Assembly (NCBI RefSeq): GCF_006385135.1
Contig: NZ_CP041025.1
Location: forward strand, 3,565,501 to 3,629,500
DNA length: 64,000 nt
DNA from: Paremcibacter congregatus
GTDB taxonomy: Bacteria > Pseudomonadota > Alphaproteobacteria > Sphingomonadales > Emcibacteraceae
Reading direction: 5' to 3'
The first letter of the stretch is position 1, and the number at the start of each line of letters is the position of its first letter. Shown here in pieces: positions 1 through 64,000 of the stretch. The notes below the pieces were generated by a model, which was not told the DNA's origin, made no database searches, and saw nothing but the letters and a program-made list of their open reading frames with translations. The position numbers were made by a program, and so were the translations under genes.

Positions 1-517
1 CTGGATCGGCGACCGGGATATCGCGGTGCTCACCCTGCTCTATGGTGGAGGCTTGCGGATTTCGGAGGCTCTGGGGCTCAATGGCCGCGACTGGCCCGAA
101 CCGGGCGCCAATGGCGATATGCTGACCGTGCGCGGCAAACGCAACAAGGAACGGCTGGTGCCGTTGTTGCCGGTGGTGACGCAGGCGGTCGAGGCCTATC
201 GCCGCAGTTGCCCCTATGGCCTTCTCCCCGACGGGCCGTTATTCGTCGGCGCCCGCGGCGGCCGCCTCAATGCCCGCATGATACAGCTTTCAATGGAAAG
301 ACTGCGCGCCCGTCTTGGCCTGCCGCCGTCCGCCACCCCCCACGCCCTGCGCCACAGTTTCGCCACCCATTTGCTGACCAAGGGCGGCGATCTGCGTACG
401 ATACAAGAATTGCTCGGCCATGCGTCTCTGGCCACCACCCAGCATTACACCGAGGTGGACACCGCCTATCTGATGGATGTCTATCGCAACGCCCACCCGC
501 GAGCGCGGGAAGAGTGA
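1..517 (+). CDS. xerC: Tyrosine recombinase XerC, 3' part only
   Basis: The reading frame is open from the left edge (phase starting at base 2), so the N-terminal SAM-like domain and first part of the catalytic domain lie outside the window. What is visible is the catalytic domain of a tyrosine recombinase. It has the first catalytic Arg in GGLRISEAL, the catalytic Lys in RGKRNKER, the HALRH motif (His and second Arg), GHASLATTQHYT (third His) and the nucleophile Tyr. The C-terminal end AHPRA resembles chromosomal XerC of alphaproteobacteria. XerC acts with XerD at dif to resolve chromosome dimers in the cytoplasm. An integrase of a mobile element is less likely because no mobile genes follow, but the missing N-terminus limits certainty. 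Confidence 0.82.
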   Translation, partial: WIGDRDIAVLTLLYGGGLRISEALGLNGRDWPEPGANGDMLTVRGKRNKERLVPLLPVVTQAVEAYRRSCPYGLLPDGPLFVGARGGRLNARMIQLSMERLRARLGLPPSATPHALRHSFATHLLTKGGDLRTIQELLGHASLATTQHYTEVDTAYLMDVYRNAHPRAREE

Positions 518-546
518 CGGGCCAAAAGAAAAGCGTCATCCCCTGA

Positions 547-601
547 GGCCCCCAAAGAAAGATGGTTTCCATCCTGCAATGGAATGACGAGGAAGGGGGC
601 C
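547..601. repeat. Nested imperfect inverted repeat downstream of xerC
   Basis: The outer arms GGCCCCC (547–553) and GGGGGCC (595–601) enclose an inner palindrome TTCCAT-N6-ATGGAA. The layout, including GGAATGACGA, resembles dispersed palindromic repeats found between bacterial genes. It could also act as a weak terminator for xerC, but no strong T-run follows. Whether it recurs in the genome cannot be seen here. Confidence 0.35.
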
Positions 602-640
602 CTGCATAAAAGGACACCCAATATTATCTGAAAAGAGTTA

Positions 641-1249
641 CTATTTTTCTCCGGCCATTTCGATGAAGGCTCTATGGGTTTCTCGATAAGACGGCCGTTG
701 CCGGATACGCGCTACATAGGCTGCAACCTTGGGGGATGCATCGATCAAACTAAAGGCCATTGAGAAGTCCAGCAGGCCGCCAAAAACGACGTCAGCAGCG
801 GTGAATTGCGCACCAAGCGCCCACCCGGTTTCGGGGGTCATGGCTTCTACAGTTGCCAAGACCCGAGGCATATCTCCCCATCCAGCCGATCTGGGATCGG
901 GGTGCTCTAGGCCAGAAGCTGCGAGAGAAAATGCGGGCTCAATTGTGTTGCCTGCGACAAACAGATAGCGGTAATAAGCCCCCCGATCAACAGAACCTAT
1001 GGCAGGGGCAAGCCTCTTTTCCGGAAACTTGTCAGCGAGATATGCGCAGATGGCAGCCACCTCCGTCACCACTGTTTCCCCATCCACAAGGACAGGCAGC
1101 TTACCCATCGGATTGATTTTCCGAAAGTCCGGCAAACTCTTCTCGTCCGTTGTAAAGTCGATGATGATTTGCTCGTGCGGCGCATCAAGTTCTTTGAGCA
1201 TCCAGTCAGTCGTGACTGCCCTGCTCATTGGATTAAAGTAGTGCTTCAT
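641..1249 (-). CDS. Glutathione S-transferase family protein
   Basis: A 202-residue cytosolic GST-type protein. The N-terminal thioredoxin-fold domain (about residues 1–75) carries the glutathione-binding cis-Pro block GKLPVLVDG and the following TEVAAICAYLADKFP. The all-alpha C-terminal domain has the AQFTAADVVFGG N-capping motif. An early Ser (NPMSRA, residue 9) could be the thiol-activating residue. It stands alone and is divergent from the WYL-domain regulator at 1386, which may control it. GSTs of this type conjugate or reduce electrophiles with glutathione; the substrate cannot be inferred. A GAGGA stretch about ten bases upstream supports the start at 1249. Confidence 0.85.
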   Translation of the reverse strand: MKHYFNPMSRAVTTDWMLKELDAPHEQIIIDFTTDEKSLPDFRKINPMGKLPVLVDGETVVTEVAAICAYLADKFPEKRLAPAIGSVDRGAYYRYLFVAGNTIEPAFSLAASGLEHPDPRSAGWGDMPRVLATVEAMTPETGWALGAQFTAADVVFGGLLDFSMAFSLIDASPKVAAYVARIRQRPSYRETHRAFIEMAGEK

Positions 1250-1346
1250 GTTTAGAGGTCCTCATAGCCAAGTGGCCAGGTTGAAAGATAAATTGATGAT
1301 CAGGGGCTATTTCCATTTAGCGTGAAATATTCCCGGTGGTTTGAAG

Positions 1347-1378
1347 TATATGGTTATTTATGCCGTTATATGGCATAT
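1347..1378. promoter_or_regulatory. Candidate operator between GST and WYL regulator genes
   Basis: An inverted repeat TATGCC-N7-GGCATA spans 1359–1377, just upstream of the regulator start at 1386. In addition TATATGG occurs twice, 20 bases apart (1347 and 1367), which is two helical turns. The position in the divergent promoter region suggests an autoregulatory site for the adjacent regulator. Binding is inferred only. Confidence 0.4.
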
Positions 1379-1385
1379 TAAATTC

Positions 1386-2120
1386 ATGACAAACACCAGC
1401 TTTGACCAACGTGCTGAGCGGCGTAACCGCCTCATCGGCCTGCTTCGATCTGAGGAACACTGGAAGACCTCAGACTTACGCGAACATCTGGGTATTAGCC
1501 AGCGTACATTGATGCGTGAGCTGGCAGAACTCAGGCTTGCCGGTTATCCCATTGAATCGGACAGGGGGCGTGGGGGTGGCATTCGTTTGAATGGCAGGTG
1601 GGGAATTGAGCGCCTGAATTTAAACCATCAGGAGGTCGTTGAATTGATCCTCTCCTTAGCGATTATGGAGTCCCTGCAATCCCCCTTGCTAACGGGCAAT
1701 CTGAAAGCTATCAAGCAAAAGCTTTTCCAGGCCTTCCCTCAACAGCAGCGGAGCACCGTCAGCAATATCCGTAAACGTATAATGATTGGCGACAATGCGA
1801 AAGCAAACATAGTATCTCATTACACGCCACCGGCACGGCGAATTTCCGAGAGTCTGGCGGAATCATTTTTACAACAGAATTGCGTGGAGATAGACTATCA
1901 ATCCGAGGCAGGAGAACGCACTCTTCGCGTGATTGAGGCGCAGTATATACTGCTGAATTGGCCCATATGGTATATCATCGCCTGGGATCACCTTCGGTTG
2001 TCATCCCGTGTGTTCCGAATTGATCGCATTAAGAAGGCGCGACTTGTTGACAGCCGCTTCCAACTTCGCCCAAAAAATATGTTCACAGATATGTACATGC
2101 CGTTTTATCAAACAATTTAG
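1386..2120 (+). CDS. YafY-type transcriptional regulator with HTH and WYL domains
   Basis: A 244-residue regulator. Residues about 8–60 form a winged HTH of the HTH_11/DeoR-like type (RNRLIGLLRSEE, LGISQRTLMRELAELR, then the GRGGGIRL wing). The C-terminal half is a WYL-like ligand domain (VEIDYQSEAGERTLRVIEAQ, followed by LNWPIWYIIAWDH). WYL proteins sense small ligands or nucleic acids and regulate nearby genes. I prefer the ATG at 1386 to the upstream TTG at 1341, because the HTH starts normally from there and the palindrome would otherwise lie inside the gene. No good ribosome-binding site is visible, so the mRNA may be near-leaderless. The divergent GST is the most likely target. Confidence 0.82.
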   Translation: MTNTSFDQRAERRNRLIGLLRSEEHWKTSDLREHLGISQRTLMRELAELRLAGYPIESDRGRGGGIRLNGRWGIERLNLNHQEVVELILSLAIMESLQSPLLTGNLKAIKQKLFQAFPQQQRSTVSNIRKRIMIGDNAKANIVSHYTPPARRISESLAESFLQQNCVEIDYQSEAGERTLRVIEAQYILLNWPIWYIIAWDHLRLSSRVFRIDRIKKARLVDSRFQLRPKNMFTDMYMPFYQTI

Positions 2121-2163
2121 GCATAGCCGCTCTAGACATGCTTCCGGGCCTCAAAGGCGAGCT

Positions 2164-2979
2164 CTACATCAGATCGTCAAATGCTGCGGTGCTTTTGGTC
2201 AGGGCGGCCGTGGCGCCTTTCATGACATCCTGAAAAGACAGCATGCCGGCGTTCCATGACGCGATATAATCCAGCCCTTCCTGCAGACCGTGATCGCGGG
2301 TATGGTTGAGCATCACCTTGGTGCCACTGACCGCCAGAGGAGATTTTGCGGCGATGGTGGCGGCAATCTGTTTGACATGGGCGAGCAAGGCTTCATGATC
2401 CTCCGCCACATGAGTGACATACCCCGTCGCGAAAGCTTCATCGGCATGATATTTGCGGCCGGTATAGGCCAGTTCGCGCATCAGGCCGTCCGGGATCTGG
2501 CGCGGCATGCGCTGCAGGGTGCCGACATCGGCGACCATGCCGATATTGACTTCCTGAATGATAAAGTAAGCGTCCGCAGAGGCATAGCGCATGTCACAGG
2601 CCGAGACCAGATCGACCCCGGCGCCGAAACAACCGCCCTGAACCGCCGCCAGTACCGGCACCCGGCAGTTGTCAATCGCTTCAAAGGCACCTTGCAGATA
2701 TTTGATCTTGCGCCGCATCATATCCATCGCCCGGGCCGGGTCGGCGTCCTGCGGCGGCAGCAGCGACTGGAGATAACCGAGATCGATCCCGGCGGTGAAA
2801 TGTTTGCCGGTGGAGGCGATGATCGCCACCCGCACATCCGGATCGTCATTGATCTGACGAAAGACCTCGCCGCACTCGTCCCAGAAATCCGCCCCCATGG
2901 CGTTGATCTTCTCCGGCTTGTTGAGGGTGACAACCGCCACATGATCCGCGATTTCCAGAGATAAGGATTGATAGTCCAT
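2164..2979 (-). CDS. Crotonase family protein, dienoyl-CoA isomerase-like
   Basis: A 271-residue crotonase-fold enzyme. The CoA-binding oxyanion-hole motifs are HFTAGIDL (residues 60–67) and GGCFGAGVDL (115–124). Three acidic residues match the catalytic trio of delta3,5-delta2,4-dienoyl-CoA isomerase (ECH1) in both spacing and context: Asp123, Glu143 (QEVNIG) and Asp151 (ADVGTLQR). Simple enoyl-CoA hydratases lack the ADVGTLQR signature. The likely role is shifting double bonds during beta-oxidation of unsaturated fatty acids with odd-position double bonds. GGGAGG upstream of the ATG is a strong ribosome-binding site. It is a single-gene unit with no beta-oxidation partner adjacent. The isomerase call rests on family motifs. 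Confidence 0.85.
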   Translation of the reverse strand: MDYQSLSLEIADHVAVVTLNKPEKINAMGADFWDECGEVFRQINDDPDVRVAIIASTGKHFTAGIDLGYLQSLLPPQDADPARAMDMMRRKIKYLQGAFEAIDNCRVPVLAAVQGGCFGAGVDLVSACDMRYASADAYFIIQEVNIGMVADVGTLQRMPRQIPDGLMRELAYTGRKYHADEAFATGYVTHVAEDHEALLAHVKQIAATIAAKSPLAVSGTKVMLNHTRDHGLQEGLDYIASWNAGMLSFQDVMKGATAALTKSTAAFDDLM

Positions 2980-3024
2980 GGGGCAGTCCTCCCGTAATGA
3001 GCCTGAGAAATTAAAACAGTCGTT

Positions 3025-3639
3025 TCAGGTCATACTGTAGGTAAAACCGGCCCGCCTCGCAAGCCTATATCCCAATAAAATAATCAGGATACCCAGATGG
3101 ATCAACGGTTCGCGCAGGTCGGCCTTGACCATCATGATATTATGAACCACCGCCAATGCGCCGATGACATAAATCAGCTGGTGCAATTTTATCCATTTCT
3201 TGCCCAGGCGCCTGACCCAGCCTTTGGTCGAGGTCACCGCCAGCGGGATCAGCAACGTCGCGGCAATCATGCCGAAAGTGATCGCCGGGCGCTTGATGAC
3301 ATCCTTGATGATCGTCGCCCAGTCAAAGAAATGATCGAGAACCATGAAATTCACCAGATGCAGCATCACATAGAAGAAGGCATACAGTCCGATCATCCGG
3401 CGAAACTGGATTAACCGGTTCCAGCCGAACACCTGCCGGAGCGGCGTAAGCGCCAGACCGAGCAAGATCAGGCGAATCGCCCAGTCTCCGGTATATTGAT
3501 TGATATATTGAATCGGATTGGCGGTCAGTGCATGATCCTGATAATCATACAGCAACCAGCCCTGCCAGAACAGCCACAGGGCCGGCAGCAGGGCCAACAG
3601 ATGCACGATCGCTTTCTGATAAAACAGGGACAGGCGCAT
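3025..3639 (-). CDS. msrQ: MsrQ, haem-binding membrane subunit of the methionine sulfoxide reductase system
   Basis: A 204-residue integral membrane protein with about six hydrophobic helices, of the ferric reductase-like family (formerly YedZ). Conserved His residues lie in helices, for example FYVMLHLVNF and KLHQLIYVIG, and would bind haem b. MsrQ takes electrons from the quinone pool or a flavin reductase and passes them to the periplasmic MsrP. I place the start at the ATG that overlaps the msrP stop (ATGA at 3636–3639). A longer upstream frame exists but reads through msrP in another frame and has no family resemblance. The overlap indicates translational coupling with msrP. Confidence 0.9.
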   Translation of the reverse strand: MRLSLFYQKAIVHLLALLPALWLFWQGWLLYDYQDHALTANPIQYINQYTGDWAIRLILLGLALTPLRQVFGWNRLIQFRRMIGLYAFFYVMLHLVNFMVLDHFFDWATIIKDVIKRPAITFGMIAATLLIPLAVTSTKGWVRRLGKKWIKLHQLIYVIGALAVVHNIMMVKADLREPLIHLGILIILLGYRLARRAGFTYSMT

Positions 3640-4604
3640 CAGTAAAATTTCTTCAAATTCATGCCGGCATAGAGATGCGCCACTTCCTCGCCGTAGCCAT
3701 TGAACATCAACGTCTTGCGGCGGCGGAATTCCCCGATGCGGCGCTCGTTGGCCTGGGACCAGCGCGGGTGATCGATCTCCGGATTGACGTTGGCGTAAAA
3801 GCCATATTCGTTGGGGGCGAGCTCGTTCCAGCTGTTGCGGGGCATGCGGTCGGTGAAACTGATGCGGACAATGGATTTGATGCCTTTGAAACCGTATTTC
3901 CACGGCACCACCAGGCGCAGCGGCGCGCCATTCTGATTGGGCAGGCTCTGGCCATAAAGCCCCACCGCCATCAGGGTCAGGGGATGCATCGCCTCATCGA
4001 GCCGCAGGCCTTCGACGTAAGGCCAGTTGATCACCCGGCGGCGTTGTCCCGGCATCTGTTTGTGATCTTCCAGGGTTTCGAAGCGGATATATTTGGCTTT
4101 CGACGTGGGACCGAGCCGGGTGATGATGTCTTTCAGGGGCACCCCGACCCAGGGGATCACCATCGACCAGGCCTCGACGCAGCGCATGCGATATAGCCGT
4201 TCTTCCATGGTGTGAGGGGAAATCAGATCATCCAGACTGTACGTGCCGGGCTTGTCCACATGACCATCGACTTTCACGCTCCAGGGATCGGTGATCAGGG
4301 TATGGGCGTTTTTCGCCGGGTCATCCTTGCCGGTGCCAAACTCATAGAAATTGTTATAGGTGGTCACCGCCTTGAAAGGGGTCGGCCGTTCGTCCGTGTC
4401 ATAGGCGCTGATTTTACGAACGCCTTGCAAAGCCGCAGATTGCGCGGCGGCCTTGGGGACGGCAATCCCCACAGCGGCCGTGGCGGCGACACCGGCGCCG
4501 ATCCGGGCAGCGTCGGCCATAAAGTCGCGTCTGCCGTGATAGAGGCGTTCCGGCGTGATCTCGCTGGATTTCACATCCGAGGCTTTTAGAAATTTAAATA
4601 ACAT
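3639..4604 (-). CDS. msrP: MsrP, periplasmic molybdopterin protein-methionine sulfoxide reductase
   Basis: A 321-residue catalytic subunit (formerly YedY). The N-terminus has a twin-arginine signal, [11 protein letters not shown] followed by an Ala-rich hydrophobic stretch and AAAQSA as the likely cleavage region. The sulfite-oxidase-fold domain contains RMRCVEAW with Cys142 as the molybdenum ligand. It also has GVPLKDII and the C-terminal block [11 protein letters not shown] seen in the family. It repairs oxidised methionines in periplasmic proteins, both R and S forms. It is first in a two-gene operon with msrQ, overlapping by four bases. The length is normal for the family. Confidence 0.93.
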
Positions 4605-4760
4605 GACTCATTTTACCTTTGATTTCAGTCCCGGTAGAGATATTAGGCGAAACATATGTCGAATTCCAATAACAGCGCTTCACGTTATCGCGATAATCCG
4701 TTATCACAGGGCTTTATACGGACATGTGAGTCCAATGGTTTCGATTTTTAAGGATTATAT

Positions 4761-6563
4761 ATGGCGCCCCCTCTACTGACCATCACCGAAATGGCCCTGC
4801 GCTTTGGCGAGACTCCCCTGTTCGAAGGGCTGGAGCTGTCTATTGGCGACCGGGACCGGATCAGTCTGGTGGGCCGCAACGGCTCCGGCAAATCGACCCT
4901 GATGAAAGTCATCGCCGGACAGGTGGAAGCCGATTACGGCGAACGCTTCCTGCAGCCCGGCTGCCATGTGACCTATCTTGATCAGGAACCGGACCTCTCC
5001 GGATATGACACCCTGCATGATTATGTGGCCAGCGGCCTGAGCGAGGCGTCACAGGAGGAAACCTACCGGGTGGACATCATTCTGGAAGACATCAAGCTCG
5101 ACCCGCTGCTCGACCCGACCAAACTGTCCGGTGGCGAGGGTCGGCGCGCGGCGCTGGCGCGGGCGCTGATCAGCGATGCGGATATCCTGCTGCTGGATGA
5201 GCCGACCAACCATCTCGACATTCAGACCATTCAGTGGCTGGAAGAGTCTCTGGCCGAATTTCGCGGCGGACTGGTGATCATCAGCCATGACAGGACCTTC
5301 CTCAATAATGTCACCAACACCACCTTCTGGCTCGACCGGGGCCGGGTGCGGCGGCTCGATAAAGGCTTCGCCCATTTCGAGGAATGGTCGGAAACCATCA
5401 TCGAGCAGGAACGGGTCGAACGCGCCAAGCTCGACAAACTGATCGAAAAAGAAACCGACTGGTCCCATAAAGGCATCACCGCCCGGCGCAAACGCAACAT
5501 GGGCCGGATGCGCAATCTCTGGGCCCTGCGCGAACAACGCGCCGACCAGATCGCCGTCACCGGACAGGCGAAACTGGGACTGGAAAGCGGCAAGGCGGCC
5601 GGCAAGAAGGTCATTGAGGCGAAAGACATCTCCAAATCCTTTAATGGCGAGGTGATTTTCGAGCCTTTCTCTCTGCGGGTCATGCGCGGCGACCGCATCG
5701 GCATCATCGGCCCTAACGGGGTCGGCAAAACCACGCTTCTGAAAGTGCTCACAGGACAACTTGCCCCCGATACCGGCACCGTCACCCACGGCACCAACCT
5801 GGAAATCACCTTCCTTGATCAAAAGCGCGCCCTGCTGGATGAAAATGCGACCCTATGGGATACGCTAAGCGACGGCGGTGATCACATCATGGTGCGTGGT
5901 CATTCAAAACATATCGTGTCTTACCTGAAAGATTTCCTGTTTGACGCGGGCCAGGTGCGCAGCCCGGTCAGTTCCCTGTCCGGCGGCGAGAAAAATCGCC
6001 TGGTGCTGGCCAAGACGCTGGCGCTGCCGACCAATTTCCTGATCCTTGATGAACCCACCAACGATCTGGATATGGACACCCTGGACCTGCTGCAGGACAT
6101 GCTCGGCGAGTATGACGGCACGCTTATTCTGGTCAGCCATGACCGGGACTTCCTCGACCGGATTGTTACCTCGTCCTTGGTGCTGGAAGGCGACGGCAAG
6201 GTCCTCGAATATCCCGGCGGCTATCAGGATTACATCCGTCAACGCGCCAGCCGCAAGGCAGAAGAAGCGGCAGCGGCCGCTGCGGCAAAAAAGGCGGCGA
6301 AACCGGTGGACGCCCCGCAAAACCGGGCGGTCAAACTGAGCTACAAACACCAGCGGGCGCTGGAAAACCTGCCAAAGGAAATCGCCAAGCTGGAATCCGA
6401 TATCACCAAATTTCAGATTAAACTCGGCGAGGTGGACTTTTACAGCAAGGACCCGGAGGGCTTCTCCAAGATCAACCGGGCACTGGAAGCGGCCATGGCC
6501 GATCTCGCGGCCAAGGAAGAAGAATGGCTGGAGCTTGAAATGCTGCGGGAAGAGATGAAATAA
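4761..6563 (+). CDS. uup: ABC-F family ATPase, Uup type
   Basis: A 600-residue soluble protein with two ABC ATPase domains and no membrane segments. Domain 1 has Walker A GRNGSGKST (about residue 38), signature LSGGEGRR and LLLDEPTNHLD. Domain 2 has GPNGVGKTT (about 317), LSGGEKNR and LILDEPTNDLD. The linker between them is charged and helical. The C-terminus, after an Ala/Lys-rich stretch, is a coiled coil (LPKEIAKLESDI to the end), which distinguishes Uup from EttA and YheS. ABC-F proteins act on the ribosome, and Uup also affects recombination intermediates and transposon excision. AAGGA six bases upstream supports the start. A terminator hairpin follows at 6739. Confidence 0.9.
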   Translation: MAPPLLTITEMALRFGETPLFEGLELSIGDRDRISLVGRNGSGKSTLMKVIAGQVEADYGERFLQPGCHVTYLDQEPDLSGYDTLHDYVASGLSEASQEETYRVDIILEDIKLDPLLDPTKLSGGEGRRAALARALISDADILLLDEPTNHLDIQTIQWLEESLAEFRGGLVIISHDRTFLNNVTNTTFWLDRGRVRRLDKGFAHFEEWSETIIEQERVERAKLDKLIEKETDWSHKGITARRKRNMGRMRNLWALREQRADQIAVTGQAKLGLESGKAAGKKVIEAKDISKSFNGEVIFEPFSLRVMRGDRIGIIGPNGVGKTTLLKVLTGQLAPDTGTVTHGTNLEITFLDQKRALLDENATLWDTLSDGGDHIMVRGHSKHIVSYLKDFLFDAGQVRSPVSSLSGGEKNRLVLAKTLALPTNFLILDEPTNDLDMDTLDLLQDMLGEYDGTLILVSHDRDFLDRIVTSSLVLEGDGKVLEYPGGYQDYIRQRASRKAEEAAAAAAAKKAAKPVDAPQNRAVKLSYKHQRALENLPKEIAKLESDITKFQIKLGEVDFYSKDPEGFSKINRALEAAMADLAAKEEEWLELEMLREEMK

Positions 6564-6738
6564 GGCCGAAATTTTTACGCCCCGCCCCTTGAATTCAATC
6601 CTTCATGTCCCATATCTAATATGTAGTTCGGGCCCTTCAATAGCTTGTCACACCTTCCTCAGATGACTATTGAACCGGACTATGTGGTGAGAGGTTTTCC
6701 CTCCCCCTTCCTCTCACAAGTGCTTATTGCACAACACT

Positions 6739-6770
6739 GCCCGGTTCAGAAAATGGACCGGGCCTTTTTT
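6739..6770 (+). terminator. Rho-independent terminator
   Basis: GCCCGGT (6739–6745) pairs with ACCGGGC (6757–6763) and is followed by a six-T run. It lies about 175 bases after the ABC-F gene and before the next gene on the same strand, so it separates the two transcripts. Confidence 0.8.
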
Positions 6771-6837
6771 ATGGATATCTCCTTGAGTCTGCCGCCCTGA
6801 AGGCTTAACTATAAGACAGTTTGATAAAGGATGGCTT

Positions 6838-7419
6838 ATGGACGACGACTTTGAAATTGACGCACTGGAAGAATATCCCACTCTGGTGCTGGTGGCGCGT
6901 TTCGCCAAGCTGATCCCGCGCACTGACTGGTTCCGCTATGTAGGGGAACCGCTGGAAAAGGAAGTGGTCGAGAAATCCCGCGCCTATCTGGACGCTCTCG
7001 GCTTTCCCGAAGCCACCCCGGCAGAGGTCGAAGACTGGCAGGAAGCCGCCGCCTCTCTCGAAACCAACGACTGGAACAGCCCGTTCTGGGAAGTGGAGCA
7101 ACAGTTGCTCTCTGCCTTGTCCGTGGAAATTACCGAAACCCTGGATCCCCAGTTACTGGAGATGGTGCTCGCCCATGTGACCAGCGTCGCGTCGGAATAT
7201 GTCGGCGAAGGCGTTATGGCCGCGGCGGAACGCTGGGGCATGGAAGATGAAGAACTGCTCAAGGCCGCCATCGGTGAAGGCGTTCAGGCCTGCTATCAGG
7301 CGGCGTTGGTGATTGCCGCCGGGGTCGGGGACGATCATCCTTTCGCACTCAAATATCAGCTGTATGAAACCGGCTGGTGGCCGCTTGGTGTGATGGGCAA
7401 CAGCTTCAATATCTTTTGA
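6838..7419 (+). CDS. Hypothetical acidic protein, 193 residues
   Basis: I do not recognise the family. The protein is acidic and soluble, with many Glu/Asp and Trp residues (for example EDWQEAAASLETNDWN and the C-terminal ETGWWPLGVMGNSFNIF). It has no signal peptide and no clear membrane helix. A segment around residues 115–165 (LAHVTSVASEYVGEGVMAAAERWG and on) looks all-helical. AAGGATGG just upstream is a good ribosome-binding site, and codon use matches the neighbours, so the gene is probably real. It is flanked by terminators at 6739 and 7462 and so is transcribed alone. Confidence 0.7.
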   Translation: MDDDFEIDALEEYPTLVLVARFAKLIPRTDWFRYVGEPLEKEVVEKSRAYLDALGFPEATPAEVEDWQEAAASLETNDWNSPFWEVEQQLLSALSVEITETLDPQLLEMVLAHVTSVASEYVGEGVMAAAERWGMEDEELLKAAIGEGVQACYQAALVIAAGVGDDHPFALKYQLYETGWWPLGVMGNSFNIF

Positions 7420-7461
7420 ATTCACGTTTAATGATCTAGCCAAGTGTAACCTGAACCGCAG

Positions 7462-7498
7462 TACCACCTTTGGAACATATTTAGGTGGTATTAGTTTT
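7462..7498 (+). terminator. Rho-independent terminator
   Basis: TACCACCT (7462–7469) and AGGTGGTA (7483–7490) form an eight-base stem with a 13-base loop, followed by TTAGTTTT. It lies 43 bases after the hypothetical gene ending at 7419. It isolates that gene from the metallo-beta-lactamase gene at 7539. Confidence 0.7.
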
Positions 7499-7538
7499 AT
7501 CGATTCATTTTTTTGAAGAATATGTGAAAGGCTAAAAT

Positions 7539-8351
7539 ATGAGAATGATGTATGTTTTGACGATATTTGTGTTCGGACTCAGCCATAGCCTGACCACCAT
7601 ACAACTATCTGAAGCATATTCCGAAAAGAGTGTTCCTGAACGCACAGAATTTGAACGAGATGGGATTCACTTTAAAAAACTTAGTGAGCTTGTATGGATG
7701 CATACAAGTTATATTCATCTTGAGAAAGGAAGCGTCGTTCCTTCTAACGGCCTCATTATCGTTGCTGAGCATGGGGCGACCCTCGTTGATACCGCCTGGA
7801 ACAACGATCAAACCAAAGTAATACTGAATTGGGCCTATGAAACATTAGGAAGGCGCATAACGTCCGCTGTATTTACCCATGCGCATTCCGATAAGATGGG
7901 TGGTGTGCAAGCTCTCAAAAATTACGGTGTAGCCACCTACGCTCACCCCTTGACAAATGCTCTTGCGCCAGACCGTGGCTTGGTTTCTGCCGAATTCGAT
8001 CTTCTCGTTTTGGAAAATGGAACGGCAAAAGTGTCAGGTGAGCGCGCCGCGAATGACCTTACGCTGCTATCTGTTTTTTATCCGGGCCCAGGGCATTCGG
8101 AAGACAATATAATTGTTCACGTGAAAGGAACAAATATCCTTTTTGGAGGGTGCCTTGTTCGGCCGGGTGGTGCAACATCACTGGGAAATACTTCAGATGG
8201 ATCGATACCGCACTGGGACAGCAGCATTGAAAATATATCACAGCGCTTCCCAAAGGCAAATATTGTGATTCCAAGTCATGGAGTACCTGCCGGACGGGAT
8301 TTGTTGTCTCTTACCATTGAGCTTGTTCGCAAAGCGAGGCAGGCTGAATAA
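7539..8351 (+). CDS. Subclass B1 metallo-beta-lactamase, NDM-like
   Basis: A 270-residue MBL-fold protein with an N-terminal signal peptide (hydrophobic residues about 3–20), so probably periplasmic. All B1 zinc ligands are present: His114, His116 and Asp118 (THAHSDKMGG), His186 (YPGPGHSEDN), Cys205 (LFGGCLVR) and His247 (PSHG). Further blocks recall NDM: VWMHTSY, SNGLII, VDTAWNNDQT, VFYPGPGH and TSLGN. The residue that is often the substrate-binding Lys224 of B1 enzymes is Arg208 here. B1 enzymes hydrolyse penicillins, cephalosporins and carbapenems. The gene is visibly more A/T-rich than its neighbours and stands alone after a terminator, which suggests acquisition. No integron or IS is visible. 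GAAAGG lies upstream of the ATG. Activity against drugs is inferred. Confidence 0.88.
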   Translation: MRMMYVLTIFVFGLSHSLTTIQLSEAYSEKSVPERTEFERDGIHFKKLSELVWMHTSYIHLEKGSVVPSNGLIIVAEHGATLVDTAWNNDQTKVILNWAYETLGRRITSAVFTHAHSDKMGGVQALKNYGVATYAHPLTNALAPDRGLVSAEFDLLVLENGTAKVSGERAANDLTLLSVFYPGPGHSEDNIIVHVKGTNILFGGCLVRPGGATSLGNTSDGSIPHWDSSIENISQRFPKANIVIPSHGVPAGRDLLSLTIELVRKARQAE

Positions 8352-8504
8352 ATTTTGCGGAGATATATGGTGCGTTAAGTCATGGGTATATTGTTGGATC
8401 CTGGGGGGCGTTGTTTAAAAAGATACCAGTTGAACTTGATCCATTCAACGCGTGCCCTTAAAGTCTATCTAAATTAGTCATGTTAAGGTATTGAGGAAAC
8501 GACG

Positions 8505-9302
8505 ATGGGCAGAATCCGACTGGTGACCTGGAACATCAACAGCGTGCGCGCACGCCTCGACTCCGTTGAAAAACTGGTCGATAAATATAATCCCGACGTG
8601 ATCTGTTTTCAGGAAACCAAGGTCCAGGATCATATGTTTCCGGGGAAATTCTTCCATGAACAGGGCTATAGCCATCATGCGATTGCCGGCCAGAAATCCT
8701 ATAATGGCGTGGCGGTGATGTCCCGGGTACCTCTGCTGAATATTGACCGCCGCGACTGGTGCGCCAAGGGCGACGCCCGCCATGTGGAGGTCACCCTGCC
8801 CGGCAATATCCAGCTGCATAATTTCTATGTGCCCGCGGGCGGCGACGAACCCGACCCGGCGATCAATGACAAATTCGCCCATAAGCTCGATTTTCTGGAT
8901 GAAATGACCGCCTGGTCCGGCGACCTGCCCAAGGATTCCCGCGCCATTCTGGTGGGAGATCTGAACATCGCCCCCTATGAAAGCGATGTCTGGTCCCATA
9001 AAAAACTGCTGAAAGTGGTCAGCCACACGCCGATCGAATGTGAAAAAATGAATACTCTGATGCAGGCCCATGACTGGTTCGATGTCATGCGTCATTTTGT
9101 GCCGGAACCTGAACGGCTCTATAGCTGGTGGTCTTATCGCGCCCGGGACTGGCGCGCCGCCGACAAGGGCCGACGTCTGGATCACGTCTGGACCAGTCCG
9201 GACCTGAAAGACAGCATGACGTCAATGGCCGTGTTGGAAGACGCCCGCGGCTGGAACAAACCGTCGGATCACGCCCCGGTCATGGTGGAAATCACTATTT
9301 AA
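8505..9302 (+). CDS. xth: Exodeoxyribonuclease III
   Basis: A 265-residue member of the exonuclease/endonuclease/phosphatase superfamily. Motifs in order are LVTWNINSVRAR (Asn metal ligand), CFQETKV (Glu metal ligand), YNGVAVMS, LVGDLNIAP (catalytic Asp and Asn), RLDHVWTS, and the C-terminal SDHAPVMVEI with the catalytic His. It repairs abasic sites and trims 3' ends in the cytoplasm. GAGGAAAC upstream of the ATG supports the start. It converges with the Trm112-type gene only eight bases away, with no terminator hairpin seen between them. Confidence 0.93.
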   Translation: MGRIRLVTWNINSVRARLDSVEKLVDKYNPDVICFQETKVQDHMFPGKFFHEQGYSHHAIAGQKSYNGVAVMSRVPLLNIDRRDWCAKGDARHVEVTLPGNIQLHNFYVPAGGDEPDPAINDKFAHKLDFLDEMTAWSGDLPKDSRAILVGDLNIAPYESDVWSHKKLLKVVSHTPIECEKMNTLMQAHDWFDVMRHFVPEPERLYSWWSYRARDWRAADKGRRLDHVWTSPDLKDSMTSMAVLEDARGWNKPSDHAPVMVEITI

Positions 9303-9309
9303 AGCGCCC

Positions 9310-9537
9310 TCACCCCTCATCCAGCGGACGGGCTTCTTCCACCAGCATGATGGGAATGCCATCCCGCACCGGAAAGGCCAGCTTGGCCTTGTCACTGATC
9401 AGTTCCCCGGCCGCCTCGTCATACCGCAGTACGGTCTTGGTCAGGGGGCAGGCCAGAATTTCCAGCAACTTGGGATCAACCTTCCCGAAATTGATTTTGC
9501 CGGAAGGCTGCTTTTCTGAGGTCTTTGTATCTTGCAT
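9310..9537 (-). CDS. Trm112 family protein
   Basis: A 75-residue small protein of the Trm112/YcaR type, with [20 protein letters not shown] followed by [17 protein letters not shown]. Eukaryotic and archaeal Trm112 activates methyltransferases; the bacterial role is poorly defined. Only one Cys (ACPLT) of the usual zinc-ribbon set is present, as in many alphaproteobacterial members. I chose the ATG at 9537 because the alternative TTG at 9579 would overlap the upstream LON-domain gene and add an unconserved tail. It is the last gene of the CnoX–LON–Trm112 run. Confidence 0.83.
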
Positions 9538-9568
9538 CTTGTTGTGTCTCTGTCTTTCGTCTGTGTCC

Positions 9569-10258
9569 TTACTGGACAAATTTATCCATCTGGCCCGCCT
9601 GACCGCTGGTCAGGGCAAACCCCATCAGTTTTTGCATCAGGTCAACCCGGTCTGTCAGCGGCACCGCCTCCAGCAAGGCCTGCTTTTCCGCCGGATCAAA
9701 CGGGCATACCATCGCCAGGGCGTTGACCAGTTCTTCATCACAGGTCTTTTCCAGCACATCCCATTTCGGGCTCACCTCATACAGCTCCAGATAAGCCGCC
9801 GCCATATCCAGCAGCGTCTCCCGGTCGAAGGTCTCCGAATACAACGGCAGACCGCAATCCTCGTCAAAGCGATCATATCTGACCCGCAGCTGGCGAAAAG
9901 TTTGCTGCCGCGGCAGAACTTCCCCGATCACGTCATAACGGCTGAGGCCGGTGAGCAGAACCGACATACCACCATCATCGCGCTCGATCAGCTCTGAAAT
10001 CATCCCGACACACCCGGTCGAATACAGCGGTCGATTGCGCGGCGCCGTCCCTCTCTGATCATCGCCTTCCTGGACATCAAAGGGGGAGATCGACGGCTGT
10101 ATCATGCCGATCAGTCCGTTTTTCTCCCGCGCGTAATAGACCATATCAAGATAGCGGGGTTCGAAAATATTCAACGGCAGATGCCCCTTGGGCAGCAACA
10201 GCGCCCCGGTCAAAGGAAAGACCGGTATGGTCTCTGGCAAACGTTCCAAATCAAACAT
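9569..10258 (-). CDS. LON N-terminal substrate-binding domain protein
   Basis: A 229-residue protein made of a stand-alone LON_substr_bdg domain. Near the N-terminus it has [26 protein letters not shown] and later [17 protein letters not shown], both typical. There is no AAA+ or protease domain, so it is not Lon protease. It is probably a substrate- or client-binding factor. The ATG at 10258 has AGAGAGG just upstream and starts close to the domain. The nearby GTG/ATG further upstream is less likely. The gene lies between the CnoX-like and Trm112 genes, an arrangement common in alphaproteobacteria. Confidence 0.87.
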
Positions 10259-10298
10259 AGCCACCTCTCTTAATAAAATATCCCCCAAATCAATCCTG

Positions 10299-11228
10299 TC
10301 AAACGAACAGCAGACTCGACAGTTTCTTGCGCATTTTGATGGTGAACGGGTCCATCAGGCCGGCAATTTCGAAAAATTTCACCAACTGCTTACGGGCGCC
10401 GTCATCCTGCCAGCTGCGGTCCCTGCGAACGATCTCCAGCAGGTGATCCGCCGCCGCCTCCTGCGCGCCCCCGGCCCACAACACCAACGCCAGATCGAAC
10501 CGCGCCTGATGATCATCGGCATTTTGCGCCAGCGCCTGTTCCAGACTGGCGGCATCGCCGAGCCCCGCTACTTGCGCCGCCGTTTCCAGCGCCGCCCGCG
10601 CCCCGAGGATCTCGGGGGCATTCTGATGCTGCTTCGGCGCACCATTGAGCACCGTCTCGGCATTCTCCAGATCATCCAGCCTGATCAGGCAGGTCGCCAA
10701 CCCGGCAATGGCCAGCATGTTGTCTGGTTCAGTCTGCATCGCCTGGGAATAAAGCGCCCCGGCCGAGGCATAATCCTCCGCCGCGCAAAATTCTTCCGCC
10801 TGGGCCAGCATCTGTTCCACCGGGGAGGGTTGCATATCCGGGGCATATTTGCTGAGAAATTCCTTGACCTCGGCCTCTGTCTTCACCCCGGCGAAGGCAT
10901 CGACCGGCCGTTGATTAGCGAAAACCACCGCCGTCGGCACTGACTGGATTTTCATCTGGGCCGCAAGCTGCTGGCTCTGATCAAAGTTAAGCTTCACCAT
11001 ATGGAGAGCCCCGGCCGCCTGGGTAATCATTTTTTCCAGTAATGGGGTCAGCTGTGCACAGTTTTCCGACCAGTCGGCCCAGAAATACACCAGCACCGGC
11101 ACCGTCATGGACCGCTCAATCACATCCGCCATAAAGCTGTTCATATCGCCGTCATGGATAACCGGCCCCGTGGTCGAGGCGTCTGTGGTGTGATCCGTTG
11201 AGGATGGTCCGGCAAAGTCCTGCATCAT
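10299..11228 (-). CDS. cnoX: CnoX-like thioredoxin–TPR chaperone
   Basis: A 309-residue protein. A thioredoxin domain (about residues 30–135) is followed by helical tetratricopeptide-like repeats (about 140–300), the YbbN/CnoX layout. The active-site position reads WSENC (residues 53–57), so the first catalytic Cys is Ser. The protein can hold a mixed disulfide but should not work as a normal dithiol oxidoreductase. CnoX protects clients from over-oxidation and hands them to GroEL/ES. AAGGA lies three to six bases before two adjacent ATG codons, so the start may be 11228 or 11225. It heads the run with the LON-domain and Trm112 genes. Confidence 0.87.
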   Translation of the reverse strand: MMQDFAGPSSTDHTTDASTTGPVIHDGDMNSFMADVIERSMTVPVLVYFWADWSENCAQLTPLLEKMITQAAGALHMVKLNFDQSQQLAAQMKIQSVPTAVVFANQRPVDAFAGVKTEAEVKEFLSKYAPDMQPSPVEQMLAQAEEFCAAEDYASAGALYSQAMQTEPDNMLAIAGLATCLIRLDDLENAETVLNGAPKQHQNAPEILGARAALETAAQVAGLGDAASLEQALAQNADDHQARFDLALVLWAGGAQEAAADHLLEIVRRDRSWQDDGARKQLVKFFEIAGLMDPFTIKMRKKLSSLLFV

Positions 11229-11330
11229 TATTCCTTATATTGAGTGTCCGGGGCGCACTATAAACCGAAATGGCCTACAGATCAAAACAACAGACCGATC
11301 ATCCGTCGATATTTTATCGTCACATCCGGG

Positions 11331-11840
11331 TTATAAACGGGCAAAATCGACCGTCACCGGATCGAAACCGCAGTGGCGGATAAATTTCACCAGGTCTGTA
11401 GATGATATGGTGGTGGTCGCTCCATTATGCAACGGGTGATAATTCAAAAGCGCCTGCGTCATCATTTCCTGATCCAGCACCACTGTCAGTTCCTGCTGAT
11501 GGTTCCGGGCATTGATCAGCGCGAACGGTGTTACGGCGCCGGGGGTCACGCCGAGCATTTTCTCCATCGCTGCAGCCGACGCGAAACTGAGCCGTTTTAC
11601 CGGCAGCAGGCCGGATTTGAACAGGCCGGCCATATCCAGTTGTCGGGTTTCTCCCATCACCACAAGCAGATAGTGACCCGCCTTGTCTTTCAGAAAAAGG
11701 CTCTTGCAATGACCGCCGGCGATGCTGCCGCGCCGGGCCTGACTTTCGGCAACGGTATGCAGCGGCGGGTGACGGTGGGTTTCGGTCTTGATTCCCAGTT
11801 CCGCCAGACAGTCGAACAATTTTTTTTCCCGATGCGGCAT
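11331..11840 (-). CDS. YbaK/ProX-type aminoacyl-tRNA editing protein
   Basis: A 169-residue stand-alone editing domain of the prolyl-tRNA synthetase associated type (PrdX/ProXp). Recognisable blocks are HPPLHTVAESQARRG, CKSLFLKDKAGHYLLVVM (with the conserved Lys), and TPFALINARNH. The family deacylates mischarged tRNAs such as Ala-tRNA-Pro in the cytoplasm. The exact specificity (Ala or Cys) cannot be fixed by eye. The ATG at 11840 has AGGAG six bases upstream. An upstream in-frame ATG at 11885 lacks such a site. Confidence 0.86.
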   Translation of the reverse strand: MPHREKKLFDCLAELGIKTETHRHPPLHTVAESQARRGSIAGGHCKSLFLKDKAGHYLLVVMGETRQLDMAGLFKSGLLPVKRLSFASAAAMEKMLGVTPGAVTPFALINARNHQQELTVVLDQEMMTQALLNYHPLHNGATTTISSTDLVKFIRHCGFDPVTVDFARL

Positions 11841-12020
11841 GAAGGCTCCTGTGGTCTTGCAAACGAAGAGGGTATTATATGGCACGAAACCTCATGTTTT
11901 TAGCGAAAAAAACCGGCGGTGCAAACAAATGATATTTTTTTTAATTTCCCCTTGATTTTGCATTCGGAACAGCTATTATCCGCCGCACAGTCACCAACGT
12001 GGCTTACTCTTTTTTGGAGT

Positions 12021-12095
<75 letters not shown>

Positions 12096-12130
12096 AAAAA
12101 TATCTTGACCCCACAAGATATTCTGCAAGA

Positions 12131-12152
12131 GCCACCTTCGGGTGGCTTTTTT
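12131..12152 (+). terminator. Rho-independent terminator after tRNA-Gly
   Basis: GCCACC-TTCG-GGTGGC forms a stable six-base stem with a UUCG tetraloop, followed by six T. It is placed 35 bases after the tRNA. Confidence 0.9.
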
Positions 12153-12180
12153 GCGTTTGGGCTCACGTCTTGCCGATATC

Positions 12181-14760
12181 CTAGAAAGTCTTTGATAATG
12201 ACAAGCCCCAGGTCCGTGGCCGATTGACGATTGGCGTATTATTCTCAAACCCCCGTTCCACAAACAAGCGGGCCCGCTCATCCCAGATATTCTCCACAAA
12301 GAATGACACCTCCCAATGGTCAGACGTAACGGAAAAACGCACCATACCCATGTCATATGCCGATGATTTTTCCAGCGGGTGTTTCTGCACCTGGCGGTAA
12401 ATAGCGCCCACATGCTGATAGGAGGCAAATATTCCACCCTCCAGGGCCGATGTCAGGGCAAAAGAATAATCCAATGAAAGAGAATAAGAAAACTTAGGTA
12501 CGCCCGGAACATCATCACCCTTTTTGGCATCAACATTGTCAACATCCTGAGAAAACTCCGCATCGGTATAAGAACCGCCCACGGTAATTTCGAGATTATC
12601 AAACGGAATAAAATGACTTTCCATTTCGATCCCCCGACTGACAGCCCCCCCGGCATTTTCCGTAAAGCCAAAACCGCTCCGCAAACGGCGGGTGCTCTGA
12701 ATATCCGACCAGTCAATATAGAAGACCGCCGCATTTATTCTCATCCGGTTGTTGAACAGGCTGTTCTTGGTTCCGATCTCATAATTCCAGATGTGATCTG
12801 ATTCATATTCCTGTGGCGCCTCACTCAGCCCAATTTCACTCAGGTCACCGCCGCAAAGGTCAGCCGGAATAAAATCATTTGCTCCCCCAAGACGAAACCC
12901 CCGCACAGCCTGAGTGTAAATCAGGTTATCAGGGCCCCATTGATACATCAGATGAAACTTGGGGTTAAGGCCATTCTTGGCGACCACGGTTTCATAGTCA
13001 GAATAGCCCCCGGCAAGAAACCCCGTCGACCAGATGGAATAATCCTGCTTATACTCGAAATAACGCAGACCGGCCGTAACCGTTAACTTCCCGGTCAGAT
13101 CATAACTGCCTTCCATAAAAACAGCCTGCTGCCTTTCGTCAAAAGTCAGCTGTGATTCAAACAAGATATCCTTGCGCCCGTAGGCCTCGCTCAGATTGCC
13201 ATTGGCCGCATCAAAGCCGTAAGCCGGCACAAATTGCTGATATTCCAGCTTCTGATCGGAATGAAAATATCCGATGATCCCTTCAAATTTCTCTCCCTTA
13301 TGCGACAGAAGCCTCGTTTCAAAGGAATAGTTCTTAATACCCGAGGTATTCTGAATATAGAAAGGTACCGGAACAAATCCATTCATCGGCAGGAAATGCG
13401 TGATGTCGTTAGTGTCAATAATACGCCGGTCAAACAGCGATAATGTACTGAAAACTTCCACATCATCATATTCGTAATTCACCGAAGTGCTGTAAATGGT
13501 AAATTTATCCTGATAGGGCTCGGGAACCTCACGGATCTGTTGCAAAATACCGGTTCCCTGATTGATATTGGCCGAAGCGCTGCCCCCCAAATGCGTATTT
13601 TGATGCAATATGGCCGCCGACCAGATCAGGTCCTCCCGGGGTTGAAACCGTAAGGCTATGCGACCGCCCTTTGTCTTTTCCGTATTAACATTCGCTTTCT
13701 GCAAGAAAATATTGTCAATATACCCGCCAAGATTTCGATCATAAGCTGTAAGACGCACCGCCATCTTATCTTTCAGCAATGGTACATTGAGCATGCCATT
13801 CAGGTGGCTGTTTGTGTCGCCCTGCTCCGTTGCTGAAAATTTTCCGGCCAGTTTTGCCGCCAACGTATTGATTTCAGGCTTTTTAGTCAGTATCCGGATC
13901 GTCCCTGACATGGACCCTGCGCCATAAAGTGTGCCTTGGGGTCCCCGTATCACCTCGACCCGATCGACATCGAACAGCTTCAGATCCGGATTAAAACCGT
14001 TATAAGCCACCGGAACCTCGTCAATATAAATACCAACAGTCGCGCGGTTACCCGGTTCATCTCCCGCCGTCACGGAAGTGCCGGCCGTGATGCCACGGAT
14101 CACAATCTTTTGCTGTCCCGGTCCCCGGTCAAGAAACGACAGACTAGGGATTACCCGGGAGTAGCCGCGAAAATCATCCGCCTCCAACTTTTCCAGCCGC
14201 ATCTCGGTGATCGCCTGAATACTTTGGGGGACCTGTTGCAGATTTTGCGAGCGCTTTGCGGACGTGACCAGAATTTCCTCCAGTTGCGGCGACAAATCCG
14301 CATCAGCCAATACGGCAAGCGTCTGCGTTTCACCCGTTATCTTCTGCTCCGGGGGCATTGGGTGGTCAGAGCCAGAGACCGGCGATATTTCGCCCCTTAT
14401 TTTCCGGGTCTCCAGTGCGTTGGGATTTTTGATAACAATAATGGTGCGATCATTGGTGAATTTATATCCTAGCCCTGTATCAGCCAGAATCATATCGAGC
14501 GCTTCCCTGACATCGAAGACGCCATTCAGGCTGCGGGACATCCGCACATTTCCGACAAGATCCTTGGGAAAATAGATCTGACATTTTGCCTGCAGGGCAA
14601 AGGACATCAGCGCCATCGATAATTTTTTATCCGTTATATGGAATTCTTTTTCTTTCGACGGGGACCCGTCAGCAAAGGGTGTCATGAAGAGCACGCCGAG
14701 AGAAAACACGGCAACCCATCTGATGACCATACAAACTGAATGTCTTCCCGGTGAAGACAT
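12181..14760 (-). CDS. TonB-dependent receptor with STN signalling domain
   Basis: An 859-residue outer-membrane receptor. After a signal peptide (about residues 1–33) comes a secretin/TonB short N-terminal domain (about 40–110; KKLSMALMSFALQAKCQIYF, YKFTNDRTIIVIKN). This is the part that contacts a FecR-type anti-sigma factor. A TonB-box-like EEILVTSAKR precedes the plug (PSLSFLDRGPGQQKIVIRGI, VEVIRGPQGTLYGAGSMSGTI), and then the 22-strand barrel ends in SLSKTF with a terminal Phe. It lies directly downstream of fecR and the ECF sigma gene, giving a FecIRA-like cell-surface signalling operon. The plug resembles receptors of the catecholate/sphingomonad type. The substrate is unknown, with siderophore or glycan/terpenoid compounds all possible. 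Confidence 0.9.
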   Translation of the reverse strand: MSSPGRHSVCMVIRWVAVFSLGVLFMTPFADGSPSKEKEFHITDKKLSMALMSFALQAKCQIYFPKDLVGNVRMSRSLNGVFDVREALDMILADTGLGYKFTNDRTIIVIKNPNALETRKIRGEISPVSGSDHPMPPEQKITGETQTLAVLADADLSPQLEEILVTSAKRSQNLQQVPQSIQAITEMRLEKLEADDFRGYSRVIPSLSFLDRGPGQQKIVIRGITAGTSVTAGDEPGNRATVGIYIDEVPVAYNGFNPDLKLFDVDRVEVIRGPQGTLYGAGSMSGTIRILTKKPEINTLAAKLAGKFSATEQGDTNSHLNGMLNVPLLKDKMAVRLTAYDRNLGGYIDNIFLQKANVNTEKTKGGRIALRFQPREDLIWSAAILHQNTHLGGSASANINQGTGILQQIREVPEPYQDKFTIYSTSVNYEYDDVEVFSTLSLFDRRIIDTNDITHFLPMNGFVPVPFYIQNTSGIKNYSFETRLLSHKGEKFEGIIGYFHSDQKLEYQQFVPAYGFDAANGNLSEAYGRKDILFESQLTFDERQQAVFMEGSYDLTGKLTVTAGLRYFEYKQDYSIWSTGFLAGGYSDYETVVAKNGLNPKFHLMYQWGPDNLIYTQAVRGFRLGGANDFIPADLCGGDLSEIGLSEAPQEYESDHIWNYEIGTKNSLFNNRMRINAAVFYIDWSDIQSTRRLRSGFGFTENAGGAVSRGIEMESHFIPFDNLEITVGGSYTDAEFSQDVDNVDAKKGDDVPGVPKFSYSLSLDYSFALTSALEGGIFASYQHVGAIYRQVQKHPLEKSSAYDMGMVRFSVTSDHWEVSFFVENIWDERARLFVERGFENNTPIVNRPRTWGLSLSKTF

Positions 14761-14872
14761 GCCCTTTATTTCCTTTCCCCATCATGCCAGTGTCCGGTTT
14801 TTTATTGATCGATGGCGGTTGCTGCCGCTATGGACACCTCGTGGTGTAAATGCACTTTTATTCTGTATTTTC

Positions 14873-15901
14873 TTATATCGTCTTTTCGAAGATCAAGGTA
14901 AGCAAGGGGGTAACCTGCACAACCTTGATTGGCAGCGCCGCCTCCAGTGCCTCAAGATAAGTGTCGACCTGTTTGGTATTAAATATTCCCCCGCCTTCAA
15001 TATTACCTACCGCAGCATCCACGATGATAATCTTGGAGGAGGTGTAATGATTGAGTTCGGCAACAATCTCGCTTAATTTCATACCGTCAAAAAAGAGATT
15101 CCCACGCTTCCATCCTGTTGTTTTAAGGAGATGTTCTTCGTCCATGACCTCGACAGGGTTGGAACTGGAATCAAGACGCATATGCTGTCCGATCACCAGT
15201 TCACTCCGAGGGGCCACCGCCCGTTCGCTATCCATCTCAAAAGGATTAACCTGGACAATTCCCTCCAGAACCGTAATTTCAACAACGGCCGTTCTCTGAT
15301 TGATGTTAAAGGCAGTGCCCACGGCCCGCACATCACCTTTCTGGGTTGTCACGACAAAGGGCCTGTCTGGGTCCTTGGCGACATTAAAATAAGCCTCCCC
15401 CCTGTTCAGTCTGACATGGCGACGGGCATCAGAGAAATTAACCACCAGCTCCGTATCCGTATTCAACAGGACCTCTGAACCATCAGACAATCTGATTGAA
15501 CGGCTGTTGTTATAATCGGTAGTATAATAATTATCCGGCGTTTCCACCAAAAGAGCCCCCCCTTTCACTAGAATAAAAGACAGCAACAAAGCCGCGGCCA
15601 GCGTCACTGCTTTTCTATAAAAGGCACTCGTCTTATTTTCCAAGGGTTTGCCCCGCGCCTCGATCAGGTGACTTAACTCGTCAGGCAGAGTTTCAGGCAC
15701 CGCCTTGTATACCCCGCTGAGTATATCAAAATCGTGGGATAAACCCAGAATATCGTCATAGATATCCCGGTGGTGGGGATTGCGCGCCAACCATGCCTGA
15801 AACTCTTCCCGGTTCTGACTGGTCGCCTCATTTGATTCCAGCAAAACGTGCCACTCAAAGGCCCTTTTTTTAGCCTGCTCAAACTCGCTCGTATTATACA
15901 T
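14873..15901 (-). CDS. FecR-like anti-sigma regulator
   Basis: A 342-residue inner-membrane protein. It has an N-terminal DUF4880-type cytoplasmic segment (FEWHVLLES, FQAWLARNPHHRDIYDDI), one transmembrane helix near residues 100–120 (VTLAAALLLSFILVKGG), the FecR domain (SDGSEVLLNTDTELVV, RGEAYFNVAKDPDRPFVV, AVGTAFNI) and a C-terminal STN-like domain. It would bind the partner sigma factor in the cytoplasm and the receptor's STN domain in the periplasm. It overlaps the end of the sigma gene by eight bases. It belongs with the receptor gene that follows. Confidence 0.92.
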   Translation of the reverse strand: MYNTSEFEQAKKRAFEWHVLLESNEATSQNREEFQAWLARNPHHRDIYDDILGLSHDFDILSGVYKAVPETLPDELSHLIEARGKPLENKTSAFYRKAVTLAAALLLSFILVKGGALLVETPDNYYTTDYNNSRSIRLSDGSEVLLNTDTELVVNFSDARRHVRLNRGEAYFNVAKDPDRPFVVTTQKGDVRAVGTAFNINQRTAVVEITVLEGIVQVNPFEMDSERAVAPRSELVIGQHMRLDSSSNPVEVMDEEHLLKTTGWKRGNLFFDGMKLSEIVAELNHYTSSKIIIVDAAVGNIEGGGIFNTKQVDTYLEALEAALPIKVVQVTPLLTLIFEKTI

Positions 15902-16487
15902 TTTTATCTGCTCTCACGCACTGTTGGGAAACGGTATATTCAATGGCCACATCGAATTTGATGACATTGTCATTTTTGATCATCAGGTTTGTCTTGCAAG
16001 TACACAATGCCTTGGCCAGATGTTTTTCCACCGTTTTCACTGAAATGGACATTTCCAAGGCAATCTCCTTATAGGACAAATTGTGGAACTTCCTTAAGAT
16101 AAAGGCCTGGCGGCATTTGGGCGGCAAATCTATGATGACTTCCGACAGCATCTGTAAATATTGTTTCCGTAAGTAACTTTCCTCAGGATTTAGTCCTGTA
16201 CTGTTTTTTTGTTCGATTTGTTCTTCTGCATAACTGGCATTTTTAACACCCCTTATGGTTTTGCGGCGGATATTGTCTGTCGCCAGATTATTGGCGATCG
16301 TGAAAATAAAGGCCCGCGGATATTCAATCGCCTCGATCTCCTTAATATTTTGCAACCGCACGAAAGTTTCATGCAAAATATCCTCTGCATCCTCTCTGGA
16401 CTGTATTTTCCGGTATAGAAAACGCCTTACCGAGGGGCCATACTCCCGGTAAAGAACCTCCACATACTCCCTGCTCTTTTTTAACAT
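15894..16487 (-). CDS. FecI-like ECF sigma factor
   Basis: A 197-residue ECF sigma factor. Region 2 reads YREYGPSVRRFLYRKIQSREDAEDILHE and continues through YPRAFIFTIANNLATDNIRR. Region 4 holds LPPKCRQAFILRKFHNLSYKEIA and the HTH SISVKTVEKHL. The order sigma–FecR–TonB receptor fits a FecI regulon that responds to a ligand at the outer membrane. AAGGGAGA upstream of the ATG is a good ribosome-binding site. The C-terminal 25 residues after region 4 are slightly longer than usual. Confidence 0.92.
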   Translation of the reverse strand: MLKKSREYVEVLYREYGPSVRRFLYRKIQSREDAEDILHETFVRLQNIKEIEAIEYPRAFIFTIANNLATDNIRRKTIRGVKNASYAEEQIEQKNSTGLNPEESYLRKQYLQMLSEVIIDLPPKCRQAFILRKFHNLSYKEIALEMSISVKTVEKHLAKALCTCKTNLMIKNDNVIKFDVAIEYTVSQQCVRADKNV

Positions 16488-16827
16488 TTTCTCCCTTATT
16501 TTTTATATTTTTCCCTCAACGAGACATTATTTAAACGTGTCAAAAAGTGATTTCCCCCATCTCATAAAAAAATAATTTTCAAGGCGGGGGTTTTTCCACA
16601 CGTCCCGCGTTTCAACAGAACATCTCAGGGCATCTTTGCTTTCATCCCGCGTCGTGAAAGGAAGACGTCCTGCCGGAACAATAGAGAACAACCTAACGGG
16701 AAGGAGGCGATGCCGGCAATTAAACTCTAACAGTTTCCTAAACCGATGACAAACTGGCCTTTCCCCGATATCGGAAACCGCCACTTCAGTCATTTTCCTT
16801 GAAAAATTAATATTTGGGAGGTTCAAA
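16488..16827. other. Divergent intergenic region between ECF sigma gene and large TonB receptor
   Basis: This 340-base stretch carries no convincing gene. An open frame on the minus strand at 16527–16826 has no family resemblance or ribosome-binding site. It must hold the promoters of both flanking transcription units, but I see no confident -35/-10 or FecI-type promoter. A GGGAGG ribosome-binding site sits at its right end. Confidence 0.6.
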
Positions 16828-19800
16828 ATGAACTTTACACAAAAATTGGGACTCCGTTCCCTCCTGATGCTGAGTTGTTCTGCCTTAACGATTGCAGCCC
16901 CTCAGGCCACATTTGCACAACAAACTGCAGAAGAAGCTGAAGCGGTAGAATTTGAAGAGGTGGTGGTGACCGGCTCGCGTATTCGCCGCGATGTCTTCAC
17001 CAGTGCCGCCCCAATCCGGGTGCTTGATGTCGATGAGTCCCGTAAAATCGGGGTCACCTCGATTGCGGATATGCTGCAACGGACCACCATGGCCACCGGT
17101 CAACAGATCGGCGCCTCTATCAACACCGGCGCGGGCGCCTCCAACGCCTCGGAAGCACCGCCAGACGGCGGGGTCGGTTCTGCCAACATCGGCCTGCGCG
17201 GACTGGGGGCTGCCAGAACTTTGGTGATGTTGAACGGCAAACGGCTCGGCGCATCCGGTGCCCGCGGCGCGCCCTCACAGCCTGATCTGAACATGATCCC
17301 CTTCAACATGGTCGAACGTGTGGAAGTGATCACCGAGGGGGCTTCCTCCGTCTATGGGGCCGATGCCGTCGCCGGGGTGGTCAACCTTATCCTGAAAGAC
17401 GATTTTGAAGGCTTCGAAGTGACCGGCGAAATCAGTGGCACCCAACATGGTGGTGGCTTTAACAAACAATTCTCCTTCATCACCGGGGCGAGCACGGATA
17501 ATTCAAAAATCGTCCTGTCCGGGGAGTTCCAGGAACGCAGCCGCATCAGCGTCGGCCAACGTCGTGACTGCCTGGAAGAAATCTTCCGTAAAGAAAACGG
17601 GGAAATCATCAGCACCTGCTCCAACGGTTTCTTCGATAACGCCGCGCTTGACCTGACAGGTGACAATTTAAGCCCAACCGGCGATCACTGGATCTGGTAC
17701 ACGCCCGGCCAGTCGGATATTCCCGACGGCAGTGGCGGCTTCGTCGACAATTGGAGTTCCGCGCTCAATCTACCGGTTCCATCGGACCCGCTGGTGGACA
17801 TCACCTCCGCCAATCAACGCAACCGCTATCGTTTTGACCCCACTTATCATGACCAGTTGGAACGGCTGAACGCGGATCTGGTGCAACCGATTACCCGCTT
17901 CTCCCTCGTCTCCATGGGGTCTTACAGCCCGGATTGGTTCGGCGGCAATGAAGAACTTTATTATGAGGCCTACTTCCTGAATCGTCATCAAACCTCCACC
18001 GCGGCCACGGAACAGATTTTTCCAACCGTCGTCGGGCAAATCCGTCAGGAAGACGCCAATGGCAATATCATCGTCGATGGCGCCGGAAATCCGGTGTTGG
18101 TCAATAACCCCTTCAATCCGTTCGGCCACAACATCACCCCTGTGATCACCATCGACGATCACGACCAGGTGCGCAGCGTGGAACTGAACCACTTCCGTTT
18201 TGTCGGCGGTTTCCGGGGGGACTTCACCGGCGGTCTCAGCGACAAAAACTGGTCCTATGATTTATCGGTTTCCTATGACCGTGGTGTCGGCTATCAATCT
18301 CAGAAAGTGTTGAACGAGACCAATCTGATCCTGACCACCGAAACCCTGCGGCTTGACAGTGATGGAAACCTGATCTGTGGCGTGCCGGTTTTGAATGATA
18401 TCGGCTTTATCTCACCGCAGGAATGTGTACCGGTAAACTTCCTGGCGCCATCCGTCTTTACCAGCACAGATACCTCGAGCGGTACGCTCTCCAGCGACGC
18501 GGAACGCAAGTTCCTCTTTGGCACCCGGACGAACAGGACTGTCGTTGAACAGGCGCTGGTTTCCGCTTTTGTCACCGGGGATCTGATGGAACTGCCCGCC
18601 GGCACCATTGGCGTCGCCTTTGGTCTTGAATATCGCAGGGATTCCATTAACTCCACCGTCGATTACCTCGGCGCCAATGGCATCATCGCCGCGGAAAGCC
18701 CGCTGGCGGAAGGCGCCACCATCGGGTCACGTGACGTGAAGGATGTCTACGGCGAAATCGTGATCCCGCTTCTGTCGGATCATGCCATGGCCGACTCTCT
18801 CGTGGTCGAAGGGGCGTTGCGCTATACTGATGAAACCAACTTCGGCAGCAAGCTGACCACCCGGGCCCGGGTGAGCTACAGCCCGGTTGACTGGGTGACC
18901 ATCAGTGGTTCCTATGGCACATCCTTCCGGGCGGCCAACCTTCGGGAGTCTTTCATTGCTGATCAGTTTGGTGGCATTGGTGGCGGCTCTGACCCTTGTG
19001 CGGTTCCATCCGACGCCAGCTCCGGCGGGGTTTATCTGCCCGACCAAGAGAACCGGCCGCAGGTCGTTCTCGACAATTGTATCCTGCAAGGCGCAGATCC
19101 CTTCTCTCTTGGCCTTTCCGGTGCAACAACCATTCCGGTGGTTGTCGGTGGCAACGCTCAGGACCTGGAGCCAGAAACATCCCGTTCCTGGGTCGGTAAG
19201 ATTCAGATCTCGCCGCCGGTGAGTGATGATGTCGCCCTCGATCTCTCTGTCGGCTTCTTCGACATCAAGATCAAGGACACCATTCGGTCCGTCAGTGGCG
19301 CAACCATTCTCAACCGGTGCTTCAATGATGCGCCGGGATTGGCAAGTCCGTTCTGTTCCCGCGTTTCCCGCGATGCCGGACGGCCAGATATTCTGAACTT
19401 TGTCAGCAATATCGATGCATCCTTCCTCAATCTCGGTGAAGTCCGCTCTCAGGGGTTTGACGTCAATGCGCGCGTCAGAGCCAGCTTTGATGATGTCTTT
19501 GGCGAAACCATGGATGTGACCTGGTCCACCAACGTTACCTTCCAGACCAAGCTTGAAGAAAAAATCTTCATTGACGACGAGGCGGACGAGTTGCTCGGCG
19601 ATTTCGGTAATCCGAAGACCAGCTTGTCCTCGACCCTGTCCTTTAATGTGGACAAGATACAGGTCAACCTGCAAGGGCGTTATTTCACCGGGACGGAAGC
19701 TTCTCTCGCGGCGAAACAGCAAAATAACGACAATTGCGACACGCCGGGTCAACCCAGCACCACCTACGCCGGTCAGCCTCTGTTGACCGATGTCTGTACC

Positions 19801-20004
19801 GCCGGGGCGGCCTATTATCAGGACATGTCTGTGACCTATAGCGCCGAGAGCTTCACGGTGTCTGCCGGGATCAACAATGTCTTTGATAAAAATCCGCCAT
19901 TGGTCAATCTCGGCGCCGGTTCCAACCGGGCCAACCGCGTGACCTCTTCCGGCTATGATCAGTTCGGTCGCTCCTTCTTCCTGAATGTGACCACCCGTTT
20001 CTGA
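16828..20004 (+). CDS. Large TonB-dependent receptor, 1058 residues
   Basis: Signal peptide (about residues 1–30, ending APQATFAQQ), then a TonB box (FEEVVVTGSRIRR) and the plug (APIRVLDVDES, IADMLQRTTMATGQQ, GLRGLGAARTLVMLNGKRL, MVERVEVITEGASSVYGADAVAGVVNLI). A long beta-barrel follows and ends in Phe (FLNVTTRF). There is no STN domain, so it does not itself signal to FecR. The GSRIRR start and the plug style match the large receptors of Caulobacter/Shewanella type often linked to peptides or oligosaccharides. Extracellular loops contain several paired Cys. The next gene on the strand is a secreted M28 peptidase, which supports peptide uptake. GGGAGG precedes the ATG. Confidence 0.9.
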   Translation: MNFTQKLGLRSLLMLSCSALTIAAPQATFAQQTAEEAEAVEFEEVVVTGSRIRRDVFTSAAPIRVLDVDESRKIGVTSIADMLQRTTMATGQQIGASINTGAGASNASEAPPDGGVGSANIGLRGLGAARTLVMLNGKRLGASGARGAPSQPDLNMIPFNMVERVEVITEGASSVYGADAVAGVVNLILKDDFEGFEVTGEISGTQHGGGFNKQFSFITGASTDNSKIVLSGEFQERSRISVGQRRDCLEEIFRKENGEIISTCSNGFFDNAALDLTGDNLSPTGDHWIWYTPGQSDIPDGSGGFVDNWSSALNLPVPSDPLVDITSANQRNRYRFDPTYHDQLERLNADLVQPITRFSLVSMGSYSPDWFGGNEELYYEAYFLNRHQTSTAATEQIFPTVVGQIRQEDANGNIIVDGAGNPVLVNNPFNPFGHNITPVITIDDHDQVRSVELNHFRFVGGFRGDFTGGLSDKNWSYDLSVSYDRGVGYQSQKVLNETNLILTTETLRLDSDGNLICGVPVLNDIGFISPQECVPVNFLAPSVFTSTDTSSGTLSSDAERKFLFGTRTNRTVVEQALVSAFVTGDLMELPAGTIGVAFGLEYRRDSINSTVDYLGANGIIAAESPLAEGATIGSRDVKDVYGEIVIPLLSDHAMADSLVVEGALRYTDETNFGSKLTTRARVSYSPVDWVTISGSYGTSFRAANLRESFIADQFGGIGGGSDPCAVPSDASSGGVYLPDQENRPQVVLDNCILQGADPFSLGLSGATTIPVVVGGNAQDLEPETSRSWVGKIQISPPVSDDVALDLSVGFFDIKIKDTIRSVSGATILNRCFNDAPGLASPFCSRVSRDAGRPDILNFVSNIDASFLNLGEVRSQGFDVNARVRASFDDVFGETMDVTWSTNVTFQTKLEEKIFIDDEADELLGDFGNPKTSLSSTLSFNVDKIQVNLQGRYFTGTEASLAAKQQNNDNCDTPGQPSTTYAGQPLLTDVCTAGAAYYQDMSVTYSAESFTVSAGINNVFDKNPPLVNLGAGSNRANRVTSSGYDQFGRSFFLNVTTRF

Positions 20005-20028
20005 TGATATTGTGAAATCTGATAAAAC

Positions 20029-20063
20029 GCCCTCAGGGCCGGGACTATCCCGGTCCTGAGGGC
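20029..20063 (+). terminator. Strong hairpin after the large receptor
   Basis: GCCCTCAGG-GCCGGGA-CTAT-CCCGG-TCCTGAGGGC folds into an almost perfect 15-base stem. No T-run follows on the plus strand, so it may be a Rho-type or mRNA-stabilising element rather than a classical terminator. It lies between the receptor and peptidase genes and could uncouple their expression. Confidence 0.5.
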
Positions 20064-20126
20064 AATATGGTTGAAATTTCATCTTATTTTCCTATACTGG
20101 ATGCAGCTAATGGAGGGCCCTGACCG

Positions 20127-21611
20127 ATGAAGAAAATTCTGCTTTGCATTTCCCTGTTTTACACGCTTTGTCTCCCGCAGGCTCAGGCCGCCGATACAGA
20201 CGCGGCCCGGCTGGTGGCCAAGATGAAGGGACAGACCCCCATATTTACCGACCTGAAACAGCTCGCCGACGAAATCGGGGGTCGACCGACCGGGTCCTCC
20301 GCCAACGCCAAGGCGGTGCTGTGGGCCGAACAGAAATTCAAGGACATCGGTGTGAACGTCACCGTCGAGCCCTTCGATATGCCGCGCTTCTGGCTGGAAA
20401 ATCAATCTTCCGCCACCGTCACGGGCCCTGATGTGCGCTTTACCCCCCGCGTGGTCGCCATGCCCTTTTCCACCGGCACTGACAATGCCGGTCTGAAAGC
20501 GCCACTGCTGAATGGTGGAACCGGCGCGGAAGCGGATATCGCCCGACTTGGCACCGCGGCCAAAGGTGCCTGGGTTCTCATTCAGACGCCGGTTCTTGAT
20601 GACGCCGCCGGATTAAACGGCCTGTTCCGGGAATATATGGACGCCATTGACATTGAACAACGCCTGGAAGAGGCCAGGGTCGCCGGTCTCATCTATATGT
20701 CGTCCCGCCGCCATAATCTTCTGTACCGCCATTTGTCGAGCAAGGGCGCCGCCAACAAATTACCCATCCTGGTGATGGAGCGGGAAGAAGCCCAACGGGC
20801 CCAGCGTTTGCTGCAAGGCGGCAAGGCGCTGTCCTTTTCCGCCCGGATTAATGTCGAGGACGGCCCGACCTTCACGGCCTATAATGTCATCGGTGAAATC
20901 AAGGGCGCCAGCCATCCAGAGGAAATCGTTCTCATAGGCGCCCATCTCGACAGCTTCGATCTCGGCACTGGCGCATTGGATAACGGCAGCAATGTCAGCA
21001 TGGTCATTGACATCGCCCGACAGATCACCGCACTTGGACTGAAACCGCGCCGCACAATCCGCTTCGCCCTGTGGAACGGGGAAGAACAAGGGCTTTACGG
21101 ATCGTTCGGCTATACCAAACGTCATGCTGCCGAGTTGGATCATCACGTAATGGCCACCTCCTATGACATGGGCACCGGTAAAATCAGCGGATTTTTCCTC
21201 AACGGGCGAGATGAATTTCTTCCGGCGCTGAACAACGTACTGGAACCCGTCGCCGACCTCGGCCCCTTCACCCACATCAACCACCCGGTGGTGGGCACCG
21301 ATAATTTCGATTTCATGATGCAAGGTGTCGCTAATCTTGTCGCCGCACAAGACAGCGCCAATTACGCCTCCAACTATCATGCCCAGTCAGATACCTTTGA
21401 CAAGGTTAACCAGGCCCAACTGAAGCTCAATTCAGCCATCGCGGCGGCGGTGACCTTTGGTCTGGCGGACCGGGAAGATATTTCCTGGGAACGTTACACG
21501 GCTGAAAAAGTCAAGTACCTGGTGGACAGCACCGACCTGCCGCGACAGATGAAAGCGTTCGGCATCTGGCAAGACTGGCTCGATAACAAACGCGGCATTA
21601 AACATGACTAG
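20127..21611 (+). CDS. Secreted M28 family zinc peptidase
   Basis: A 494-residue protein with a cleavable signal peptide (residues 1–21, ending AQAADT). A PA-like insert (about residues 130–240) precedes the M28 aminopeptidase core. The co-catalytic zinc ligands are visible: His in IGAHLDSF, Asp in GALDNGSN, Glu-Glu in NGEEQGLYG (catalytic Glu and ligand), Asp in TSYDMGTG and His in SNYHAQSDTFDK. It would remove N-terminal residues from peptides in the periplasm or outside the cell. The position behind the large TonB receptor suggests a peptide uptake and degradation pair. The ATG at 20127 is preceded by GGAGGG. Confidence 0.9.
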   Translation: MKKILLCISLFYTLCLPQAQAADTDAARLVAKMKGQTPIFTDLKQLADEIGGRPTGSSANAKAVLWAEQKFKDIGVNVTVEPFDMPRFWLENQSSATVTGPDVRFTPRVVAMPFSTGTDNAGLKAPLLNGGTGAEADIARLGTAAKGAWVLIQTPVLDDAAGLNGLFREYMDAIDIEQRLEEARVAGLIYMSSRRHNLLYRHLSSKGAANKLPILVMEREEAQRAQRLLQGGKALSFSARINVEDGPTFTAYNVIGEIKGASHPEEIVLIGAHLDSFDLGTGALDNGSNVSMVIDIARQITALGLKPRRTIRFALWNGEEQGLYGSFGYTKRHAAELDHHVMATSYDMGTGKISGFFLNGRDEFLPALNNVLEPVADLGPFTHINHPVVGTDNFDFMMQGVANLVAAQDSANYASNYHAQSDTFDKVNQAQLKLNSAIAAAVTFGLADREDISWERYTAEKVKYLVDSTDLPRQMKAFGIWQDWLDNKRGIKHD

Positions 21612-21626
21612 GACCTGATTGACCGC

Positions 21627-24068
21627 TCATTCATAACGGAGCGCCTTGATCGGCTTCTGACGTGAAACCCGATAGGCGTGAACCGACACAATCATCCAGG
21701 AGAGAACGACCGAGAGGCCCCCAGCCGCCAAAATCAACACAACCGGAAATTCAATCCGCGCTGCAAAGAACGCGAGATAACGATTGGCCGCAAAGAATGA
21801 TAACGGCAAGGCCACCACCAACCCCCAGATAACCGGACGCGAAAATTGCCAGATCAGCAGCCGGACAATCTGAAACGTTTCCGCTCCCATGACCTTGCGA
21901 ATGCCAATTTCCTTGGTCCGGCCGGCGGCCATAAAGGCGGCAAGACCAAACAAACCGATAAAGGCGAGCGTAATAGCCACCAAGGCAAAACCTGCGAGAG
22001 CCATATTGATCATGCTATACAGCTTGAAGCCCCGCTCAAAAGTCTCGTCGAGGAATTCCACCTGAATGGGATGGTTCGGGTTTACTTTTTGCCAGACTGC
22101 CGCAATGTGTGTCATCACCGTTCCGAAATCCTGACTTTCCACACGAATGGAAACTTGTTCGTAATATTCTGGGTAAACGCGAAACACAATCGGCTTGATG
22201 CTATTCTGCAATCCCAGAAAGTTCTGGTCCGCGACAACACCGACGATGACAAACGACCGTTCCCGCGCGTTGCTGTCTGACGTGAAAACCTGGTGGAACG
22301 TTTGCCCCAAAGCCGCCTCGACGGACGAATACCCCAGATATTTCAGCGCCAGTTCATTAACGACAACATTGATTACCGTACTGTCATCCCTCTCCCTGTC
22401 CTGAGCGACATCGCGCGAGAAATCCCGTCCCGCGATCAATGGAATATCATAAGTCTTCAGAAAATCATATTCTACATGAATGCGGTGAATATTCACCTTG
22501 CCGGCCATGTCACCCGCATTTCGAGCCGCCTGGAATGTCCAGTTCTGCTGCATAAAGGGAACCTGACTGGAAAAGGTCATTGCCGTTACCCCCGGCACTT
22601 TCATGACTTCCTGTTTCAATAGATCATGACGCGACTGCATATCCCCGAGCCAGGCCTTTTTCAAGGTTACGATCTGAGACCGGGGAAAGATGTTGCTGTC
22701 TTCCTTGATCTTCTCGTTCTGAAAGAAAACCACCGCCACCATCCCCAACATGAAAATGGAAAACACAAACTGCGCCGCGATCATACAGCTGCGCACCAGA
22801 GAACCTTTGGGCCCTCTCGCCAATATATTTTTCATGGCATCAATGGGTTTGGCCCGGGTTATGACATAGGCCGGATAACTGCCCGCCACAAGACCAACCA
22901 ACAGTCCCACAAAGACCATTGTCGGCAACAACGTGACATAATTGAGCGCCAACGCCTTGCCCAGGCTGTCATTGAAAAGCGGGACAAGGATTTCCAGCAA
23001 CGCCAGCGCGACCAACATCGCCAACATCGCCGTCGCGATACTTTCCACAAGAAACTGGCTGAGAAGCTGTGGCATGGTCGCGCCCATGGTTTTGCGTAAA
23101 CCCACTTCCCGGGCCCGGCCAAAGGCCTGCGCCGTCGCCAGGTTCGTATAGTTAAGCCCCGCAATCAGCAAGATCAGCAGCCCCAGAAGTTCAAGCATAT
23201 CGGCCACTGGCCAGCCCACACTTTCCCACAGCAGAAGATTGGTATCCTGAAGCCTGCGGCTATCCACCCCAGGAATAAAGACCTGCGTCTCCTTCGACGC
23301 GTGACGCTTATAAACCGCACCGGCCTGCTGGCTGAGCCAGGTCTCGTCCAGATGGGGGGGAAGAAGCACATAGGTCATATTCTCGCTTGAGATATTAAAC
23401 CAGTCGCCCTCTGGCTTGAATTCATACATTTTTGTCAAAGCGTCGAGAGACACCAATGCCCCAAGCGCCGGCGTATCAGATAACGTCGGCACAAAATGAC
23501 TGTTGCGCGGCAGGTCACGTATGATGGCTGTCACCCGGAGATCCGCCTTGCTGTGAAAGCTGATGGACAGAACCTTGCCCATCGCGTTCCCGTCGGGAAA
23601 GTATTTCCGGGCCATACTCTCTGTCAGGACGATACCCGATGGATCATCAAGCGCCCCGCTATCCCCCACGAGATAGTCAAAGTCAAAAATTTTCAGGAAG
23701 GCTTTATCGACAAACTTTACGGTCTGGTAAAATCGGCGTTCACCCACGAGTAGAAGATATTCATCCTCTACAACCCGGGCCGTCAGTTCAATGTCCGGAA
23801 CATCGGCTTCAAGAAGAGGGGCCAGCGCCAAATAAACGGTGCCAAAACGGTTTTCCCGGTGACCGGCGGTCGGCGAGATAAGAGACCCCAATGTGTAAAT
23901 TCTATCGGATTTTTCGAAGAAGGTGTCATGATTTTTTTCATAATCCACCAGAATGCCTGCAAAGATAAACACCGCCATCCCAATGGCCAAACCCCCGACG
24001 TTAATCAGGCTGTAGAGTTTATTCTGCATCAGGTTGCGCAGGGCGATCATCACATAGCTTTTAAACAT
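21627..24068 (-). CDS. FtsX/MacB-type ABC transporter permease
   Basis: An 813-residue inner-membrane permease with two MacB_PCD plus FtsX units. The first transmembrane helix is near residue 20, followed by a large periplasmic domain. Then comes an FtsX block with three helices (about residues 290–420), a fourth helix at the start of unit two (about 430–450), another periplasmic domain and a second FtsX block (about 690–800). The sequence RTKEIGIRKVMGA is the classic FtsX coupling motif; an earlier copy reads RAREVGLRKTMGA. It works with the ATPase and the HlyD-type adaptor encoded just upstream. Cargo is unknown; such sets export peptides, lipids or toxic compounds, or do mechanotransmission at the envelope. 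Confidence 0.9.
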   Translation of the reverse strand: MFKSYVMIALRNLMQNKLYSLINVGGLAIGMAVFIFAGILVDYEKNHDTFFEKSDRIYTLGSLISPTAGHRENRFGTVYLALAPLLEADVPDIELTARVVEDEYLLLVGERRFYQTVKFVDKAFLKIFDFDYLVGDSGALDDPSGIVLTESMARKYFPDGNAMGKVLSISFHSKADLRVTAIIRDLPRNSHFVPTLSDTPALGALVSLDALTKMYEFKPEGDWFNISSENMTYVLLPPHLDETWLSQQAGAVYKRHASKETQVFIPGVDSRRLQDTNLLLWESVGWPVADMLELLGLLILLIAGLNYTNLATAQAFGRAREVGLRKTMGATMPQLLSQFLVESIATAMLAMLVALALLEILVPLFNDSLGKALALNYVTLLPTMVFVGLLVGLVAGSYPAYVITRAKPIDAMKNILARGPKGSLVRSCMIAAQFVFSIFMLGMVAVVFFQNEKIKEDSNIFPRSQIVTLKKAWLGDMQSRHDLLKQEVMKVPGVTAMTFSSQVPFMQQNWTFQAARNAGDMAGKVNIHRIHVEYDFLKTYDIPLIAGRDFSRDVAQDRERDDSTVINVVVNELALKYLGYSSVEAALGQTFHQVFTSDSNARERSFVIVGVVADQNFLGLQNSIKPIVFRVYPEYYEQVSIRVESQDFGTVMTHIAAVWQKVNPNHPIQVEFLDETFERGFKLYSMINMALAGFALVAITLAFIGLFGLAAFMAAGRTKEIGIRKVMGAETFQIVRLLIWQFSRPVIWGLVVALPLSFFAANRYLAFFAARIEFPVVLILAAGGLSVVLSWMIVSVHAYRVSRQKPIKALRYE

Positions 24069-24111
24069 ATCAAGTCTCTTGTTATCAAAGGATGGGAATT
24101 GCCGCGCGAAT

Positions 24112-24795
24112 CTATTCCGCAGCCCGATGCATTTCGGTCACCACTTGGCCGTCAAACAGGTTGATGGTCCTGCGGGCATAATCGGCGTGGGCCGGAGAAT
24201 GGGTAACCATAATAATGGTTGCCCCCTCTTCATTGAGCTGCTTCAGCATTTCCATCACCTCTTCCCCATGGGCGCTGTCTAGATTCCCGGTCGGTTCATC
24301 GGCAAGGATCATCGCCGGTTCCGCCACCAGGGCGCGGGCAACCGCGACCCGCTGCTGCTGCCCCCCGGACAACTGGCTCGGCATATGTTTGGCGCGATGG
24401 GCGATACCGACCTTGTCGAGCACCCGGTCAACCCGTTCTTTACGTTCCCCGGCCGGGACGCTGTTATACAACAAGGCCAGTTCCACATTCTCAAACACCG
24501 TCAATTCGTCAATCAGATTAAAGCTCTGGAAAATAAAGCCGATGTTTCTCTTTCGTATCTCGGCGAGTTGACGTTCGGATGCCTGAGCCACCTCATGCTC
24601 CAGAAAGTGATATTTTCCGTGGCTCGGGGTGTCGAGCATGCCAACAATATTGAGTAACGTCGATTTGCCACAGCCCGACGGGCCCATGATGGCGACGAAT
24701 TCGCCCTTTTCAATTTCAATATTTATATTGTCCAACGCCGTGGTTTCTACCTCATCCGTTTGGTAAATCTTTGAAATATTATGCAATTTCAACAT
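24112..24795 (-). CDS. MacB/LolD-type ABC transporter ATPase
   Basis: A 227-residue ATPase. It has Walker A GPSGCGKST, Q-loop FQSFNLIDELTV, signature LSGGQQQRVAVARAL, Walker B ILADEPTGNLD and switch His in VTHSPAHADYA. This is the LolD/MacB subfamily that pairs with FtsX-type permeases. It sits between the adaptor (22 bases) and the permease (43 bases) in a three-gene operon. AAGGA precedes the ATG. Confidence 0.93.
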   Translation of the reverse strand: MLKLHNISKIYQTDEVETTALDNINIEIEKGEFVAIMGPSGCGKSTLLNIVGMLDTPSHGKYHFLEHEVAQASERQLAEIRKRNIGFIFQSFNLIDELTVFENVELALLYNSVPAGERKERVDRVLDKVGIAHRAKHMPSQLSGGQQQRVAVARALVAEPAMILADEPTGNLDSAHGEEVMEMLKQLNEEGATIIMVTHSPAHADYARRTINLFDGQVVTEMHRAAE

Positions 24796-24817
24796 GGTGT
24801 AGTCCTTCTATTCAAAT

Positions 24818-26158
24818 TTAATTGGCGCCCGTCAGGTCAAGACGGTCCATATCAAGATAATTGGTATAAGGCGAAATAATCACCTTCTCGCCCGGCTCCA
24901 AACCATCGATCACCTCGATCATTTTGGAATTACGCCGCCCGAGTTGTATGGGACGCCGCACAGCCTTATTGCCATCCGCGCTAACCACAAAGATCCAGGC
25001 GCCGCCCGTATCGGCATAAAAACTGCCATTAGGAATCACCACCGCTTTATTGGTGTCACCAAGAAACAATTTCGTTTGGATGGTCTGGCCACGACGAATA
25101 TCGGGCGGAGTAGCTCCAGTAAAAGTCATATCAACCTCGAACTGGCCGTTACGAACCTGAGGGTAGGTTTTCTTGATCCGCATGGCATATTCATCCCCGC
25201 TGATCGTCACCAGAGCCTGTTGCCCGACATCCACGCGGGCCAGGTAAAACTCATCAATCTGGGCATTGATTTTAAAACTATCCGGGTCATCAATCTGACC
25301 CAAACGCTCTCCACGGCCTACACTCTGGCCAATCTCTGCATCCAATGCCGTCAACCTGCCATCGACAGGCGCCTTGACCAAAAGATTTTCCAGGTTCTTG
25401 CGAGCAAATATAAGATTTCTTTCAAGTTGAATCGTGGAGGCGCTCAACTGCTTCATTTGCTGCTTCTGCATTTTTTCATCAGACCGCTGGCTCTCAATGG
25501 TAATCTGCCGGCGCTTTTCATAATAGGCCAATTCATCCTGAGCGTTTTCCAGTTCCGCAATCGACACATTGCCGCGTTTTGACAATGCCGTGCGCCGCTC
25601 AACCAGCCGGGTAAGGCGGATAATCTGATAATCTATATCAATCAGATTGCGTTTATGACTCAGGCGGTTTTGTTCCAGAGACAATTCGATGGTCCTAAGG
25701 TCGTTGAGTTGCTCCGTGACTTGGGCCTCTCGGGAGATAACATCTAACTGTAACGCCGTATTACTCAATTCCACGAGAGGTTGCCCGGCGACCACCGCCG
25801 CCCCGTCCTCAATATAAATTTTCTCAACCCGGCCGCCTTCGATAGTATCAAGAAAGACGGTTCGCGCCGGTTGTACCCGACCGCGCACCGGAATAAAATC
25901 TTCAAAGGCCCCCTTCTCAACCTCGGCCACAATCACTCGGCCCCCATCAAGCCTGAAAACCCGGCCCTGCTCCGGCGCCATAAAATAATACAGCGCCGCC
26001 AAGATAATCACCCCCGCCACAATCAGCTGCATTTGGCGTGAAAAAAGCCGGTTTTCCTTTTCAATCTTCCTGTCCATACCACCACCGGATTTTCCGGCAT
26101 CCAAGGAAGACGGTATCGTCACAATTTTTTCCCGAGGGGCCTTTTTATCTTGCGTCAT
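24818..26158 (-). CDS. HlyD/MacA-type periplasmic adaptor
   Basis: A 446-residue membrane-fusion protein. It has a short cytoplasmic N-terminus, one transmembrane helix (about residues 48–64, LIVAGVIILAALYYFMA), a split biotinyl-lipoyl domain (VRGRVQPARTV … LVKAPVDGRLTAL), an alpha-helical hairpin about 150 residues long rich in Gln/Glu/Arg (about 145–260), then beta-barrel and membrane-proximal domains. It bridges the ABC permease to the outer membrane, though no outer-membrane TolC gene is in the window. It is the first gene of the operon and lies behind the sigma-54 promoter at 26201–26216. Confidence 0.9.
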   Translation of the reverse strand: MTQDKKAPREKIVTIPSSLDAGKSGGGMDRKIEKENRLFSRQMQLIVAGVIILAALYYFMAPEQGRVFRLDGGRVIVAEVEKGAFEDFIPVRGRVQPARTVFLDTIEGGRVEKIYIEDGAAVVAGQPLVELSNTALQLDVISREAQVTEQLNDLRTIELSLEQNRLSHKRNLIDIDYQIIRLTRLVERRTALSKRGNVSIAELENAQDELAYYEKRRQITIESQRSDEKMQKQQMKQLSASTIQLERNLIFARKNLENLLVKAPVDGRLTALDAEIGQSVGRGERLGQIDDPDSFKINAQIDEFYLARVDVGQQALVTISGDEYAMRIKKTYPQVRNGQFEVDMTFTGATPPDIRRGQTIQTKLFLGDTNKAVVIPNGSFYADTGGAWIFVVSADGNKAVRRPIQLGRRNSKMIEVIDGLEPGEKVIISPYTNYLDMDRLDLTGAN

Positions 26159-26200
26159 TGGTACTCAAGTTCATTTTATAAAGGGTCACCCTTCTACTAA

Positions 26201-26216
26201 AGCAATATATATGCCA
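26201..26216 (-). promoter_or_regulatory. Sigma-54 (-24/-12) promoter for the efflux operon
   Basis: Read on the minus strand the sequence is TGGCATATATATTGCT. The consensus TGGCACG-N4-TTGCW is matched at TGGCA and TTGCT with the exact 16-base frame, including the invariant GG and GC. The expected start of transcription is near 26190, about 30 bases before the adaptor gene. The divergent gene encodes a sigma-54 activator, which supports the call. Confidence 0.82.
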
Positions 26217-26275
26217 TTATATAAGTACTTTAAAATCAGTGCCTTAATAATATTTTCTTTCCATAAAACAGGATA

Positions 26276-26318
26276 ATCTGTACATAACCGGACATCATGT
26301 GTACGATATCGGACACAT
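26276..26318. promoter_or_regulatory. Tandem activator-binding sites (UAS) for the sigma-54 regulator
   Basis: ATGTGT-N10-ACACAT forms a palindrome at 26297–26318. A degenerate copy with TGT-N10-ACA lies exactly 21 bases upstream. GTAC (26280 and 26301) and CGGACA (26289 and 26310) repeat with the same 21-base phase, so both sites face the same side of the helix. They are 60–115 bases upstream of the sigma-54 promoter, the normal place for an NtrC-type enhancer. They also lie just before the regulator gene, which suggests autoregulation. Confidence 0.6.
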
Positions 26319-26340
26319 AAGCGCGCAGGAAGGATATGGT

Positions 26341-27729
26341 GTGACAGACAATACCGGCACGATTCTGGTGGTGGACGATGATGAGGATATTCTCATTGCC
26401 GCCCGTTTGTTATTAAAGCGCCATTTCGCCAATGTCACCACGGCCCATCGACCGGACCAGATCCTGCGTATTCTGGAAAAAAACACCTTTGATGCGGTGT
26501 TACTCGACATGAATTTTTCTCTGGGTGAAAATACGGGCGACGAAGGCCTGTCCTGGCTCAAGCAGATTATAGACCATGATCCAACAATCATTGTCATTGT
26601 CATCACGGCCCACGGCGGTGTCGCCCTGGCGGTAGAGGCCATGAAAATCGGTGCCACCGATTTCATCACCAAACCCTGGCAGAACGAGAAACTGGTCTCC
26701 ACCCTGAAGACCGCCGTCAGCCTGAATAAATCACGGCGAGAAGCCCGGACATTGCGCCATAAAACCCGTGAACTGGAACAGAGCCTGCGTCCGGACGAAA
26801 TGATTATCGGCGAATCCGGTCCTATGCAGGACGTCATGAGCCTGATTCACCGGGCTGGACCAACCGACGCGAATGTCATGATCCTGGGTGAAAATGGTGT
26901 GGGTAAGGAACTCATTGCCCGGGAATTGCATCGCCAGTCGCGGCGGGCAGATGCCATCTTTATGGCCGTCGACCTCGGGGCCATAAATGAAAGTTTGTTC
27001 GAAAGCGAATTATTCGGCCATAAGAAAGGCGCCTTTACCGACGCCCGCGAGGATAGGATAGGCCGAATGCAGGCGGCCGAGGGCGGCACCCTGTTTCTTG
27101 ATGAAATCGGCAATCTGCCCCTGACGCTTCAAACCAAATTGCTGACCGCCCTGGAACGCCGTCAGGTCACTCCCGTCGGCGCCAACAAACCGGTCGATAT
27201 AAATATTCGCCTGATCAGCGCAACGAATATGGCTCCGGAGCGTCTGACCGAGGACAGTTTATTCCGGCAAGACCTGCGCTTTCGTCTGAATACAGTGGAA
27301 ATCATGGTGCCCCCTTTGCGGAACCGAACTGCAGATATTCCCTTGCTGATGGATCATTTTATCCGCCATTACAGCCGTAAATACCAGCAGACGCCACGCC
27401 CCATAAGTCCTGCGGCTCTCGAAGCACTGACCTGCTATAACTGGCCCGGCAATATTCGTGAATTACGCCACGGTGCCGAGCGCGCCGTTATTCTGGCCCA
27501 GGGTGAAATGTTTGAGCCCTGGGACTTTCCCCTGCGTGTCGGGACCCCAGCCCCCGTGGCCAATGAAGAAGTTTCCCTTCCTTTAAACACCCTTAATCTT
27601 GATACGGTGGAACGAACTGCTCTGGAACAAGCCATCAAGAAACACAAGGGCAATATCTCCCATGCGGCCAGGGAATTGGGGATAACCCGGGCGTCGCTCT
27701 ATCGTCGGATGGAAAAACATGGCCTTTGA
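26341..27729 (+). CDS. NtrC-family sigma-54-dependent response regulator
   Basis: A 462-residue protein. It has a receiver domain (about residues 1–125; acidic pocket DDDED, phospho-acceptor Asp in LLDMNFSL, Lys in TKPW) and an AAA+ domain (about 155–390). The AAA+ domain has Walker A GENGVGKE, the sigma-54 contact loop GAFTDA in place of GAFTGA, Walker B GTLFLDEIGN and an Arg finger region. A Fis-type HTH is at the C-terminus (GNISHAARELGITRASLYRRM). I choose the GTG at 26341 because AGGAAGGA lies six bases upstream. The earlier GTG at 26299 would place coding sequence over the palindrome. It is coupled to the kinase gene by an 11-base overlap and is divergent from its likely target efflux operon. 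Confidence 0.92.
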   Translation: MTDNTGTILVVDDDEDILIAARLLLKRHFANVTTAHRPDQILRILEKNTFDAVLLDMNFSLGENTGDEGLSWLKQIIDHDPTIIVIVITAHGGVALAVEAMKIGATDFITKPWQNEKLVSTLKTAVSLNKSRREARTLRHKTRELEQSLRPDEMIIGESGPMQDVMSLIHRAGPTDANVMILGENGVGKELIARELHRQSRRADAIFMAVDLGAINESLFESELFGHKKGAFTDAREDRIGRMQAAEGGTLFLDEIGNLPLTLQTKLLTALERRQVTPVGANKPVDINIRLISATNMAPERLTEDSLFRQDLRFRLNTVEIMVPPLRNRTADIPLLMDHFIRHYSRKYQQTPRPISPAALEALTCYNWPGNIRELRHGAERAVILAQGEMFEPWDFPLRVGTPAPVANEEVSLPLNTLNLDTVERTALEQAIKKHKGNISHAARELGITRASLYRRMEKHGL

Positions 27730-29107
27730 TCTGTCCCACAAACTCCATAGCCTAAAACTCAATGTCGCTCTGCGTCTTGGCGGCCTGTGCTTGTGTCTGC
27801 TCGCCCTTGTCTGGGTGGCGCGTCATAGCCAGAATTATGCCATTATGCTTCTTCTCGGCGGCGCTGTTGTGATACAGTTTCTGTCCTTGATGAACAAACT
27901 GACCCGCACGGATCGGGAAATCATCCGTTTCCTGGATGCCGTCAAATATGCAGACTTCTCGCAAAAATTTAGCATGAGCCGGCAAGGAGGAAGCCAGGCG
28001 GATCTTGGACAGGCCTTTGATGATGTGGTCGGAATCTTCCGAAAAACACGGGTGCACCACGAAGAGCAAACCCGTTATCTCAGGGCGCTGGTGGATCATA
28101 TTCCGGTGGCGCTGCTGTCGGTGACCCCGTCAGGGGAGGCCAAGCTGGTCAACAACGCCGCCAAACGCCTGTTCGGCCTGAGCCATATCCGCCGCATCAG
28201 TGATCTCGATAAATTTGGCCCCGCACTCGTCCGGGAACTCACCGCCCCGCGCGCGGGCAAGAAACGCCTGCTGCGGATCACCGTTGATGACATGGACGTA
28301 AAACTCTTCTGTTCGATCACCACAATTGTTGTCGGCGGCCAGACAAGTTCAATCCTGTCCCTGCAAAATATCCAGAGCGAGCTCGACACCACCCAGATCG
28401 AAGCCTGGCAGGATCTGGTGCATGTATTAACTCATGAATTGATGAACAGCCTGACGCCTGTAGCCTCCCTGTCCCACACCCTCGACAGTCTGATGACAGA
28501 TGTGTCCGAAAAGGCCCGACAGGAAGAGGTATCAGACGGATTTCGTGATCTGTTGCAGGACGCCAGCGACGGTATCGGCGCCATTGCCCGACGCAGCAAC
28601 CGGCTGAATAATTTTGTCAGCACTTACCGTAAAATGACCAAAGTTCCCCCGCCCAAGGAACAACATCTGCAGGTCAGCAGCCTGTTCGACAACATCGAAA
28701 AACTGTTTAGCGCCCCGTTGCAGGATGGTGGCATCACCCTTGAAAAGACCGTAATACCCGACAGTCTGGCCGTGTTGGCCGATCCTGAACTTCTTGATCA
28801 GGCGCTCATCAATCTGGTGAAAAATGCCGTTGAGGTACTATCCGGGCGCGAGGACGCCATTCTGCGGCTCACCGCCCGCCTCGACCGCAATGGCGCTCCC
28901 CAAATTTCGGTCAGCGACAATGGCCCCGGCATTGACCCGGAAATCGCTCACCGGATTTTTGTGCCATTTTTCACCACCAAACATACAGGGTCTGGCGTCG
29001 GCCTTAGTCTGGTGCGCCAAATCATGCTCGCTCATAAAGGCAGCGTTTCCTGTCATCCTAACCCGGACAGTGGGGTAAGCTTCCGCCTGTCCGGCTTCTC
29101 CTGCTGA
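27719..29107 (+). CDS. Membrane histidine kinase partner of the NtrC-type regulator
   Basis: A 462-residue kinase. It has two N-terminal transmembrane helices (about residues 17–56) with almost no periplasmic loop, a linker and PAS-like domain (about 110–230; LRALVDHIPVALLSVTPSGEAKLVN), a dimerisation helix with the phospho-acceptor His in VLTHELMNSLTP, and an ATPase domain (N box NLVKNAVE, G1 DNGPGI, F box FVPFFTTK, G2 GSGVGLSLV). The lack of a sensor loop suggests it senses a membrane or cytoplasmic cue. It overlaps the regulator gene by 11 bases. Confidence 0.92.
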   Translation: MAFDLSHKLHSLKLNVALRLGGLCLCLLALVWVARHSQNYAIMLLLGGAVVIQFLSLMNKLTRTDREIIRFLDAVKYADFSQKFSMSRQGGSQADLGQAFDDVVGIFRKTRVHHEEQTRYLRALVDHIPVALLSVTPSGEAKLVNNAAKRLFGLSHIRRISDLDKFGPALVRELTAPRAGKKRLLRITVDDMDVKLFCSITTIVVGGQTSSILSLQNIQSELDTTQIEAWQDLVHVLTHELMNSLTPVASLSHTLDSLMTDVSEKARQEEVSDGFRDLLQDASDGIGAIARRSNRLNNFVSTYRKMTKVPPPKEQHLQVSSLFDNIEKLFSAPLQDGGITLEKTVIPDSLAVLADPELLDQALINLVKNAVEVLSGREDAILRLTARLDRNGAPQISVSDNGPGIDPEIAHRIFVPFFTTKHTGSGVGLSLVRQIMLAHKGSVSCHPNPDSGVSFRLSGFSC

Positions 29108-29220
29108 CGCCTCTCTGCTCTCTGATAATCCTCATGATCATCCGACAGAGCCTTTGACCTGTCGGCCTTCCCGCGATAGAGTGAACATTCACATTATACC
29201 TTAACCCCGAAGGATCCGGT

Positions 29221-29718
29221 ATGAGCACTCTATATGACATCACCATCACCAATAAAGATGGCAGAGAACCGCCTCTGTCCGACTATCGCGGCAAGGTGCT
29301 GCTGGTCGTCAATACCGCCAGCAAATGTGGTTTTACACCTCAGTTTGACGAGCTCGAGGACCTCAATAAACGCTACCACGATAAAGGCCTGGTGATCCTG
29401 GGGTTTCCCTGTAACCAATTCGGCGCGCAGGATCCGGGCAGTCAGGAAGAAATAGAGAGTTTCTGCAAGCTCAACTTCGGCGTGACCTTTCCGGTGATGC
29501 GGAAAATAGATGTTAATGGCGAGCGTGCCGCGCCGCTGTTTAACTATCTCAAGAAAACCGCACCGGGAATTCTGGGCAGTAAAAAGATCAAATGGAATTT
29601 CACCAAATTCCTGATCAGCGCCGATGGCCAAACCATTGAACGTTATGCCCCTTCGACCAAACCGTCAAAAATTGCCAGCGACATCGAAATGATGCTAAAC
29701 GATGCAGAAACAGCCTGA
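29221..29718 (+). CDS. Glutathione peroxidase family protein (Cys type)
   Basis: A 165-residue thiol peroxidase. It has peroxidatic Cys36 in NTASKCGFTPQ, the Gln of FPCNQFGAQDPG and the Trp/Asn of KWNFTKFLI, the catalytic tetrad of the family. A second Cys in GFPCNQF may serve as the resolving residue in a thioredoxin-dependent cycle. It has no signal peptide, so it acts in the cytoplasm on hydroperoxides. GGATCC and GAAGG lie upstream of the ATG. The phosphatase-like gene follows 20 bases downstream on the same strand, possibly in one transcript. Confidence 0.92.
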   Translation: MSTLYDITITNKDGREPPLSDYRGKVLLVVNTASKCGFTPQFDELEDLNKRYHDKGLVILGFPCNQFGAQDPGSQEEIESFCKLNFGVTFPVMRKIDVNGERAAPLFNYLKKTAPGILGSKKIKWNFTKFLISADGQTIERYAPSTKPSKIASDIEMMLNDAETA

Positions 29719-29737
29719 CATTCAAGGAGCACTTCAC

Positions 29738-30286
29738 ATGACCCGATTTTTCATCTGCCTCTTCATTGCCCTCGGTCTGGGCGTTCCGGCTCTGGCTGAT
29801 AACCATCACGCTGCCCCTGAACTCGACCTGAAGACCGAATCCGCCCTCGGCAACCTGCCGCAGACCATTTCCCTGCATGGCCGCATCCATATGGCGGGAC
29901 AGCCCGATGAAGCAACCCTCGCAAGCCTGAAAGATCAGGGATTTGACATGGTGATCAATATTCGCAGCCCACAGGAAATGACATTCGATGAGCAGACAAT
30001 CGTCACCGCTCAGGGCCTTGACTATCATAATCTGCCGCTGATGAAAGATGGCGCGATAGATGATCAGGCGGTCACGGATATTCATCAGGTGATCGAAGCC
30101 AGCACGGGCAAGAAGATCCTGCTGCATTGTTCCAGCGGCAACCGGGTGGCGGGCTGGTTCGGCGCCCATCTGGCCCGCGACATGCATATGCCGCCGGAAG
30201 AAGCCATCGCCACCGCCAAACAGGCTGGCCTGACCAAGGCGAGTATGGAAAAAATCCTGCGCAGTTATTTGGATAGCCTCAAATAA
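29738..30286 (+). CDS. Exported CX5R phosphatase-like protein (DUF442/TIGR01244 type)
   Basis: A 182-residue protein with a signal peptide (residues 1–20, GVPALADNHH). A dual-specificity-phosphatase fold follows: MAGQPDEATLASLKDQGFDMVINIRSP, an ordered loop, and the active site HCSSGNRVAGWFGAHLARD, where the CX5R loop Cys and Arg are both present. This layout matches the beta-lactamase hydrolase-like phosphatase domain. The start at 29738 has AAGGAGC upstream. The longer frame from 29702 overlaps the peroxidase gene. Export of a phosphatase of this group is not rare, but the substrate is unknown. Confidence 0.85.
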   Translation: MTRFFICLFIALGLGVPALADNHHAAPELDLKTESALGNLPQTISLHGRIHMAGQPDEATLASLKDQGFDMVINIRSPQEMTFDEQTIVTAQGLDYHNLPLMKDGAIDDQAVTDIHQVIEASTGKKILLHCSSGNRVAGWFGAHLARDMHMPPEEAIATAKQAGLTKASMEKILRSYLDSLK

Positions 30287-30295
30287 CCCACCCGC

Positions 30296-31147
30296 TCAGA
30301 CGCCTTTCTGGGCGGGATAGAATAGATCCTTGAGAAAGCGCGGATTAAGCTTGGACAGGGGGATGCTCGAGAAAATATGCAGGATTGACCACGTGCCGAT
30401 AATCTTGACGAAGCTTTTGTCCGTAATGGCCAGGCCGAGAACACTGTCAAACAGGACCACAAAAACCGCCGAAAGCGCGAAGACCATCGAGAAGAATGAC
30501 ACACCCTTGCGCATATTCTTTTCTTTGACAAACAGCATCCAGAAGGAAAAGACATACCAGGTCAGGATATGGTAAAAGCCGAGATAATGAAATTCAAAGA
30601 CCATCCCGGTGATCTTGGCATAGGTGGCCACCGCCAATAGCGGCGCCTCGAATAACAGCAAGCTCAACCGGTTTTGGGTATAGGCCACGATCACCGCAAA
30701 ACTCGTCAGCCCGACGACAGACAGGCCAGTGGCAACCCCTTCCCCCACCGGAATAATCATCAGTCCGAAGACGGCGATATAAAATACCGTGCGCAGCAAC
30801 GCCATATGTTCAGGGTCTTTCAATCGCGTGCGGATCGTCAGCAGATAAGCCTCCGACAGCGCCACATGCAGCACCAAAAAATAAGGCGCTAAATGCGTCA
30901 CATAAAGGGAAAAATACAACCCGACCATCAGGATTGCCGTCGCCAGCATCAGCGCATATTTCTTTTCCTTCATCTGCAGGAGATTATTTTTTGAATAATA
31001 AAACCCCAAGGCAAAATGAGAGAACAGCAGGCCGATAAAGATCGCGCGATAGGTAAATTCCCCGACACTCATGCTATAGGCCAAGGCGAGAATGATCAGT
31101 AAACTGACGCTACGACATGAGATGACAAATGTATTGCTAAAAGGCAT
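30296..31147 (-). CDS. Multi-pass membrane protein of unknown function
   Basis: I do not recognise the family. The 283-residue protein has about nine hydrophobic helices, with no signal peptide and only short loops. His residues sit within or next to helices (FSHFALGFYY, FEFHYLGFYHILTWYVF, WSILHIFSSI), which could bind haem or metal, as in Brp/Blh-like or haem-copper-linked membrane proteins; this is speculation. It is transcribed alone, convergent with the phosphatase gene. No clear Shine-Dalgarno beyond GGAAAACC is seen before the ATG. Confidence 0.75.
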   Translation of the reverse strand: MPFSNTFVISCRSVSLLIILALAYSMSVGEFTYRAIFIGLLFSHFALGFYYSKNNLLQMKEKKYALMLATAILMVGLYFSLYVTHLAPYFLVLHVALSEAYLLTIRTRLKDPEHMALLRTVFYIAVFGLMIIPVGEGVATGLSVVGLTSFAVIVAYTQNRLSLLLFEAPLLAVATYAKITGMVFEFHYLGFYHILTWYVFSFWMLFVKEKNMRKGVSFFSMVFALSAVFVVLFDSVLGLAITDKSFVKIIGTWSILHIFSSIPLSKLNPRFLKDLFYPAQKGV

Positions 31148-31246
31148 TCGGTTTTCCTTGGTTTTAAGGCGTTATGTTATTGTCTCAGTCTGCATCTCAT
31201 GCCTAAGTAAAACTACTCCATAAAAGATAGTCCTTCCGCGCCCCCT

Positions 31247-31969
31247 TCATTCAGAAGGTTTTCCCTGCGCCAAATCCCGCTCCACGCCGCACCGCTGACG
31301 CTTAACCGGGGCCGCCGCGCTGAGCAGGAGCAGGTCCGGCAGCAAACGCACCAGATCTGACGTCCCCTCCGTGCGGATCGCCCCCTGGGACAGCTCCTGA
31401 CGGATGTCGCGAATGCCGCGCCAGCATTCGACAAACAGCCGCAGATCCGACATGATCGTCAGGTCCGCCTCATGGCCCGGATGTTTCAGGCACATATCCA
31501 CCTCGTCCGCCGTCGCGATCAGCCAGAAACGCTGTGACCCCTGGGTGCCACCGGTGAATTCCAGCGCGATCACCGTACGGCCCGGCGGCAAAATGCTTTT
31601 ATTTAGCCGGCCATGCATCTGCCACAGCAGGAAGTCCGGATCAAGATCATCAATCACCATATCCCGCCCCCAGGCCTGCCCCCAATAGGCAAGAGACTGA
31701 ATGATCGGTGCCAGTTCTTCGCCCGCCGCCGTCAGCCGGTAAGCATAGCCCGGCCCTCGGTCCAGCGGGGTACGCGTGATTATTTCTGCATGTTCCAGGT
31801 CACGAAGCCGCCGCGACAGCAATGTCGCCGTGATTTTCGGCACTCCCTTGTGAATATCGTTGAACCGATAACTGCCTTCGATAATCCGCCTGATAATCAG
31901 CACATTCCAGCGCTCGCAGAAAATCTCCGCCGCCAGCGCCAAGGGACAATATTGACCGTATGTTGACAT
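31247..31969 (-). CDS. HxlR-family regulator with C-terminal SCP2-like domain
   Basis: A 240-residue protein. The N-terminal winged HTH (residues about 5–100) begins STYGQYCPLALAAEIFCERWNVLIIRRI, with the HxlR Cys early in the chain, and continues with VPKITATLLSRRLRDLE. The C-terminal half (about 115–225; RTVIALEFTGGTQGSQRFWLI and on) resembles SCP2 sterol-carrier-like ligand domains found fused to some HxlR proteins. It likely responds to an electrophile or oxidant through the Cys or to a lipophilic ligand. The ATG at 31969 has GGGGAAGAA just upstream, which is better than the longer frame to 32035. Confidence 0.86.
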   Translation of the reverse strand: MSTYGQYCPLALAAEIFCERWNVLIIRRIIEGSYRFNDIHKGVPKITATLLSRRLRDLEHAEIITRTPLDRGPGYAYRLTAAGEELAPIIQSLAYWGQAWGRDMVIDDLDPDFLLWQMHGRLNKSILPPGRTVIALEFTGGTQGSQRFWLIATADEVDMCLKHPGHEADLTIMSDLRLFVECWRGIRDIRQELSQGAIRTEGTSDLVRLLPDLLLLSAAAPVKRQRCGVERDLAQGKPSE

Positions 31970-32080
31970 GTTCTTCCCCTTTATGGTTCTTCCAGCATAC
32001 GCGACTTGACGGAAAACACCAATGCGGTTGAACATAGCGGCCTGACGCCCCCGATATGATTCGCCCCCCCTTAACCAAAA

Positions 32081-32530
32081 TTACTGTGGAATTTCGTCGC
32101 AATTGGCGACGCAGAAGGTCTGGGCGCGGACCTCGCCGCCGCAATTTTGATAACAGGCCCGGTAATTCACCTCACAGGAAGGGTCGCGGCGCCGGCCGTC
32201 ATAACGGTTACAGCTATAGTCGCGATAAAAATCATAATAATCTTTTTCGATCTTTTCGCCGGCTTGTTTCATTTCCCGCATATAATGGTGAAATTCTGCA
32301 TCCGCCCGGGCGGATTCTTCCGTGAGACAGACTTTCTTCTGCTCAAGCTGCACCTGCTGCCCGCTGCGTTCACAATAGGTCTTGCTGTCAAGGCATTGGT
32401 TCAGGCACATGCGACCCTGCTCGTTCGGCGGTGGCGTATAATCATATACCGTTTGATAACGCGGCCCGCCACAGGCGGAGAGGCCGAGCAGACCGGCCAA
32501 AACAAGACAGAATTTCAATGGCAGTTTCAT
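32081..32530 (-). CDS. Cys-rich putative lipoprotein
   Basis: A 149-residue protein with a lipoprotein signal (hydrophobic residues 7–18, lipobox LSAC with Cys20). The mature part holds ten further Cys, several in pairs (CLNQCLDSKTYC, CYQNC, FCVANCDE), which suggests a disulfide-rich periplasmic or surface lipoprotein. The middle is a charged helix (EFHHYMREMKQAGEKIEKDYYDFYRDY). I do not recognise the family. It is single, divergent from the TetR gene at 32723. Confidence 0.72.
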   Translation of the reverse strand: MKLPLKFCLVLAGLLGLSACGGPRYQTVYDYTPPPNEQGRMCLNQCLDSKTYCERSGQQVQLEQKKVCLTEESARADAEFHHYMREMKQAGEKIEKDYYDFYRDYSCNRYDGRRRDPSCEVNYRACYQNCGGEVRAQTFCVANCDEIPQ

Positions 32531-32722
32531 AATAACCCCTTCAGGTAAAAATAGACGTGATGAGACTATAACCCCTCATTCTAAATACAGGATGAACAGA
32601 CCCAAAGAAAACGCCAACCTTCTCCGTCCCTTCGATCCAGTAAAGAAATTTACTTGACTTTAAACTATAATATCTACAATAATTCGTTAATTAACCAACC
32701 TAATAGAAAGATATTATTCATT

Positions 32723-33463
32723 ATGAAGGTATCCAAGGCTCAAAAAGAGAAAAATCGCCAGAAGCTCATTCTCGCCGCCGTCGCGCTTTTTTCTGAAAAA
32801 GGCTATGATCAGGTGACCATGAAACAGATCGCCACCCAAGCCAAGATGGCTGATTCCACGGTTTATAAATATTTCGCCAACAAGGAAAAATTCCTCACCG
32901 CCTATCACGAGATGGTGTTGCTGCACAGTCTTGAGCAGGCCCGGGATGAAAAACAAACGGCGGGGTTTGATTTTCAGGAGAAGCTGCAATATTTTCTCGA
33001 TATCTATCTGGAAAATCTGCTGGAAAACCGGGAATTTGTCGGCAAGAGCCTGAAAATGATGCTCTCTAGTCCTCTGACCACCCTCAACCACAGCTTTCCC
33101 GCCCGGGCGGCGCTGAAAGATATGGTCACAGACGCCCTCACCCAGGCGGTCGCAGAGGAGGGCTTCCCCGAAATCCCGTATCAGAACGCCATCACCCATC
33201 TGATGACCGACGCCCTGTTCGGGATCGTGCTCTATTGGCTGAAAGATGACAGTGAGGAATTTTCCGACACCACCCGCATGATCGATATGGCGCTCTCGCT
33301 GCTGACGGCGCTGCTCAAAAGCGGCGTGATCACCAAGGCCAGTGACCTCGCCACCTTCGTTATTAAAAGCCAGATGATGCGCTTTCTTGATCAGGAAAAT
33401 CTCTTCACCAATCTGATGAAAATGACGTCATACCGTCAAAAGAAAGAGGCCACAGCCCCATGA
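32723..33463 (+). CDS. TetR-family transcriptional regulator
   Basis: A 246-residue protein with an N-terminal TetR DNA-binding domain: KLILAAVALFSEKGYDQVTMKQIA, then MADSTVYKYFANKEKFLTAY. The C-terminal ligand domain is long and helical. I chose the ATG at 32723 because the HTH begins 20 residues later, as usual; the longer frame from 32654 adds an A/T-rich tail. It overlaps the ABC1-kinase gene by four bases (ATGA), so it likely regulates this operon, including itself. Confidence 0.88.
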   Translation: MKVSKAQKEKNRQKLILAAVALFSEKGYDQVTMKQIATQAKMADSTVYKYFANKEKFLTAYHEMVLLHSLEQARDEKQTAGFDFQEKLQYFLDIYLENLLENREFVGKSLKMMLSSPLTTLNHSFPARAALKDMVTDALTQAVAEEGFPEIPYQNAITHLMTDALFGIVLYWLKDDSEEFSDTTRMIDMALSLLTALLKSGVITKASDLATFVIKSQMMRFLDQENLFTNLMKMTSYRQKKEATAP

Positions 33464-34821
33464 GTGAAGAAGGAATTTCCACCGGAAAATTCAGCCGCTC
33501 CGCCTCTTTCGGCATGGCGGCGACCAAGATCGGCCTGAAGCATCTCGGGCGGAAGGGCAAAAATAGCCTCAAAGGACCCGAAAATGACGCCGACCGCCGC
33601 GCCGATCAAGACCGGTACGAAGCGGAGATCGGCAAGATCCTGTTTCAGGCCCTCAATCAGTTGAAAGGCACCGCGCTCAAGGCCTCGCAAATCCTCAGTC
33701 TGGAGGTCGATTTTCTGCCGAAGGGCGTGCGGGCCGAGCTGGCCCGTGCCTGTCATCAGGTGACCCCGCTAAACAAGGCGCTGGTTCACAAGGTTTTTCG
33801 CCAGGCGTTTCAGGCCTCGCCCCATGATATGTTTGAAACTTTTGAGGATACGGCCTTCGCCGCCGCCAGTCTCGGTCAGGTGCATCGGGCCCGGCTCGCC
33901 GACGGCACCGACGTCGCGGTGAAAATTCAATATCCCGGCATCGCCGCCTCGATCAAAAGCGATATCACCCTGCTGGATAGGTTGCTTTCCATCCTGTCCA
34001 GCACCACCGACCTGATCCCTGACCGCAAGGTGATCCGGATCATCCTCACAGAAATAGAGCATCAACTCGCCCGGGAAGTCGATTACCATCAGGAAGCCGC
34101 CCATGTACAGTGGTTCCGCGATAATCTCTCCCTTGCCGGGGTCATTCTGCCTGCGACCTACCCCGATCACAGCAGCGAACGGGTGCTGACCATGCAATAT
34201 CTCGACGGGCTGCATCTCGACGACTGGCTGGCGACCGACCCGGATCAGGCAAGCCGCGATCATTATAGCCAGTTGCTCTTTGATCTCTTCCTGAAAAGTT
34301 TCTTTAATCTGGGTTGTATCCATGCCGACCCCCATCCCGGAAACTTCCTGTTTATGGCGGACAGTGAGCTGGGCCTGATTGATTTCGGCTGCGTCAAGAA
34401 TGTCGATCCCGGCTTTGCGGCGCAACAGGCGGCTTTTTATAATCTATTGATCCGCCATCAATCCCAGCCAGACCCACAAAAACTCCATGAGCAATATCTC
34501 AAGATGGGCCTGATCGATGAAGACCTTGACCTGCAAAGCTTTCAGGACAAGTTGCAACCCTACCTCCAGGGTATGCAGGCCTGGTGTATAGAACCCTTCC
34601 AGACACCCTGCTTCGATTTTGCCCAGAAGACCCCGGTGCCGGTGCTCGATACCCATGAAGCGCGGCAGGCGATGAAATTTCTCAAAGGCATGCCCCGCGA
34701 CCTACTCTATTTCGACCGCACCTATCACGGTTTGGTTCATATGCTGAAAAAAATCGGCGGCCGGGTCGTCACGGAAAACCTCTGGATCGGACCAGATCTG
34801 GGGTCGGAGAGCGCAAAATGA
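33460..34821 (+). CDS. ABC1/UbiB (COQ8)-family atypical kinase
   Basis: A 453-residue cytoplasmic protein of the AarF/ABC1/UbiB family. The N-terminal family motif appears as KASQ (ALKASQILSLE) rather than the common KxGQ. Then come the Ala-rich loop AAASLGQVHRA, the VAIK-type Lys in VAVKIQYPG, the Glu in AREVDYHQEA, HADPHPGNFLF and IDFGCVKN, the metal-binding Asp-Phe-Gly equivalent. Members act in ubiquinone synthesis or in lipid biology. Here there are no ubi genes nearby, and the partner is a small membrane protein. It is coupled to the TetR gene and to the following gene by ATGA overlaps. No C-terminal transmembrane helices like those of UbiB are seen, so it is probably a paralogue of UbiB. 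Confidence 0.88.
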   Translation: MSEEGISTGKFSRSASFGMAATKIGLKHLGRKGKNSLKGPENDADRRADQDRYEAEIGKILFQALNQLKGTALKASQILSLEVDFLPKGVRAELARACHQVTPLNKALVHKVFRQAFQASPHDMFETFEDTAFAAASLGQVHRARLADGTDVAVKIQYPGIAASIKSDITLLDRLLSILSSTTDLIPDRKVIRIILTEIEHQLAREVDYHQEAAHVQWFRDNLSLAGVILPATYPDHSSERVLTMQYLDGLHLDDWLATDPDQASRDHYSQLLFDLFLKSFFNLGCIHADPHPGNFLFMADSELGLIDFGCVKNVDPGFAAQQAAFYNLLIRHQSQPDPQKLHEQYLKMGLIDEDLDLQSFQDKLQPYLQGMQAWCIEPFQTPCFDFAQKTPVPVLDTHEARQAMKFLKGMPRDLLYFDRTYHGLVHMLKKIGGRVVTENLWIGPDLGSESAK

Positions 34822-35234
34822 CTAATTTCCTCTTTAAGCTGACGTCCCGCCGCTGGATCGGCCGCTGTATCATGATCGTCGCACTGATCCATATGGCGTT
34901 CACCTATATTCTCGCGCCGGGATTGTTCCCTGAGATCATCGCGACCGGTGTCCTGAACAGCGTCACCGCCGAAAATGCCGCCGGGGTCTGGTTCTTTCTC
35001 TTTGGCCTGCCTCTATTCCTGATCGGCTTAGTGGTGAATTGGGCAGAAAAAGACGACAGGATTTCCCTGCCCTGCAGCCTGACCTGGGGGCTGCTGGGTA
35101 TCACCTTTCTCGGCATTATTCTCATGCCTGCCAGCGGATTTTATTTGTTGATCCCGGCGTTGATTGGCTTGTCAGCCAAGAATTACGCCGATGAAAAATC
35201 CGCCTGCTGGGCACGCTTTAAGCGCCCCTTCTAA
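34818..35234 (+). CDS. Small four-helix membrane protein (DUF6463-like)
   Basis: A 138-residue membrane protein with about four hydrophobic helices (near residues 14–34, 52–74, 84–104 and 105–122). It resembles DUF6463 proteins (RWIGRCIMIVALIHMAFTY, GVWFFLFGLPLFLIGL). The function is unknown. Its start overlaps the end of the ABC1-kinase gene by four bases, so the two are translationally coupled. Its 3' end overlaps the actP stop on the other strand by four bases. Confidence 0.8.
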   Translation: MTNFLFKLTSRRWIGRCIMIVALIHMAFTYILAPGLFPEIIATGVLNSVTAENAAGVWFFLFGLPLFLIGLVVNWAEKDDRISLPCSLTWGLLGITFLGIILMPASGFYLLIPALIGLSAKNYADEKSACWARFKRPF

Positions 35235-36892
35235 TGGTCACTGGCGGCGGATATGCCGATGCCGGTTTCTGAGCGGACATATTGCTCATCGAACTTGGCC
35301 CGTTCCGCCGCTGCCCGGGGGCTTTTATCCAGCACAGACACCAGCCAGATGGCGACAAACGCCAGCGGCATGGAATAGAACGTCGGATAAACATACGGGT
35401 AAATCGGGCTGTCATTGCCCAATACCGCCACCCAGACACTGGGCCCGAGGACAATCAGACCGATCGACAGGGCCAGCCCCACCACGCCACCGGCAACGGC
35501 GCCGCGCGTGGTCATCTTCGACCAATACATCGACACAATCAGGATCGGGAAATTGACGCTCGCCGCGATCGCCAGCGCCAGAGACGCGACAAAAGCCACA
35601 TTCTGATGTTCAAAAGCGATCCCCAGCAACACCGCGATGCCGCCAAGACCGAAGGTGGCGATGCGCGACACCTTGATTTCCTCGGCATTGGTCACCACAG
35701 TCTTGCGGAAGGTTTTGGCATAGAGATCATGGGAAATCGTCGCGGCCCCGGCCAGGGTCAGCCCCGCCACCACGGCGAGGATGGTCGCAAAGGCCACCGC
35801 CGACATAAAGCCGAGCATTAGATTTCCTCCCATATAATGGGTCAGATGCAGCGCCACCATATTGCCGCCGCCCAGGATCTTGCCGAGTTCGTCATGATAA
35901 TCCGGATTGCCCATCACGAAAGTCACCGCGCCATAGCCGATGATGATGATCAGGATATAGAAATACCCCATAATGCTGGTGGCATAGAAAACAGACTTGC
36001 GCGCATCCTTGGCGTCCTTCACCGTGAAAAAGCGCATCAGAATATGCGGCAGCCCCATAATGCCGAACATCATGGTCAGGGCGATCGAGATAATTGCCAC
36101 AGGGTCCTTGAGCCACAGACCGGGCGCCATGATCGCCGCGCCTTTCGGATGCTGGCTACTGGCGCTGGCCAACAGAGCGCCGAAATCGAAAGCAAAGCTT
36201 TTCATCACCATGAAAGCGATGAACGTCCCCCCGATCAGCAGCAGGATCGCTTTGATCAGCTGCACCCAGGTGGTCGCCAGCATGCCGCCGAAACTGACAT
36301 AACACATCATCAGGAAACTGACCAGAATCACCGCATAGACATAATCAAGCCCAAAGAGCAGCTGGATCAGCTTACCCGCTCCCACCATCTGGGCGATCAG
36401 ATAAAAGATCACCACCGACAGCGAGCCAATGGCTGAAATAATCCGGATCGGTTTTTTCTCCAGTCTGTAGGACACCACATCGATAAAGGTATAACTGCCG
36501 AGATTACGCAGCCGTTCGGCAATCAAAAACAGGATCACCGGCCAGGCCGCCATCACCCCCACCGCCAGAATCAGGGCGTCAAACCCGAAACCATAAATGG
36601 CCCCGGTAATGCCGAGAAACGTCGCCGCCGACATAAAATCGCCGGCAATGGCCGTGCCATTCTGCCACGGTTTGATCCCGCCGCCTGCGGCATAAAAATC
36701 ATCTTTGGATTTGGTATTGCGCGCCGCCCACCAGGTAATGCCCAATGTGGCGAGCACAAAAATAAAAAACATGAAAATGGCGGTCATATTCAGCGGTTGT
36801 TTTTCCACCGCGCCGCTTATATCCGCCCCGGCGCCAAAGGCCGCTGTCGAGGTCAGAACACTGAGACACAAAACACTCAAAAACTTTTTCAT
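35231..36892 (-). CDS. actP: Cation/acetate symporter ActP
   Basis: A 553-residue sodium:solute symporter. The sequence closely follows ActP: an N-terminal signal-like helix (MKKFLSVLCLSVLTSTAAFG), ISGAVEKQPLNMTAIFMF, GITWWAARNTKSKDDFYAAGGGI, NGTAIAGDFMSAATFLGI, and the SSS-family FGGMLATTWVQLIKA. About 13–14 transmembrane helices are visible. It takes up acetate or other short monocarboxylates with sodium or protons. The ATG at 36892 begins the typical signal; an in-frame ATG at 36901 is also possible. It follows yjcH, whose stop (36894) touches its start. Confidence 0.9.
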   Translation of the reverse strand: MKKFLSVLCLSVLTSTAAFGAGADISGAVEKQPLNMTAIFMFFIFVLATLGITWWAARNTKSKDDFYAAGGGIKPWQNGTAIAGDFMSAATFLGITGAIYGFGFDALILAVGVMAAWPVILFLIAERLRNLGSYTFIDVVSYRLEKKPIRIISAIGSLSVVIFYLIAQMVGAGKLIQLLFGLDYVYAVILVSFLMMCYVSFGGMLATTWVQLIKAILLLIGGTFIAFMVMKSFAFDFGALLASASSQHPKGAAIMAPGLWLKDPVAIISIALTMMFGIMGLPHILMRFFTVKDAKDARKSVFYATSIMGYFYILIIIIGYGAVTFVMGNPDYHDELGKILGGGNMVALHLTHYMGGNLMLGFMSAVAFATILAVVAGLTLAGAATISHDLYAKTFRKTVVTNAEEIKVSRIATFGLGGIAVLLGIAFEHQNVAFVASLALAIAASVNFPILIVSMYWSKMTTRGAVAGGVVGLALSIGLIVLGPSVWVAVLGNDSPIYPYVYPTFYSMPLAFVAIWLVSVLDKSPRAAAERAKFDEQYVRSETGIGISAASDH

Positions 36893-36893
36893 C

Positions 36894-37208
36894 TTAAACA
36901 TGCCCCAGGTCTTCCCGTAATTCTTTTCTGATCGCGTCAAAACGGCGGTTGGCCCACCAGCTGTAAATGCCGGCACAGACCATGCCGTTCAGGATCACCA
37001 GGATCGCCAATACAATACCATTTGTCACATGGCCTCCATCCCGGAAAGGCGCCGCCATGAAAGCCGGCGCAAAAGACATGCCCAGCACATAAAGACTATA
37101 TCCACCAAGGATAACCAACGTAAAAATCAGACTGAAACGCCCGCGGGCGTGGACCAGCTGCTTGAATTTAGGATGATGAAGGCAACGCGCCGTAGGGTCT
37201 TGTGACAT
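36894..37208 (-). CDS. yjcH: DUF485 membrane protein (YjcH)
   Basis: A 104-residue protein with two transmembrane helices (about residues 26–48 and 62–84) and a charged C-terminus. HPKFKQLVHARGRFSLIFT and YVLGMSFAPAFMA are typical of DUF485. It is nearly always encoded directly before actP, as here, and probably helps the symporter fold or work. Confidence 0.9.
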   Translation of the reverse strand: MSQDPTARCLHHPKFKQLVHARGRFSLIFTLVILGGYSLYVLGMSFAPAFMAAPFRDGGHVTNGIVLAILVILNGMVCAGIYSWWANRRFDAIRKELREDLGHV

Positions 37209-37295
37209 ATTCTATCCCGATATTTTGTAATGATCTTGTGATCTGTCCCCGTGTCAGGGATCTTTGATTAGACACCGATGAAGCAGGCAGAGAAA

Positions 37296-37357
37296 GGCCC
37301 GGTCGTTCGGTTCATCAAATAACGTTAATGTATTTAATGATTCCCTGCAACCGGGCC
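37296..37357 (-). terminator. Possible terminator after the tandem receptors
   Basis: GGCCCGGT (37296–37303) pairs with ACCGGGCC (37350–37357); on the minus strand the stem is followed by TTTCTCT. The loop is long (46 bases), so folding is uncertain. It lies just downstream of the receptor ending at 37392 and separates it from yjcH-actP. Confidence 0.4.
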
Positions 37358-37391
37358 ATTCTTAAAAATTTCAGTAACCTCCTCGAAGGTC

Positions 37392-39683
37392 TTAGAAGCT
37401 ATAGGTTCCGGTCAGACCGAAAGTGCGCGGTGCACCCCAGGTGCCGATCGTGCCCGGTCCGATAAAGTACGCATGGGCGACATAGCTTTTGTTGGTCAGG
37501 TTTTTCGCCCAGGCCGACAGTTTGAAGTTCTCGCTGGCTGACGTCCAGGTGATGCTGCCCCCCAAAAGCGTTTTCGCCTGATTCAAAGTCTGCGCGGCTG
37601 TCGCGAAATCATTATGGGACGAATCTGTATGGGTCAGGTCAGCATTGAAATTCAGGCTGCCATTGCCATCACTCAGATCCAGATCGTAATCCGCGACAAC
37701 ATTAAATGAGTTCTTCGGCGCCTGACGCAATGTCAGACCTGAGTAATCCACAGGACCGCTGCGGCCTTCGATCACCAGTTCTTTGGCTTCGGTGTCAAGA
37801 TAGGCATAGCCGCCACTCAGGGTAAAGTCCTCGGTCACGGCCCAGGTGAACTCAAGCTCCAGCCCGAGAATTTTCGCCGCGCCGATGTTTGTGGTCTGGA
37901 AAGACCCAAAGGTTGATCCGGGAACCGGTCCGAAACGCACCACCTGAAGGTCCGTATAGTCCATATAGAAAGCCGACCCGTTCAAGCGAAGTCTGCCATC
38001 GGCCAAATCACTTTTAAAGCCGACTTCATAATTGATCACGCTTTCCGGTTTGACCGCCCGCGTGGCGGCGATTTCCACCCCTTGCGACCCGGCAAAACCG
38101 CCTGATTTATACCCGGTTGAAACCGTACCAAAAATCATCACATTGTCATTGGGGCGATACTGGAGCGAGGCCATGGGAGAAAAATCATCCCAGCTTTCCT
38201 GCACGGGCGCCCGGAAGGTTTCGGCAATCACCCGCAGGGAGCCCCCGGCCCCGTCACAAGCGGAAAAATTCGGGAAACCGGCCGCCGCCCGTTCGGCTTC
38301 CGTCTGGCCACAGTTGACCGCGGTTGCCACATAATCTTTTTCATCGTGAGAATAACGTCCCCCGGCGAGCAAAGACCATTGCGGGGCAAAATCCCACTGG
38401 GCCTGACCATAAAGGGCGTAGGACGTAGAGTCATTCTCAGAACGGGTATATTCATTCCCGACCGTCACCTGACCTGTGGCGGTGGTATTGCGATCAATCT
38501 TGAATTGCTCAACCCGGTCAGTTTTTTCTTTGAAGAAAAACGCCCCGGCGACAAAACCGAAATCACCATCCAGTTCTGATGTCCAGCGCAGTTCCTGAGA
38601 GAAAGTATCAATCTCTTCGTCAATGTCATCAAGGACATCAGCGCCAAAAACCCCGGCGCCGATATCATATCCGCCACCAAGCGGCGCGCCGACAGACGGC
38701 ATGCCCCAAGCGGTTTCCACACTGCGGTAGGCACTGATGCTGGTCAAGGTGCCTTTATCAAAATTCACTTCCCCTTTCAGGCTCACGCCATAAACTTCGC
38801 GGTCGGAAGAGCCCTCGATCGGCGCCGCCGTGGTTTGCGGCTTGTTGGCCCCCAGCGCTGTGGCGACCCCGATATAATCGAAATTGCCATTCACCACGGG
38901 AAAGCGACCGCCATCTTCGCGGCTGTCATCCATATAATCCGCGGACAGGATCCACTCACTACTGTCAAGATCAAGGCGCAACTGCATCCGTGCGGAGATC
39001 TGGTTCTCGTCGTTGACATCCTTGTTCAGGAATGTATTGCGCACATAACCATCATGCTTGCGATAATTCACCACCGCTTTCCCGGACAGCTTTTCCGTGA
39101 TCGGCCCCGTGATCATGCCCTGAGCCCGGATGGTGCCTTCGTTGCCGCCCGTGACGGCGATTTTACCTTCCAGTTCATCGCCCGGCTTCTGGGTGACGAC
39201 TGAAATCGCGCCGCCAATGGTGTTCCGGCCGAACAAGGCGCCCTGTGGGCCTTTAAGAACCTCGATCCGTTCCAGATCGAACATGTCAAAGTTGAGGCCA
39301 GCCCCCCGGCCAATATACACCCCGTCAAGGAACAGAGCCACGGAATTGTCCAACCCGGCCCCGTCATCGAAGGACCCTACACCGCGCATGGCGAACTGGG
39401 CCTGCCCCGGCGCAAATTCGGCAAAATGCATCCCAGGCACGCTGTTGGCGATCCCGTCCGCATCATGTATATCAGCCTTGTCGATCTGTTCCATGCCGAG
39501 TACGGCGACCGAGATTGGCACATCCTGAACGTTCGCCGCCCGCAGGGTCGCAGTCACGGTGATCTCGTCAATGCGCAATTCATTTTCCGCAGCGGCGTCT
39601 TCTGCGGCTTGAACATACCCTGGTGCCGCCATCGCCAAAAGGGCGACCCCGGACATCATTTGTTTTTTGAGTGTAAATTTCAT
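37392..39683 (-). CDS. TonB-dependent receptor without STN domain
   Basis: A 763-residue outer-membrane receptor. It has a signal peptide ending GYVQAAEDA, TonB box IDEITVTAT, and the plug motifs ANSVPGMHFAEFAPG, FAMRGVGSFDDGAGLDNSVA and DLERIEVLKGPQGALFGRN. The barrel ends in LTGTYSF. The plug is clearly related to that of the next receptor (39849–42341), with the shared VGS(F/N)DDGA(G/A)LDNS block, so the pair arose by duplication. It belongs to the sphingomonad/Caulobacter-type receptors used for siderophores, terpenoids or aromatic compounds. It follows the STN receptor by 165 bases and is probably under the same FecI–FecR control. The STN domain is absent from the start of the mature protein. 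Confidence 0.88.
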   Translation of the reverse strand: MKFTLKKQMMSGVALLAMAAPGYVQAAEDAAAENELRIDEITVTATLRAANVQDVPISVAVLGMEQIDKADIHDADGIANSVPGMHFAEFAPGQAQFAMRGVGSFDDGAGLDNSVALFLDGVYIGRGAGLNFDMFDLERIEVLKGPQGALFGRNTIGGAISVVTQKPGDELEGKIAVTGGNEGTIRAQGMITGPITEKLSGKAVVNYRKHDGYVRNTFLNKDVNDENQISARMQLRLDLDSSEWILSADYMDDSREDGGRFPVVNGNFDYIGVATALGANKPQTTAAPIEGSSDREVYGVSLKGEVNFDKGTLTSISAYRSVETAWGMPSVGAPLGGGYDIGAGVFGADVLDDIDEEIDTFSQELRWTSELDGDFGFVAGAFFFKEKTDRVEQFKIDRNTTATGQVTVGNEYTRSENDSTSYALYGQAQWDFAPQWSLLAGGRYSHDEKDYVATAVNCGQTEAERAAAGFPNFSACDGAGGSLRVIAETFRAPVQESWDDFSPMASLQYRPNDNVMIFGTVSTGYKSGGFAGSQGVEIAATRAVKPESVINYEVGFKSDLADGRLRLNGSAFYMDYTDLQVVRFGPVPGSTFGSFQTTNIGAAKILGLELEFTWAVTEDFTLSGGYAYLDTEAKELVIEGRSGPVDYSGLTLRQAPKNSFNVVADYDLDLSDGNGSLNFNADLTHTDSSHNDFATAAQTLNQAKTLLGGSITWTSASENFKLSAWAKNLTNKSYVAHAYFIGPGTIGTWGAPRTFGLTGTYSF

Positions 39684-39848
39684 GGACTTTTCCCATTCTA
39701 TATTTTGAACAAAGATTACTTAAGCTGTGAACTATCCTGCAGCAATTCCCTGTTTTTTTATGCTGCATTCCCTACTTCAACGGCACAGAAACAAAACCCC
39801 TCAACAATTTTAGGAATTTTTTAACAAATAAACTAAATGGGATAAAAT

Positions 39849-42341
39849 TCAGAAGCTGTACGTCACGGTGGCGCCATAGGTGCGCGGGGTGCCGAAAAGG
39901 GCGTAATCATTACCGCCGAGCACATAAAGATGGGTGATATATTCTTTATCCAGCAGATTTTTCGCCCATAACGTCAATTCCCAGAGATTGTCGCCGGTTT
40001 CATAGGCGATCGATGCGTCCAGAAGATCAAAGGCCGGCTGAATGGTCAGGCTGTTATCAGGTTCGCGATAACTTTCCCCCTGATAGCGATAATCCCCCCG
40101 CAGCCGCAGGCGACCACCCCGCACCGGATGTTCATAATGAAACGCCAGATACAGCGAACTGCGGGGTGCCTGACGCAGGGTATTGCCGGCGAAATCCCGA
40201 CCGGAAAGGTCATTGAATTTATGGTACTTCGCGTCGAGATAACCGTAAGAGCCAAATAATTCCAGGCCGGTGAAAGGTTTGAGGGTAAATTCCACTTCCA
40301 GCCCCTTGATGCGGGCCGAGGCGGCGTTGCTGGTCTTGAAAAAACCGAAATTCCCTTCGGTTTTGAACTGCACCACCTGAAGATCACGGTAATCAGCATA
40401 AAATCCCACCACATTAAGCCTCAGCCGGTCCTCGAACCACTGGGATTTATATCCAACCTCGAAATTCCACACCGATTCCGGATCAATGGTGCGTTCCGCC
40501 AGATCCCGGGTCGCCGGCGCCCCCTGGAATCCACCACTTTTATACCCCCGGGACACGCTGCCGTACCACATCACCTGAGGCGTTTGCTGCCAGGTCAGGG
40601 TAAAATTAGGTGAAAAATCAGTCCAGCTGCCCATGTTATCAAGGGTAAAATCATCCACCAGAATAATCTGAACCCCATTGGCTCTGTTCTGCTGATGCAT
40701 TTGTTTACGTTCATATGTCAGACGCCCGCCCACCTTGATGTTCAGGTCGGGGGTCAAGGCATAGGTGCCTTCACCAAAAACCGCAAAACTGTTGGTTTTA
40801 TTGTTCTGGTTGGTGGTCGATCGTTGACCGGGGAAGATAAAATTTTCCGTCCGGTGCGTATGTTCAAAGAGATAATAAAGGCCCGCGATATACGTCAGAT
40901 CCTGCCCCTCCGGTGAAATCCAGCGCAGCTCCTGCGAGAATTGCCGATGGGCTTCCACCACATTGGAATTCACTTTCTGATTAACCAGATGGGTTGGCAA
41001 GCCGGTGGAATCCTCAAGCCAGGAAAAGTCGCTGTTGCGAAAGGCCGTGATTGACAATAGTTCCCCATACCCGCCCCGGTGGCTGATCCGGCTGCTGACC
41101 CCCCAAATGGTGCGGTCAGTATAACCCTGATCGCTATTGATCGCCATGTCCACCCGCCCGCCGAGCCGTTCAAACAAATCCGTGGGCAGAATGGCTTCGC
41201 CGGTGAGCTGTCCATCCGGCCCCAGCAACAGCACTTCTTTGCGGCCAACGACCGGGATGCGGCCTGTACTTTCGAAATCGTCGCGGCTGTAATCACCCCG
41301 CAAGGCAACCTGGGTATTTTCAGAGAAGTCAATTTGCAGGGCGCTACGCCCCGACCAGGTATTTTCATCATTCTGTCGAATGCTCGGCAGAAACAAGGCC
41401 TCCTGCCAGCCGTCGCGTTTGCGTTTATGCACCGCAACCCGACCGAGAATTTTCTTGCCCACCAAAGGGCCGCTGAGGGTCGCGCGCAGGTCCCGGCGAT
41501 CAAAATTGCCCAACGTCATCTCCAGATCACCGGCCAGTTGCGGCGTTGGTGCATTGCTGGTGACATTGATCGCCCCGCCAATCGCATTCTTGCCATACAG
41601 CGTCCCCTGGGGCCCGCGCATGATTTCGATCCGTTCCAGATCAAAGAAATTCATGCTGATGGACGTAATGCGCCCGATATAGACATCGTCGATAAACATA
41701 ACAATGGAATTGTCCAGCGCCGCCCCGTCATCATTGGACCCTACGCCGCGAACATGAATTGTGGGCTGGCCGATGCTGAAACTCGCCACCGTCAGGCCCG
41801 GCACCCGTGTCCCCACATCATCCAGGGTATGCAGCCGGGTTTCGCGGATCAACGGCGGTGAAATCACCGTCACCGCCACGGGCACCTTTTGCATATTCAT
41901 CCGGCGCCGCAGCGCGGTGACCACAACTTCGTCAATGTCCTCCGCCGCCTGAGGGGCCGGGTCATCTTCTTGCGCCGGCGCAGGGCCCTCGGCCTCAACA
42001 ACAGGTGTTTGAGACGGCTTATAGAGATCTGGTGACAAAGTGATGGTTCGGGAATCAATGTAGGCAAAGCCAAGCCGGTTGTCCCCCAGAAGTCGCCGCA
42101 ACGCCTCGTTCGGATAATAACTGCCCTTTACGGCGTGGCTTTTCAGGCCAGTGGTATCCTCTTTCCGCACCACAAGAGACACATCGGCCTGCTCGCCAAA
42201 CATCAAAAGGGCGGATGACAGAGATTGCGCCGGCACGTCAAAGGACACTTTCATCTCTCGAACTGTGGACGGAGCGGGCGCAGACAAACCTGTGGCAGAC
42301 GATAAAAATATCGCGCCGCCGATTAAGGCAAGACGAACCAT
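39849..42341 (-). CDS. TonB-dependent receptor with STN signalling domain
   Basis: An 830-residue receptor. After a signal peptide comes an STN domain (FDVPAQSLSSALLMFGEQADVSL, YYPNEALRRLLGDNRLGFAYI, SRTITLSP), an acidic/Pro-rich linker, the TonB box DEVVVTALRRR, the plug (VGSNDDGAALDNSIVMFIDDVYIGR, DLERIEIMRGPQGTLYGKNAIGG) and a barrel ending in GATVTYSF. I prefer the ATG at 42341, which has AGGAAAGG upstream and begins a typical signal peptide; a longer frame reaches 42386. The STN domain would signal to the FecR encoded just before it. A strong inverted repeat separates it from fecR. The ligand is unknown. Confidence 0.9.
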   Translation of the reverse strand: MVRLALIGGAIFLSSATGLSAPAPSTVREMKVSFDVPAQSLSSALLMFGEQADVSLVVRKEDTTGLKSHAVKGSYYPNEALRRLLGDNRLGFAYIDSRTITLSPDLYKPSQTPVVEAEGPAPAQEDDPAPQAAEDIDEVVVTALRRRMNMQKVPVAVTVISPPLIRETRLHTLDDVGTRVPGLTVASFSIGQPTIHVRGVGSNDDGAALDNSIVMFIDDVYIGRITSISMNFFDLERIEIMRGPQGTLYGKNAIGGAINVTSNAPTPQLAGDLEMTLGNFDRRDLRATLSGPLVGKKILGRVAVHKRKRDGWQEALFLPSIRQNDENTWSGRSALQIDFSENTQVALRGDYSRDDFESTGRIPVVGRKEVLLLGPDGQLTGEAILPTDLFERLGGRVDMAINSDQGYTDRTIWGVSSRISHRGGYGELLSITAFRNSDFSWLEDSTGLPTHLVNQKVNSNVVEAHRQFSQELRWISPEGQDLTYIAGLYYLFEHTHRTENFIFPGQRSTTNQNNKTNSFAVFGEGTYALTPDLNIKVGGRLTYERKQMHQQNRANGVQIILVDDFTLDNMGSWTDFSPNFTLTWQQTPQVMWYGSVSRGYKSGGFQGAPATRDLAERTIDPESVWNFEVGYKSQWFEDRLRLNVVGFYADYRDLQVVQFKTEGNFGFFKTSNAASARIKGLEVEFTLKPFTGLELFGSYGYLDAKYHKFNDLSGRDFAGNTLRQAPRSSLYLAFHYEHPVRGGRLRLRGDYRYQGESYREPDNSLTIQPAFDLLDASIAYETGDNLWELTLWAKNLLDKEYITHLYVLGGNDYALFGTPRTYGATVTYSF

Positions 42342-42480
42342 GCCTTTCCTGAGATCAACCATCCTCAACAGGAAATGTAACGCCATATACTGATCAGGTT
42401 ATTCCGATAGACAACCGTCGACAGAATTGATGTCGCCGCGTCTGGGATAACCTCCCTATAGATTTTTTATATTTTTTATA

Positions 42481-42534
42481 ATGTTATATAGAAACCACCC
42501 GACCTCTGCAGATCGGGTGGTTTCTATATAACAT
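42481..42534. repeat. Perfect inverted repeat with 22-base arms between fecR and receptor gene
   Basis: Arms at 42481–42502 and 42513–42534 are perfect reverse complements of 22 bases, with a ten-base loop (CCTCTGCAGA). The 3' end of fecR (stop at 42539–42541) lies four bases away. T-rich tracts flank the stem on the plus strand, so on the minus strand no T-run follows. It is therefore not a textbook terminator for fecR. It may act as a mRNA stability or processing element, or as an attenuator between regulator and receptor expression. Confidence 0.9.
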
Positions 42535-42538
42535 ATTC

Positions 42539-43579
42539 TTATTTTTGAGGATAGAGGTAGATCAGATCTTTCGATACCGGTTGCGCGGTAATATGAAAAG
42601 TTTGTTCCAAAGCTTTCAGGGTCGCCGCCCGGTCTTCCACCTGCAAAATCGCCACCACTTCGATATTTTCCAACGCCGGATCACCAATGCGTATCTCGGC
42701 ATCGTAATACCGGTTCAGGTCTTCCACCAACGTGGCAAACCGGGCGCCGTTATAGACCAGTTTGCGATCGCGCCAGGACAAAACGGCGCTGCCATCAACC
42801 GGCACGGCAACATTGTCTGCCTGATCATCGCCAAGGATAAATTTCTCGTTCGGTTTCAACGTGGCGTCGAGAGGCAGCTCAACTTTGTCCAGGTCTGATA
42901 TCCGGCCATGATCCACCACGCCAACCGCCCCTTCCAGAACGGTGACGTCACTGTGATCCCCGCGGTGACGTATATTGAATTTGGTGCCCAGTACCCGCAC
43001 CAGCCCCCCAGACGTCTCAACATAAAAAGGCCGGTTCTCGTCTTTCGCCACGTCGAAATAAACTTCCCCTTCCGCCAGATAAATCACCCGCTTGTCCGCC
43101 TGCAGGTCAACCCGCACATGGGATTTGGTATTCAGCATCAGATGAGACCCGTCTTCGAGAATAACATCCGCCAGCTCTCCCCGCGCCGTTTGATGGTTAT
43201 CCAGCCACAGGTGGTCTCCATACTGAACCCCGAGAACACTGACCAGCAGCAAGGCGATCGAGGCCGCAATCAGACGCAGCGACCAGAAAATATTTTTTTT
43301 CGGGGCCAGATCATTCGCGGCAGGTCTCACACCCGTCAGGCCTTGCGGCGCACGGTGATCGTCCAAAGCGGAAACAGATGCGGTTGGTTTCTTTTCCAAC
43401 ACCGCCAGATCATCCCACAAGCCCCCAATCTCAAGATAGGCGGTCTGATGATCATTGCTCTGGCTGATCCAGTCGGCAAAAGCGGTAATGCGCGCGTCCG
43501 ATGGATTTTCCGCGCGCATCTTCACAAACCACTCTGTGGCTTTATCCAGCATTCTGTCGTCTAATGTTTTATCCGCCAT
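42539..43579 (-). CDS. FecR-like anti-sigma regulator
   Basis: A 346-residue protein with the FecR layout. The N-terminal cytoplasmic segment reads ATEWFVKMRAENPSDARITAFADWI. One transmembrane helix is near residues 103–122, SLRLIAASIALLLVSVLGV. The FecR domain has LEDGSHLMLNTKSHVRV, LAEGEVYFDVAKDENRPFYV and VLGTKFNIRHRG. A C-terminal DUF4974/STN-like domain follows. It would control the adjacent ECF sigma factor in response to the STN receptor. It lies 75 bases after the sigma gene; a short intergenic region separates them. Confidence 0.92.
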   Translation of the reverse strand: MADKTLDDRMLDKATEWFVKMRAENPSDARITAFADWISQSNDHQTAYLEIGGLWDDLAVLEKKPTASVSALDDHRAPQGLTGVRPAANDLAPKKNIFWSLRLIAASIALLLVSVLGVQYGDHLWLDNHQTARGELADVILEDGSHLMLNTKSHVRVDLQADKRVIYLAEGEVYFDVAKDENRPFYVETSGGLVRVLGTKFNIRHRGDHSDVTVLEGAVGVVDHGRISDLDKVELPLDATLKPNEKFILGDDQADNVAVPVDGSAVLSWRDRKLVYNGARFATLVEDLNRYYDAEIRIGDPALENIEVVAILQVEDRAATLKALEQTFHITAQPVSKDLIYLYPQK

Positions 43580-43654
43580 TTTTTTATCTTTTCTTACCCC
43601 GTTTCATCTCTTTCAACGATCGAAAGAGAGATTCCCTCACCTTCTACCTTACAT

Positions 43655-44170
43655 TTATTTTAAGTGCCTGCGCAAATGTTTGAGAGCCTGTATCATATAT
43701 TTCTCCACCATACTCACAGAAACCTCCAGATCCGAGGCAATCTTGCCATAGGTCAGATGCTGTTCCCGGTGCATCAGAAAGGCCCGGCGACATTTGTCCG
43801 GCAATTCATCCAGCGCCCGATAGAGACTGTCCAGTTCCTGTCGCGCCGCCACATGCCGGTCGGGGGCAATGGCGGACGCCTCACTGGCGCTGCCGCTTTC
43901 AATCCCGCCTGTCACCTGGTGAACATATTTCTGGTGGTGCTTGCTTTTCCGCTGTTGGTCAATGATGATATTGGTAGCCGTCCGGTACAGATAGGCGCGG
44001 GGGTTTTCCATTTCCTCCAGTCCTTCCCGGTTGATCAGTTTCTGATAAGCTTCCTGCATCACATCAAGGGCATCTTCCCGGCAGTGGGTTTTATGCAGCA
44101 AAAAGCGAAGAAAACCTTCATGGTTTTCCTGATACATTTTTTTTAAGAATGATGTCTGCTTTTCTTCCAT
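43655..44170 (-). CDS. FecI-like ECF sigma factor
   Basis: A 171-residue ECF sigma factor. Region 2 is visible as HEGFLRFLLHKTHCREDALDVMQEAY and NPRAYLYRTATNIIIDQQR. Region 4 has LPDKCRRAFLMHREQHLTYGKIASDLEVSVSMVEKYMIQAL. It begins the second FecI–FecR–receptor operon of this window. A TATAAT lies at 44198–44203 on the minus strand, about 28 bases before the ATG. There is no -35 box that I can defend. Confidence 0.9.
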   Translation of the reverse strand: MEEKQTSFLKKMYQENHEGFLRFLLHKTHCREDALDVMQEAYQKLINREGLEEMENPRAYLYRTATNIIIDQQRKSKHHQKYVHQVTGGIESGSASEASAIAPDRHVAARQELDSLYRALDELPDKCRRAFLMHREQHLTYGKIASDLEVSVSMVEKYMIQALKHLRRHLK

Positions 44171-44236
44171 ACTGCCGTTAAAAAACCTTCCTGCGGAATT
44201 ATACCGTTAATGCCTGAAGTAATATATAACAGAATA

Positions 44237-44287
44237 TCCGGAAATATCTATTCCGGAACGACCGGTCAGTTTAATATATGCACCGGT
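44237..44287. promoter_or_regulatory. Cluster of CCGG palindromes between sigma and MarR genes
   Basis: Four hexamer palindromes fall within 51 bases: TCCGGA at 44237 and 44252, and ACCGGT at 44261 and 44282. The last two are 21 bases apart. They lie in the divergent region between the ECF sigma gene (start 44170) and the MarR gene (start 44420). They could be operators for the MarR protein or for another factor. No experimental parallel is known to me. Confidence 0.3.
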
Positions 44288-44419
44288 TTGCCGATACGGG
44301 ACCGTGAACCAGGCCTTCCATCAGCCAAACATCAGTTATGGCTAGCCAAAACAGGTAATTCCCCGTATTATTAATAAAAAATAAACGGGTAGACATAAAA
44401 TTAAAGAGGATAATGGACC

Positions 44420-44890
44420 GTGAGCGATACCAACAGCGAACGTACACTCCCTGCTAATGACGAAAACTTCCTGAATGACTTTATCCCGTATATCATGTAC
44501 CGGATCACCAATCGCATGAATATGGACCTGCAGGATTGTTTACGCCCCAGCAAGATCAACGTTTCCCGATGGCGGGTGCTCTGCGCCCTGATCGCCCGGG
44601 ATGGCCGTAACATGAGCGACCTCTGCACCTTCACCATGATGGAACAATCTTCCGTCAGCCGGGTGATCGACACTATGGAAAAAGAAGGCCTTGTGATCCG
44701 AAAACTGCAACAGCAGGACAACCGGTACGTTCTGGTTTATTTGACCGATAAAGGCCGGGAAACATTCAAGAAAGCCTCCGGTCCCGCCTTTTCCCGCGAA
44801 GATCGGGCGCTCAAGGACTTTTCAGACGAAGACCGTCAGCAACTGCTGACCCTGCTGAACCGTGTTTTGGATAATATCCAGTCCGACTGA
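44420..44890 (+). CDS. MarR-family transcriptional regulator
   Basis: A 156-residue protein starting with GTG (AAGAGGA nine bases upstream). The MarR winged HTH is at residues 45–110: VSRWRVLCALIARDGRNMSDL, MEQSSVSRVIDTMEKEGLVIRKLQQQDNRYVLVYLTDKG. It is 20 bases upstream of the alpha/beta hydrolase gene and probably regulates it. MarR proteins often respond to small aromatic or lipophilic ligands. Confidence 0.88.
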   Translation: MSDTNSERTLPANDENFLNDFIPYIMYRITNRMNMDLQDCLRPSKINVSRWRVLCALIARDGRNMSDLCTFTMMEQSSVSRVIDTMEKEGLVIRKLQQQDNRYVLVYLTDKGRETFKKASGPAFSREDRALKDFSDEDRQQLLTLLNRVLDNIQSD

Positions 44891-44910
44891 CAGACACGGA
44901 AGGCTCCCCC

Positions 44911-45747
44911 ATGTCCCAGATTCATAGCCGGTTTCTGACCTGCGCTGACCGCACCATTCACTTTCTTGAAGCCGGTGACCCGGAACGGGACACTGTTGTC
45001 ATCTGGCATGGTGTCACCGGCAGTTGTCGGGATCATGTGGATCTGGTGCGGAATCTCGCCACCGACTATCATGTCATCTGTCCGGATTCCATTGGCTGCG
45101 GCCTGTCAGACTGGGTGCGCGACCCGGATACCGATCCCGGTCTTACGGCCTATGCGACACATGCCCGCGCCCTTCTTGATCAGCTCGGGATTACGTCAGT
45201 ACGCTGGATCGGGGCCTCCAAGGGGGGCGGTCTCGGCCTTATTCTTGCAGATATTATGGTCGAATGCCCGATCAGTCATCTGGTTCTCAATGATGTCGGG
45301 CCAGGTTTTCCCGAACGCCTGCGTCAGGCGGCGGCGAAAAACATCCTTCACCCGCCGCAGTTCAAGACTTTCCCGGCGTTTGCCGATCATCTGCGCGCCC
45401 TGCTCAGCAAAGGCGGGCTGCGGCTGGATGAAGATCACTGGCAGGCGTTGACGCGTCACTGGTGCCGCCGCACCGATACCGGCCAATTCACATTTCAGAA
45501 TGACCCGGCGCTCGCCCACCAGTTCACGCAACAGCGCCAGGATTTTGATCTCTGGTCCCACTATGACAGGATTACCGCCAAAACTTTGCTGATCCGGGCG
45601 GAACAGTCCCTGATCCCCGAAGAAGACCTGATGGAAATGCGGGCCCGTGGCCCCCGCTGTCAGGTGCAATCGCGCCGCGGCGGGCATATCAGCCTGATGA
45701 CGGACCCTGCGGAACAGACCGTCATCCGCGCCTTTCTGAAAAGTTGA
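44911..45747 (+). CDS. Alpha/beta hydrolase
   Basis: A 278-residue alpha/beta-hydrolase-fold enzyme. It has oxyanion-side WHGVTGSCRDH, CPDSIGCGLSD, nucleophile elbow IGASKGGGLG (Ser103), an acid residue probably in RAEQSLIPEEDL and a catalytic His in RRGGHISLMTD. Similar proteins hydrolyse esters, epoxides or ring-cleavage products; the substrate is unknown. It follows the MarR gene with GGAAGG as ribosome-binding site. It is convergent with the 2-hydroxyacid oxidase gene. Confidence 0.88.
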   Translation: MSQIHSRFLTCADRTIHFLEAGDPERDTVVIWHGVTGSCRDHVDLVRNLATDYHVICPDSIGCGLSDWVRDPDTDPGLTAYATHARALLDQLGITSVRWIGASKGGGLGLILADIMVECPISHLVLNDVGPGFPERLRQAAAKNILHPPQFKTFPAFADHLRALLSKGGLRLDEDHWQALTRHWCRRTDTGQFTFQNDPALAHQFTQQRQDFDLWSHYDRITAKTLLIRAEQSLIPEEDLMEMRARGPRCQVQSRRGGHISLMTDPAEQTVIRAFLKS

Positions 45748-45752
45748 TTGTA

Positions 45753-46907
45753 TTATTCCAGATGCCGCAGCATATCGGGGGAAAGGTCTGAAATTTTCCG
45801 ACAGCCCAGCAAGGCCATATCGCGTCTCATCTCGGCCTGCAGCAGGTCAAACATCCGCCTGACCCCGGCTTCACCGCCCGCCGCCAACGCATACAGATAC
45901 GGCCGCCCCATCATCACCGCCGTCGCCCCCAACGCCAAAGCCTTGATCACGTCCGTCCCGCGCCGCACACCGCCGTCAATCAGGATTTCGGTTCGCCCCC
46001 CAACAGCCGCCACGACCTCCGGCAGAATATCCAGGGCCGCTGGCGCATAGTCCAACTGCCGCCCGCCGTGGTTCGATAAAATAATACCGCTGGCCCCGAT
46101 TTCCACCGCCCGCACGGCATCTTCGACGGTGGCGATGCCCTTGATCAGAAACGGCCCGCGCCACTGATCAACCATCCAGGCCCCATCTGCCCAGGTTACC
46201 GTCGGGTCAAACTGGGCTGAAATATAAGCCAGCAGGCTGTCACGGTTGGCCTGCCCGTCATTGGCCGCCCCCACATTGGCGATTTCGACTTTCGGGGTCG
46301 TCAGATACCGCATCAACCAACGGGGATGACACAGGATATCAAGTAGGGTCCGGGCATTCAAGGCCGTCGGAAAAGTCAGGCCATTGCGCAGATCGCGTTC
46401 CCGGTTACCTGTGACCGCCAGATCAACCGTCAGGCACAAGGCCTGATAATGGCTCTGGCGGCTGCGGGCGATAAACTCCTTGATAACCTCGCGATCGCGC
46501 CAGACATAGATCTGAAACCATTTCGGTCCGTCACTGGCCTGCGCCGTTTCCTCGATAGAGGTGCTGGACACCGACGACAAGGCATAAATCGTGCCGGCCT
46601 GCGCCGCCGCGCGGGCCACCGCTCTCTCGCCGTCCGGATGAAACATCCGGGTCTGCCCGGTCGGGGACAGCAACACCGGCAGATCCACCGCCTGGCCCTG
46701 TACCGTAGTCGACAGGTCAATCTCCCCCACATCCCGCAGGACCCGGGGCAGAAGTTGATAGCCCCCGAAACTGTCAAGATTACGTTGTAATGTCACTTCA
46801 TCATCGGCGCCGCCATCAAGATAATCAAAAATCATCCGTGGCAACCGCCGCCGGGCCAGCGCACGAAAATCCATAAGATTATAACAAGACTCGATTGATG
46901 ACATCAT
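45753..46907 (-). CDS. FMN-dependent alpha-hydroxy-acid oxidase/dehydrogenase (LldD-like)
   Basis: A 384-residue TIM-barrel flavoprotein. It has the N-terminal FDYLDGGADDEVTLQRN, VLLSPTGQTRMFHPDGERA, ALSSVSSTSIEE, WFQIYVWRDRE and CLTVDLAVTGNRERDLRNG. The C-terminal active site is LSNHGGRQLDYAPA (catalytic His and Arg) with DGGVRRGTDVIKALALGA. It oxidises L-lactate, glycolate or mandelate-like 2-hydroxyacids with FMN and passes electrons to quinone or oxygen. Specificity cannot be set by eye. It is followed on the same side by a TauE exporter gene upstream at 46963. Confidence 0.88.
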   Translation of the reverse strand: MMSSIESCYNLMDFRALARRRLPRMIFDYLDGGADDEVTLQRNLDSFGGYQLLPRVLRDVGEIDLSTTVQGQAVDLPVLLSPTGQTRMFHPDGERAVARAAAQAGTIYALSSVSSTSIEETAQASDGPKWFQIYVWRDREVIKEFIARSRQSHYQALCLTVDLAVTGNRERDLRNGLTFPTALNARTLLDILCHPRWLMRYLTTPKVEIANVGAANDGQANRDSLLAYISAQFDPTVTWADGAWMVDQWRGPFLIKGIATVEDAVRAVEIGASGIILSNHGGRQLDYAPAALDILPEVVAAVGGRTEILIDGGVRRGTDVIKALALGATAVMMGRPYLYALAAGGEAGVRRMFDLLQAEMRRDMALLGCRKISDLSPDMLRHLE

Positions 46908-46962
46908 ACGCCCTCCGCCGTGTGTAGGTTACGATCACTCTACCCCGCAAAGCCTGAGAAAA

Positions 46963-47799
46963 TCAACCACCAAGAACCGTGCGATACAGCATGCGTCCGG
47001 CCGCCAGCAATAAGAACCCGCCAAAAATCAGGCGCAATTGACGCTGTGTCAGACTATGGGCGATCCGCACCCCCAGAGGCGCCGCAAGATATGTCACTGG
47101 CGAGATAATCAGAAATCCGATCACATTGACAAAACCGACACTGCCCGGCGGCAGAACATGCCCCCCGCCCAGGAACTGGCCCGTCACCATAAAACCGATG
47201 GTCCCCGGTACGGCAATAAACAACCCGAACAGGGCCGCTGTCCCCACCGCCCGATGGATCGGAACGGAAAAAAAGCTCAGGGTCGTTACACTCAACGCCC
47301 CACCGCCAATGCCCATCATGGTCGACACCCCGCCGATCAGGCCCGGCAGAACCGGGGTCAGCACGCCGTTCGGCACCTTGGGCGCCAGACGCACTTCACT
47401 CAACGGCAGGATCATCTTGGCCGCCACAAACAGGGCCACCACGGCAAAGACTGCGCTGAGACCGCCGCTGTCCACATGGGCGGCAAGCCAGGCCCCAAGA
47501 GCGGCCCCCGTTAAAATCCACAGCCCCCATAATTTCACCAGATCAGCATCCACCGCCCCGCGTGCGTGATGCGCCCGGGCCGAAGAGATTGAAGTCGGAA
47601 TAATGGTGGCCAGAGAGGTTGCCACCGCTACATGCATGCGGATCGCCGGATCAACCCCGAGAAAGCCAAGCGCAAATTCCAGCACCGGGACAATGACAAT
47701 GCCCCCGCCAATGCCCATCAGTCCGGCCATTACACCGCCAACCACACCGGTGGCCAACATTAACAGGATCAGCGGCAGATAAAGCTCTATCAATTCCAT
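46963..47799 (-). CDS. TauE/SafE-type membrane exporter
   Basis: A 278-residue membrane protein with about eight helices in two repeats. TauE/SafE motifs are visible: GVVGGVMAGLMGIGGGIVIVPVL and a second copy GLIGGVSTMMGIGGGALSVTTL. Family members move sulfite, sulfoacetate or other small anions. It lies 56 bases upstream of the hydroxyacid oxidase gene, so the two may be cotranscribed. The promoter would be between this gene and the MarR gene. Confidence 0.88.
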   Translation of the reverse strand: MELIELYLPLILLMLATGVVGGVMAGLMGIGGGIVIVPVLEFALGFLGVDPAIRMHVAVATSLATIIPTSISSARAHHARGAVDADLVKLWGLWILTGAALGAWLAAHVDSGGLSAVFAVVALFVAAKMILPLSEVRLAPKVPNGVLTPVLPGLIGGVSTMMGIGGGALSVTTLSFFSVPIHRAVGTAALFGLFIAVPGTIGFMVTGQFLGGGHVLPPGSVGFVNVIGFLIISPVTYLAAPLGVRIAHSLTQRQLRLIFGGFLLLAAGRMLYRTVLGG

Positions 47800-47862
47800 A
47801 AAAACTCACGCGTCAGGGTCTGGGGCTCAATATATCGCAAAAGACAGATCAGGCCCGGCCCG

Positions 47863-48342
47863 TCAGTCTTTCATGGATGCGCTGAGATCATGCAACAAAG
47901 CCAGAAGTTTATCCAGCTTTTCCTGACCAAATCGAGCGGTGATTTCCTTGTAAATTTCTTCGCACCGCGGGGCCAGTTTCGCAAACAAGGCCCGCCCCTT
48001 CGGGGTAATCGAAATTTCAGAACGCCGCCGGTCCCGGCTGGGGATAATCCGGGTGATCAGACCACGTTCTTCCATTTTACGTATAATCCGTGAAACGCTG
48101 GGCTGCAGAATAACACATTTTTCCGCGAGTTCCACCACCTCCAGCACCTGGTTTTCGGCCAAAGCCCGCAAAACCCGCCACTGCTGATCCGTCAGCTTGT
48201 TATCAAGCAACATCGCCCGGAAATCGGTCATGATCGACTCCCGGCCTTTCAGTAAAGTGATAGGCAAAGAATGGGCCAGGTCCCGCATGGGAAGTTGCTC
48301 ACCCGTGAATGTTGTATCCCTTTTAGTATTTTTTGAAGTCAT
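47863..48342 (-). CDS. MarR-family transcriptional regulator
   Basis: A 159-residue protein with a MarR HTH: QQWRVLRALAENQVLEVVELAEKC, LQPSVSRIIRKMEERGLITRIIPSRDRRRSEISITPKG, and a dimerisation C-terminus. Its own MarR-type domain resembles HpaR/HpcR and SlyA proteins. It lies upstream of the TauE gene on the same strand (64 bases), so it may control it and the oxidase. An inverted repeat CATGG-N4-CCATG lies in its promoter region. Confidence 0.87.
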   Translation of the reverse strand: MTSKNTKRDTTFTGEQLPMRDLAHSLPITLLKGRESIMTDFRAMLLDNKLTDQQWRVLRALAENQVLEVVELAEKCVILQPSVSRIIRKMEERGLITRIIPSRDRRRSEISITPKGRALFAKLAPRCEEIYKEITARFGQEKLDKLLALLHDLSASMKD

Positions 48343-48369
48343 ATTCTTGATTCATTTCACTCAATAAGA

Positions 48370-48383
48370 CATGGATCACCATG
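48370..48383. promoter_or_regulatory. Short inverted repeat in the MarR promoter region
   Basis: CATGG-ATCA-CCATG lies 28 bases before the MarR start at 48342. It could be an operator for autoregulation, but such short palindromes also occur by chance. Confidence 0.25.
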
Positions 48384-48447
48384 AGTTGAAAAACTTCTTG
48401 AAATGCACTATACAATAACTACTTATCCTGATCTATAGAAAACATTG

Positions 48448-49626
48448 TCAGACAACCTGACCCGCGGCATGACCCGACGCCCAGGCCCATTGGAAATTAT
48501 ATCCCCCAAGGTGGCCTGTGACATCAAGGACTTCCCCGATAAAATACAACCCGGGAATTATCTCGCTCTCAAAGCTTTTCGAGGATATGCCGCGCGTATC
48601 AACCCCGCCACGGGTGACTTCGGCGGTCCGGAAGCCTTCTGTCCCGTTCGGACGGATGGTCCATGTATTTATGTGGGCCGCCACCGCCAAGAGTTTCTGA
48701 TGAGACAGGTCCGCCAGACGACCATTGACCATCGTTTCAGAGCATATAAATTGCGCCACCCGACGCGGCAGAACCTGAGCCAGCGCATTATGCAGTTCCA
48801 GCTTCGGCTGACTTTTCTTCAGGTCCGTCAGATATGCCGCCATATCCTGACCCGGCGCCAGATCAAGGGTAATATCCTCGCCCGGCTGCCAATAGGATGA
48901 AATTTGCAGGATCGCCGGACCACTGAGCCCCCGGTGGGTAAACAGAATGGCTTCGGCGAAACGTGTTTTACCGTGACGGACTTCGGCCTCGACCGACACC
49001 CCGGCGAGCGACTTGAATTTTTCAAGCTGTTCATTCTGAAAGGTAAAGGGCACCAGCGCCGGTTCCGGCGGAATAATATCATGTCCAAACTGGCGCGCCA
49101 TCTGATAGCCAAAACCTGTCGCCCCCATCTTGGGGATCGACTTGCCGCCACAGGCGACAACCAGTGCCGTACAAGTGACATCATCCCGCCCGAGATACAG
49201 TTTAAACCCGACATCCAGTTTCTGGATATCTTCAATATGCGTTGCCGTGCGGATTTCGACATTGACCGCTTCACATTCCCGCACCAGCATATCGATGATC
49301 TGCAATGACTTGCCATCACAAAAAAGCTGTCCGAGTTTCTTCTCATGGTACGCGATGCCATGCTGCTCGACCAAGGCGATAAAGTCTGCGGGCGTATACC
49401 GACGCAGGGCCGAAATACAAAAATGCGGATTTTGCGACAAGAAATTCTTGGGGTTTGTATCCCGATTGGTGAAATTGCAGCGCCCGCCGCCGGAAATGCG
49501 GATTTTGCCGGCGATCGTGTCGGTGCTTTCAATAACGAGGACTTTACGGCCACGCTTGCCGGCCTCGATGGCGCACATCAATCCCGCCGCCCCGGCCCCG
49601 ATAATCACCACATCAAAATCTGTCAC
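48448..49626 (-). CDS. BaiN/RdsA-family NAD(P)/FAD oxidoreductase
   Basis: A 392-residue flavoprotein of the HI0933/BaiN group. The N-terminal FAD-binding GxGxxG is IIGAGAAGLMCAIEAGKRG. The family signature SGGGRCNFTN and YPATGSDG-like position ACGGKSIPKMGATGFGYQMA follow, with the C-terminal GLYFIGEVLDVTGHLGGYNFQWAWASGHAAG. Some members reduce enoyl steroids; the physiological role is open. I choose the GTG at 49626 rather than a TTG at 49680, because the FAD-binding motif begins six residues later and the extra N-terminus shows no conservation. Confidence 0.87.
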   Translation of the reverse strand: MTDFDVVIIGAGAAGLMCAIEAGKRGRKVLVIESTDTIAGKIRISGGGRCNFTNRDTNPKNFLSQNPHFCISALRRYTPADFIALVEQHGIAYHEKKLGQLFCDGKSLQIIDMLVRECEAVNVEIRTATHIEDIQKLDVGFKLYLGRDDVTCTALVVACGGKSIPKMGATGFGYQMARQFGHDIIPPEPALVPFTFQNEQLEKFKSLAGVSVEAEVRHGKTRFAEAILFTHRGLSGPAILQISSYWQPGEDITLDLAPGQDMAAYLTDLKKSQPKLELHNALAQVLPRRVAQFICSETMVNGRLADLSHQKLLAVAAHINTWTIRPNGTEGFRTAEVTRGGVDTRGISSKSFESEIIPGLYFIGEVLDVTGHLGGYNFQWAWASGHAAGQVV

Positions 49627-49715
49627 GCCTGAATCCTGTATATAAGAGAAAGACTGTGCATAACCCGTATAGTCAGGCAATGCAACAGTCTCTCATGCAG
49701 AAAACGCAAGACCGA

Positions 49716-51119
49716 TCAGGCGTAGATCGCCTGGATGGTGGTATATTCTTTCAAACCTTCTTCGCCGAATTCAACGCCAATGCCGGAGCCTTTGACGCCG
49801 CCAAACGGCACGTTGGGCTGGATCATGCCATGTTTGTTGATCCAGGCGCTGCCACATTCGAGCTCTGCCGCCAGAGCCTTTGCCCTCTCCAGATCCGTTG
49901 ACCAGATCGAACCGCCAAGGCCATTGTCCGAGGCATTGGCGCGGGCAATCGCGTCCTCAATGCTGCTGTATTTAATGATCGGCAGAACCGGACCGAATTG
50001 TTCCTCGTCAACAACGCGCATGCCATCGCTGACATCGGCGAGCAGCGTCGCGGGATAAAAATAACCGGGCCCTTCCTGCGGATTGGCGCCGAGCAATACC
50101 CGGGCACCCTGGGCCACCGCGTCATCCACCAGCCCCTTGACCTTGTCATATTGCATTTTATTCTGCACCGGCCCGAGGATCATATTTTCATCCAGCCCCT
50201 CGCCCATGGGGATATTGCCGGCGAATTCGGCAAGCGCCGCGCAGACGTCTTCATACACATCTTCATGGACATAAAGCCGTTTCAGGGCGGCGCAGGTCTG
50301 GCCGCCGTTAATGAAAGCACCCCAGAACAGGCCCTCGGCAATCGCCTTGGCGTCGACATCCGGCAGCACGATGCCCGCATCATTGCCGCCCAGCTCCAGG
50401 GTCAGGCGTTTCAATGTCGGGGCGGCGCTGGCCATGATTTTTTCCCCCGTGGCGCAGGAACCGGTGAAGACGATTTTCTGAATATCCTTATGTTCGCTCA
50501 TCAACTGGCCGAGATTATCACGCCCGGCCACCACATTGAGCACGCCTTTCGGCAGCACACCACTGATCAGTTCCACCAGGCGCAGGGTACTGAGCGGCGT
50601 GAAGGGCGATGGTTTGATCACCACGGTATTGCCGCTGCGGATGGCCGGGATCACATGCCAGATGGCGATCATCAACGGCCAGTTCCACGGCGTGATGGAT
50701 CCCACAACCCCCACCGGCTTGCGGTGCAGTTCCACCCGGCCTTCTTCGTTATCCTGAATGACCTCGACCGGCAATTCCAGGTCGGCGGTATAGTGAGTCC
50801 AGGCCTGACAGCCACCGATCTCGAAGCGAGATCCCAGGCCATTCAGCGGCTTGCCCTGTTCCTGGGTCAGCAATTTCGCCAGCTCTTCCGCATGGTCTTC
50901 GATCACCTGACCCATGGCGTGACAGGCCGCCTTGCGGTCGGCATCGGACACCAGACGCCAGCTCTGAAACGCAGCCTTGGCGGCAGCCACGGCGTCATTC
51001 AGCTGGGCTTCCGTCGCCACCGGGCAACGCCCCAGAAGGTCACCGGTCGCCGGGTTGAAAATGTCAAAATGATCGGCGGTCGGCACAGCGGCGCCGTTGA
51101 TATGCAGGGAATAGTCCAT
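49716..51119 (-). CDS. Aldehyde dehydrogenase linked to amine dehydrogenase
   Basis: A 467-residue NAD(P)-dependent aldehyde dehydrogenase. It has Glu242 in LELGGNDAGI, nucleophile Cys276 in NGGQTCAALK, and the cofactor motifs TPWNWPLM and FTGSCATGEKIM. It is the last gene of the qhpA–qhpC–qhpB run, with CGGAGAC before its ATG and a 12-base gap. It most likely oxidises the aldehyde made from the primary amine by the dehydrogenase, but in the cytoplasm, so the aldehyde must cross the membrane. FeaB and related phenylacetaldehyde enzymes are functional parallels. Confidence 0.9.
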   Translation of the reverse strand: MDYSLHINGAAVPTADHFDIFNPATGDLLGRCPVATEAQLNDAVAAAKAAFQSWRLVSDADRKAACHAMGQVIEDHAEELAKLLTQEQGKPLNGLGSRFEIGGCQAWTHYTADLELPVEVIQDNEEGRVELHRKPVGVVGSITPWNWPLMIAIWHVIPAIRSGNTVVIKPSPFTPLSTLRLVELISGVLPKGVLNVVAGRDNLGQLMSEHKDIQKIVFTGSCATGEKIMASAAPTLKRLTLELGGNDAGIVLPDVDAKAIAEGLFWGAFINGGQTCAALKRLYVHEDVYEDVCAALAEFAGNIPMGEGLDENMILGPVQNKMQYDKVKGLVDDAVAQGARVLLGANPQEGPGYFYPATLLADVSDGMRVVDEEQFGPVLPIIKYSSIEDAIARANASDNGLGGSIWSTDLERAKALAAELECGSAWINKHGMIQPNVPFGGVKGSGIGVEFGEEGLKEYTTIQAIYA

Positions 51120-51131
51120 GGTTGTCTCCGT

Positions 51132-52214
51132 TTATTTATGTATCATGCGCATGACCGTCGCGCCCATGTCGGGGCAGCCCGGCAGAACCACCTCGCCTAG
51201 CCGGCTCAGGTCTGTGCTGTCATAGATGGCGATATCGCAGGTGGTGCCGCCGACATAGACTTCTGTCCCGTCGGCCGATATATCGGTCTGATAATAGGTG
51301 TGATCCAGATCGATGCGCTTTTCCGTATGGGGCTTTTGCAGATCAATCTTCAGCAGCGTGTTATAGGCGGCATAGGCGGTTTTTCTGTCCGGGTGGAAAA
51401 CCGAACTGAACAGCACCTCCGGCGCGCTCTGGAAATAGGTCATGTCGAATTTCTCGGTCTCAAGGTCAAGCGACAGCAGCCCGGTGCGGAAACGTTCCAT
51501 ATTGTCTTCCGCCATGTCAGTGCGGGCGTAAAAAATCGGTGTTGAGAATATGCCGTTATTGTCCCAGCTCGGCCAGAAGGCCAGTGCATCCGGTTGAGAA
51601 AGATTTTCCTGGGTCCAGTTGCGCAGCGGATAGGCGACCTCGGCTTTGCCGGTCTGCACGTCTATTTTATAGAAATCCCAGCCCATGGCGTAGAGTGCGC
51701 CGCTTTTGGCGGTCATCAGCAGATGAATGCGCCGCGGCATGGGGAATTCCCGCACCGGCTTGGCGTCCAGCCCTGCATCGGTTTTAAAAACGCTGAGACG
51801 CGGCTCTAGCGATTCATACCGATCCGTGTGAATGCGGGTCGGAATATCATAGGAATAAATCTCGGACCCGTCCGGGCTGATGTCAAAGCCGTAATTCCAG
51901 GTGCGCTCATCCTCTTTGTAATCCAGGTCGGCCCGGAACACCACATCGCCATTATCAAGATCGATACCGACGATGGAGCGTAAACTGTTGGTGCCAACAT
52001 AGGCCACCTTACCGTCCGGAGAGACAACGATTGACTGCGGACCGGTGCTGTCGGGAATGGTGAAGCTTTTTTCGACCTTGCGGGCCTTGATATCAATCAC
52101 AAATAATTTGTCCGGCCGGGCGCCGACAACCATATATTCCTTGGCCTGCACCCCGAAAGACGCCAGAAAAAAGCTCAAGCCCAGCATGGCGCACAGCAGC
52201 TTTATGTTATGCAT
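51132..52214 (-). CDS. qhpB: Quinohemoprotein amine dehydrogenase beta subunit
   Basis: A 360-residue periplasmic seven-bladed beta-propeller. It has a signal peptide (residues 1–24, FGVQAKEY) and repeats with VVGARPDKLFVIDIKARKV, SIVVSPDGKVAYVGTN, FDISPDGSEIYSYDI and DISADGTEVYVGG. It packs against the alpha and gamma subunits. Two Cys near the C-terminus (TTCDIAIYDSTDL and LPGCPDMGATVMR) fit the family pattern. It lies 22 bases after qhpC and 12 bases before the aldehyde dehydrogenase gene. GAGGAT precedes the ATG. Confidence 0.92.
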   Translation of the reverse strand: MHNIKLLCAMLGLSFFLASFGVQAKEYMVVGARPDKLFVIDIKARKVEKSFTIPDSTGPQSIVVSPDGKVAYVGTNSLRSIVGIDLDNGDVVFRADLDYKEDERTWNYGFDISPDGSEIYSYDIPTRIHTDRYESLEPRLSVFKTDAGLDAKPVREFPMPRRIHLLMTAKSGALYAMGWDFYKIDVQTGKAEVAYPLRNWTQENLSQPDALAFWPSWDNNGIFSTPIFYARTDMAEDNMERFRTGLLSLDLETEKFDMTYFQSAPEVLFSSVFHPDRKTAYAAYNTLLKIDLQKPHTEKRIDLDHTYYQTDISADGTEVYVGGTTCDIAIYDSTDLSRLGEVVLPGCPDMGATVMRMIHK

Positions 52215-52236
52215 GTCTTAATCCTCAATCTGCGTT

Positions 52237-52554
52237 TTAATCTTCGGGGAATACCGCGTCCAGCTTGCGCCAGTTTTTACGGGTGTCCTGCAGTTCCGAC
52301 CAGTCAGGATAGGTATTGACCGTATCGGGCACCGCCGCCGGCCACCAGCAAGGGTCGGAACAGCCATACAGATCCGCTTCCATGGGCTGACACAGCGAGG
52401 CGACACTGCCAAACGGATCTACTTCCCAGCCCGGATCGGTCGAGGTCGTACAGCCCGCCACAGTCTGCATGGCGAAGACTTCCTCGGTCGCGCCGTCGGC
52501 AGCGGACTGATCCAGCAGGTGGGCTTTTTTGTTCAACGGTTTTAAATGTCTCAT
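52237..52554 (-). CDS. qhpC: Quinohemoprotein amine dehydrogenase gamma subunit with CTQ cofactor
   Basis: A 105-residue precursor. Counting a 28-residue leader (ending VFA), the mature residues match the known cross-link pattern exactly: Cys7–Glu16, Cys27–Asp33 and Cys41–Asp49 thioethers, and Cys37 with Trp43 forming cysteine tryptophylquinone. In precursor numbers these are C35–E44, C55–D61, C69–D77 and C65–W71. The leader has no Sec signal; in Paracoccus it is removed by QhpE and the peptide is exported by QhpF after QhpD and QhpG act. AGGAT precedes the ATG. The gene lies 24 bases after qhpA, with no qhpD between. Confidence 0.96.
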
Positions 52555-52577
52555 GATCTTTATCCTGATCGCTCGAA

Positions 52578-54203
52578 TTATTGTATCGGCGGCGTGTTCC
52601 AGCGTTGCACGGTGGCAATCAGATGCGCCTCCGCCGTCAGGGCTGTCGCGCCTGCACCATATGTGGCGATGATCTTCAGGTCACCGGCATTATTGGTGCC
52701 ATATTTTCGTTCCGGATTGGGCCCCGCCACCGCCGGAATAAAAGTGCCCGTGGCGGTAATGGTCCCGGCATATTTTTTATCCTGCATTTCTGCCGCGGTT
52801 TCGTTGTAATTGTCCACAGTCCAGGTAACCGGCACCAGACCCAACATCAGGTCATCGGCAGTATCCCTGATCCCGTCTGCCCCGACAGTATAGCCGGTGG
52901 CCTCAAATTGCGCCATGACCTTGGGGATCGGTCCGCCACCGCCGCCAACCCGGGATATGCCATAGTCCGGGGTGACTTTCAGGTAATCGACCTGGGTGTA
53001 GAGCACGACATCCTGTGCGGATTTTTGCGTTCCTACAGACAAGGGCGCCGCACCAGAAACGTCGGCGCCGGCTGTCGCCACAACAACAATACGATCAGAC
53101 GAGGCGGCAACCACTTTCACGTCAACACCGGGAATCTTCACGTCACCGGAAAGCCCCATGCCACTGATCACGATCTCGGTTGCTTCTCCCGCTTTCAACG
53201 CAAAGGGCGAGACATTCATTATAGTCGCCCTGTCTGACGTTTTGCGCAAGGCCGTGATGACGATGCCGTCTTCCGGATGGTCTTTATGGAACATCCGGCC
53301 ACGCATCTGGTTACCGCCTTCAGACGCCGCCCAGATCTGGCGGTACTTCTGATCATTGAGCGTCGCCGCCCCGCGCCATTCATACCCGCCATGGACAATT
53401 GACTTGCCTGTTCCGGCCACGAGACTGCCGTCCGGCCAGATGAAGTTATATGTGACCGCGTAAGTGTCGCCCTCGCCGGCCGTCGCCGTCATGATGCCGT
53501 CCACATCGCCCACACCGGGGATATGGCCGATGATGCGCCAGTCTCCGGCCATATTCTGCCATTCGGTTTGCTGCCAGGCGGACCAGGCTTCGGTCTGCAA
53601 TGGATACATTTCACCGAGCTTTTCCGCCACCGGACCGAGAGCATCGGCGCGCCAGTCGCGTTCCCGCGACAGCATTTGATATTCGATAGAGGCCCATTGG
53701 CCCAGATGCATATGCACCAGATTCTGCCATTCCGCTTTGTCGCGGCGCTGCAGGGCGACCCTGGCATAGGTATGACAGCGGGCGCACATGGCCGCAAGAT
53801 CCGGGTCGACGCCTTGCTCTATCACGTTATGTTTGCGTTCGAGCACATCACGGTGCGCCGCGGTCTCCGTCGGGGCGAGGCCCTGGGTGTCGGAGAGAAA
53901 TTTCACCAGCGCCCGGCGGTCCTCTGGTTCGATATGCAAACCATGAAACACGGTCATCCGGGCAATATTCATGTCCCAGCCTTCCGGCGATTTCCGGATC
54001 TGGCTGATACGGCTGAAGGTGCCGTCGGCGCTTTCCACATGGCAGCCGGAGCAATTATCACTAAGCAATGCCCGCCCGGCCTGCATTGCGGCGGGGCCAA
54101 CATTGGAAATCTTGTCAGTTTGTTCAGACTGTTCGGAACAGGAGGCCAACGTCAAAAACAGAGTCAAACCGAGAAGGTGAGTAAGAATGTTCTTGTGGGT
54201 CAT
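52578..54203 (-). CDS. qhpA: Quinohemoprotein amine dehydrogenase alpha subunit (dihaem)
   Basis: A 541-residue periplasmic subunit. Two c-type haem sites are visible: CSGCH (residues 51–55) and CARCH (140–144). The N-terminal domain is dihaem cytochrome c, followed by three Ig-like beta domains ([17 protein letters not shown], then [19 protein letters not shown]). Here the signal carries a lipobox LASC with Cys22, which suggests the complex may be anchored as a lipoprotein; the common form is soluble. It accepts electrons from the CTQ cofactor of QhpC and passes them to a cytochrome or azurin. It is the first structural gene of the operon and follows a terminator. Confidence 0.93.
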
Positions 54204-54261
54204 ATCCTAAATCCGTGATGCCTGAAAACTGTTGATCTATCGCAAAAAGTAAAAGTAGAAG

Positions 54262-54293
54262 GGGATCAGGGGAGGATATTCTCCCCTGATCCC
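54262..54293 (-). terminator. Terminator between TonB receptor and qhpA
   Basis: GGGATCAGGGGAG (54262–54274) and CTCCCCTGATCCC (54281–54293) form a 13-base perfect stem with a six-base loop. On the minus strand it is followed by the T-rich CTTCTACTTTTACTTTTTG. It lies nine bases after the receptor stop and 59 bases before qhpA. The receptor is therefore probably transcribed separately, or read-through is limited. Confidence 0.82.
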
Positions 54294-54301
54294 GTCGGTT
54301 G

Positions 54302-56653
54302 TTAGAAACGTGTCCGCACATCCAGCCCAATGGTCCGGGGACGGTTGGTGACAATCCGCTGACGTCCTGGTGTTTCCGCCGCAATAGAGCGACTGTCCGC
54401 CATATTCGCATGGGTATTGGTGACATTGTCAACGAAAAGGGTGATTTCCCACTCTTCTTTGATGACACCAGCCCGCAGATTCAAGGCTGTCCAGGCCGGA
54501 CGTTCCCGCTGGTCGCCATTATTGGAGCTAAAGCTGCGCCCATAATGGTTGAAGTCAGCCCGCAACAAGCCTTCCAAATCATTGCTGACCGGGAAGATAT
54601 ATTCACTTGATGCGGCAACTGTCCAGTTTGGAACCCCTTGGATCTTGTCACCTACTGTCACTCCTGGAGTTCCGCCGGCATCGGTGATTTCCGCATGGGC
54701 ATACCCAAGTGCGAAGGTCATGGTCAGACCATCAATCGGTGCCGCCATCATTTCAATTTCAAAACCCTTGACCTCGGCCTGGCCAGCATTATTTTTATAC
54801 TGGAACCCACAACCCAAACGGTTTTGTTGAATGATATCACTCCATTTGATGAAATAGGCTGACGCGTTCAAAGACACGCGGTTATCGGCCAGCGTCGTTT
54901 TTACACCAGCTTCATAACTCCACAAAGAATCGGAATCATATGTTCGGTTGGCCGCTCGGAACGTATCATGTTCAGCATCTGAAGGGCCCGCGAGTACATC
55001 AAGTTCATCACCACAAAGATCTTCAGGAACATTGCCATTCACGCCACCAATACGGTACCCCTTGGACGCGGATGCATAAACATCCACATCGTCACTGACA
55101 TTGGCCTGAACCATTATCTTAGGGTTAAAACCACTTTCGGACGTATTCCCGTCAGCGTGCGTTTTCCCACTGTTGGCAAAACCGTCTGAATCAATGACCG
55201 CGTCAGTTTCGGTTTTAAAGTACCTTCCGCCAGCCGTAATGGAGACCCGCTCAGTAATATCATACGTCACTTCGCCGAAAACTGCGTATTCCTTTGTATT
55301 AAAGAAATTGTCGGTGACAAAAATCAAATCCGGCGTCGTCAAACAAAAACCATTAACACAATCCGCCGCCACACCTGGACCTGTTGCTGCATCAATTGCA
55401 TTATTCAATCCGACTTGCAACGCCGGTGGATATTGCAGATGGTTTTTGGTTCTTTGATAAAATACACCCGCAGTAAACTGTAAAGGGCCATCCAGTGCCG
55501 ATGTATAGCGTGTCTCATGCACCAAAGACGTATAGGCCTCACTTTCATCCAATGGCGCTTCCAAAGGGTCCAGGGGTATCCCGATTACATTGTTGAACAA
55601 GTTATGCAGGAATGTTGCTTCTTCTTCAGTTTCATTGAGGTAGCGATCAAAATAGGACGTGGTTGAGGTCACTGTTCCAGAATCCAGGTCCCAATTAATC
55701 GTTCCGCTGGCCAGCCACCAGCGATCACTGCCCGGCTCATCCGTATCGAAGAAACGTTTTTCAGTGAAGTTATCCGGCGAGATATCCGCAAACGGAAGCC
55801 CATCTGCATTGATTTTTTGATACATAAATTTCGGCGTAAAAGTCACATTTTCAGCAATTTCAGCCTTTGCGACCACTTGGAAGCCGCCAAACGTCTCGCT
55901 ATCCACATTTTCGTGCGTATCGAATGCCGGCCCCGTATTCTCTACAACTTCACCTGTCTGCGCATTCGTCCATTCCGGAATATATTCACGATCATACACC
56001 CCAGAGTTTCCTCCGGCATAGGCTGTAAGCCGCAAGGCCAGCTTGTCATCAATGACGGGGATATTAATGGATGAATCAACGGACCAGTTCATTGTCCCCT
56101 CTTTGACAGTAGAGAGAGTCCCATGAGCGGACCCGTAAGCTTCATTATATTCAGGCTGCTGCGTGATCAGGCGGATGGTGCCGCCCATGGAGCGGGCGCC
56201 GTACAACGAGCCTTGCGGACCGCGCAACACTTCCACCCGAGCCACATCAATCACCCGCGGCTGGATAGAAGCCGGCATGGGAGTATCGTCAATGTAAAAG
56301 CCTGTGGTATTGTCCCCGAATACCCCACGAATGGCCGGGGAATTTGAGTTAAAACGACCGTCTGATTCATTGCCGAAGCCCAGGTTTGGCACGCGAACGG
56401 CGAAGCTCGCAAAGCCAGTTGCGCCCATGCGCTCCAAGTCCTGCGCGCCAATGGCCGTCACCGCCATACCCGCTTCCTGCAGGGTCTGTTCGCGCTTTGA
56501 AGCGGTAATGACGATCTCTTCAAGACCGCCAAAGGCTTCCTCGGCTTCCTGCGCATATGCTGTTGGTGTCAGGGCTCCTGTTGCGATAAGCGCCGCAAAA
56601 CACGTTGACCCTGTCAGTTTGCGCCACAAATTGCTGGTGTTAGATTCCCGCAT
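54302..56653 (-). CDS. TonB-dependent receptor upstream of qhpA
   Basis: A 783-residue outer-membrane receptor. It has a signal peptide ending PTAYAQEAEE, TonB box LEEIVITASKREQ, the plug (AVRVPNLGFGNESDGRFNSNSP, AIRGVFGDNTTGFYIDDTPMP, VEVLRGPQGSLYGARSMGGTIRL) and a barrel ending DVRTRF. There is no STN domain. GAGAGG precedes the ATG. Its position between the AraC regulator and qhpA suggests it brings in an amine or a related compound, or a metal needed for the haem enzyme. The terminator after it partly isolates it from qhpA. Confidence 0.9.
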   Translation of the reverse strand: MRESNTSNLWRKLTGSTCFAALIATGALTPTAYAQEAEEAFGGLEEIVITASKREQTLQEAGMAVTAIGAQDLERMGATGFASFAVRVPNLGFGNESDGRFNSNSPAIRGVFGDNTTGFYIDDTPMPASIQPRVIDVARVEVLRGPQGSLYGARSMGGTIRLITQQPEYNEAYGSAHGTLSTVKEGTMNWSVDSSINIPVIDDKLALRLTAYAGGNSGVYDREYIPEWTNAQTGEVVENTGPAFDTHENVDSETFGGFQVVAKAEIAENVTFTPKFMYQKINADGLPFADISPDNFTEKRFFDTDEPGSDRWWLASGTINWDLDSGTVTSTTSYFDRYLNETEEEATFLHNLFNNVIGIPLDPLEAPLDESEAYTSLVHETRYTSALDGPLQFTAGVFYQRTKNHLQYPPALQVGLNNAIDAATGPGVAADCVNGFCLTTPDLIFVTDNFFNTKEYAVFGEVTYDITERVSITAGGRYFKTETDAVIDSDGFANSGKTHADGNTSESGFNPKIMVQANVSDDVDVYASASKGYRIGGVNGNVPEDLCGDELDVLAGPSDAEHDTFRAANRTYDSDSLWSYEAGVKTTLADNRVSLNASAYFIKWSDIIQQNRLGCGFQYKNNAGQAEVKGFEIEMMAAPIDGLTMTFALGYAHAEITDAGGTPGVTVGDKIQGVPNWTVAASSEYIFPVSNDLEGLLRADFNHYGRSFSSNNGDQRERPAWTALNLRAGVIKEEWEITLFVDNVTNTHANMADSRSIAAETPGRQRIVTNRPRTIGLDVRTRF

Positions 56654-56868
56654 AGTCCTCTCCTAATATGATAATATGGTTACATTGGTGTAGTTAAAGT
56701 GCTTGTTTTTTCGATAATTTATTACACATATTTAATAACACACTGTGAATAAACTATCGGTTCGTCCAGATAAATTCTTGCCTGAGCGCGCCTCTAAAAA
56801 TGTTATTAAGTGCCAAATTGCCCGACAAGGCGACGTATTTGCCCTTAAGCCTCCTCGATAGTGGGACC

Positions 56869-57834
56869 TTAATGCCCCTCGGTTAATCGATACTGTCGTG
56901 GAGACAGGCCAAATTCCTGTTTAAATGCGCGACTGAAATGTGCGGCATCGTTAAAGCCCCAATGAAAGGCAATTTGTATAATATTCTGGTCGGCATAACG
57001 CCGATCGGCCAGTTGCTGCCGCGCCTCATTCAGACGCCGCAACCGGATCCATTCGCCGCAGGATGCCCCTTCCGCCTGAAACAGCCGGTGCAGATGCCGG
57101 ATCGACAGCCCGCATAATTCCGCCACCATTGATGGTGTCAGGCCGGGATCCGTCAGTTTCTGCTCAATCACTTTGCGAATATTCGCCATCTGGCGGCTTT
57201 TCTGGTCAAGCACCTGATCCGGACTATACCCCCGCAAGGTCGCGCCCAGCAGATTAAGCAGAACCTCGCGCACCGTATTATAATCCGGCTCGCCAATATG
57301 GGCCGCCTCGGTATAGGTCGATGTCAGAAATTCTTTTGTAACAGCGCCCATGCCCGCCCGGCCCGATATCCGTCGGGCTTCCTGAATACGACGGTAAGGC
57401 AGGAAAGATTCCAATGTGGCGCGCGGGATATGCAGCGAGATCTGCTGCATGAAACCGTCATACTTAAATTCACTGGGATAGGCGGAATCAATCAGGGCCA
57501 TATCGCCCGGCTGCAGATGTGCCTCATTGTTCCGTTGGGACAAAATCGACCGCCCGGAAAGCTGCAGGATCAGAAAACAGTATTTATTATCGCTTTTTTC
57601 GATCTGCTTGCGGGATCGGATCACCCGGTCTGCATTCATAGCAATACCGGCCACATCAAAGCCGCCTATATTGCGCAGATCAATCGCGCCGCGAAACTTG
57701 CTCCAATCGTGGGAAATGGTCTCGAACTCTCCACAGACTTCCTGCAAATGCGTCGCCCATTGATCGGCCTGATACGCCGGCATAGCCTCGGCAAATGATG
57801 AATTTGTCCCTATGTGTGGATTAATCGCGCCCAT
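56869..57834 (-). CDS. AraC-family regulator (FeaR/QhpR-like)
   Basis: A 321-residue regulator. The N-terminal part is an AraC_binding_2-like domain (ISHDWSKFRGAIDLRNIGGFDVAGI, ILQLSGRSILSQ, GDMALIDSAYP). The C-terminal 100 residues hold the double HTH (GLTPSMVAELCGLSIRHLHRLFQ, IIQIAFHWGFNDAAHFSRAFKQEFGLSPRQYR). In Paracoccus the QHNDH regulator is also AraC-type and induced by amines. Here it is just upstream of the TonB receptor and qhp genes on the same strand. AGGGA precedes the ATG. Ligand unproven; a primary amine or its aldehyde is likely. Confidence 0.87.
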   Translation of the reverse strand: MGAINPHIGTNSSFAEAMPAYQADQWATHLQEVCGEFETISHDWSKFRGAIDLRNIGGFDVAGIAMNADRVIRSRKQIEKSDNKYCFLILQLSGRSILSQRNNEAHLQPGDMALIDSAYPSEFKYDGFMQQISLHIPRATLESFLPYRRIQEARRISGRAGMGAVTKEFLTSTYTEAAHIGEPDYNTVREVLLNLLGATLRGYSPDQVLDQKSRQMANIRKVIEQKLTDPGLTPSMVAELCGLSIRHLHRLFQAEGASCGEWIRLRRLNEARQQLADRRYADQNIIQIAFHWGFNDAAHFSRAFKQEFGLSPRQYRLTEGH

Positions 57835-57971
57835 TCATTCCCTGTAACTTGTTGATCTTTTAATTCAGGCAGATCGCACTATATTAGCATAGTGTCATTT
57901 TATATGTGAACAAGGTATCAAATGTAAGGGGTAGCGTCAATAAACTGATTACTATTCAATTATATAAGGCA

Positions 57972-58163
57972 TTACACCTTTCCCCGGGCTGCTTTCATGG
58001 CAGCGGTCAGGACATCATGATCACCAATATGGTTCGCCAGTAAAAGAATCAGGCGGGCATTCATGCGTTCCACCGCCGTCTCATCCAGCCCCCGCTGCAG
58101 GTCGATCAGTTCTTGATAGAAGTCATCGGGACGGGCAATATTCTTTTTCACATTAAGGGACAT
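57972..58163 (-). CDS. DUF2783 domain protein
   Basis: A 63-residue small protein of the DUF2783 family (FYQELIDLQRGLDETAVERMNARLILLLANHIGDH). It lies directly after the flavin monooxygenase gene with a one-base TGATG overlap, so it is translationally coupled. Such proteins are commonly encoded with FAD-dependent hydroxylases and may bind or stabilise them. The function is not known. Confidence 0.85.
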   Translation of the reverse strand: MSLNVKKNIARPDDFYQELIDLQRGLDETAVERMNARLILLLANHIGDHDVLTAAMKAARGKV

Positions 58164-59791
58164 CAGTTGTTCTCCTTTGTCTGGCCGGATGCTTTTGCCA
58201 ATGCGGCGACAATTGCGGTTTCGTCAAAATGACGCCAGCGGGCCGCCACATGCTGATCGGGGCGGATCAGATAAACAGCCCCCTCTCCTCCGTCATAACG
58301 TTCGGTCAGCACCCCTGTATGATCTTCGATCTGGTTACCCACCGTCATGACGGTGGCGGTAACTTCCCCACAGCGCACTTCGGATAAAGACGGCGCCGTC
58401 CCAAACACCAGCAGGGTGAAATTATCCCCCAGTTGATTAAGCAGCCAGCTTTCCGTCCCCTTGACCCTTACCGGGGCGTCGGCACAATTTGTCCCCGGCG
58501 CCATACAGCCCGTGAAAATGTCTTCGTCGGGCCCATTCAGGGAGGAATGGTTATAGGGTGTCGGCATCGACAGTCGCCCGCTATTAACCAGAGGGCGGGC
58601 GAATTCATACTCCTTCGACAGTTCCAGCACCGCATCGCGGAAGGTACGGCTGCTCTGACTTTTCGGCGTGATGAAATCGGTGGAGCGGGTCGAATTCAGC
58701 AGATTGTCATCGGCGGCGTAAGCGCGCTCTTCATTATAACTGTCGAGCAGACTTTCCGGGGCCTGACCATCGATGACCAGTTTCAGCTTCCAGGTCAGAT
58801 TATCGATATCCTGAATGCCGGTATTGGCCCCGCGGGCGCCAAAGGGGGATACCTGATGGGCCGCATCCCCGGCAAACAGCACCCGGCCATAGCGGAAGTT
58901 GTCAATCCGGCGGCAGGCGAACTGATAGATCGACACCCATTCGAGCTCAAACTCGACATCTTCGCCAAGCATGGCCTTGATCAGGGGAATGACATTTTCC
59001 GGCTTGACCGCCTCAACCGGATCCGCGTCCCAACCCATCTGAAAATCAAGCCGCCAGACATCATCCGCCTGCTTATGCAGCAGAGCCGACTGGTTTTTAT
59101 GGAAAGTCGGGTCAAACCAGAACCAGCGTTCCGTCGGGAAATCCGCCTGCATCACCACATCGGCGATCAGGAAACGGTCCTGGAAAAACTGCCCGGTGAA
59201 TTCTGCGCCGACCATGTCACGCACGCCACTGTTGGCGCCGTCACAGGCGATCATCCAGTCGCTCTCCATGGTGAAGACGCCGTCCGGGGTTTCCACCTCC
59301 AGCACCGTATGATCCGCCTTCTGCGTCAGGCCCAGCAATTTATGTTTCCAGCGCAGATCAATCAGGTCAGGATATTTGGCGAGTTCCTCCACCAGATATT
59401 CTTCGCAGTAATATTGCTGCAGGTTGATCATGGCCGGCATCTTGTGATGATCTTCCGGCAGCAGGTCAAATTCGTAGGCCAGTTCCTCGCGAAAAAAAAC
59501 CTTGCCCACTTTCCAGCTCACGCCCTTTTCCACCATGCGGTCAGCAACCCCGAGCCGGTCCCAGATTTCCAGTGGCCGTTTGGCGTAACAGACCGCCCGG
59601 GACCCGACACTAACCGTGTTGTTATCGTCGAGCACCACCACCGGAATGCCGCGTTTCGCGCAATCCAGCGCCGCCGTCAACCCCACCAGACCAGCGCCAA
59701 TAACGACCACCGGGTGACGTTTAATCTCGCCCGTCCGTTGTTCTTGCGATTGGACATAGGGGTACTCAGGCCATGTATATGTATTCAACAT
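58163..59791 (-). CDS. FAD-dependent aromatic-type monooxygenase
   Basis: A 542-residue flavoprotein of the MhpA/PheA/TetX group. The GxGxxG motif is VVVIGAGLVGLTAALDCAKRG. The DG motif is in WMIACDGANSGVRDMVG and the GD motif is LFAGDAAHQVSPFGARGANTG. It has a C-terminal thioredoxin-like extension (LTERYDGGEGAVYLIRPDQHVAARWRHFDE). These enzymes hydroxylate phenolic or related compounds with NAD(P)H and O2. The following DUF2783 gene is coupled; the MBL-fold gene is 77 bases upstream on the same strand. It is not an obvious QhpG (see rejected items). AAAGGA lies upstream of the ATG. Confidence 0.88.
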   Translation of the reverse strand: MLNTYTWPEYPYVQSQEQRTGEIKRHPVVVIGAGLVGLTAALDCAKRGIPVVVLDDNNTVSVGSRAVCYAKRPLEIWDRLGVADRMVEKGVSWKVGKVFFREELAYEFDLLPEDHHKMPAMINLQQYYCEEYLVEELAKYPDLIDLRWKHKLLGLTQKADHTVLEVETPDGVFTMESDWMIACDGANSGVRDMVGAEFTGQFFQDRFLIADVVMQADFPTERWFWFDPTFHKNQSALLHKQADDVWRLDFQMGWDADPVEAVKPENVIPLIKAMLGEDVEFELEWVSIYQFACRRIDNFRYGRVLFAGDAAHQVSPFGARGANTGIQDIDNLTWKLKLVIDGQAPESLLDSYNEERAYAADDNLLNSTRSTDFITPKSQSSRTFRDAVLELSKEYEFARPLVNSGRLSMPTPYNHSSLNGPDEDIFTGCMAPGTNCADAPVRVKGTESWLLNQLGDNFTLLVFGTAPSLSEVRCGEVTATVMTVGNQIEDHTGVLTERYDGGEGAVYLIRPDQHVAARWRHFDETAIVAALAKASGQTKENN

Positions 59792-59868
59792 TGGGCAATT
59801 TCCTTTATCTCAAAAGGGACTATTTTTAAGCGAAACAGGCGGGTTTTAAGCGAAGAGGCGACGCCTCC

Positions 59869-60822
59869 TTAGCCTTCCATATCCTGCCACATTTTTATAT
59901 CGCGTTCGGCTGTCCAGATGCGGGGATCGCGCACCCCCTGACATTCGTCATAGGCGCGGGTCACATCAAACGGCAGACAATGTTCAAAGATCACCCAGTG
60001 ACCATATTTCGGCGACAGGGCCTCCATTGTGGCTTTATAGGTATCGCGCAGGTTCATGCCTTTCGCCTGACAGGCCTTGACCGAGCCATACATATCACTG
60101 AGGAAATCACGGGTTTCCTCAATCGCCTGCCGGCATGTATCGGCGCTCATCAACGCGTCACCACGGCCCGGCACCAGTTTCTCCGCCTTGAATTCGAGCA
60201 GATTGTTCAGGGTTTGCGGCCAGTCTTCCAGATAAGCGTCGCCGGTATAAGGCGTCGCACCGAATTCCACCAGATCACCGCTGAACAGGACTTTATCCTG
60301 CGGCAGCCAGGCGATGGTGTCGCCCTTGGTATGGCCGCGACCGACCTGTTTCAGTTGCACTTCGACGGAGCCTAGCCAGATGGTCATCTCGCCGGTAAAC
60401 GTCTGGGTCGGCCAGGTCAGGCCCGGCACGCTTTCTATGGCGTCAAACAGCCGTGGGAACCGCTCATATTCAGATTTATAATCCTGCTCGCCGCGTTCCA
60501 CGATCAGATCACGGGTGTCGTTGCTGGCGATAATATGCTCAGGCTCATACCCGGACGCGCCCAACACCCGAACCGCATGATAATGGGTCAGCACCACATA
60601 TTTGATCGGCTTGTCGGTCACGGTGCGGATCTGGTCGATCACCAGTTGCGCCATCACCGGGGTCGCCTGGGTATCCAGCACCATCACGCAGTCATCCCCG
60701 ATGATCACGCCGGTGTTGGGATCACCCTCGGCCGTGAAGGCATAGGCATGCTCGGACAGCTTGGCAAAGGTGATTTTCTTTTCTTCCAGATCGGCCTGTG
60801 AAGCAAATTTCTTTTCGGACAT
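59869..60822 (-). CDS. MBL-fold hydrolase with altered metal motif
   Basis: A 317-residue metallo-hydrolase-like protein without signal peptide. The usual HxHxDH reads THYHAVRVLGA, so the Asp is Val84 and the following His is Arg85. Other ligands appear to be present: GRGHTKGDTIAW (His), SGDLVEFGATPYTGD (Asp) and the C-terminal segment with EHCLPFD. The missing Asp and His imply a mono-metal or otherwise changed site. It is the first gene of the trio with the monooxygenase and DUF2783 genes. A related set occurs in several proteobacteria; the substrate is unknown. AGGGAAAG precedes the ATG. Confidence 0.85.
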   Translation of the reverse strand: MSEKKFASQADLEEKKITFAKLSEHAYAFTAEGDPNTGVIIGDDCVMVLDTQATPVMAQLVIDQIRTVTDKPIKYVVLTHYHAVRVLGASGYEPEHIIASNDTRDLIVERGEQDYKSEYERFPRLFDAIESVPGLTWPTQTFTGEMTIWLGSVEVQLKQVGRGHTKGDTIAWLPQDKVLFSGDLVEFGATPYTGDAYLEDWPQTLNNLLEFKAEKLVPGRGDALMSADTCRQAIEETRDFLSDMYGSVKACQAKGMNLRDTYKATMEALSPKYGHWVIFEHCLPFDVTRAYDECQGVRDPRIWTAERDIKMWQDMEG

Positions 60823-60910
60823 AAGTTAACTTTCCCTGGTGTCACATCCCGCAGGACATGAGGTTTATTGTGCATTTGAGGCTATTATAGATATTAAATA
60901 ATATTCTGTC

Positions 60911-60930
60911 TGTCCCCTCAGAGGGGGACA
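60911..60930. promoter_or_regulatory. Short inverted repeat upstream of the MBL-fold gene
   Basis: TGTCCCC (60911–60917) and GGGGACA (60924–60930) form a seven-base inverted repeat with a six-base loop. It lies 89 bases before the MBL-fold gene start and 120 bases after the LuxR stop. It may be an operator or a weak terminator of the LuxR transcript. No T-run follows. Confidence 0.3.
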
Positions 60931-61050
60931 AGGGATCTTGCGTGATATCAACGTGGATTTTGGATACCGTTTCGCTTGTCCAGAATGGCGGCGGAGAGGG
61001 TGTTGTCTTTCCCCCGGGACAGCAGTGGTCAGTACGATTGATGCGGCCCC

Positions 61051-61920
61051 CTATCCCCGGCCCGGCAACATTTCCAGACACAGGCTGAACAGTTCATTTT
61101 GCGATGAAATACCGAGCTTGGCATATGCTCGCTTGCGGTATGTATGTATGGTCGACTTGGCAACCTTGAGCTCCAGCGAGATCGCCTCCGAACTGTATCC
61201 CTGCAGAATGCGGCCACAGACCTGACGTTCACGGTCAGTCAACCGGCCAAAGACATCACTCTCCCCCGCCAGCAGATTGGTCATCGCATCGGGAGAACGG
61301 CTGAGCGGCACCTGGGTAATAATCGGATCAAGGGCCGTTTCTTTTTCCGCCGCCCCCAAAAGCCGGGCATGTTTGAAAATCAAATTGGTCAGCAGAGGTA
61401 AAATACGCGACAGAGCATCGCCTTCGGCGACAGAAAAACAACCACTATCGCGCAAACGGTAAAAACTGCAATAAATGGTATACTCTCGCCGGCGCAACAG
61501 ACTGGACATTTTGTCAATCAGGCCGGTGGCCTCAAAGAATCGCGCCTGATATTCCGCATCATAGGCGCTGGTCGGGGTGTGAGGCAATAATGTTACCCGC
61601 GCATCCTCGGTTGCCGGCGCCCCGGTTAAATTGGGATCCCGGGCATGAAACTGTTCGGTATAGGCCTGCGTCAGATTCTGGCAGGTGGCCGCATCCAGCA
61701 TGCTTTTGGTAAATAAATGCGCCGTGGTGCCGTCCCTGTTGTGGATAAAGACCGCGCAATGATCAACCCGCACCGCGCCATTGACCAGAGCGAACAACCG
61801 GTCTTCAAAATCATCCCGGCCCAGAGTGCCAATGGCCGCATTCAGCCGCGCAAGCCATTCATCCGATCCTGTCACCACGTCCCCGACAGGGCTGTTTCCG
61901 CTGATGCTGTTTTCTGTCAT
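61051..61920 (-). CDS. LuxR-type regulator at the end of the qhp biogenesis operon
   Basis: A 289-residue protein. The C-terminal LuxR HTH reads RLTDRERQVCGRILQGYSSEAISLELKVAKSTIHTYRKRAYAKLGISS. The N-terminal 200 residues have no REC or autoinducer domain that I recognise, so this is a stand-alone sensor of unknown ligand. The ATG at 61920 is used; a GTG two codons earlier is an alternative. The gene starts ten bases after the qhpE stop and is probably cotranscribed. It could control the qhp genes or the adjacent MBL/monooxygenase trio. Confidence 0.85.
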   Translation of the reverse strand: MTENSISGNSPVGDVVTGSDEWLARLNAAIGTLGRDDFEDRLFALVNGAVRVDHCAVFIHNRDGTTAHLFTKSMLDAATCQNLTQAYTEQFHARDPNLTGAPATEDARVTLLPHTPTSAYDAEYQARFFEATGLIDKMSSLLRRREYTIYCSFYRLRDSGCFSVAEGDALSRILPLLTNLIFKHARLLGAAEKETALDPIITQVPLSRSPDAMTNLLAGESDVFGRLTDRERQVCGRILQGYSSEAISLELKVAKSTIHTYRKRAYAKLGISSQNELFSLCLEMLPGRG

Positions 61921-61929
61921 ACCCACACT

Positions 61930-62622
61930 CTACTTTATCCGGCGCTCACTATGAACATATTGCGCCCGGGATACAAGATCTTCCCACAACCTCTCCCGCG
62001 TTCCCCCCGCCTGCAGATAGGCCGCCACCTGACCGGAAAGATGCGCCGCCCCCAAACTGGCGCCGCCGATACGTGGCGGGTCGTCCCGCGCCTGATCCAA
62101 CGCCCGTGGACAGGCGCCAAAGTCCGCCTGACCACTGTCAAGCCAGGAAATCTCCGCCACGGCACAGCGCGCATCCCCGGTCGCCCGGATCACACCGGGA
62201 TACTGGGCGGGATAGACCGCCGCCCCCTGAGCCGGGGCGCTGGCGATCAGAATAATATCCGCCGCCACGGCCCGAACGCAGGCTTCACGCAATACCGTCC
62301 TGTCCTGCTGCAACCCGAGACTGAGATTAATAACATCCACCTGCACCGCCACCAGCCAGTCGATGGCCGCGGCCACCGTCGCCGCCGTGGTCACACCCTT
62401 GGCATCAAAAACCTGAGCATTATAGAGCATGGCTTCCGGTCCATGGTGACGCAAGATGGCGCTGACCGTTGTGCCATGCCCCAAGGGGTCCGGCACCACC
62501 GGGGTCTGTTGCACAGCCCCCGTATCGTCCTGAACAAACCGGCAGGCCGGCATCTCATCCCGGCAAAAGCCGGGCGGCAAACCGCTATCCACAAGTCCCA
62601 GTCTAATCCCGGTGCGCGTCAC
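61930..62622 (-). CDS. qhpE: Subtilisin-like leader peptidase QhpE
   Basis: A 230-residue S8-type serine protease. It has catalytic Asp12 (LGLVDSG), His49 (LGHGTTVSAIL) and Ser189 (GGASLGAAHLSG). The oxyanion-hole Asn of subtilisins is not obvious at IASAPAQGA, where Pro/Gln occupy that area. There is no signal peptide, which fits the known cytoplasmic role of QhpE in removing the 28-residue leader of QhpC. It overlaps the exporter gene by four bases (ATGA). This genetic linkage supports the assignment. Confidence 0.88.
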   Translation of the reverse strand: MTRTGIRLGLVDSGLPPGFCRDEMPACRFVQDDTGAVQQTPVVPDPLGHGTTVSAILRHHGPEAMLYNAQVFDAKGVTTAATVAAAIDWLVAVQVDVINLSLGLQQDRTVLREACVRAVAADIILIASAPAQGAAVYPAQYPGVIRATGDARCAVAEISWLDSGQADFGACPRALDQARDDPPRIGGASLGAAHLSGQVAAYLQAGGTRERLWEDLVSRAQYVHSERRIK

Positions 62623-64000
62623 GGTGTAACCTCGGTCAACTGACCATCCCGCAGGGAGAAAATACGATCAAGATTACCAATCGCGCCCACATGATGACTG
62701 ATAATGATCCGGGTGCGCCGTTCAAAGAACTGATCCAGCATTTCCTGAAATTCAACTTCTGTTTCATTATCCAAAGCCGACGTCGCCTCATCCAGAATCA
62801 GCACCTTGGGATCCATCAGCAGGGCCCGGGCGATGGACAGCCGTTGTTTCTGGCCCCCGCTGAGTTGTGCGCCGCGTTCTCCGATGACGGTATCATAGCC
62901 GGCGGGCAGGCTTTGGATGAAGTCATCAATTCGGGCCGCCTGTGCCGCGACAATCACCTGATCCATCGACGCGCCCGGAACCCCGTAGGTGATGTTGTCC
63001 CGCACCGTGCCGCGAAACAGAATGGTATTCTGGTCCACCACCGCAATGATGCGCCGCAATTCCTTCAGCGCGATTTCCTTGTAACTGACCCCGTCCAGCG
63101 TGATGCTGCCCATCAGAGGATCATAATGACGATGCAACAGATCAATCAAGGTCGACTTGCCGCCCCCGGACGGGCCAGTGATAAGGATCTTCTCGCCCGC
63201 CTTGATGTCAAGGCACACATCACGTATCCCTTGCTGCTGCGCCTTGTCATGATAGAAGCCCACCTGATCAAGAATGATATGCCCCCGGGCCCTGTCGCCG
63301 ATTTCCTTTGGTGTAGACGGGTCCTTGACCGGCACCTTATGCCGCCTTAACGCCCGCACCCGGATGAGACTGACCATCGCCCGCTGATAGGCGACATACA
63401 GCCCGAGAAAACTTTGCACCGGCCCGGTTGCCCGCCCCATATAGGCGGAAAAGGCGATCAGGGTCCCCAATGTCGCCGTACCATCAGTGACATGATAACC
63501 ACCGACGATAAACACCATCGCCGTCGCGATACTGGTCAACATCCCCGGCACGCCGCCGGTCACGTGATTAACCACCTGCAACCGCAACAGGTCGTGAAGA
63601 TAAGACCGGTTCAGGCCGCGTAACCGGGCCTGTTCCTGTTCCGCACCCGACATGGCCTGAATGACTTTCACCGATTCCAGTCGTTCGATGAGAAAACTGC
63701 TTAACGTGGCCGATTTTTCCCGCAAATCGCGGCTGCTTTGTTCCACCCGGGGTCGCATCAGGCGCAGGAACAGAATTTGCAACGGCAACAAGGCGAAGGC
63801 GATCAAGGTCAGTTGTGGACTTAGCCACAGCATGATGGCGATACTGCCGATCAGGGCAAGGCTGCCATTGACCACCGCCAACAGACTGTCTGTTGAGAAA
63901 CGCTGCACCTCCGCCACATCGCCATCAAGGCGCGAGACAATATCGCCCGTGCGCCACCGGCCAAAAAAATCAGGCGACAACATCATCAGGCGCTGAAAGA
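62619..64000 (-). CDS. qhpF: ABC exporter QhpF, 3' part only
   Basis: At least 460 residues of a half-size ABC exporter. The gene enters from the right edge (open frame up to 64000), so the N-terminal transmembrane helices are missing. Visible are transmembrane helices from about residue 30 on (SLALIGSIAIMLWLSP), then the ATPase domain with Walker A GPSGGGKST, signature LSGGQKQRLSIARAL, Walker B VLILDEATSALD and H-loop ISHHVG. In Paracoccus QhpF exports the cross-linked gamma subunit to the periplasm. It is translationally coupled to qhpE. Other ABC exporters could look similar, but the partner gene fixes the assignment. Confidence 0.88.
   Translation of the reverse strand, partial: FQRLMMLSPDFFGRWRTGDIVSRLDGDVAEVQRFSTDSLLAVVNGSLALIGSIAIMLWLSPQLTLIAFALLPLQILFLRLMRPRVEQSSRDLREKSATLSSFLIERLESVKVIQAMSGAEQEQARLRGLNRSYLHDLLRLQVVNHVTGGVPGMLTSIATAMVFIVGGYHVTDGTATLGTLIAFSAYMGRATGPVQSFLGLYVAYQRAMVSLIRVRALRRHKVPVKDPSTPKEIGDRARGHIILDQVGFYHDKAQQQGIRDVCLDIKAGEKILITGPSGGGKSTLIDLLHRHYDPLMGSITLDGVSYKEIALKELRRIIAVVDQNTILFRGTVRDNITYGVPGASMDQVIVAAQAARIDDFIQSLPAGYDTVIGERGAQLSGGQKQRLSIARALLMDPKVLILDEATSALDNETEVEFQEMLDQFFERRTRIIISHHVGAIGNLDRIFSLRDGQLTEVTP

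Follow-up and report, generated by a model that had tools for sequence, protein, structure and literature searches.

A horizontally acquired subclass B1 metallo-beta-lactamase gene is proposed for the chromosome of Paremcibacter congregatus

The locus studied here raises the question of what kind of enzyme the gene bla of Paremcibacter congregatus encodes and how the gene came to lie where it does. We analyzed a stretch of 64,000 nucleotides (the window). An initial annotation had described bla in this window as a chromosomal, A/T-rich metallo-beta-lactamase gene of subclass B1 with NDM-like blocks, and as a possible environmental reservoir or ancestor lineage. In our preferred reading, to which we give a probability of about 0.83, bla is a horizontally acquired single-gene insertion that encodes a functional, exported, two-zinc B1 enzyme of the NDM/FIM group. 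The features of the locus are listed in Table 1.

Table 1. Features of the bla locus, in window positions; residues are those of the bla product.
Feature	Position	Strand	Basis
Left flanking gene, conserved; 193 aa, without Pfam or NCBIfam match under the limits applied	6838..7419	+	Profile search
1,085-bp stretch with bla as sole gene, between genes that adjoin in relatives	7420..8504	.	Junction comparison
10-bp hairpin upstream of bla, 13-nt loop, weak T-rich tail; possible weak terminator	7460..7492	+	Folding z-scores
bla, subclass B1 metallo-beta-lactamase, 270 aa, frame intact	7539..8351	+	Profile score, sequence and structure matches
Signal-peptide-like N-terminal region, no Cys, no lipobox	7539..7616	+	By eye; low pLDDT
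L3 loop region, residues 59-70, apex K63-G64-S65	7713..7748	+	Alignment
HAHSD motif, zinc ligands His114, His116, Asp118	7878..7892	+	Alignment
Zinc ligand His186	8094..8096	+	Alignment
Zinc ligand Cys205 through Arg208 (standard position 224)	8151..8162	+	Alignment
Zinc ligand His247	8277..8279	+	Alignment
Right flanking gene, exodeoxyribonuclease III (exoIII)	8505..9302	+	TIGR00195 above cut-off

The start of bla was placed at the first ATG past an in-frame stop codon, a TAA two codons ahead of it. The product scored 231.1 bits against the B1 equivalog model NF033088, whose cut-off is 200. It scored 220.3 bits against the FIM model NF000437 (cut-off 590) and 194.4 bits against the NDM model NF000259 (cut-off 580), and it was far under every other named-family cut-off among the best 25 of 61 models listed. 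Pfam Lactamase_B gave 52 bits. By these family cut-offs, the bla product is an intact metallo-beta-lactamase of subclass B1, as first described, and is neither an NDM nor a FIM enzyme. bla is the sole place in its own genome above the B1 cut-off, with two further places at 80 and 57 bits. It sits on one contig of 4.19 Mb, in agreement with a chromosomal location. The window also encodes a second protein of the metallo-beta-lactamase fold (59869-60822, minus strand). Its best model was quinoprotein relay zinc metallohydrolase 2 (120 bits, cut-off 280), and with 82 bits it stayed below the B1 cut-off of 200.

The nearest sequence in the PDB was FIM-1 (6v3q; E 3.8e-63), which is also the nearest named enzyme by sequence. 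It shows 49% identity over the aligned part and, like the bla product, has an arginine at standard position 224. However, FIM-1 is known as an acquired Pseudomonas aeruginosa enzyme (PMC7930500), and bla scores under the FIM cut-off. NDM shares about 44% identity and the same fold (predicted for bla), together with similar THAHxDKMGG, FYPGPGH and FGGCL blocks. In contrast to bla, it has Lys224 and a lipobox, falls in another clade and is plasmid-borne. The blocks VWMHTSY, DTAWNNDQT, THAHSDKMGG, FYPGPGH and FGGCL, which had been likened to NDM, are all present in the bla product, although the aligned FIM-1, Kordiimonas and 6v54 proteins have similar blocks too.

In standard numbering, the B1 ligands are His116, His118 and His196 together with Asp120, Cys221 and His263 (PMC5637372). 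All six are found in the bla product at the residues named by the initial annotation, and the same six ligands are present in 51/51 aligned proteins. Asn233 and Arg224 are also kept. Arg208 had been pointed out as standing where many B1 enzymes have a lysine. The arginine at position 224 is indeed there, but lysine is not the norm outside the NDM clade. Among the 51 aligned rows, residue 224 is R in 32, K in 18 and Y in VIM-2; K occupies it in 14/14 rows of the NDM clade, whereas R does so in 32/37 rows outside that clade. Arg224 is also known from DIM-1, GIM-1 and TMB-1, and enzymes that carry it show lower efficiency on some substrates, penicillins most of all (PMC4599830).

An AlphaFold2 model of the bla product was built from 29 aligned proteins and had a mean pLDDT of 90.8, with a low-confidence N-terminus. 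The best 50 matches listed by Foldseek against the PDB were NDM-type structures and the Erythrobacter litoralis enzyme 6v73 (rank 38), with sequence identities of 40-43%. FIM-1, the top match by sequence, was absent among these 50. The top match had a TM-score of 0.81 by query and 0.90 by target. The predicted model supports a B1 fold and a standard two-zinc B1 site. Judged from its family, the bla product would hydrolyze beta-lactams in a zinc-dependent manner and may act as a carbapenemase. Zn1 (held by His114, His116 and His186) and Zn2 (Asp118, Cys205 and His247) would activate a water molecule, the activated water would open the beta-lactam ring, and Arg208 probably binds the substrate carboxylate.

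The N-terminal region resembles a signal peptide by eye, which suggests export to the periplasm. The sole cysteine of the bla product is the ligand Cys205, so NDM-like lipidation is impossible. Given that a lipobox is missing, the enzyme is most likely soluble in the periplasm. The signal peptides of its three nearest relatives (L085, L086 and L087, of the Woeseiaceae family) carry LASC, LASC and LCSC, the last one outside the strict consensus [LVI][ASTVI][GAS]C. A missing lipobox is no rarity in the wider set: by a loose pattern, a lipobox occurs in 22/51 aligned rows, and the Kordiimonas proteins are without it. Because the three relatives may form a sister group of the window gene, loss of the lipobox in the bla lineage and its gain in the other three are both possible. 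In NDM-1, lipidation provides stability under zinc starvation and favors vesicle secretion (PMC12326980; for vesicle secretion also PMC6689000).

The same three relatives have the ligands, R224 and the LVR and SLGNT blocks of the bla product, but in addition to the lipobox-type Cys they have an aromatic-Gly pair in the L3 loop, and the bla product is without both. Over the 51 rows, an aromatic residue (W, F or Y) stands at column 64 of the L3 apex in 35, and Gly at column 65 in 42; the exceptions besides the bla product include G at column 64 in two rows and S at column 65 in one. Since relatives on both sides retain the aromatic-Gly pair, the K-G-S apex looks like a change that arose in the lineage of the window gene. 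L3 shapes substrate choice, and positive charge in L3 limits some cephalosporins in CJO-1 and CIM-2 (PMC12326980). By analogy, we expect an active enzyme with an altered cephalosporin profile; the change at the tip could mean altered or weak activity.

The lost aromatic-Gly apex would also suit a B1-fold protein that is no longer mainly a beta-lactamase and is decaying or repurposed. So would the end branch of the window gene in the tree described below, which is 0.61 long, compared with 0.16, 0.44 and 0.45 for L085, L086 and L087. However, the ligands, Arg224 and Asn233 are all kept and the frame is intact. Compared with L085, pN is 0.27 and pS is 0.81 (saturated), and the amino acids of the bla product are under constraint relative to L085. 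Elsewhere, 76 novel B1 genes were described from genomic and metagenomic sources, and 18 of the 21 tested hydrolyzed imipenem (PMC5637372). We regard decay or repurposing as unlikely and prefer a functional enzyme. As synonymous change relative to L085 is saturated, it yields no date for the gain of bla.

To compare the junction in relatives, both flanking genes were searched in 32 genomes of the host family, own genome included. The locus of the exoIII orthologue was obtained from 27 of the 31 relatives, and 12 of these 27 share the host genus. The other four gave no match or a distant paralogue only. The flanking genes lie 11-93 bp apart (stop codon included) in 25/27 relatives, across five genera. 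In the window, the distance is 1,088 bp with the stop codon and 1,085 bp without it. The relatives' short intergenic DNA is too diverged to set exact insertion borders. Locus L052 (genome G018) has a 378-bp gap with another reading frame inside (about 2287-2645, YbjQ-like by eye), and given this frame the junction varies in more than one lineage. In L028, the left gene and exoIII are on different contigs, but next to the left gene, contig C242 carries a 31-residue piece of exoIII that agrees with a short gap in this genome as well.

A B1-level match was found in none of the 15 same-genus genomes, 9 of which are less than 90% complete; they gave one weak match (29% over 105 residues). Among 16 other genomes of the family, G022 had a 31% match on a 3.7-kb contig, within a 722-aa reading that has a second domain, and G020, G021 and G022 gave weak matches (E 1e-6 to 6e-8).

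For base composition and codon use, 20 spaced 20-kb stretches of this genome (400 kb in all) served as reference; in them, 246 ORFs of 200 aa or longer were called mechanically. The GC content of bla is 0.465 against 0.531 +/- 0.040, with 10/246 genes at or below it. Its GC3 is 0.415 against 0.601 +/- 0.066 (1/246 at or below), and its codon fit is -0.066 against 0.120 +/- 0.068 (2/246 at or below). Both flanking genes have a GC3 of 0.69 and good codon fit, which bears out the earlier remark that bla is A/T-richer than its neighbors. Within the window, bla has the lowest GC3 and codon fit among 48 ORFs, some of them false ORFs. The short junction in relatives, found without bla, and the atypical codon use argue together for acquisition.

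One scan of a collection of 84,980 species gave 42 loci, with two Woeseiaceae MAGs on top. The closest found were L085 (CAMYJB010000015.1), L086 (JASJBG010000060.1) and L087 (CAJXJW010000008.1), with 62%, 53% and 50% identity in the best segment and 56%, 52% and 50% in the alignment. The genome of L087 falls in the family of L085. We take Woeseiaceae, as well as Pseudoteredinibacter, Cellvibrionaceae and Arenicella, to be Gammaproteobacteria. In the family of L085 and L086, 4/107 genomes had a match at E 1e-40 or better. Three of these are in the clade of the window gene; the fourth, L146, is the same gene as L097 by contig position and is outside that clade. With the own genome included, matches were found in 19/396 genomes of the host order sample at 1e-30 and in 3/398 of the phylum sample at 1e-40. 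Gene neighborhoods differ among the window, L085 and L086, and DNA similarity to L085 is confined to coding sequence (window 7653-8347, 64%). L085 has a GC3 of 0.55. bla is thus AT-richer than both L085 and the host, and the DNA would have come from a source AT-richer than both; the sampled Woeseiaceae are probably not the direct donor.

A 51-row tree was taken from 63 extracted proteins, with the window gene, FIM-1 and 6v54 added. Duplicates of equal identity and composition were removed (L090, L127, L129, L130, L132, L109, L110, L111, L113, L114, L115 and L116), as were the fragments L105 and L118 and the fused 722-aa reading L005. Later loci were left out: L142 (35%), L143-L145 (second readings of L085-L087) and L146. 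The window gene was grouped with L085, L086 and L087 at 97/91, and its place among those four had 89/60. When 11 long or distant rows were left out, the 40-row tree gave the same four at 97/90 and placed the window gene outside the other three at 92/46. Constraint tests were run on groups named after the tree had been seen. Grouping the window gene with FIM-1 and L093 gave a p-AU of 0.0715, which speaks only weakly against it, and a clade of the window gene with FIM-1 was absent from the best trees. Grouping it with the Kordiimonas genes of the host's order gave 0.205.

The latter value leaves room for kinship with Kordiimonas L002 and L003 (50% identity), and so for a bla already present in the ancestor of the family or order and since lost from the relatives sampled, with a composition shaped by drift. 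Loss in relatives was also the reading given for elbla2 in Erythrobacter (PMC5770381). However, an ancestral bla would need repeated clean losses that left the short gap seen in 25/27 relatives of five genera. Its codon use is foreign, whereas both flanking genes are typical, and the best tree joins it to Gammaproteobacteria. We consider ancestral presence highly unlikely. Vertical descent within the order, raised by the 50% Kordiimonas homologue, was set aside on junction and composition. The tree by itself allows the Kordiimonas grouping; transfer is argued chiefly from the junction and codon use. In the preferred reading of a gain, bla would have reached an ancestor of the strain from a donor outside the sampled genomes, one with a gene akin to those of Woeseiaceae. 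It would have inserted between the conserved gene and exoIII, co-directional with them.

A lone gene of foreign composition and cassette-like size might have arrived as an integron cassette or on some other recognizable element. A simple pattern found no attC-like core-site pair on either strand of 7300-8700. No second copy of the stretch was found in the genome, where besides the stretch itself there was just one 20-base, chance-like match, and repeats near the ends of the stretch are short and imperfect. Phage records gave no match to bla, and among 22 pattern matches in one scan of viral contigs none was a relative of bla. A tyrosine recombinase model had 13 matches in the genome. One of them, at window 14-460, is some 7 kb away from bla, and nothing was found that ties it to the gene. 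The chance that such an element brought the gene is, in our view, as slim as that of ancestral presence. For the preferred single-gene insertion, a fuller account can be sketched in which a marine gammaproteobacterial B1 gene moved bare, free of any element, into an alphaproteobacterium, where it settled between two co-directional genes in their own direction, and its product became soluble, with L3 rebuilt and the substrate profile shifted. Taken as a whole, this account is speculative and rather doubtful.

A terminator had been said to bracket the gene, and this was not borne out. A scan of 6700-9400 found none within 7420-8504. Its sole plus-strand site was 6739-6763, ahead of the left flanking gene, and site numbers in the scan were near chance. 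The hairpin upstream of bla, which may be the terminator noticed before, is only mildly unusual: z was -2.68 for a 51-nt piece picked after the hairpin had been seen, and -0.62 for the 129-nt leader. A sigma-70-like promoter was not found on the plus strand of 6700-9400. bla would presumably be expressed, and transcription may read through from the left gene.

The suggestion of an environmental reservoir holds in a general sense only, as 2,710 plasmid records had a match and every one was below 60% identity. That bla represents the ancestor lineage of NDM and the source of mobile NDM, as its identity to NDM and the common blocks might suggest, is almost certainly wrong: NDM-1 is placed at 100/100 in a clade of 14 rows that also holds Erythrobacteraceae and order-mates, the window gene is outside this clade and has R where all of its rows have K224, and grouping the two is disfavored (p-AU 0.0211). 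The account of where NDM came from is unchanged by bla.

In the NDM/Erythrobacteraceae clade, a lipobox-type Cys was seen by eye in 13/14 rows, L112 (NDM-1) and L123 included, and the strict consensus fits 8/14 rows. Other rows with a lipobox-type Cys were L100, L103, L117, L119, L121, L122, L124, L131, L133, L134 and L135. The source of the NDM lipidation sequence is termed unknown in the available part of PMC12326980. The lipobox in its relatives of this clade suggests that NDM inherited the sequence. Our literature search found nothing joining lipobox, NDM-1 and Erythrobacter.

Two known systems resemble bla. ElBla2 of Erythrobacter litoralis is likewise a B1 enzyme encoded on the chromosome of a marine bacterium; its gene is flanked by genes that relatives conserve and lies away from mobile elements (PMC5770381). 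It raised MICs in E. coli BL21 (PMC5770381). Its authors find it closest to NDM-1 and favor loss in relatives (PMC5770381), whereas for bla we favor gain. PST-1 of Pseudomonas stutzeri DSM 10701 is also a chromosomal B1 enzyme, and its region is missing from five other strains; in the part of PMC5637372 available, no known integron or transposon is reported there, as with bla. It differs from bla in clustering with KHM, SIM and IMP and in that its region carries further genes (PMC5637372). PST-1 provides an earlier case of a gain specific to one strain with no known element involved (PMC5637372). bla adds a clear case in which an environmental bacterium gained a probable carbapenemase gene, while 25/27 of the relatives examined keep the junction short and free of genes.

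Ocean metagenomes contain distant homologues (PMC5895761), and chromosomal B1 genes of marine bacteria are already known. We found no literature on a metallo-beta-lactamase in Woeseiaceae, and none evidently related for Kordiimonas or for an Emcibacter beta-lactamase; bla and its Woeseiaceae kin seem undescribed in the literature searched.

Contigs of Pseudoteredinibacter, Cellvibrionaceae and Arenicella (L088, L089, L091, L092, L099 and L104) carry genes that belong, like those of Woeseiaceae, to one large clade together with NDM and FIM; chromosomal-looking genes of gammaproteobacterial hosts thus share this clade with them. NDM and FIM would belong to group B1-1, for which the available part of PMC5637372 gives Alpha- and Deltaproteobacteria as the only hosts. 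A contig of Clostridium puniceum (L125) carries a 38%-identical B1 gene with a GC of 0.31, against 0.30 for the contig, and a long branch in the tree. Elsewhere in the window, within 12021-16487, a tRNA gene is followed by an AT-rich block (ORF GC 0.42-0.49) with an ORF that is TonB-receptor-like by eye, and this block may represent a small tRNA-associated island.
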